From: Bacteroidota bacterium
Lineage (GTDB): Bacteria > Bacteroidota > Bacteroidia > Sphingobacteriales > Sphingobacteriaceae
Length of the DNA stretch: 32,809 nucleotides
Direction: 5' to 3'
Assembly: GCA_029851965.1 (NCBI GenBank)
Contig: JARKUW010000033.1
Coordinates: forward strand, 1-32,809
Each line of letters begins with the position of its first letter. The first letter of the stretch is position 1. The translations under genes and the position numbers were made by a program. Positions 1-32,809 of the stretch are shown here, piece by piece. The notes under the pieces were generated by a model, which saw nothing but the letters and a program-made list of their open reading frames with translations, was not told where the DNA came from and did no database searches.

Positions 1-2
1 GC

Positions 3-338
3 GTTGGTACAGCGTTGCCTGTTTACATCAAGTTTATCTTTTTAACGATTCTTCCCATACTCGTGATCTGCTATGCACTGTATTGGCTCATTACAAAAAC
101 CCGTATCCCGGATCTGGTTGTCGTCGGCTCATGCTTTCTGATCGGGGGTGGAATCGGAAATCTCTTCGATCGGCTTCTTTTTGGATCGGTCACGGATTTT
201 TTCCACATCAATTTTGTGCTCTTTCAAACCGGCGTCTTTAACATGGCGGATGTTTCCATTGTATTTGGCATATCCCTGATCCTGTTTCAAAATTATGTGC
301 TCAACAAGCTTGACGGCGGGCATGTGCGTTCTGCATAG
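3..338 (+). CDS. lspA: Lipoprotein signal peptidase (signal peptidase II), 5'-truncated by the window edge
   Basis: The reading frame is open from base 3. It contains GGGIGNLFDRLLFGSVTDFFHINF and FNMADVSIVFG, the conserved LspA C-terminal motifs (GxxxNxxDR and FNxAD). The listed TTG start at 15 is probably internal. Confidence 0.9.
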   Translation, partial: VGTALPVYIKFIFLTILPILVICYALYWLITKTRIPDLVVVGSCFLIGGGIGNLFDRLLFGSVTDFFHINFVLFQTGVFNMADVSIVFGISLILFQNYVLNKLDGGHVRSA

Positions 339-391
339 GTTCGTAACAATTTTCTTGTCCGCTGCTCTAATGGTGATAAAGCCTGCGGTAC

Positions 392-1501
392 ATGAAAATC
401 AACTCGTCAACTAAGGGGCGCAAAGACGGTATTGCCGGCAAGCGTTCGAAAAAGAAAGAATGGTTAAATGCGATCGTGTTTGCACTGATCGCCTCAACGC
501 TCATCAGAGGGCTCGTCTTTTCAGCCTATGCCATACCATCCGGCTCCATGGAGGGCAGCTTGCTTACCGGCGATTATCTGTTTGTCAGCAAGATTGCGTA
601 TGGGCCCAGAATGCCGGTGACCCCGGTTTCGAATCCATTTCTTGAACCCACCATCACAAAGTATCACCTCCGGACATACTGGGACGGAATTCAGCTTCCA
701 TACTTCCGTCTACCTGGATTCAGCCAGATCAAGCGTGGCGATATCGTCGTTTTTAACAAACCTGAAGAAGCGGATCCGAAGCTTCGGGTGCCGGTTGATC
801 AGCGGACGAGCCTGATTAAACGCTGCCAGGCAATACCCGGAGATGTACTTCAGATCATAGACGCTAAAATTTACATCAATGGAAAGCCTGTGCAGGATGC
901 AGATCATTCGCAGTCGACCTATCTCGTAAAAACAGAAGGTAGCACCATTAACCCTGATGTGTTTCAGGATCTGCAAATAGAGGTGCTGGCGCAGGAGGAT
1001 CAGTATACATTTCTGATGTCAATTCCGAAAGCTTCTTTGGCGGCATTCAGCGGGTATTCTTACATCAAAAGTGTTTTACCGGCCGTTGCGGAGCCCGGGA
1101 AGTTCGATCCGTTGATCTTTCCCCATCGTGCAGAATTTCCATGGAACGTTGATAATTACGGTCCTTTAGCCATTCCCAAAGCAGGCATGTCCATCCCGCT
1201 GAATGATTCTACACTCACCTTATACAGCCGGGCAATTAAATGGTATGAAAACAACAGGGTGGAAAAAACTGGCAAGGACATTCTGATCAACGGGAAGAAG
1301 GCCGATCAATATACTTTTAAGCTCGACTACTACTGGATGATGGGTGACAACCGGCACAATTCTGTAGACTCCCGTTTTTGGGGTTATGTGCCGGAAGATC
1401 ATGTGGTTGGGAAAGCAATTGTTACCTGGCTGAGTTTAAACTCGCAAGGTGACCTGCTGGACAAGGTACGCTGGAGCAGGATCCTGATGCCCATCCGATA
1501 G
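392..1501 (+). CDS. lepB: Signal peptidase I (long Bacteroidota type with large insertion)
   Basis: N-terminal TM segment, then IPSGSMEGSL (catalytic Ser box), RGDIVVFNKP, LIKRCQAIPGD (Lys box) and YYWMMGDNRHNSVDSRFWGYVPEDHVVGKA (GDNRxxSxDSR box). Directly downstream of lspA. Confidence 0.96.
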   Translation: MKINSSTKGRKDGIAGKRSKKKEWLNAIVFALIASTLIRGLVFSAYAIPSGSMEGSLLTGDYLFVSKIAYGPRMPVTPVSNPFLEPTITKYHLRTYWDGIQLPYFRLPGFSQIKRGDIVVFNKPEEADPKLRVPVDQRTSLIKRCQAIPGDVLQIIDAKIYINGKPVQDADHSQSTYLVKTEGSTINPDVFQDLQIEVLAQEDQYTFLMSIPKASLAAFSGYSYIKSVLPAVAEPGKFDPLIFPHRAEFPWNVDNYGPLAIPKAGMSIPLNDSTLTLYSRAIKWYENNRVEKTGKDILINGKKADQYTFKLDYYWMMGDNRHNSVDSRFWGYVPEDHVVGKAIVTWLSLNSQGDLLDKVRWSRILMPIR

Positions 1502-1589
1502 CATGGAATGAGCTGCACGCTGCAGAACTTAATGTCCGTTGATTTGTTGTCTTTTTAGCTGCAATGGTGCAGTGATAAGGGATGTGCTC

Positions 1590-1844
1590 ATGGAAAATGC
1601 AATAAAAAAGGACTGGGAGGAGATTGACAACAAGCTTTACAAAGTGATTATATTTAAGCATTTCTCAGAAGCTTTTGCTTTCATGGGAAAGGTTGCCGCA
1701 CTTGCAGAACGCAACAATCATCACCCAAAGTGGTGTAACGATTACAACAAACTTGAAATCTGGCTCTCGAGCCATGATGCCGGAGATACGGTAACCGAGA
1801 AAGACAGGAATCTGGCGAAATTGATTGACGGGCTTCTGGAGTAG
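1590..1844 (+). CDS. 4a-hydroxytetrahydrobiopterin dehydratase (pterin-4a-carbinolamine dehydratase)
   Basis: FKHFSEAFAFMGKVAALAERNNHHPKWCNDYNKLEIWLSSHDAGDTVTEKDRNLA matches the PCD/DCoH signature (HHPxW..YN.v.i.l.THd.gglT..D..lA). The ATG at 1590 is preferred to the upstream start at 1539. Confidence 0.92.
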   Translation: MENAIKKDWEEIDNKLYKVIIFKHFSEAFAFMGKVAALAERNNHHPKWCNDYNKLEIWLSSHDAGDTVTEKDRNLAKLIDGLLE

Positions 1845-1854
1845 AGATCGGGTT

Positions 1855-2910
1855 CTATGGATCTGTGTTCTTAGACTCTGCATGCTTCACCACATTCTTG
1901 AGGTGCTTATCAAGTTCGAGGATACTTTCCTCAAGTAGCTTCAAGATGGTTGCTGAGTCATCTGATTCAGAGCTCGTATTCAGCAGTGGAATCAACCCCA
2001 TTACATTTGCCAGGGGCCTTCTGATCATGTGAGACTGGCTCATGGCAATTTGCTCGAACGTATCCTGATTTTCCGTAATCGTTTTTTGGGCGGAGGACAG
2101 ACTGGATGACAGGGAAGAGTGGCTCGCGATCTGCTGGAGCTTTTGTTTATTGATGTTGGTTGCGGATCCAAACCAGAGTTCGATCTTGCCGGCTTCGTTG
2201 TAGTAAGGCTCTGCACGAAACAGGTACCATTCCGGGTCTTTATTCTTTGCCTGAAAGCGCAATTCCTTTTCCATTATCTTTCCGGTTTTCAGGCAGCTTC
2301 TCCAGTATAGCAAGAGGCCGCGGCGGTCTTTTGGATACACGCCTGCAAATTTGCTGTAATCAGCCGGATCCTCGAAGTTAAAATAATCCCGCACACGATC
2401 GTTGATGAAGTTAATCTGTCCGTTCGGCAGCGCCGTAAAGATCATATTGGGTGTTAAATCGGCGAGGAATTTGAACCTTTTTTGCTCTTGTTCAGCAATC
2501 CGTTTCTCCTGCATCAGTTCTTTTTCGTACTTCTTCCGGTCGGCAATTCTGTGGATAGAGGCATTGATCAGCAGTACCTGTCCTTGCGCATCCTTATGTG
2601 CCGTAGCATCAAACAGGATGTCCAGCCGCTGATCCCTGGTAACCAGAACCAGGCTAATCTCATTTACACTTCCCTGTAAAGACAACATTGGATTGAGGAC
2701 CATCTGAAAATACATACTGCCCGCCTTCGTTAATATAGAGGTCATATTGGACTGGCAAACTTCTGAAGGCGGACGCCCAAGCCAGGAACACAGGGTCTCA
2801 TTTACGCGGTGGATGTTCCCATCGGGGGTAAAGGAGATGAGGCCGGAGGGTGCATGCTGGTAAAGAAATTCAGCATCCAATAAGTGAGAGAGTTGATTTT
2901 GTTCCGGCAT
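1855..2910 (-). CDS. PAS/PAC-domain signalling protein with C-terminal HisKA-like phosphoacceptor helix and no HATPase domain
   Basis: Two PAS-like regions (LLDAEFLYQHAPSGLISFTPDGNIHRVNETLCSWLGRPPSEV; FLADLTPNMIFTALPNGQINFINDRVRDYFNFE) with a PAC-like W.l..a.P segment. The C-terminal IAMSQSHMIRRPLANVMGLIPLL resembles an H-box, and the protein ends about 50 residues later. Confidence 0.8.
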   Translation of the reverse strand: MPEQNQLSHLLDAEFLYQHAPSGLISFTPDGNIHRVNETLCSWLGRPPSEVCQSNMTSILTKAGSMYFQMVLNPMLSLQGSVNEISLVLVTRDQRLDILFDATAHKDAQGQVLLINASIHRIADRKKYEKELMQEKRIAEQEQKRFKFLADLTPNMIFTALPNGQINFINDRVRDYFNFEDPADYSKFAGVYPKDRRGLLLYWRSCLKTGKIMEKELRFQAKNKDPEWYLFRAEPYYNEAGKIELWFGSATNINKQKLQQIASHSSLSSSLSSAQKTITENQDTFEQIAMSQSHMIRRPLANVMGLIPLLNTSSESDDSATILKLLEESILELDKHLKNVVKHAESKNTDP

Positions 2911-2916
2911 AGATCT

Positions 2917-3741
2917 TTATTCGGTTATAAAGTTTTCGATTGCACGTATAACTTCTTGCGGATCACTCAGATGCGGGCAATGGCCGGTAGATTCCAGGAA
3001 GACCATTTCATTCCCCTTGGTATGTTCGAACACGTATTCAGCAGTTGTAAATGAAGCAAGAAAGTCTTCCCTGCATTGAATGGTTAAACTTGGAATATTC
3101 AAGCGCGACAGGTCATTCCGGTTATCGGACAAAAATGTTACCCGCGCAAACTTCCTTGCGATCTCCGGGTTGGTGCTGCAGAAGCTCTCCGCAAGGCCGT
3201 CCGACAGCTCAGGACTGTTGGCGCTGCCGACAATCACCGGAGCAACGGAAGCAGACCAGCCCAGATAGTTACTGTCCATAACTTCCAGAAGCTCTTCCAG
3301 ATCTGCGCGCTCCATGGCACCGACGTAATCCGTGTCGTGGGTGTATCGGGGGGAGGGGCCGATGAAGACTATTTTCTTAAAGAAAGCGGGTTCCTTATTA
3401 ACTGCAATCAGACCGATCATGCTACTCACAGAGTGGCCCACAAAAACAACGTTCTCGAGCGCTAACGCGGAACAGATGTCCAGGACATCCTGTGCATAGC
3501 CGCTGAGGTCATTGTAACGCTCATCATCGTAGGCGCTCAGATCTGAACCACCCGCACCTACGTAATCGAAAACAACGATCTTGTACTTGTCTCTAAATGC
3601 CGGTAGCACAAATCTCCAGGTATTCTGATCGCATCCAAAGCCATGCGCGAACATTAACGTCAAATTTCCCTCGCCTGATACGGTGACGTTGTTCCGTTTC
3701 ATGATTCTTTTTACCTCGGGATCAATGTTGTTGGTATTCAA
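2917..3741 (-). CDS. RsbQ-like alpha/beta hydrolase (RsbQ/KAI2/D14 superfamily)
   Basis: MFAHGFGCDQNTWRFVLPAF, VVFDYVGAGGSDLSAYD, LSGYAQDVLDICSAL, VFVGHSVSSMIGL, FCSTNPEIARKFA and STGHCPHLSDPQEVI closely resemble B. subtilis RsbQ. Ser, Asp and His triad positions are present. Confidence 0.9.
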   Translation of the reverse strand: MNTNNIDPEVKRIMKRNNVTVSGEGNLTLMFAHGFGCDQNTWRFVLPAFRDKYKIVVFDYVGAGGSDLSAYDDERYNDLSGYAQDVLDICSALALENVVFVGHSVSSMIGLIAVNKEPAFFKKIVFIGPSPRYTHDTDYVGAMERADLEELLEVMDSNYLGWSASVAPVIVGSANSPELSDGLAESFCSTNPEIARKFARVTFLSDNRNDLSRLNIPSLTIQCREDFLASFTTAEYVFEHTKGNEMVFLESTGHCPHLSDPQEVIRAIENFITE

Positions 3742-3990
3742 TGTCTTAAGGGTTAACTTTTACTTTGCTAGTTAAATAGTCAGGAATTTTCCGACATTTG
3801 CTTCCGTTGAAGCAGTTATAAAAAGTTAAAGATCGGCTTTTTTGATTTACGAAGCAATGCCTTCTGGCAGTTGGTGGAAGTTGTTCTCATTTGTAGCCTG
3901 TTGGGGTGCGAATATATATTGAAAGGCTGATCCCGTAGATTCAGATCGCAGATCTTGTAACGACATCTGAAACTCGACATGTTTTTAGTT

Positions 3991-4794
3991 ATGCGCACAA
4001 AGTTTAGTTATTTTTTACTTTTGGCGGCCATCTTTGCCGGCTGTCAGGTTAACGAGTATAGTCCGAACCAAAAGTTCAATGAAAGATCTGCAACGGACGT
4101 CAATGCCCGTGAGATCGCCACACTGCCTAAAAAGGAACCTGGTGCCCACATCCGGATCGCCGTTTCAGGAGATACACAGCGGACCTATAAGGAAAGTCAG
4201 CTTTTTGTGGATCACATCAATGCACGAGATGATATAGATTTTGTGTTTCTCAATGGTGATATTTCCGATTTTGGGTTATTGCTGGAGTTTGACGGCGTGG
4301 AGAAAATCTATTCTACCTTGAAAGTTCCCTACATCGCGATTATTGGAAACCACGACCAGGTTGCCAATGGTTACGATGTCTACAAAAGAATGTTCGGCCC
4401 GGTAGACTTCACGTTCAATTATGCAGGTGTTAAGTTTGTTTGCCATGACTCCAACGGCCGGGAACATAACTTCAACGGTAAAATTCCGGATATGGATTTT
4501 CTTAGAAGCAATATGAAGCTGGAACCGGGGGTAAACCACCTGATTGCGATGTCGCATATTCCACCAATGGACAACGACTTCGACAGCAAGCTGAGTGCTC
4601 CGTATCAGGATTTGATCAATCAGACGCCGGGGGTACTTGCATCCATTCATTCGCACCAGCATTCTTCCAATATTATTTACAGCAACAATGGCAAGGGAGT
4701 GCCGATTATAATTACCAACGCTATTGTAAACCGATCCTATACACTTATTGATGTTGAAAATGATGTACTTACGGCCACACCTGTATCGTTTTAA
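3991..4794 (+). CDS. Calcineurin-like metallophosphoesterase, predicted lipoprotein
   Basis: Lipobox-like signal LLAAIFAGC. Metallophosphoesterase motifs SGDTQ, LNGDISD, IIGNHDQ and HSHQHS. The ORF track starts at 3979; the ATG at 3991 fits the signal peptide better. Confidence 0.85.
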   Translation: MRTKFSYFLLLAAIFAGCQVNEYSPNQKFNERSATDVNAREIATLPKKEPGAHIRIAVSGDTQRTYKESQLFVDHINARDDIDFVFLNGDISDFGLLLEFDGVEKIYSTLKVPYIAIIGNHDQVANGYDVYKRMFGPVDFTFNYAGVKFVCHDSNGREHNFNGKIPDMDFLRSNMKLEPGVNHLIAMSHIPPMDNDFDSKLSAPYQDLINQTPGVLASIHSHQHSSNIIYSNNGKGVPIIITNAIVNRSYTLIDVENDVLTATPVSF

Positions 4795-5365
4795 TGCTTT
4801 TATATTGCTGATGCTTACTGCTCCCCTGGCATTCGCTCAGCGTAAGACGGCGAATGCACTTGTGCCTGATAAAGTGATCACACAGTATGCAGGAAGTATC
4901 GGATACATGAGTTTGGGCCTGGGCTACGATTTGTTTCAGGAACGGACAGAACTCAGTTTTCACTATGGCTACGTACCGGAGGTGAAAGGAGGTGAGCTAC
5001 ATATTGCAGCACTTAAGTTTGAATACAAGCCATTTAAGCTGAAGATATCCGATGGGCTTGTGTTCCGGCCGGTGAACCCAGTAGTTTTTGGTTCCTATAC
5101 ATTTGGGAAAGCATTTGGATTAAGCTTTGATCGGGATCAGTATCCAAAAGGATATTATTTCTGGTCTCCGGCACTTAGAGGACATCTCGGTGCCACCTCA
5201 GAGCTGGAGATACTTGCAGATGCCTCGAGTTCCATCAAGTCAATTACCCTGTTTACCGAGGCAAATACAAATGATCTTTATCTGGTGAGCTGGTACGAAA
5301 ACCGCACGACAACCCCTTTCTATAAGATCTTCCACCTTGGCTTTGGCCTAAAGATGAACTTCTAA
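4763..5365 (+). CDS. Predicted outer-membrane/beta-barrel-like protein of unknown function
   Basis: Sec signal MYLRPHLYRFNAFILLMLTAPLAFAQ, alternating aromatic/polar strands, and C-terminal FHLGFGLKMNF ending in an aromatic residue. Overlaps the upstream metallophosphoesterase ORF end. Confidence 0.65.
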   Translation: MYLRPHLYRFNAFILLMLTAPLAFAQRKTANALVPDKVITQYAGSIGYMSLGLGYDLFQERTELSFHYGYVPEVKGGELHIAALKFEYKPFKLKISDGLVFRPVNPVVFGSYTFGKAFGLSFDRDQYPKGYYFWSPALRGHLGATSELEILADASSSIKSITLFTEANTNDLYLVSWYENRTTTPFYKIFHLGFGLKMNF

Positions 5366-5509
5366 TTCGAGATATACCGTAAAACCCGCGTTTGCTACGT
5401 ATTTGACGCAGTGGTATACGCGTTGAGGCGCTCCAGGTGAAAAATTCGACGCTTTGTAAAACCTTTAACCGTTTGTTTTGATTTATGAATAGAACCCATA
5501 TCTCAATTA

Positions 5510-7456
5510 ATGATAAAATCAAACGGCAAAAAGCGAGTTATCATCACCAATGTATCTCCAACCGTTGAATCGGGAAGATACACGGCGAAAGCGGTAACCG
5601 GAGATGAAATTACATTTACGGCGGATGTCTTCGGAGACGGACATGACGTCATAGCAGCAAGCATATATTTCAGGCAGCAAGGGCTTGATAACGTGGAAGA
5701 GCTTCCAATGACGCTCATCAATAATGATCACTGGGAAGTCGCCCATGTTTTCAATCAGACAGGGCGGTTTGAATTCTGGGTTGAAGGATGGGAAGATCAT
5801 TATGGCAACTGGACACACGGCCTGATCAAGAAATATGAAGCCGGACAGGATCTCACGGTAGAGCTTCAGATCGGCATTAATCTTATTCAAAAAGCCGCTG
5901 AATTTTCAGCTGCCAACCGGGAGGTACTGCTGCAATGGATCGAAAGGTTTAACCAGGCGGAAAGTGTCGCGGCCTCTGTATCCCTGGCCTTAGCTCCAGA
6001 ACTGGTCAAGCTGATGTATAGCTACCGGCAACCCGACATTATTACGGCTTCCGACTTTTATCCACTGGAAATCGAGCGAAAGAAAGCTGGATTCAGTAGT
6101 TGGTATGAGCTGTTTCCAAGATCTGCATCGGCCGAGGCCGGAAAACATGGAACTTTCAAGGATGTAATGAACCTGCTGCCGAGAGTAGCGCAGATGGGCT
6201 TTGATGTTTTGTATTTTCCGCCTATACATCCCATTGGGGAGAAAAACAGGAAAGGGAAAAACAATAGCCTTACGCCGGAGCCCGGCGAACCGGGGTCACC
6301 CTGGGCCATCGGGAACAGAAAGGGCGGGCATAAAGCGATCCATCCGGAGCTGGGTACGCTGCGCGACTTCAAGAAGTTGATTGCGGCGGCGAATAGCCTC
6401 GATATTGAGATTGCGATGGACATCGCTTTTCAGTGTGCGCCGGACCACCCCTATGTGAAAGAACATCCGGAGTGGTTTACCTGGCGGCCGGATGGCACTG
6501 TTCAGTATGCGGAGAACCCGCCAAAAAAATACGAAGATATTCTTCCTTTCAATTTTGAAACCGACGACTGGGAAAATCTGTGGGAGGAGCTGAAAAGTGT
6601 TATTGAATACTGGGTAGATGCCGGTATCCGGATATTCCGCATAGACAATCCACACACCAAGGCCTTTCGTTTCTGGGAATGGACGATCAATGAGATCCGG
6701 ACCAAGAACCCTGAAGTTTTATTTCTTGCAGAAGCGTTTACCCGCCCCAGGGTGATGGAGCGCCTCGCTAAAGCGGGCTTCAACCAGTCATATACTTACT
6801 TCACCTGGAGAAACAATAAAAAGGAGCTGGAAGAGTATATGCTGGAACTGACACAAACGGAGATGCGGTATTATTTCCGCCCCAATTTCTGGCCGAATAC
6901 ACCAGACATCCTTCCTCCGGCTTTAATTCACGGTGGCGAGAATGCGCACATCATGCGTCTGATACTTGCAGCAACGTTGTCTTCCAGCTACGGAATCTAT
7001 GGTCCGGTGTATGAATTCGGCATCAATACGCCTCATGGCGCAAAAGAGGAGTACGTGGACAATGAGAAATATGAGATCAGGCATTGGAACTGGAATCAAT
7101 ATACCCGGATAACCGAGCTTATTATCCGTATTAACCAGATCCGTAAAGAGAATGCAAGTTTACAAACCACCTGGAATGTAGCGTTCGCGGAAACAACAAA
7201 CGCCCAGATTATTTGTTACATCAAAACAGATCCGGCAACGGGGAACCGGCTGATTATCGCGGTGAACATGGACGTGCAGCATACGCAAAGTGCAATGGTC
7301 AGAATTCCGCTTGCTGAGCTGGACATTCTGCCCGGATCGTCGTTCCGTATACACGATCTGCTAAGTGGAGACAAATATACCTGGCAGGATGAATGGCAGT
7401 ATGTGGAGCTAAATCCATACTTAATGCCCGCACATATTTTTAGAATAGAATCATAA
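5510..7456 (+). CDS. glgE: Alpha-1,4-glucan:maltose-1-phosphate maltosyltransferase
   Basis: GH13-type motifs VLYFPPIHPIGEKNRKGKNN, IFRIDNPHTKAFRFWEW and FLAEAFTRPRVM plus an N-terminal beta-sandwich (FWVEGWEDHYGNWTHGL). First gene of a run with treS-mak and glgB. Confidence 0.95.
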   Translation: MIKSNGKKRVIITNVSPTVESGRYTAKAVTGDEITFTADVFGDGHDVIAASIYFRQQGLDNVEELPMTLINNDHWEVAHVFNQTGRFEFWVEGWEDHYGNWTHGLIKKYEAGQDLTVELQIGINLIQKAAEFSAANREVLLQWIERFNQAESVAASVSLALAPELVKLMYSYRQPDIITASDFYPLEIERKKAGFSSWYELFPRSASAEAGKHGTFKDVMNLLPRVAQMGFDVLYFPPIHPIGEKNRKGKNNSLTPEPGEPGSPWAIGNRKGGHKAIHPELGTLRDFKKLIAAANSLDIEIAMDIAFQCAPDHPYVKEHPEWFTWRPDGTVQYAENPPKKYEDILPFNFETDDWENLWEELKSVIEYWVDAGIRIFRIDNPHTKAFRFWEWTINEIRTKNPEVLFLAEAFTRPRVMERLAKAGFNQSYTYFTWRNNKKELEEYMLELTQTEMRYYFRPNFWPNTPDILPPALIHGGENAHIMRLILAATLSSSYGIYGPVYEFGINTPHGAKEEYVDNEKYEIRHWNWNQYTRITELIIRINQIRKENASLQTTWNVAFAETTNAQIICYIKTDPATGNRLIIAVNMDVQHTQSAMVRIPLAELDILPGSSFRIHDLLSGDKYTWQDEWQYVELNPYLMPAHIFRIES

Positions 7457-7469
7457 CCCAACACACCAT

Positions 7470-10400
7470 ATGGCTGAGCAAAACACTCCAATAGACGATA
7501 ACCTGCATTGGTATAAAGACGCGATTATATATGAACTTCACATTAAGGCCTTCCGCGATGGCAACGGGGATGGCATCGGGGATTTCCAGGGCCTTATAGA
7601 AAAGATACCTTACCTGGCTGACCTCGGTGTGACGGCCATATGGCTGTTGCCATTCTATCCATCGCCGCTAAGGGATGATGGCTACGATATTTCCGATTAC
7701 TACCACATTAATCCTTCGTATGGTGACATTAAACAATTTAAAGCCTTTTTAAAGGAAGCACATAAGCGAGGGTTACGGGTAATTACGGAGCTGGTCATTA
7801 ACCACACGTCTGACCAGCATCCCTGGTTTCAACGGGCCCGGCTGGCACCGAAAGGCTCCAAGCTGCGGGACTATTATGTGTGGACGGATGATCCGACCGA
7901 GTTTAAGGACGCCAGGATCATATTTCAGGATTATGAGACCTCAAACTGGACATGGGATCCAGTGGCCAAACAATACTTCTGGCACCGCTTCTTTCATCAT
8001 CAGCCGGATCTAAACTTCGCGAACCCGGTGGTTCAGCAAGAGGTATTTAAAATCATGGACTATTGGTGTAAGATGGGCGTTGACGGCTTCAGGCTGGATG
8101 CCGTGCCGTATCTGTTTGAAAGAAATGACACCAATTGTGAGAACTTACCGGAGACACATGATTTCCTGAAAAAGCTGAGGAAATATATAGATGACCACTA
8201 TCCAGGTACGCTTCTGCTTGCAGAGGCCAACATGTGGCCGGAAGATTCTGCAGCCTATTTTGGTGAGGGGGATGAGTGTCAGATGAACTATCATTTTCCG
8301 CTGATGCCACGGATGTTTATGTCTTTACAGATGGAAGACAGATACCCGATAACGGACATTTACGATCAGACACCGGCAATTCCGGAAACCTGCCAATGGG
8401 CAATTTTCCTTAGAAATCACGATGAGCTAACGCTGGAAATGGTGACGGATGAAGAGCGGGATTACATGTACAAAGTTTATGTGAAGGATCCAAAAGCCAG
8501 GATAAACCTGGGTATTCGACACCGGCTGGCACCATTGCTGGAAAATAACCGCCGGAAAATAGAACTGATGAACACCTTACTTTTCAGTTTGCCGGGAACG
8601 CCGGTGATCTACTATGGCGACGAGATCGGAATGGGTGATAATTTCTATCTCGGCGACCGCGATGGGGTACGTACGCCGATGCAGTGGCATTCCGATCGGA
8701 ATGCAGGCTTCTCTGCGGCCAATCCCCAACAATTGTATCTTCCGCTTATCCTGGACCCGCAATTCCACTACGAGTCCGTCAATGTCGAACTTCAGTCCAG
8801 AAATACATCATCGCTACTGTGGTGGATGAAGCGGGCAATTAATACCCGGAAAAAATACAAAGCGTTCGGACGCGGAGATTTGAAATTTGTACAAAGCGAA
8901 AATGCGAAGGTACTTGCGTTTACGCGGACCTACGAAGACCAGACCATGCTTGTCATCGCCAACCTCTCTAGATTTGCACAGGTCGCAGAGCTTCAGCTGG
9001 ACAGCTTCAAAGGCTATGTGCCGGTAGAGATACTAAGCAGAAACCGCTTTCCGATCGTGCGCGAAGATGTACCTTATTTCTTCACCCTCGGGGCCTATGC
9101 AACACAAAGCTTTATTTTAGAAAAGACACATTCAGAACTGGAGAATGACCATGAGCTGCACACACTGTCCCTGAGCAAGTGGAAAGACCTGTTGAAGCGG
9201 GAAGTGCTGGAAAAACTGGAGAATGAGATCCTGCCCAAATACATGATGCGCCTTCGCTGGTTTGGAGGCAAGGGCAGGGGCATGGAAACTGTAAAGATCA
9301 TTGATCATGCAACCATTCCAATGGAACAGAATCCAGCATTTGTCCTGCTGCTTGAGGTATCTTACCGTGACGGCCTGCCGGACATGTACCAACTTCCGGT
9401 CGCATGCGGAATGGGTGAGTTTTCATACAAGATCAAGGACAGTTGCCCGCAGTCGGTCATCGCCATGCTACAGCTGGATGGTGAAGATGTGGTACTGTAT
9501 GATGCGATTTACGGACTGGACTTTCAGCAGGCGGTAATCAATAGCATGGCACGGCAGCATACCCTGAACCAGGGCGGTTCAGAGCTCCTCTTTTCTGGAA
9601 ACAGGGCCTTACGAAAACATCTCGTGTTAAATCCGAAGACTAAACCACGGGTAATATCAGCCGAGCAAAGTAATACATCCATCACCTATGACAACGCTTT
9701 TTACCTGAAATTCTACAGGAAAGTGGACCGTGCCATCAATCCGGACGTGGAATTGAGCCGCTTTCTGACGGAGAGTGCCAAGTTCAAACATACCCCCGGC
9801 TACATTGGAGCGATCGAATGGAAGTTTGGGAAAGATAAGACCATGGTGCTCGGCATGATGCAGGAGATGGTCAGCAGCACGAGCGACGGATGGGAGTATA
9901 TGATAGATCGTCTGAATGATTTTAATGAAAAGATCCTTGCGCATCCGGATGCAGTTGCGGCTCCGCCGGAACTTGTAGGAACGTTGACCAATCCAGTTGC
10001 TTATGAAGAGATTCCAGAAACAATAAAGAGCTTGCTGGAGGCGACGGTCGCGGAACTGGCGACCATGCTGGGCAAACGGACGGGAGAGATGCATCTTGCT
10101 TTATCTTCAAATACCGATCAGGCTGCATTCCAGCCAGAGCCTTTCTCGCTGCACTACCAACGCTCGCTGTTTTCATCTTTGCAGTCATTGGTGCGGGTTG
10201 CCTTCCAGAGCCTGAGTAAGAATATGAAGTCACTCTCTCCGGCTGTTCAGGAGGAGGCCGCAGAAGTACTGAAGATGAAGGATGAGATCCTGAACATCAT
10301 GAAGCGGATTTACAGTAAAAAGATCGACGTTACAAAAATCAGGATCCATGGCGATTATCACCTGGGGCAGGTTTTGTTTACGGGTAAAGATTTTCTGATC

Positions 10401-10811
10401 CTTGATTTCGAAGGGGAGCCTTCGCGCAGCTACAGTGAAAGGCGATTGAAGTACTCGGCCCTTCGGGACGTCGCCGGTATGATCCGGTCCTTCCATTATG
10501 CCGCTTATGGCAGCCTGTTCCTCGACAACCAGATCCGGGAGGAAGATATTGTTACGTTGCTGCCTTATGTGCGGCAATGGTACCATTATATGAGCGGATT
10601 CTTTATACAGTCGTATCTGGACACCGTTGGTGAGGCGCCGATCGTTCCCGACAACAGGGGAGACCTGGAGATCCTGATGCAAACGTATCTTCTGCAAAAG
10701 GCGATATATGAATTGAATTATGAATTAAATAACAGACCCGACTGGGTGATTGTTCCTTTGCGCGGAATCAAAGCAATTGTAGAAAAAAACCGTAAAGTGA
10801 CGGTTCAATAA
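7470..10811 (+). CDS. treS: Trehalose synthase (maltose alpha-D-glucosyltransferase) fused to maltokinase
   Basis: N-terminal half: [83 protein letters not shown]. C-terminal half: [11 protein letters not shown] and [29 protein letters not shown] (maltokinase catalytic region). 1113 aa. Confidence 0.95.
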   Translation: [1113 protein letters not shown]

Positions 10812-12783
10812 TGGCATCTATGGCGAAAAACACGATAAAAACTGTTGCAAAAGTGGAAAGCGGCCCGGCCTGGTTTTCTTTGTTTTCTGATGAAGATATA
10901 CTGCTGTTCAAAACGGGGAAACACCGCACGCTTTTTAACAAGCTTGGCGCACACCCGGTTGAACACAATGGCGTGAAGGGCACCTATTTTGCGGTCTGGG
11001 CTCCAAATGCGAAGTACGTCAGCGTAGTTGGAAACTTCAATGGATGGGAACGCCGTGCAAATCCCATGCATGTACGTTGGGACAGCTCGGGCATCTGGGA
11101 ATGCTTCATTCCTGGGATTTACGGTGCAGAATACTACAAGTACTTTATAGATTCCCACACTGGTTATCAGGTGGAGAAAGGCGACCCTTATGCCTTCCAT
11201 TGTGAAACGCCTCCGCACACGGCCAGTGTGACCTGGGACCTGACCTATCAATGGAACGATGCGGACTGGATGGCACAACGCAAGGACAAGAATGTACTGC
11301 AGCAGCCCGTTTCTATTTATGAGCTGCACCTGGGGTCCTGGCGTAGGAAAAACGGAGAACAGCCCAACGAGTTTTTGACATACCGCGAACTGGCTGCCGA
11401 ACTTCCTGCATATTGCAGTTATATGAATTTTACTCACGTGGAGTTCATGCCCGTTATGGAACATCCATTCTACGGTTCATGGGGTTATCAAATCGTGGGT
11501 TTCTATGCACCAAGCAGCCGCTATGGTACAACACAGGACTTTATGTACCTGATTGATCAGCTGCATCAGGCTGGCATAGGCGTTATTCTGGATTGGGTAC
11601 CCTCTCATTTTCCGACCGACGAGCACGGACCGGGATATTTCGACGGTACTCATTTGTACGAATACGAAGATCCACGCAGGGGGTTCCATCCGGACTGGAA
11701 GAGCTTCATTTTTAATCTTGGGAGAAATGAGGTCAGGGCTTTCCTGATCTCAAATGCTGTATTCTGGCTGGAAAAGTATCACATTGATGGTTTAAGGGTA
11801 GATGCGGTGGCATCCATGTTGTATCTGGATTACTCCCGGAATGAAGGGGAGTGGCTTCCGAACATCTATGGAGGTAGAGAAAACCTGGAATCGATCAGCT
11901 TTCTTCAGGAGTTTAATGAAGTGATACATGAGCGACATCTGATGTATTTACTGTTGCCGAGGAATCTACATCCTGGCCGGGCGTGACGCACCCGGTTGTC
12001 AATGGTGGCTTGGGCTTCGACATGAAATGGATGATGGGATGGATGCACGACACGCTTGGTTATCTCGAGAACCCTACGGTCTACCGGAAATACCATCAAG
12101 GCCAGCTGACCTTTAGTCTGGTGTACGCCTTTTCTGAAAAGTTCATGCTTCCTTTGTCGCACGATGAAGTGGTTTATGGGAAAGGCTCTTTGATTAATAA
12201 GATGCCTGGCGACAACTGGCAGCAGTTCGCGAATCTCCGTTTGCTGTATGGCTACATGTATGGCCATCCCGGTGCTAAAATGATATTTATGGGCGGCGAA
12301 TTTGCGCAGCGTCATGAGTGGCAGCACGACTACAGTCTGGATTGGCATGAAAATAACAATCCCGATCACCAGGGGATACAGCGCGTCGTACGTGATTTGA
12401 ATAAGTTCTATAAGGATCATCCTGCACTGTATGAAAACAACTTCTCGTCGGAGGGTTTTGAGTGGATCAATGCCGATGATGCAGCGCACAGCGTTATCGC
12501 ATGGATCCGGAAGGCAGAAGATGAACAGCTGATTTTTATTGCGAACTTTAGTCCGGTGGTGTGGAATAATTACCGGGTAGGGGTGCCGAAGTTGGGATTT
12601 TATCAGGAAGTGTTCAATACTGATAACCTGTATTATGGTGGAAGCGATCAGTTGAACGCAGGACGGCTGGAAACATCACCGATTCCGTACAATGGAAAGA
12701 CGCATTCCTTATCGTTAACACTACCGCCATTGGGCATGATCATACTTCAATTTAACGATACTTACAATTGGTATAAGCCTTAA
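10811..12783 (+). pseudogene. glgB: 1,4-alpha-glucan branching enzyme, split by a 1-nt frameshift at about 11939 (genuine lesion or sequencing error)
   Basis: ORF 10811..11986 carries the CBM48 domain and the GH13 core to DGLRVDAVASMLYLDYSR...[13 protein letters not shown] 11983..12783 continues with [32 protein letters not shown] and MGGEFAQ. Reading the -1 frame across 11938..11985 restores [20 protein letters not shown]. The start overlaps the treS stop (TAATG). Confidence 0.92.
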
Positions 12784-12806
12784 TCTTGTGAAAGATTAAG
12801 GCTTAT
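12773..12806. terminator. Probable bidirectional terminator between convergent glgB and glgP
   Basis: Perfect 15-bp inverted repeat ATAAGCCTTAATCTT-GTGA-AAGATTAAGGCTTAT with a GNRA-type loop. It overlaps the glgB stop codon and lies between convergent genes. Confidence 0.75.
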
Positions 12807-12813
12807 CTTGTTG

Positions 12814-14466
12814 CTACATTTTATACATTTTCTCGTAATACTCATTGGCGAGGCGGCCTGCTTCGAAAGCTGGTACAACGTCTGCTGCGGCCTGCTTCAG
12901 GATCTGCAGCCAGGCTGCTTTGTCTCTGTAGTACATGGGAAGAACGGTACGCTCCAGGGTGTTCATCAGGTTTTCATTTTCGATCTTATCTTTTTCGTCC
13001 ACAGGTAAGGAATCTGCTGCAGGCTCGATGATAAAGCAGTTTTCAAGCGGCTTAGCAAATTCAGGTACCCAGCCATCTGGTATGGATAAGTTTATCGCAC
13101 CGTTCATTGCTGCGGCCATCCCGCTGGTTCCGGATGCTTCACGATACATTCGGGGATTATTCAGCCAAACATCTGCACCCTTCTTGAGGTAAGCGGAGAG
13201 GTCAAGCTCATATCCCGTCAGGACGGCACAGTTCTTAAAGGGACGTGCGCGGTTGATGATGTGGTTGAAGAGGCCAATGGCTTCCATGTCTTTCGGGTAA
13301 GGCTTTCCTGCCCAGATCAGCTGCACAGGGAACTCCGCGTTGTTGATCAGCCTGGTAAAGCGTTCCCAATCCTGCATCATCAGATCCGCACGTTTATACC
13401 CCGCAAAGCGCCTTGCCCAAACGATGGTAAGGACATTTTCGTCAAACAGCTTTCCACATTGGTCTGCAACGATCTTAAAGAGTTCGGCTTTCATCTCTTT
13501 TTTACGGCTGGTAATCGCGGTATCATCGTTACCGGCAATTGCATCATCGAAAACGGGATCTTTCCAGTAGGTTTTATTTTGCGCATTGGTGATCTCGGTG
13601 ATCTCACATACACCCGGATTACTTCCCCACATCTGGCGTGCAACTTCCCCGTGAAGGACGGAGACTCCATTGGCTTTACGTGCGAATTTTAGTGCACCCA
13701 GGGTATAGTTGAAGTCGTGACCGTCCATTCCTAAAATGTACTTCACTTCATGCTCCTGCAAGTGGTAAAAGAAAGACATCTCCTTAAGCAGCGCGTAGCT
13801 GTGCGACTCGTTTCCGGCCATTTCAGGTGTATGGGTGGTGAAGACAACGCGCTTTTTAACCTCATCAAGATTCCTGAATTTGGCATAGAGGTAGAAATTC
13901 AAGGGAACGGCATGGCCTTCATTCATGTGATAGACATCAGGCGTGAGCTCCAGCTGATCCAGCAGGATCGCGCCGCCAATGCCCAAAATGATGCTCTGTG
14001 CAATGCGGGTCGATTCATTGGCGTCGTAAAGGTTGTTGGTGATCGAACGGGACAATACATCATTCTCCGGAATGTCTGTACTCAACAGGAACACTGGTGC
14101 AGACTTGAACGTTTCCGGTTTAAGCAGCCAGACCTTCACCCTTACCGGGGTATCGTGGACCGGAACTGTAAAAACCAGGCCCGTATCCTGCAGATACGAG
14201 TAGTCTTTCTGAACGAAATCCGGCTTCATCTGTGCATGTTCGTCCCTTACCTGTTCATAATAGCCATATTTCCACAGCATTCCAATGCCAATAAGGTTCT
14301 GCTTGAGTTCGTAGGCGCTTCTAAGATGGGAGCCGGCCAGAAAACCCAGGCCACCGCTGTAAATTTTGAGCGCCTGATCTATGGCAAACTCCATAGAAAA
14401 GTAAGCAACGGAGCGGGCGTATTTTTCGTCGGGTTCATACCCGAATATTTCTTGTCTGGTAAGCAT
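12814..14466 (-). CDS. Alpha-glucan phosphorylase family protein (short GT35-type, TIGR02094-like)
   Basis: VAYFSMEFAIDQALKIYSGGLGFLAGSHLRSAYEL, VYHMNEGHAVPLNF, VVFTTHTPEMAGNE, ARRFAGYKRADLMM and MYREASGTSGMAAAMNGAINLSIPDGW. The residue expected to be the PLP-binding Lys is Ala (see findings). Confidence 0.85.
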   Translation of the reverse strand: MLTRQEIFGYEPDEKYARSVAYFSMEFAIDQALKIYSGGLGFLAGSHLRSAYELKQNLIGIGMLWKYGYYEQVRDEHAQMKPDFVQKDYSYLQDTGLVFTVPVHDTPVRVKVWLLKPETFKSAPVFLLSTDIPENDVLSRSITNNLYDANESTRIAQSIILGIGGAILLDQLELTPDVYHMNEGHAVPLNFYLYAKFRNLDEVKKRVVFTTHTPEMAGNESHSYALLKEMSFFYHLQEHEVKYILGMDGHDFNYTLGALKFARKANGVSVLHGEVARQMWGSNPGVCEITEITNAQNKTYWKDPVFDDAIAGNDDTAITSRKKEMKAELFKIVADQCGKLFDENVLTIVWARRFAGYKRADLMMQDWERFTRLINNAEFPVQLIWAGKPYPKDMEAIGLFNHIINRARPFKNCAVLTGYELDLSAYLKKGADVWLNNPRMYREASGTSGMAAAMNGAINLSIPDGWVPEFAKPLENCFIIEPAADSLPVDEKDKIENENLMNTLERTVLPMYYRDKAAWLQILKQAAADVVPAFEAGRLANEYYEKMYKM

Positions 14467-14736
14467 ATATCCTGTGTTTTGATGTGGGTGATTGATTCAA
14501 AGAAGCTAACAACTTCATGAAGATAAGTGATTTAATGAATTAATCGAAGTGGTTGAAACATTTAATGAAACTCATTACTTCCAAAGCGTATCCAGATGAT
14601 CCGGATGTGTCTTTTTGGAGGATCCACTGCCGTTATAGCTTCCTAAATTGAATTTTTACAAACAATTGTGCTGCTTAGTCCATTGTTATAGGTGATAAAA
14701 GTAATATAGCCTTAATACAAACTTAAACTAAAACGT

Positions 14737-14967
14737 ATGGCAAAAAACAAAGAAGGGAAGTTTGTTCCCCCAAAGGGGAAACCTTCAGGAAAGGGAAATG
14801 AAACCGTGGGATTAAAGGATGCTTTTGCAGCGATTGATCCGGATAAGGAAAATGAGATAACGGAGAAATACATCTCAGATACAGATGAACAGGAAGCCTT
14901 GATCCAAATGAGGCATGTTAACCGAAATGTGAACAAGGGTGTAGATTACGACGACAATAAAAGTTAA
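14737..14967 (+). CDS. Small hydrophilic protein of unknown function, operonic with the baeRF-like gene
   Basis: 76 aa charged ORF (MAKNKEGKFVPPKGKPSGKGNE...), ending 4 nt before the next start on the same strand. Confidence 0.7.
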   Translation: MAKNKEGKFVPPKGKPSGKGNETVGLKDAFAAIDPDKENEITEKYISDTDEQEALIQMRHVNRNVNKGVDYDDNKS

Positions 14968-14971
14968 GTTT

Positions 14972-16141
14972 ATGGGAGTATTATCAAAGGATGAGCTCGC
15001 CGAGCTAACCAGTTATGAGGCGGATTGTTGTGTATCCATCTTCATGCCGGCACACAGCTCCGGAGTAGAAGTTAATAACCAGCATGATGCAATTGTTCTG
15101 AAGAACAATCTGCAGTCTGCGAGAAAGATGTTGCTTGACAAGGGAAAGAATCAGCGAACAGTAGAGACCATCCTACAGGAAGGTTTCAAACTGGTTGATG
15201 ATCGGGAATTCTGGAACAGCCAGTCGGAGGGACTGGCGCTCTTTATGGCGGAAGGTTTTTTCAAGATTATAAAAATGCCTTTCAAAGCAAAAGAAGAGCG
15301 CTACATTAATTCGACATTTTACATTGTTCCCTTACTGCCGATGACCTCGGAGAACGAGCATTTTTACCTATTGCTGCTTAGTAAGAAAGATGCGAATATT
15401 TATCGTGGAGATGCTTTCGGAATGGAGCTTTTGGAAATCGAAGGATTACCAAACGGCATGGACGATGTCATCCATTTTGAAGAGAAAAATGCACGGCAGA
15501 CGATGCGTCGCGCGGGCGGAGGTGCAGGCCGGGATGCAATAACTGGTGGTGGAAACTACCATGGTCATGGTACCGGGCTTGCAGAGGAGCCGGAATACAT
15601 ATCGCAGTATCTGAAGGAAGTAGACCAAACGTTATGGACGGAGCTTTTGTCAAATGAAAAGGCACCACTGATTCTTGCGGGTACAGAAGCTATTGCCGGA
15701 TCCTACCGCCTGATCTCGAAGTACAAAAATGTGGTTGAAAAGGTTATTACCGGTAATTTCGATCATGAAGACAAGAGTGTCATTTACCAGAAGGTGAAGG
15801 AGTTGGCGGCGCCTATATTTGAGGAAAATACCCGTAAGGCATTGAATGCTTACTATGAAAACTCAACCGGTGCCCTCACGTCTTCAATTCCTGAAGATGT
15901 CATTCCAGCAAGCTTCTATAGTCAGATCTCCGACCTCTTTGTGGTCAAAGATGAACACATATGGGGCACGTTTGATGAGGTCTCCAACGAGCTTAAAATA
16001 CACGAGGAGCCTCAGGAAGGTGACACCTGCCTGATCAATAAGGCGGTTGTGAAAACCATAAAGAACGGCGGGTCCGTTCACCTGATGCAGCGTGATAAAA
16101 TGCCCGCTGACAGTAAAGTTGCTGCTTTCATGAGATTTTAA
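14972..16141 (+). CDS. baeRF-like protein (bacterial archaeo-eukaryotic release factor family, eRF1-related)
   Basis: N-terminal YEADCCVSIFMPAHSSGVEVNNQHDAIVLKNNLQSARKML, central FYLLLLSKKDANIYRGD, Gly-rich loop GGGAGRDAITGGGNYHGHGTG, then PLILAGTEAIAGSYRLISKYKNVV and a C-terminal ...GSVHLMQRDKMPADSKVAAFMRF resembling baeRF family proteins. Recognised by eye only. Confidence 0.7.
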   Translation: MGVLSKDELAELTSYEADCCVSIFMPAHSSGVEVNNQHDAIVLKNNLQSARKMLLDKGKNQRTVETILQEGFKLVDDREFWNSQSEGLALFMAEGFFKIIKMPFKAKEERYINSTFYIVPLLPMTSENEHFYLLLLSKKDANIYRGDAFGMELLEIEGLPNGMDDVIHFEEKNARQTMRRAGGGAGRDAITGGGNYHGHGTGLAEEPEYISQYLKEVDQTLWTELLSNEKAPLILAGTEAIAGSYRLISKYKNVVEKVITGNFDHEDKSVIYQKVKELAAPIFEENTRKALNAYYENSTGALTSSIPEDVIPASFYSQISDLFVVKDEHIWGTFDEVSNELKIHEEPQEGDTCLINKAVVKTIKNGGSVHLMQRDKMPADSKVAAFMRF

Positions 16142-16157
16142 AAGCGGTGAAACTTAA

Positions 16158-16190
16158 TAAGAAAAGCTGCCCCAAGGGCAGCTTTTCTTA
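16158..16190. terminator. Probable bidirectional terminator between convergent baeRF-like and ThuA-like genes
   Basis: Perfect 15-bp inverted repeat TAAGAAAAGCTGCCC-CAA-GGGCAGCTTTTCTTA, GC-rich core with T-rich flank. It overlaps the stop codon of the minus-strand gene. Confidence 0.85.
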
Positions 16191-17021
16191 TTTCCGGGAA
16201 GTATTTCCCAGCCACAGCAATGCATTGAGGATAAATCTATTTTGATCCGCATTGTCAAAGGTAAAAGACAGCTCTTTCTTGCTGTTGTGTTCGTAATCGA
16301 TGTCGTTGTGGCCCATGTTCATGTAGATCATTTTGTAGTTCTTATTGGACCAGGCGACAGGGTAGTCGCCATTGTGCCAGATCTCGCTCTGCTTTGGGCC
16401 GGTTCCTAAAGGAAAGCTGGAGGGATCAATGGACAGGAGTATTTCAATGTCTTTGTTTTTTCGCAGGTCGTTCGTCCAGCGGTACCATTCATTGGGTGAA
16501 GACTTGAAGGTCTTCGCGGTTTCTTTAAGGGCTGAATGTTTCGGGCTTTCATTTCGCAGAGTGGCAGAAGTTGGTCTCCAGGTATTACTCCGGTAAGAGC
16601 CTGATCCGAGAAAAGTCTCATGATACCAGCTCCAGTTCTGCGGATATGTAGAGTTGTCCAATGCGAAAGCAGAGAAGTGAAATCCCATCCATGCACCCCC
16701 CTGATCCATATATTGCTTAAAGGCAGCGCGCTGATCTGTATCTTCGGGACGGGTATCCAGAAACAACACCACCTGATATTTCGCCAGAAAGGCTGCATTC
16801 AGATTGTTCCAGTTGGAGGTGGTGTCAAATTCGAAGTTATTCTTTACAGCAGTTGCCATAAACCAGCGGTTTGCCTCATGCACAAAACTGATGTGCGCCT
16901 GGTCGTTTTTAGCTGTGAAAAACGCGATGGCTTTGAAAGCTGAACTGCGCGGTTGTGCGGAAATTGAAACAAAGCAAATGAGCAAAAGCCCCGTAAGTAG
17001 AAGTTGAAGGTGCTTAACCAT
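16188..17021 (-). CDS. ThuA-like domain protein, secreted
   Basis: Signal peptide MVKHLQLLLTGLLLICFVSISAQ. ThuA-like AKYQVVLFLDTRPEDTDQRAAFKQYMDQGGAWMGFHFSAF, PVAWSNKNYKMIYMNMGHNDIDYEH and RFILNALLWLGN. Confidence 0.85.
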   Translation of the reverse strand: MVKHLQLLLTGLLLICFVSISAQPRSSAFKAIAFFTAKNDQAHISFVHEANRWFMATAVKNNFEFDTTSNWNNLNAAFLAKYQVVLFLDTRPEDTDQRAAFKQYMDQGGAWMGFHFSAFALDNSTYPQNWSWYHETFLGSGSYRSNTWRPTSATLRNESPKHSALKETAKTFKSSPNEWYRWTNDLRKNKDIEILLSIDPSSFPLGTGPKQSEIWHNGDYPVAWSNKNYKMIYMNMGHNDIDYEHNSKKELSFTFDNADQNRFILNALLWLGNTSRK

Positions 17022-17153
17022 ATCTAATTTTCGGTTAAATTAAATATTTAATTGGCTTTTGGAGTGCAACATCTTCGATAAATCAAACTTATAATAGTCA
17101 AAGCCGCACCGGTCTTCGGAAGGCTCCGGTCTTCAACACAGCACTTAAATAAA

Positions 17154-17191
17154 CACAAAAACCTATAAGATTAATCTTATAGGTTTTTGTG
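17154..17191. terminator. Perfect 38-bp palindrome, probable terminator
   Basis: CACAAAAACCTATAAGATT followed directly by AATCTTATAGGTTTTTGTG, an exact reverse complement. Located just 3' of the minus-strand mini-ORF and upstream of the ThuA-like gene. Confidence 0.65.
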
Positions 17192-17226
17192 CCGGCGCCC
17201 GGCAGTGGCAATCGAAAGCGCTGAAG

Positions 17227-17367
17227 TTATTTCTTTTTCTTCACATCTACTTCTTTTGCATCCTTAGCAGAGATTACATCTTTGGCCTCAGTTCCTTTTG
17301 CCTTTTTTGTATCTTTTGTTTCCGCCTTCGTGGTTGTGCCTTTTTCTGTGTCTGATTTCTTTGCCAT
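17227..17367 (-). CDS. Lys-rich 46-aa mini-protein (not in the supplied ORF track)
   Basis: Minus-strand translation MAKKSDTEKGTTTKAETKDTKKAKGTEAKDVISAKDAKEVDVKKKK*. Followed by the 38-bp palindrome and preceded by the MCE gene on the same strand. Confidence 0.55.
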   Translation of the reverse strand: MAKKSDTEKGTTTKAETKDTKKAKGTEAKDVISAKDAKEVDVKKKK

Positions 17368-17428
17368 AAAAGTTGAGTTTTTCAATTCAATTAGAACAAT
17401 GGAACACTTAAATGGTTTTTGGAACTAC

Positions 17429-18409
17429 TTACTTCGTTGCTTTCGCTTCTTCCTTCGCTTTCTTTTTGAAGAATCCTCTCAACAACCAGTTGCTCTGAAG
17501 CGCTTCCAGGTTTTCATCCAGTTTCTCACTGCTTGTCTTCAGGTTGTTCATGATTGCCCGGACCTGATCCGCAGTCTGCTGATCATTTAGAAGAAGCCCG
17601 GCTGCATTATCTGTTTGATTGAGTTTACCGGAGGCTTTATTCAGGTTCTCTGTTAAGATCGCGGCAGAACTCGCTGTTTTTTGCAATTCGGTAACCGATC
17701 TCTGCAAGCCAGCGAACACTGCTGTATCCGTAAGCAACTTGTCGGCCAGGCCACCATCTGTATTTAGCTTCCTGCTAAATGCATCCAGTTCTCTGGCCAT
17801 CCGGTCTGTAGAAGCAGTTGTTCGCTGAAGGTTGGCTACGATGGCCTTGAAATTTCCGGCAATCGCCTCGTCGGTTAATAATGCTCCTGCAGCACCTTTA
17901 CCCTCTACCAGGCTGCGTGACAACACCTTGAAATCGCTGGTAATGTCTACAAGGTTCTTGTTGTTCACCTGAAAAGTTTTCATAATATCATCCGTAGATA
18001 GCGTCCCCTGAACCTGTAGTTTGTCGCCATCCTCCACAAACGGGTACTTCGGATTACCACCTGTGATCACGATGATCTTATTTCCAATCAGCCCGTCCGA
18101 GCTAATGCTGGCTTTGGCGTCCTTGTGGATGTATTTATGCGCTTCTTCCTCAATGTTCAGGGTTACTTGAACCTGAGAGTTTCCATAAAACTGAATCTTT
18201 TTAATTGTACCGATCTTAACACCGGAATACCATACGTTATTGCCGGTTTTCAATCCCTGTATATCATCAAATACAACGTTTAAGGCAAAGCTTTTGACAA
18301 AAGCTTTGCGCTGCCCGCCAAGGGTGAAAATACCTACGATAAAGATAAGTAAGCCTAAAAATATAAAGATTCCTACCGTAATCTGTTTGCGGTTATCTGA
18401 TTGTGCCAT
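17429..18409 (-). CDS. mlaD: MlaD/MCE-family substrate-binding protein of a lipid ABC transporter
   Basis: N-terminal TM helix, then VVFDDIQGLKTGNNVWYSGVKIGTIKKIQFYGNSQVQVTLNIEE...ASISSDGLIGNKIIVITGG (MCE domain) and a coiled-coil C-terminus. Confidence 0.92.
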   Translation of the reverse strand: MAQSDNRKQITVGIFIFLGLLIFIVGIFTLGGQRKAFVKSFALNVVFDDIQGLKTGNNVWYSGVKIGTIKKIQFYGNSQVQVTLNIEEEAHKYIHKDAKASISSDGLIGNKIIVITGGNPKYPFVEDGDKLQVQGTLSTDDIMKTFQVNNKNLVDITSDFKVLSRSLVEGKGAAGALLTDEAIAGNFKAIVANLQRTTASTDRMARELDAFSRKLNTDGGLADKLLTDTAVFAGLQRSVTELQKTASSAAILTENLNKASGKLNQTDNAAGLLLNDQQTADQVRAIMNNLKTSSEKLDENLEALQSNWLLRGFFKKKAKEEAKATK

Positions 18410-18412
18410 GTG

Positions 18413-19186
18413 TTATTTGATAAAATTATAGTCGTAAAAAGGTTGAACCCTTTCATCATTCGTGTTAAATACTTCTTCAAAAGTGCCCTGGCGCTGAAAC
18501 TGTCCGTCCAGCAACATGGCAACCCGGTTTCCCACTGCCTTGGCGCAGGTTAAATCGTGTGTTATAATAATGGAACTGGTTTTAAAACGTTCCTGTACCT
18601 CATTAATCAAGCTATTAATTTCGATGCAGGTGATCGGATCCAGTCCTGCGGTTGGTTCGTCATACAGCATAATTTCCGGCCGAAGGATAAGCGTTCTTGC
18701 AATCCCGATCCGTTTCCGCTGCCCCCCGGATAATTCTGAAGGCATTTGGTTGATCGTATTTAGCAGCCCGACGGCATCCAGGGTTGATTCTACTGCATGC
18801 GCCACTTCAGCTTTCGTCAGATTTTTCTGGTTACGCACCAGCGGAAATTCAAGGTTCTGGCGGACCGTCATACTATCATACAAGGCACTGTTCTGAAAGG
18901 AGAAGCCGACCTGTAAGCGTAGTGCAAGAAGCTCTTTATAGGTAATCTCATCAACTGTGTTTCCCAGCACCTTAACCATGCCGGCATCCGGTGTAAGTAG
19001 GCCGATGATGATCTTAATTAAAACAGACTTACCTGTTCCTGATTTTCCGAGTACTACCAGATTTTCTCCACGGAACAGGTTGAGATCCACGCCCCTTAAC
19101 ACATGGAAGTTACCGAAGGATTTGTTCAATCCCCTGATCTCAATAACTTTTTCCGTAGTTGTATCTGTCAGTGGTTTTTGTGTCAT
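18413..19186 (-). CDS. mlaF: MlaF-type ABC transporter ATP-binding protein
   Basis: Walker A GKSGTGKSVLI, signature LSGGQRKRIGIARTL, Walker B IMLYDEPTAGLD, H-loop IITHD. Lies between the MlaE- and MlaD-like genes. Confidence 0.94.
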   Translation of the reverse strand: MTQKPLTDTTTEKVIEIRGLNKSFGNFHVLRGVDLNLFRGENLVVLGKSGTGKSVLIKIIIGLLTPDAGMVKVLGNTVDEITYKELLALRLQVGFSFQNSALYDSMTVRQNLEFPLVRNQKNLTKAEVAHAVESTLDAVGLLNTINQMPSELSGGQRKRIGIARTLILRPEIMLYDEPTAGLDPITCIEINSLINEVQERFKTSSIIITHDLTCAKAVGNRVAMLLDGQFQRQGTFEEVFNTNDERVQPFYDYNFIK

Positions 19187-19195
19187 GGTTGATGA

Positions 19196-20002
19196 TTAAG
19201 ATCTGAATAAACCGAAAAATTGTACGGAGACAACTTCTTCAATAAAAATAAGGAACATGGCGATGACGACAGCTGAGTTGGCGGCCTTACCAACACCCTC
19301 TGTACCTTTTTTCGAATTGTAACCCTGATAGCAGCCAACAATGCCTATCGTGAACCCAAACAGTATTGCTTTTATGGTAGAGGCTGTAAAATCCAGGAAT
19401 GTTATCTGCTCTAAACTTGCCTGAAAAAACAGCTTTGCACTTGTTCCTTCACTCATAGAGACATTCAGCAGGGCGCCCAATAGCCCCACAATCGCCGTAT
19501 AAAATGTAAGTATTGGAATGGTTATCGTTGCAGCGAGCACACGTGTGGCAACCAGAAATTTAAATGGGTTTGTTGCAGAAACTTCCATTGCGTCGATCTG
19601 TTCCGTCACCCGCATTGAACCAAGTTCTGCTCCGATACTGGAGCCAACCTTGCCGGCGGCAATCAATCCGGTAAGCAATGGTGCAAGCGTTCGCAACAAT
19701 GCGATGCCCACCAGCGAAGGCAGCCAGGAGGTGGCACCAAACTCTGCAAGAGAAGGTCTGGATTGTTTCGTAAAAACGACACCTGTGATAAAGCCGGTCG
19801 TGGAAATCAATAAGGCAGAGCGGTAGCCGATTTCATAGCACTGACGCAAGATCTCTTTTCCTTCATAGGGTGGAAGAAACGCTTCCTTGAAGAATCTTGC
19901 TATAAATTTATATACATCATAAAGGATAATGAATATACGCGAGAATTTTCCTGGTTTTTTTTCCTCTTGTTCTGCTACTTTCGAAGTTTCAATACGCTGC
20001 AT
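19196..20002 (-). CDS. mlaE: MlaE-family ABC transporter permease
   Basis: GYRSALLISTTGFITGVVFTKQSRPSLAEFGA, LLTGLIAAGKVGSSIGAELGSMRVTEQIDAMEV and GCYQGYNSKKGTEGVGKAANSAVV are MlaE hallmarks. Confidence 0.95.
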   Translation of the reverse strand: MQRIETSKVAEQEEKKPGKFSRIFIILYDVYKFIARFFKEAFLPPYEGKEILRQCYEIGYRSALLISTTGFITGVVFTKQSRPSLAEFGATSWLPSLVGIALLRTLAPLLTGLIAAGKVGSSIGAELGSMRVTEQIDAMEVSATNPFKFLVATRVLAATITIPILTFYTAIVGLLGALLNVSMSEGTSAKLFFQASLEQITFLDFTASTIKAILFGFTIGIVGCYQGYNSKKGTEGVGKAANSAVVIAMFLIFIEEVVSVQFFGLFRS

Positions 20003-20234
20003 TTATAGCTTAAGTTTATCTATATTCCTTTTACGCATGAAGCAAACCATGCGCCAAGAATCTGCAAATATATAACCTCCCCTGCAAAACATTGTAATCT
20101 GAGCATAATAAAGGCAGAGCTCTGGCAGACCCCGCTGTTTAAGCTCAGGCCAGTGTCGGTGTGACCAATATAAGGGCCGCCTTTTTTCGCTTAAAAGCTA
20201 TAAAAAGTGCATATTGCCGCATATTTATTTTCTC

Positions 20235-22328
20235 ATGACTAAGAACATATTTATTGCATCCGCAGAGCCCTATACAGGGAAATCTGTTGTGGCATTTGGG
20301 CTGATTAATATGCTGCTCGGCAAGACCCAGAAAGTAGGTTACTTTAAACCCATTATTGCACAGGAAGATTCGGAGCTTAAAGAACCCCATATTGATGCAT
20401 TGTTAGATTATTTCAATCTCCCCATCAATTATCCCGATACATTTGCATTTACACGACAGCAGGTTCTGCATCAGGGTGAATCGGAGAACAGGAGTGAGGT
20501 GATTGACACAATCATAAGAAAATATAAGAAGATCGAAGAAAATTACGACTTCACCGTAATTGAGGGGAGTGATTTTCTGGGTGAAGGAATTGCTTTCGAG
20601 TTTGAATCGAACGTACTTATTGCCAAAAACCTCGCTGCGCCGGTCATTATTGTAATCACCGGTGATCAGAAAACAACTGCACAGGTTGTAAACACGGCCA
20701 TAAACATCTACCGGAACTTCCTTTCGCGGGATGTACAGGTGCTCGGCGTCATTGCCAACATGGTCCACCCGGACTACGCTGATGACATCAGAGAACTTCT
20801 TGCGGCACAGCTTCCGCCGGAGCTAATCGTAACGGTAATCCCGATCGAGACCGCACTTCAAAGCCCGACAATGAGCGAAATTACGGCGGCGCTGCAGGCA
20901 AACGTGCTCTTCGGAGAAGATCTGATGGCCAGCCAGGTCGACAACTTCGTAACCGGTGCCATGATGCTGCCGAATTTTTTAAACCACATCAAGGAAAATG
21001 TACTGATCGTGACGCCTGGCGACCGCGGAGATATTATCATTGGTGCCCTTCAGGCCAACCAGTCCACAAGCTATCCAAAAGTAGCGGGAATTGTGCTGAC
21101 GGCAGGGAGCATACCCGATGCCCCCATCATCCGGCTTATTGAAGGATTGCAGACAGTTATTCCAATTATTTCCGTCACAACGGGAACCTTTGAAACCAGC
21201 AATGCAATCGGCTCCATTCACTCCCGCATTACAAAAGACAACAAGAAGAAAATTGAACTCGCCATCAATATCTTTGAGAAGTATGTAGATCTCAAAGCAC
21301 TTGATGATAAGATCATTACCTTCCAGTCGGAAGGTATTACCCCGCATATGTTCCAGTACCAGCTGGTAAAGCGCGCCAAGAGCCTGAAAAAGCACATTGT
21401 GCTTCCAGAAGGCAATGACGACAGGATACTCAAGGCTGCAGCGCGCCTGATCGGTCAGGATCTTGTAGACCTTACCATCTTGGGGGACCCGAATGAAATC
21501 GGACTCGCTATAAAGCGTCTGGGAATAGCGTTGGACATAAACGCCATTCATGTGATCGATCCAAGAAACTCCCATCACTATGAGGAATATGTAGAAACCC
21601 TTTACGAGCTCAGGAAAAATAAAAACGTGAACATGGAAATGGCACGGGACATGATGACCGATGTATCCTACTTCGGAACCATGATGGTGTACAAGGGGCA
21701 TGCAGATGGGATGGTATCCGGAGCAGTACACACCACCCAGCACACCATCCGGCCGGCACTTCAGTTTATTAAAACCAGGCCTGGTGTATCTGTTGTTTCC
21801 TCTGTATTTTTCATGTGTCTGCCGGAAAGGGTAGCGGTCTTTGGAGATTGTGCCGTCAATCCAAATCCTACAGCCACGGAGCTGGCGGAAATCGCCATTT
21901 CCTCTGCCGAAAGTAGCCTCCGTTTTGGCATTGAGCCCCGGGTGGCGATGCTTTCTTATTCATCCGGAAGTTCTGGTGCCGGTGAGGACGTAGAGCGGGT
22001 ACGGGAGGCAACGTCCATTGTACGGGAAAGAAGGCCCGACCTGAAAATTGAAGGTCCGATCCAATACGATGCAGCTGTGGATCCGGCGGTCGGCCAGCAG
22101 AAGATGCCGGGATCTGACGTCGCTGGAAGGGCCAGTGTGCTGATTTTCCCTGATCTCAACACCGGAAACAATACTTACAAAGCTGTGCAGCGCGAAACCG
22201 GGGCACTTGCCATCGGACCAATGTTACAGGGCTTGAATAAGCCGATTAATGATCTGAGCAGGGGCTGCACGGTAGACGACATATTCAATACGGTGGTCAT
22301 TACGGCCATTCAATGTCAGGACATATAG
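20235..22328 (+). CDS. pta: Phosphate acetyltransferase with N-terminal DRTGG/BioD-like regulatory domain
   Basis: N-terminal FIASAEPYTGKSVVAFGLINML. C-terminal PTA domain with HIVLPEGNDDRILKAAARL, MMTDVSYFGTMMVYKGHADGMVSGAVHTTQHTIRPALQ and FPDLNTGNNTYKAVQR. The start at 20235 is preferred. Confidence 0.96.
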   Translation: MTKNIFIASAEPYTGKSVVAFGLINMLLGKTQKVGYFKPIIAQEDSELKEPHIDALLDYFNLPINYPDTFAFTRQQVLHQGESENRSEVIDTIIRKYKKIEENYDFTVIEGSDFLGEGIAFEFESNVLIAKNLAAPVIIVITGDQKTTAQVVNTAINIYRNFLSRDVQVLGVIANMVHPDYADDIRELLAAQLPPELIVTVIPIETALQSPTMSEITAALQANVLFGEDLMASQVDNFVTGAMMLPNFLNHIKENVLIVTPGDRGDIIIGALQANQSTSYPKVAGIVLTAGSIPDAPIIRLIEGLQTVIPIISVTTGTFETSNAIGSIHSRITKDNKKKIELAINIFEKYVDLKALDDKIITFQSEGITPHMFQYQLVKRAKSLKKHIVLPEGNDDRILKAAARLIGQDLVDLTILGDPNEIGLAIKRLGIALDINAIHVIDPRNSHHYEEYVETLYELRKNKNVNMEMARDMMTDVSYFGTMMVYKGHADGMVSGAVHTTQHTIRPALQFIKTRPGVSVVSSVFFMCLPERVAVFGDCAVNPNPTATELAEIAISSAESSLRFGIEPRVAMLSYSSGSSGAGEDVERVREATSIVRERRPDLKIEGPIQYDAAVDPAVGQQKMPGSDVAGRASVLIFPDLNTGNNTYKAVQRETGALAIGPMLQGLNKPINDLSRGCTVDDIFNTVVITAIQCQDI

Positions 22329-22350
22329 AAATTTTATATACACCATCTTA

Positions 22351-23502
22351 ATGAAGATACTTGTTATCAATTCAGGAAGTAGCTCGCTTAAATATCAGCT
22401 ATTTCAAATGCCAACAAATGAAGCCATTTATACCGGCCTGGTCGAGCGTATCGGCCTGCCAGGTTCCGAGATAAGCAATCATGGGGACGCCCTTAAAAAC
22501 GTATTGTCTTCCCTGCTGGCAACCGGGATTATCTCTGGTCCGGAAGATATAATCGCCGTAGGCCATCGTGTTGTTCACGGAGGAGAGTATTTCTCAGGTG
22601 CAACCGTCATCACCGAAGAGGTGAAAGCGCAGATCAAGTCGTTGTTTCCGCTGGCTCCCCTGCACAACCAGGTGAGCTATAACTGCATAGAAGTCGCGGA
22701 AAAAACCTTTCCCGATGCACAGCAGATTGCCGTTTTTGACACCTCCTTTCACCACACCCTTCCTGAATATGCTTTCCGCTATGCGATCCCCAAATTGTAT
22801 TACACGGACCTGGGGGTTCGGGTATATGGATTTCACGGAACAAGCCATAAGTACGTTAGCCAACGGGCAGCAGCTTACCTCAACAATCCGGATGCAAAGA
22901 TAATCAGTATACACCTGGGCAATGGCTGCAGTATGGCTGCCATAAAGGCCGGTAAATCGATAGATACGAGCATGGGCTTCAGTCCGCTTAGCGGCTTGAT
23001 GATGGGTACCCGTTCCGGCGATATCGATCCTTCTGTGATCTTTCACCTCTTTGATCAGGGTGATTTTACACCGCAGAAAGTAAATAACCTGCTGAATAAA
23101 CAATCTGGTTTACTCGGCGTTGCGGGTTTCAATGATATGCGTGATGTACACAAAGCGGCGGCAGCAGGAAGCGAGGAGGCTAAGCTTGCACTTCAGCTCT
23201 ATGCATATCGTGTCAAGAAATATATTGGTGCTTATGCTGCGGTGCTAAATGGGGTAGATGCGGTCATATTTACCGGGGGCGCAGGCGAGAACGATAAGCT
23301 TATGCGTGCAGCGGTATGTGCAGAGCTGGATTACCTTGGCATCAGCTTCCATGCGGAGCAAAATACAGAGGGAAAGGGCAAGTTGTTTGAAATCAATACG
23401 ATCAGCTCCAAAGTAAAGGTGCTGGTTATTCAAACCAATGAGGAGTGTGAAATTGCAAACCAATGTTACAGTTTGCTCAGCTACACTGCGCATCAAAATT
23501 AA
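22351..23502 (+). CDS. ackA: Acetate kinase
   Basis: MKILVINSGSSSLKYQLF, GHRVVHGGEYF, YGFHGTSHKYVS, SIHLGNGCSMAAIK, DTSMGFSPLSGLMMGTRSGDIDPS and IFTGGAGEND. Directly downstream of pta. Confidence 0.98.
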   Translation: MKILVINSGSSSLKYQLFQMPTNEAIYTGLVERIGLPGSEISNHGDALKNVLSSLLATGIISGPEDIIAVGHRVVHGGEYFSGATVITEEVKAQIKSLFPLAPLHNQVSYNCIEVAEKTFPDAQQIAVFDTSFHHTLPEYAFRYAIPKLYYTDLGVRVYGFHGTSHKYVSQRAAAYLNNPDAKIISIHLGNGCSMAAIKAGKSIDTSMGFSPLSGLMMGTRSGDIDPSVIFHLFDQGDFTPQKVNNLLNKQSGLLGVAGFNDMRDVHKAAAAGSEEAKLALQLYAYRVKKYIGAYAAVLNGVDAVIFTGGAGENDKLMRAAVCAELDYLGISFHAEQNTEGKGKLFEINTISSKVKVLVIQTNEECEIANQCYSLLSYTAHQN

Positions 23503-23688
23503 GGTGCTTTATCTACGCGGGTAAATGCCTGAATCGGATGTGAATGACGATGCATGAATATGAGCTGCGTTCTCCTGCTGCCGTTAAACTGGAAATGAAT
23601 AGCAATGAACACAACTTAATCGTACGGTCCGCAAGAAACAATGCATATACGCTTATAAACCAAAATCCCCGGCAATAAATCTATACTT

Positions 23689-24978
23689 ATGAAAAATATC
23701 CTTAAGAACGCTACAGTATTGCTGATGTTCCTGTCGGCGATCGGTGCATCTGCTTATGCACAAACCAGCAAGAAGGCGATACCTGTTCAGGTTGAAAAGA
23801 CTGCAGATGGTTTTACGCTCTCCAGGGCCGGCAAGCCTTATTTCATTAAAGGTGCTGGCGGAACATCAAATATGGATAGATTAAAGGCCTATGGGGGCAA
23901 CTCTGTACGGACGTGGGGCACTCAGAATGGAGACAAAGTTCTGGATGAGGCGGAGCGCCTCGGATTAACCGTGACCATGGGGCTGGATGTCGCACGCGAA
24001 CGGCATGGATTTAACTACGACGATGCAGCGGCGGTAAAAAGACAACTGGAAACGTTGCGGAAGGAAGTTCGGAAATACAAGGGTTACCCTGCCTTATTGG
24101 TCTGGGGTATAGGCAATGAGTTGAACCTGGACTACAGGAACCCGAAGGTTTGGGATGCAGTGAATGACATTGCAAAAATGATTCATGAAGAAGATCCAAA
24201 CCATCCGGCAACAACCATGCTTGCCGGCATTAATCCAAAAGAGGTCAATCACATTAAAACGCAGTGTCCGGATCTGGATCTGTTGTCCGTACAGGTATAT
24301 GGCGGATTGGCAAAAGTACCCGGGCAGTTGAACTCAACGGGTTGGGACCGTGCCTATATGGTAACAGAGTGGGGTCCGACAGGACACTGGGAATGTCCCG
24401 TCACACCGTGGAAGGCACCCATTGAAGAAACCAGCAGTGAGAAGGCTACTGTTTATAAAACCAGATACGAAGCTGCGATTGCAAAAGACAAAAGCTGTCT
24501 GGGATCCTACGTTTTCCTTTGGGGCCAGAAACAGGAAAGAACGCCAACCTGGTACGGACTGTTCACAGAAGCAGGGGAAGAATCTGAAGTTGTAGATGTA
24601 ATGCAGTACGAGTGGACAGGGAACTGGCCTTCGAACCGTGCTCCGCATGTAAGCGCATTCACCCTGGCAGGTAAGAAAGCACTGGATTTCGTTTACCTTA
24701 GTCCGGGAAAGACCTACCCGGCAGTGGTATCTGTGACAGACCCCGATGGTGACAAGCTAACCACCAGATGGGAGCTGCTGCACGAAGCAACGGATCTGAG
24801 CCAGGGAGGAGACCGGGAAAGCAGGCCGGCAAGCATCCCCGGCTTACTAAAAAGCAAAAACATGAAAAATGCAATGTTCACAGCGCCGGAAAAGACTGGC
24901 GCGTATCGCCTGTTTGTTTATGTTTCCGATGGCAACAACAACGTTGCTACAGCCAATATTCCGTTCTATGTTAAGTAG
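23689..24978 (+). CDS. Secreted glycoside hydrolase, GH2 TIM-barrel-like (clan A)
   Basis: Signal peptide ending SAYAQ. FIKGAGGTSNMDRLKAYGGNSVRTWG, YKGYPALLVWGIGNELNLDY (candidate acid/base Glu), AYMVTEWGPTGHWE (candidate nucleophile Glu), and a C-terminal Ig-like domain. Confidence 0.8.
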   Translation: MKNILKNATVLLMFLSAIGASAYAQTSKKAIPVQVEKTADGFTLSRAGKPYFIKGAGGTSNMDRLKAYGGNSVRTWGTQNGDKVLDEAERLGLTVTMGLDVARERHGFNYDDAAAVKRQLETLRKEVRKYKGYPALLVWGIGNELNLDYRNPKVWDAVNDIAKMIHEEDPNHPATTMLAGINPKEVNHIKTQCPDLDLLSVQVYGGLAKVPGQLNSTGWDRAYMVTEWGPTGHWECPVTPWKAPIEETSSEKATVYKTRYEAAIAKDKSCLGSYVFLWGQKQERTPTWYGLFTEAGEESEVVDVMQYEWTGNWPSNRAPHVSAFTLAGKKALDFVYLSPGKTYPAVVSVTDPDGDKLTTRWELLHEATDLSQGGDRESRPASIPGLLKSKNMKNAMFTAPEKTGAYRLFVYVSDGNNNVATANIPFYVK

Positions 24979-25095
24979 GGATTAGTTCATTACCACCCTA
25001 TCGTCATGCCGTCAATAACAATTTGTAATTTTTCGGATGTATTGTTTGGATCGAATCTAAATAATGGCAATCTTTGTAAACAACCAACACGGTAC

Positions 25096-25461
25096 ATGAA
25101 GTTTAAATCAGAAATTCCAGCTCACAATTGGAACAAAGTATATGGGAACCAGGCCGGAACGATCTATCAATCGGATTCAGAAAGCTGCTGGTACATCGAT
25201 TTCGCAGGAAAGGTCGCCAGGTTCGACTACAGAAATATACTTAAGCTGAAAAAAGCCGTTTACCAGATTGATATAGAGGAACTCCTGCTGGATACATCGA
25301 AGTCCGGAGACCTCGAAATCATCTTTATTTGTGCATGCGATCACTGCTATGTTTTATCCATTCTGGAGATCATCTCGCTAAAGGATCTGCTTCAGGGAAC
25401 CTTTGTAATGCTCGAACTCAACCACATCCTTAGAGACCGCCTGCACCGGGTAGCCGTTTAA
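25096..25461 (+). CDS. Hypothetical protein, 121 aa
   Basis: Coherent ORF MKFKSEIPAHNWNKVYGNQAGTIYQSDSESCWYIDFAGKVARFDYRNILKLKKAVYQIDIEELL... The listed start at 25006 runs into a low-coding-quality 5' extension. No family recognised. Confidence 0.6.
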   Translation: MKFKSEIPAHNWNKVYGNQAGTIYQSDSESCWYIDFAGKVARFDYRNILKLKKAVYQIDIEELLLDTSKSGDLEIIFICACDHCYVLSILEIISLKDLLQGTFVMLELNHILRDRLHRVAV

Positions 25462-25557
25462 ATATCTTTAGACTTGTTCTATATACGCTGAATAGTTTGT
25501 AAATACCAAATTGTAGCACCATTTTTGGTTACTATCATTTACTAAATCTATAAGGAT

Positions 25558-26091
25558 ATGAAAGATATTATGCGTGTTAAATGTTTACTTTCCACAGAAG
25601 TGGAAATGTTAATCAATCAACAAATAAAAAAAGAAGCTTATTCTTCTGCGATTTACCTTTCAATGGCATCCTGGTGTAACCGGAATGGGTTTGATTACTC
25701 GGCAGATTATTTTTTCAAACAGGCAGAGGAAGAGAGACATCATCAGTTGAAGTTCTTTAAATATGTACTCGATATGGGTGGAAATGCGGTTTCACCGGAA
25801 ATCACCAATGTGAAGTCCGAGTACAACTCATTCAGAGAGGTGTTTGAAGAGGCGCTGGAGCAAGAAATTAACATCACACAGTCGATTAAAAACATCGCGG
25901 CGAATTGCATGAAAGAAGCGGATTTTGTGACCATTGAATTCTTAAACTGGTTCTTCAGGGAGCAAAGGGAAGAGGAATACAAAGCCAGACGTGCACTTGA
26001 ACTGTTTGACGTAATTGGTGAAGAAGGTACAGGCAGATGGGAAATTGACAAGCATGTTGGTAAAATTGAGTACACCAGCGAAGCGGAATAA
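25558..26091 (+). CDS. ftnA: Ferritin
   Basis: EAYSSAIYLSMASWCNRNGFDYSADYFFKQAEEERHHQLKFFKYVLDMGG (ferroxidase ligands E, EE..H), INITQSIKNIA and FLNWFFREQREEEYKA. Start may be the internal ATG at MRVKCLLS. Confidence 0.94.
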   Translation: MKDIMRVKCLLSTEVEMLINQQIKKEAYSSAIYLSMASWCNRNGFDYSADYFFKQAEEERHHQLKFFKYVLDMGGNAVSPEITNVKSEYNSFREVFEEALEQEINITQSIKNIAANCMKEADFVTIEFLNWFFREQREEEYKARRALELFDVIGEEGTGRWEIDKHVGKIEYTSEAE

Positions 26092-26101
26092 ATAAATTAC
26101 T

Positions 26102-26242
26102 TTGTCCAAGAAAGATAAGTCTGAGAAAAAGGACGCTAAAAAAGGTCCTAAAATAAAGAAGCTTAAAAAGAAGTGCTGTGAAAAGTATAAAAAGGGGAAA
26201 CGGTGTAAAAACTGTCCCCTTAACCCCTTACTATTCGCATAG
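26102..26242 (+). CDS. Lys/Cys-rich 46-aa mini-protein (not in the supplied ORF track; TTG or upstream ATT start)
   Basis: Frame reads (L/M)SKKDKSEKKDAKKGPKIKKLKKKCCEKYKKGKRCKNCPLNPLLFA*. In-frame stop TAA at 26093..26095, so the ORF must begin between 26096 and 26102, about 10 nt after the ferritin stop. Confidence 0.55.
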   Translation: MSKKDKSEKKDAKKGPKIKKLKKKCCEKYKKGKRCKNCPLNPLLFA

Positions 26243-26286
26243 ATAATATGCTGCGTCCCCCGCAGAAATAAATAATGCTGCTCCGC

Positions 26287-26532
26287 TTAGCGTCTCTTCG
26301 CACGGGCGGCTACGTTTTCTCTCAATGAATGTTTCAAGCTGTCTTTAAGGTTTTCCAGCAGATTTAAATTATTCTCTGCATTATCGGCGATGGAGTCGCC
26401 CAGGTTTGTGAAAAACAAGTCTACTTTTCTCCGGGAGGTTCTTCCCTTGCCAGGGGCCATCAGTACTCCTAAAAATGCGCCAACAGCTAACCCCGTTACT
26501 ATGTTCACAATCACTCTTGAATTGTCTTTCAT
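26287..26532 (-). CDS. YtxH-domain small membrane protein
   Basis: VNIVTGLAVGAFLGVLMAPGKGRTSRRKVDLFFTNLGDSI: the TM helix plus LxAPxxGxxxR motif of YtxH/GvpP-like proteins. Confidence 0.85.
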   Translation of the reverse strand: MKDNSRVIVNIVTGLAVGAFLGVLMAPGKGRTSRRKVDLFFTNLGDSIADNAENNLNLLENLKDSLKHSLRENVAARAKRR

Positions 26533-26652
26533 CTTTACTTTTAAAATTCAAAAAACTGAAGCCGAGTCGCTGCAGCGGTTTGTATAAAGCAATTTTCAGA
26601 CCAATCTAAAGTGGTAAATGGTCGTTTATCGCTTCTGCTGGCGTTTATTCCC

Positions 26653-27951
26653 CTACTGAAGCAGGTAGTTCAGTATAAGTACCCCCACAAGTCCAAGAAT
26701 AGAAACAATCGTTTCCATCAATGTCCAGGTACGGAAGGTTTCTTTCAGACTCAAATTGAAGTACTCTTTAAACATCCAGAATCCCGTATCGTTAACATGC
26801 GAAAACATCAAACTTCCGGAACCGATTGCCAGCACCATCAACTCTGGAGAGGCACCTCCTGCAATTAAGGGTATGACCATGCCTGACGCTGTCAATGCTG
26901 CCACAGTGGCTGAGCCGAGGGTTACGCGCAGCAAAGCGGCGATCAGCCAGCCAAGCAGCAGGGGCGATGCGTGGATGGTCGATGCCATCTGCTTCACATC
27001 ATCTCCAATGCCGCTGTCTACCAAAATCTGCTTGAATGCACCTCCTGCAGCGATGATCATCAGAATCATTGCAATCCCTTTTACACCCTCCGTACAGGAT
27101 GCCATGGCCTGCGACATGGAAAGTTTTTGCAGGAAAAGCGTTGTAATCAGTGTGATCAGCAAAGCAATCGTTGGGTCCGCAATAAAAGAAAGTAATGAAT
27201 GTACCGGTCCTAATGGAAAAAGGATTGTTCCCAGCGTACCAACGGCGATGATTACAATTGGAGACAGGGCGATGATGAAGCTTTTGAACGTGCTGGGTAG
27301 CAAATGTTCATCTTCAAATTCCATCTGTGAAGAAGGAAGCACTTCCGCTCTGTTTCTTTTGATAATGATCCGCGGGAAGACAATTCCGGCAACCACCGCG
27401 ATCGGGATACTCAAGACGAGACCATAGATCAATATCTTGCCAATATCGGCCTGGAAAATACTTGCAAGTGCGACAGGACCGGGATGGGGCGGCAGGAAGC
27501 CATGGGTCACCGACAGCGCCGCCGCCATAGGTATGCCGACATACAGCTTCGGAAGCTTCGCTGCCGAAGCGATACTAAATACCAAGGGTATTAAAACCAC
27601 GAAACCCGCGTTGTAAAATAGTGGGATACCAACCAGTATTCCCGTCAGCAGCACTGCCCATTGAATATTTTTAAACCCAAAAATTCGTATCAGCACGTAG
27701 ACGATCTTTTTTGCTGCTCCGCTATCCTCTGCCAGTTTGCCGATCATGGCCCCGAGTGCCAGTACCATTACCATGCTGGCCAGCGTACTTCCAATTCCAT
27801 TATTGATGGAGGTCATGACCTGCTGGATCGGCATGCCAAGAAATAACCCCGTGATGATGGCACTGATCAGGAGCGCCAGCATTGGATTTATTTTTTTTAC
27901 AATCAGAATTAATAAGATGATAATACCGGCTAATACCCAGAGAAGACTCAT
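26653..27951 (-). CDS. gntP: GntP-family gluconate:H+ symporter
   Basis: ALLISAIITGLFLGMPIQQVMTSINNGIGSTLASMVMVLALGAMIGKLAEDSGAA, PLFYNAGFVVLIPL, HGFLPPHPGPVALASIFQADIGKILIYG and GSGSLMFSHVNDTGFWMFKEYFNLS. Confidence 0.95.
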   Translation of the reverse strand: MSLLWVLAGIIILLILIVKKINPMLALLISAIITGLFLGMPIQQVMTSINNGIGSTLASMVMVLALGAMIGKLAEDSGAAKKIVYVLIRIFGFKNIQWAVLLTGILVGIPLFYNAGFVVLIPLVFSIASAAKLPKLYVGIPMAAALSVTHGFLPPHPGPVALASIFQADIGKILIYGLVLSIPIAVVAGIVFPRIIIKRNRAEVLPSSQMEFEDEHLLPSTFKSFIIALSPIVIIAVGTLGTILFPLGPVHSLLSFIADPTIALLITLITTLFLQKLSMSQAMASCTEGVKGIAMILMIIAAGGAFKQILVDSGIGDDVKQMASTIHASPLLLGWLIAALLRVTLGSATVAALTASGMVIPLIAGGASPELMVLAIGSGSLMFSHVNDTGFWMFKEYFNLSLKETFRTWTLMETIVSILGLVGVLILNYLLQ

Positions 27952-27952
27952 G

Positions 27953-29458
27953 CTAGTTGTTTAATTGATTTAAGAGGTGCATTGACGCTTTCAGGTCAAC
28001 GTACAGTTTGTGATATATCGGCATCATTGACTTGTAAACTGTATGTTTCTCCATGTCCGGAGAAACAGTTGTGTTTTCGCTGGAGAGCAGTGTGTTTTCC
28101 AGGTTCAGCTGCCCTGGATACAGGGCCCTGCTTGCCAGGATCGCGGCGCCGATTGCGGAAGCATCTTCAGATTGCACGACCACAAGTTTCTTTCCGGTCA
28201 GGTCTGCCAGCAGCTGAAGCCAGACCTGAGAATTTATAAAACCACCACTCACGTGCAGTTCTGTCACCGGATCAAGTGCCTCTTCTATCGTCAGCAGCAC
28301 TTGATTTAGCGCAAAACAGACACCTTCCAGAATGGCCCTGAAGAAATGTGCCGGTGTATGCTGACTGGTTATACCGATGAATGTTCCGCTACTCCTGGTG
28401 TCCCAGATCGGGGCGCGTTCTCCGGTGAGGTAAGGCAGAAAGATCAAGCCCGCTGCACCGGCTGGAATCCCGTCTGCACCCGCAAAAAATGTGTCGTACG
28501 CCTCGTCGGACCCGGCAGCGGAACCCAGGAAAGTTCTGATGCCCCAGTCGATGGCTGCCCCACCGTTGTTCACGGGTCCGCCGCATACATAGGTCTGCTC
28601 ATCCAAAAGGTAATTGAACGTCATTGCAGGAAAGTTGTATATCGGACGGCTGCTGGTTACGCGGACGGCTCCGCTCGTTCCGATCGTTAACGCTGCTTTA
28701 GAAGCATCCACGATAGCGCTTCCCAGGTTTGCGGAACAGCCATCACTGGCGCCGATAACCACGGGGGTGTCTGCCGCTAGGCCTAATCCTGCCGCAACCT
28801 GCGCATCCATATTGTCCCGGTAAAAGGTCGTGTTCACCGGAGTGGAAAAGAGCGAGTCTTTAAGTCCAGCGTAGCGGATGATGTCTGCACTCCAGTTCTG
28901 TGCAACGATGTCAAACAGCCCCGTTGCACAGGCAATAGAGAAGTCGATCTCAAAGGTCCTGAACAGCTTAAACCAGATGTATTCTTTAATCGAGATGAAC
29001 TTATGGGTTTCTTCATATAACTCCGGCCGGTGTTCTTTCAGCCAGATGAGTTTACTTAGCGGCGCCATCGCATGTATCGGTGTGCCGGATGTCCTGTAGA
29101 TGTTTTCCCCATGCGGACCTGCCCGCAAGCCCTCCGCAACGACCTCACTTCTTGAATCTGCCCAGGTGATCAGGTTTGCCAGCGCCGTTCCATCACTGCG
29201 TACTGGTATAATGCTGTGCATCGCACTGCTCAGGCTCAACGCGCGGGGCAAGTGACCAACCTTCTCAAGCGTCTCCCGGATGCACTTCTGGAAAGCTTCC
29301 CAGATATCTTCCGGCTCCTGTTCACTGTAACCGGGTTCCGGCTGCAGGGTCGGATAGGAAAATTGCGACACATTTATGATGTTCCCCTGAAAGCTGATTG
29401 CCACGGCCTTGGTGCTGCCTGTGCCGATGTCTAAACCAATGATATAAGGTTGCTGCAT
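27953..29458 (-). CDS. gntK: FGGY-family gluconokinase
   Basis: YIIGLDIGTGSTKAVAIS, SSAMHSIIPVRSDGTALANLITWADSRS, GASDGCSANLGSAIVD, LTIGTSGAVRVTSSRPI, LPYLTGERAPIWDTRSSG and VSGGFINSQVWLQLLADLTGK. Adjacent to gntP. Confidence 0.94.
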   Translation of the reverse strand: MQQPYIIGLDIGTGSTKAVAISFQGNIINVSQFSYPTLQPEPGYSEQEPEDIWEAFQKCIRETLEKVGHLPRALSLSSAMHSIIPVRSDGTALANLITWADSRSEVVAEGLRAGPHGENIYRTSGTPIHAMAPLSKLIWLKEHRPELYEETHKFISIKEYIWFKLFRTFEIDFSIACATGLFDIVAQNWSADIIRYAGLKDSLFSTPVNTTFYRDNMDAQVAAGLGLAADTPVVIGASDGCSANLGSAIVDASKAALTIGTSGAVRVTSSRPIYNFPAMTFNYLLDEQTYVCGGPVNNGGAAIDWGIRTFLGSAAGSDEAYDTFFAGADGIPAGAAGLIFLPYLTGERAPIWDTRSSGTFIGITSQHTPAHFFRAILEGVCFALNQVLLTIEEALDPVTELHVSGGFINSQVWLQLLADLTGKKLVVVQSEDASAIGAAILASRALYPGQLNLENTLLSSENTTVSPDMEKHTVYKSMMPIYHKLYVDLKASMHLLNQLNN

Positions 29459-29700
29459 GTACTGTTATTCTGAGTTCTGGATTGGTTCTTTCAATAAGGA
29501 GCTCATATTAGAAAAATATCGCTGGATTTCTTAGAATTTTATTCAATATATTTAAAAATCGGTATAAAATGAAACGTGGCGTGTGCATAAGTGCCCGATT
29601 TTCCAGGCTATAATTTAATTTACAAAACAGACACACCTTTCCGGGTATAATCAGGGGGGCAATGGTGTGTGGTTCTATCAGGTGACGACAAATTTTTTGA

Positions 29701-30750
29701 ATGAAGACAGCAATCGTATTAACAGGTAACCTGCTAAGCACAGCAGATGCAAAGACTGCGCACGGTTTGATCCGGCAAAGCAATCGATTTAAGGTTATAG
29801 GCGTGGTAGACGCCACTCAGGCGGGTAAAGACGCAGGCGTGGTCCTGGACGGCAAGTATCGGGAGATCCCGGTGTTTGAAACCGTAGAACAAGCCATTGC
29901 ACTCCAGCCGGACTACTGCGTTATTGGCGTGGCAACTACAGGGGGCATATTTCCGGCTGCAATGCTGGCCCAGGTGGTGACGGCAATACGTAGCGGGGTT
30001 TCGATCGTCAATGGCCTGCACGACTACCTCTCCGAACGCCCGGATATCGTCGCACTTGCGCAGCAGCACAATGTCACGCTCATCGACGTCAGGAAACCCA
30101 AACAAAGAAAAGACCTTCACTTCTGGACTGGAGAAATCCTCAACCTGAAAACACCTGTGGTGGCCGTTCTTGGTACAGACTGTGCTGTTGGAAAGCGCAC
30201 CACAACCAAGTTCCTGCTTGAGGCCTGTGCCAAAAGCGGTATCAATGCCCAGATGATCTACACCGGGCAAACCGGCTGGCTGCAGGGCGGAGCGTATGGA
30301 TTTATATTCGACTCAACGCTAAACGATTTCGTGTCGGGAGAACTGGAGCATGCCATCCTCCGCTGTAATGCGGAAACCTCGCCGGATGTAATCTTCCTCG
30401 AAGGTCAGTCTGCCCTTAGAAATCCGAGCGGCCCCTGTGGTTCTGAGCTCCTCATTTCCGGCAATGCCAGGAAAGTGATTCTCGTGCATGCGCCCAAAAG
30501 GGTTTACTTCGATGAACATGAGGCGTTCGGGAAAGTCCCTTCGCTAGAATCTGAAGTTGCACTTATAAAAATGTATGGGTCTGAAGTGATTGCCATTGCG
30601 CTGAACACCAGCAACTGCAGTGCGGAAGAAGCATCCAGTTACCAGCAAACCTACGAGTCGGAGTTGAATATTCCTGTTGTCTTACCACTCGAGGATGGTT
30701 GCAGCAGGATTGTCGCCCTTATCCAGTCATACAACCACAATCCCGCATAA
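29701..30750 (+). CDS. DUF1611-family protein (DgcN-like, Rossmann N-domain plus P-loop domain)
   Basis: Walker-A-like AVLGTDCAVGKRTTTKFLLEACAK, YTGQTGWLQGGAYGFIFDS and VIFLEGQSALRNPSGPCGSELLIS. N-terminal Rossmann-like VVDATQAGKDAG. Confidence 0.85.
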   Translation: MKTAIVLTGNLLSTADAKTAHGLIRQSNRFKVIGVVDATQAGKDAGVVLDGKYREIPVFETVEQAIALQPDYCVIGVATTGGIFPAAMLAQVVTAIRSGVSIVNGLHDYLSERPDIVALAQQHNVTLIDVRKPKQRKDLHFWTGEILNLKTPVVAVLGTDCAVGKRTTTKFLLEACAKSGINAQMIYTGQTGWLQGGAYGFIFDSTLNDFVSGELEHAILRCNAETSPDVIFLEGQSALRNPSGPCGSELLISGNARKVILVHAPKRVYFDEHEAFGKVPSLESEVALIKMYGSEVIAIALNTSNCSAEEASSYQQTYESELNIPVVLPLEDGCSRIVALIQSYNHNPA

Positions 30751-31814
30751 TGAAAATAAGATCTGTTCGTGCATACTGCAAAAACATCACCTTAAAAAAG
30801 CCGTATACCATTGCCAGAAATACGTTTACCGATGCCGAAATCGTCTTTTTTGAAGTGGAGCTTGCCAACGGCATGGTCGGCCTCGGCGCTGCAAACACCG
30901 ATGTCGAGGTTGTTGGTGAAGGCGTTCAGGATACCATGGCGAACTTGCTTTCGCCGGCAGTAGCCGACCTGGAGGGAAAGGACATCCGCCACTTTCTGAA
31001 GCACATTTCCACATACCGCAATATCTATCCACAATTTCCAGGCACGCAGGCGGCAATCGATATTGCCCTGCACGACGCTTTTTGCAAGTGGCTTGGCATA
31101 TCTGTATTGGATTTCTATGGTCGCTGTCATGAAAAGATGGTTACCTCAGTAACCATAGGTATAAAGGACGTCGCGGAGACCCTTGAAGAAGCCAAAGAGT
31201 ATTACGATGGTGGGTTTCGTGCATTAAAGGTCAAGACCGGGAGAGATGCAGAACTCGATGCAGAGCGGATCATCAAACTCAGGGAGGCCTATGGCAATCA
31301 CTTTGCCATCCGGGTAGACGCCAATACCGGGTACGACCTGGATCAGCTGCGCACGTTTATGCGGCTCACCGCAAATCAACATGTCGAACTTATTGAACAG
31401 CCCTTACTGCCGGGTATGGAATCCGACTTGCTTCAGTTGCCAATAGAAACCAGGCTGAAACTTGCCGCAGATGAATCTCTGAAGAATGCACGGTCGGCCC
31501 TGGAACTTTCGCAATCAAAAGCCTTTGGGATCTTCAATATTAAACTGATGAAATGCGGCGGTATTGTGCCTGCACTGGAAATTGCAACCATCGCTGCGCA
31601 GGCCAGTGTCGATTTATTCTGGGGCTGCAACGATGAAAGCATGATCAGTATCACAGCAGCCCTGCATGCAGCATTCGCTTGTCCGCATTCCAGGTATATA
31701 GATCTGGACGGCAGCCTTGACTTACTTAACGACGTGGTCGTTGGTGGATTTACGATAGAGAATGGCTATATGATACCGGGAAACGAACCAGGCTTGGGCC
31801 TAAGCTTGATGTAA
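30750..31814 (+). CDS. Enolase-superfamily dipeptide epimerase-like / N-acyl amino acid racemase-like protein (L-Ala-D/L-Glu epimerase or DgcA-like)
   Basis: ALKVKTGRDAELDAERI (KxK), IRVDANTGYD, VELIEQPL, KLAADESLKN, FNIKLMKCGGI. Start overlaps the DUF1611 stop as TAATG, so MKIRSVRAYCKN is the likely N-terminus instead of 30699. Confidence 0.88.
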   Translation: MKIRSVRAYCKNITLKKPYTIARNTFTDAEIVFFEVELANGMVGLGAANTDVEVVGEGVQDTMANLLSPAVADLEGKDIRHFLKHISTYRNIYPQFPGTQAAIDIALHDAFCKWLGISVLDFYGRCHEKMVTSVTIGIKDVAETLEEAKEYYDGGFRALKVKTGRDAELDAERIIKLREAYGNHFAIRVDANTGYDLDQLRTFMRLTANQHVELIEQPLLPGMESDLLQLPIETRLKLAADESLKNARSALELSQSKAFGIFNIKLMKCGGIVPALEIATIAAQASVDLFWGCNDESMISITAALHAAFACPHSRYIDLDGSLDLLNDVVVGGFTIENGYMIPGNEPGLGLSLM

Positions 31815-31815
31815 C

Positions 31816-32809
31816 ATGATGAGCGAACCGACACTAAAGCGAACCATCAGCCGGTGGCCGGCAATACTGCTGGTCATAAGCGCTATCGTCGGCTCCGGTA
31901 TTTTCAAAAAAATCGCCCCGATGTCGGCAGTATTGCAGTCGCCGGAGTTGATTTTGATCTGCTGGGTGGTCGCGGGGATATTGAGTTTAATTGGCGCATT
32001 ATGTACCGCTGAGCTTGTCGCAATGATGCCGGGCTCCGGAGGAGAGTATGTTTACTTCAAGAAGATCTACGGACGATTCTTTTCCTTTCTCTACGGATGG
32101 GGAAATCTAACCGTCATGCGGTCCGCTACCATTGCTGCGCTGGCTTATATTTTTTCAGAATCCTTTAACGTCCTGGTGGAACTCCCCGCATTGTCGTTTT
32201 CCATGCTGGGAACAGTCGGCGAGAACGCCAGTATTAAGCTGCTGGCAACAACACTGATCATCCTGCTCAGTTTCATTAACCACAGGGGAGTCGTGTTTGG
32301 CGAAAAGCTCAGCCGTTTTCTGATCATCGGCATCATCACAGCAATCTTAGGACTTGTTGTGGCTGCCTTCTTTTCCGACCATGGCAGCATGGCCAACCTG
32401 TCCAACGATGTAAATCCCCCTGAAGGCTGGGAACTTGTTGCAGCTTTCTTTGCCGCGGCATTGAGTGCTTTCTGGGGCTACGAAGGCTGGAACAACATCG
32501 GTAATGTCGGTGAAGAACTGAAGGATCCCCAGCGCAACTTGCCCATCGCTTTAGGACTGGGCACCGTGGCGGTAATTGTACTTTACCTACTTGTAAACTC
32601 CGTTTACCTGTACGTACTACCCGTGGGCGAGCTTGCCGCCATAAGTAAGGTGGCCAATCAGGTTGCCGCCGTTGAAGTAGCGAGAATATTAAGCGGAAAC
32701 GCCGGTGCAGTCGCCTTGTCCTGCCTAATCATGCTCACTACATTTTGCTGTGCCAACAGCACCATCCTCCTTTCTTCAAGAATTTTGTTTGCCATGGCGC
32801 GTGACGGTT
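31816..32809 (+). CDS. APC-superfamily amino acid permease, 3'-truncated by the window end
   Basis: ATGATG at 31816. MMSEPTLKRTISRWPAILLVISAIVGSGIFKKIAPMSAVLQSPELILICWVVAGILSLIGALCTAELVAMMPGSGGEYVYFKKIYGRFFSFLYGW is typical of LAT/APC transporters. Frame is open to the window end, and it is missing from the ORF track. Confidence 0.92.
   Translation, partial: MMSEPTLKRTISRWPAILLVISAIVGSGIFKKIAPMSAVLQSPELILICWVVAGILSLIGALCTAELVAMMPGSGGEYVYFKKIYGRFFSFLYGWGNLTVMRSATIAALAYIFSESFNVLVELPALSFSMLGTVGENASIKLLATTLIILLSFINHRGVVFGEKLSRFLIIGIITAILGLVVAAFFSDHGSMANLSNDVNPPEGWELVAAFFAAALSAFWGYEGWNNIGNVGEELKDPQRNLPIALGLGTVAVIVLYLLVNSVYLYVLPVGELAAISKVANQVAAVEVARILSGNAGAVALSCLIMLTTFCCANSTILLSSRILFAMARDG

Follow-up and report, generated by a model that had tools for sequence, protein, structure and literature searches.

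A branch of Bacteroidota glucan phosphorylase homologs has lost the PLP-binding lysine and carries a new lysine on the preceding helix

Genes at the locus

The window (the whole stretch of DNA that we analyzed, 32,809 nucleotides) encodes a homolog of the GT35 / TIGR02094 alpha-glucan phosphorylases on its minus strand, at 12814..14466. The 550-amino-acid protein scores 435.6 bits against TIGR02094, whose curated cutoff is 191.7 bits, and it matches PF00343 above the cutoff; its AF2 model (see below) agrees with this assignment. As we will describe, it lacks the lysine that binds pyridoxal phosphate (PLP). The gene is convergent with three plus-strand genes: glgE, which encodes a maltose-1-phosphate maltosyltransferase (5510..7456; PF11896 and PF21702); a fusion of treS and maltokinase (7470..10811; TIGR02456 and TIGR02457, both above the cutoff); and glgB, which encodes a branching enzyme (10811..12783). 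The glgB gene is split into two open reading frames (10811-11986 and 11983-12783), and TIGR01515 spans both of them. The split is due to a single frameshift within 11930-11990, which could have arisen during assembly or be a genuine mutation; an intact second copy of glgB is found in another part of the genome (G000:C233). The genome also encodes two homologs of GlgE, namely the one in the window and another at G000:C115:5293-5838. Upstream of glgE is an open reading frame of 205 amino acids (4748-5365) that has no match in Pfam or NCBIfam.

On the other side, the divergent neighbor (14972..16141, plus strand; PF18849) is a homolog of baeRF-type ribosome hibernation factors, and a similar gene adjoins the ortholog at another locus (L011). 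This is followed by a gene for a ThuA-domain protein (16188..17021, minus strand; PF06283), which recurs beside the Lys-less phosphorylase in several relatives (L028, L033, L036, and L037) as well as in the window.

The PLP lysine is missing across a subfamily

From 13143 down to 13057, the minus strand reads REASGTSGMAAAMNGAINLSIPDGWVPEF, which corresponds to residue 442 onward of the protein. The protein also contains REASGTSGMAAAMNG, which includes Ala451 (codon GCC, 13114..13116, minus strand). We assign position 451 to the PLP Schiff-base lysine because it lies eight residues after Glu443, which is the same spacing as between Glu754 and Lys762 of potato Pho1 (PMC11465516), and because the alignment to solved phosphorylases has no gaps and places Ala451 under the lysine of GNMK or SGEK. 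The initial annotation had claimed that alanine replaces the PLP-binding lysine in a GT35 homolog; the codon, the spacing, and the ungapped alignment all agree with this.

We collected homologs from genomes of the Sphingobacteriales, Chitinophagales, Cytophagales, and Saprospirales, from a survey of the phylum, and from plasmid records of six phyla. In a branch of 84 proteins from Bacteroidota, position 451 is threonine (71 proteins), alanine (8), or serine (5), so that no member has the Schiff-base lysine eight residues after the glutamate. All 61 of the other TIGR02094 proteins that we examined, which represent six phyla, have lysine at this position. (We will call these the Lys-type proteins.) This shows that the loss is fixed across the subfamily. 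The possibility of a sequencing error or of a single decayed gene is ruled out, as the column is not lysine in 84 sequences from many genera. The most divergent members of the branch are about 51% identical to the window protein, and 29 of 29 branch members matched the TIGR02094 model at 1e-3 or better.

We also built a tree from which columns 428 (see below) and 451 were left out, with 24 rows to represent the 84 Lys-less proteins. A single branch with full support separates these proteins from the Lys-type proteins. Because the classical GT35 enzymes also carry the lysine, it is most simply the ancestral state. Lys-less phosphorylases are found on plasmids of Pontibacter and Runella as well (L138 and L139), which implies that the gene moves between replicons.

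The rest of the active site is conserved

The initial annotation also stated that the phosphate-contacting region is retained, and the RRxxxYKR motif is indeed present. In the segment ARRFAGYKR (13390..13416, minus strand), R352, R353, Y357, and K358 correspond to K568, R569, Y573, and K574 of rabbit muscle glycogen phosphorylase (rmGP), which are ligands of the PLP phosphate and the substrate phosphate. R353, Y357, and K358 are invariant in all 145 sequences, and residue 352 is arginine or lysine in all of them. Glu443 (13138..13140, minus strand), which is the equivalent of the glucose-binding active-site glutamate (E672 of rmGP), is also invariant (145/145), as are H212, N294, G446, and T447. 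The catalytic His, Asn, Arg, Lys, and Glu (rmGP H377, N484, R569, K574, and E672) are thus conserved in 84/84 members of the branch. Ser445 is kept in both types, and Y22, W301, Y419, and N436 are retained in nearly all sequences of both types; these five, together with N294, R352, R353, Y357, K358, E443, G446, and T447, are the residues that we equate with the binding site of PLP and the substrate.

The AF2 model of the window protein is confident (mean pLDDT of 93.8), with slightly lower values at the Glu loop. The nearest solved structures are of the glycogen phosphorylase of Segatella copri (TM scores of 0.90 to 20yr and 0.89 to 9l6i), and the best 50 matches in the PDB are all GT35 phosphorylases, so the model has the GT-B phosphorylase fold.

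A reciprocal lysine on the preceding helix

Every member of the branch (84/84) has a lysine at position 428 (codon AAG, 13183..13185, minus strand), on the helix that precedes the one with position 451. None of the 61 Lys-type proteins do: they have valine (46), isoleucine (7), threonine (6), tyrosine (1), or phenylalanine (1). Across the 145 sequences, the two positions are reciprocal with zero exceptions: T/A/S451 occurs with K428 (84 times) and K451 occurs with V/I/T/Y/F428 (61 times). The branch has five invariant lysines, and K428 is the only one that replaces a residue that is non-basic in the Lys-type proteins; positions 326, 358, and 388 are basic or shared in the Lys-type proteins, and the lysine at 322 replaces arginine or histidine. 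Using a degenerate DNA pattern, we found no intermediates with both lysines (K428 and K451) in 396 Bacteroidota genomes. As a positive control, we changed the codon at 451 to T/A/S/P; the pattern then matched 85 loci, covering nearly all of the branch loci, which indicates that it works. Because the swap falls on one branch of the tree, the reciprocity reflects a single historical event and has little power as covariation, and about 30 further columns also separate the branch cleanly from the Lys-type proteins.

Within the helix (residues 421-430), K428 lies on the conserved face along with positions 420, 421, 424, and 427; the variable positions are 422, 425, 426, and 429. Residue 424 aligns with A653 of rmGP, and residues 420 and 421 align with R649 and V650, all of which we take to line PLP. 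(None of the open-access papers that we searched listed the PLP contacts by residue number.) Residue 426 aligns with K655 of rmGP, which belongs to a shallow groove on the protein surface, at the quercetin site (PMC11465516), so by helical geometry, residues 424 and 428 should face inward. We infer that K428 points into the PLP pocket. According to the initial annotation, a neighboring lysine in this pocket would refute its proposal that the protein may not depend on PLP. Given its distribution (84/84 versus 0/61) and its location in the neighboring helix, on the side that is conserved, K428 is a strong candidate for such a lysine, although its placement in the pocket is a prediction.

Genomic context points to a phosphorylase role

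The branch protein is present in 15 of the 61 genomes from the genus, and no other match to PF00343 was found in those 15. In our sample of the phylum, too, branch members are the only GT35 proteins in their genomes. GlgA was found above the cutoff in 59 of the 61 genus genomes (the window's genome, which is 79% complete, is one of the two exceptions) and GlgB was found in all 61. Since these enzymes are nearly universal in the genus and no other GT35 accompanies the branch protein, synthesis is accounted for, and without the branch protein there would be no enzyme for phosphorolysis.

In several genomes of Mucilaginibacter (the same genus), the gene order is P-type ATPase, Usp, phosphoketolase, and branch protein, and in two of three such loci, a further short open reading frame that resembles a stress protein comes next. 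(The phosphoketolase and the branch protein aside, these genes were named from their sequence and position.) Across the genus, phosphoketolase was found in 11 of the 15 genomes with the branch protein versus 8 of the 46 without it (Fisher p = 0.00013, uncorrected for relatedness). The Lys-type gene of Criblamydia, which is chlamydial, lies after a phosphoketolase gene, and a DUF1622 neighbor is common to Lys-type and Thr-type proteins in different phyla. Because these neighbors are shared with Lys-type proteins, they point to the branch doing the same job, which is to supply glucose 1-phosphate.

We also considered whether the branch is closely tied to the GlgE pathway. GlgE was found in just 3 of the 61 genus genomes, and all three encode the branch protein (p = 0.013), which is suggestive only. 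A universally conserved operon is ruled out, as the neighbors of the branch gene differ by lineage. On Runella rosea plasmid unnamed6, 30 bp separate the Lys-less phosphorylase from a downstream gene of the pyridoxamine 5'-phosphate oxidase family (L139:5642-6082).

How might the branch proteins function?

Our preferred reading, which is tentative and which we give a little short of an even chance, is that the branch proteins are working phosphorylases whose PLP anchor has moved from position 451, with K428 as the likeliest destination. The tether would leave the helix after the Glu loop, where 451 is now Thr, Ala, or Ser, for K428 on the preceding, adjacent helix. The cofactor would then be held from the neighboring wall of the pocket, K428 would form the aldimine with PLP, and the enzyme would phosphorolyse glucan. 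Moving the anchor should be chemically tolerable, since in glycogen phosphorylase the aldehyde end of PLP serves mostly to hold the cofactor, and it is the phosphate that carries out the chemistry. The PLP phosphate acts in acid/base catalysis, close to the substrate phosphate (PMC6411801), and in E. coli MalP it is held by conserved lysines (PMC11046441). Since the phosphate ligands are retained in the branch, it is simplest to suppose that these proteins still use PLP and have moved its tether to K428.

If the chemistry is done by the phosphate and not by the aldimine (PMC6411801), then PLP or another phosphate compound might instead be bound non-covalently, with K428 only filling space or balancing charge. 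The conservation of the phosphate and ring pocket fits this reading as well, and the small residues at 451 leave room. But losing the tether should reduce the affinity for the cofactor, and the strict conservation of lysine at 428 (84/84, never Arg or Gln) is left unexplained, so we consider this unlikely. We give similarly low weight to the idea that PLP was lost and that these are PLP-free GT-B enzymes, either NDP-glucose-dependent glucan synthases or phosphorylases that use Pi directly, with a nucleotide or phosphate in the cofactor site. A proto-GT35 enzyme that used NDP-sugars has been proposed (PMC11046441), and the neighboring glgE, treS, and glgB form a synthesis operon. Also, when single sequences are scored against GlgA, 23 of 29 branch members exceed the threshold versus 5 of 29 Lys-type proteins (medians of 29 and 6 bits, respectively). 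This apparently stronger kinship to GlgA is confined to the single-sequence scores: profile to profile, the branch and the Lys-type proteins are equally similar to GlgA. Furthermore, the lysine of GlgA's KTGGL motif is absent (Y36, as in Lys-type proteins), residue 352 is basic, which is the phosphorylase state (GlgA has serine here), and most of the branch-bearing genomes that we checked encode a full-length GlgA and would otherwise be missing a phosphorylase.

The initial annotation raised the possibility of a binding or regulatory protein. A pseudophosphorylase that has no catalytic activity and instead binds glucan or controls glycogen enzymes might account for the loss of a residue that is considered essential, and also for the patchy presence of the gene (15/61 genus genomes). 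This is improbable because all of the other catalytic residues are invariant in the 84 sequences, which diverge to as little as about 51% identity with the window protein; also, we did not find an active GT35 that could be its partner in the genomes that we checked. Overall, the PLP lysine is indeed absent throughout the subfamily, as the initial annotation suspected for this protein, while its suggestion that the subfamily may not be PLP-dependent is not demonstrated: K428 is a strong candidate anchor, and the gene context favors a role as a phosphorylase, as does the fact that no other GT35 was found in the genomes that we checked.

Implications

To our knowledge, all GT35 enzymes are regarded as having the PLP lysine, and we found no prior description of a Lys-less GT35 in the open-access papers that we searched. 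Judging from the alignments, the whole subfamily has truly lost the residue that is taken to define GT35 and has gained another lysine reciprocally. This large, natural set of proteins makes it possible to test if the covalent anchor can move and if an anchor is needed at all. One can also test whether a phosphorylase is able to return to the use of nucleotide sugars, a point that is relevant to how the GT-B fold acquired PLP. There is a small chance that the branch consists of extant GT35 enzymes that do without PLP and use NDP-sugar (or Pi itself) in the vacated cofactor site; if so, it would represent the proposed NDP-sugar-dependent ancestor of glycogen phosphorylase in living form, or a return to it. 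Branch genes are labeled glgP in public records despite the absence of the defining residue.

Comparison with known systems

The closest known proteins are the Lys-type members of TIGR02094, which include the Segatella copri glycogen phosphorylase (9l6i and 20yr) and proteins from cyanobacteria, alphaproteobacteria, chlamydiae, and Deinococcota. They share the fold and H212, N294, R352, R353, K358, and E443 with the branch, and the chlamydial member shares the phosphoketolase context. They differ in having K451 and a non-lysine at 428, where the branch has T/A/S451 and K428, and at the other branch-specific columns. The classical GT35 enzymes (rabbit muscle glycogen phosphorylase and E. coli MalP; TIGR02093) also resemble the branch in their GT-B fold, EASGT loop, and K/RR...YKR phosphate motif. 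But they are about 800 amino acids long instead of about 550, they are just ~15-18% identical, and the branch lacks the PLP lysine at the canonical site.

GlgA (GT5) has the GT-B fold as well, with a glutamate and an R...K motif at equivalent places, but its similarity to the branch is remote and at the level of profiles. The window protein scores 39.6 bits against TIGR02095 (GlgA), whose cutoff is 328 bits. In place of the KTGGL motif of the ADP-glucose site, it has Y36-S-G-G-L, and it has the phosphorylase-type R352 instead of serine, along with the HTP and EASGT motifs. The second acidic residue of the EX7E motif of NDP-sugar-dependent GT-B enzymes would be at position 451, which is Thr, Ala, or Ser in the branch. 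A possible parallel is lysine relocation in other families: in WNK kinases, whose fold and chemistry are different from those of the branch, the functional lysine lies on a neighboring element and the active site is kept.
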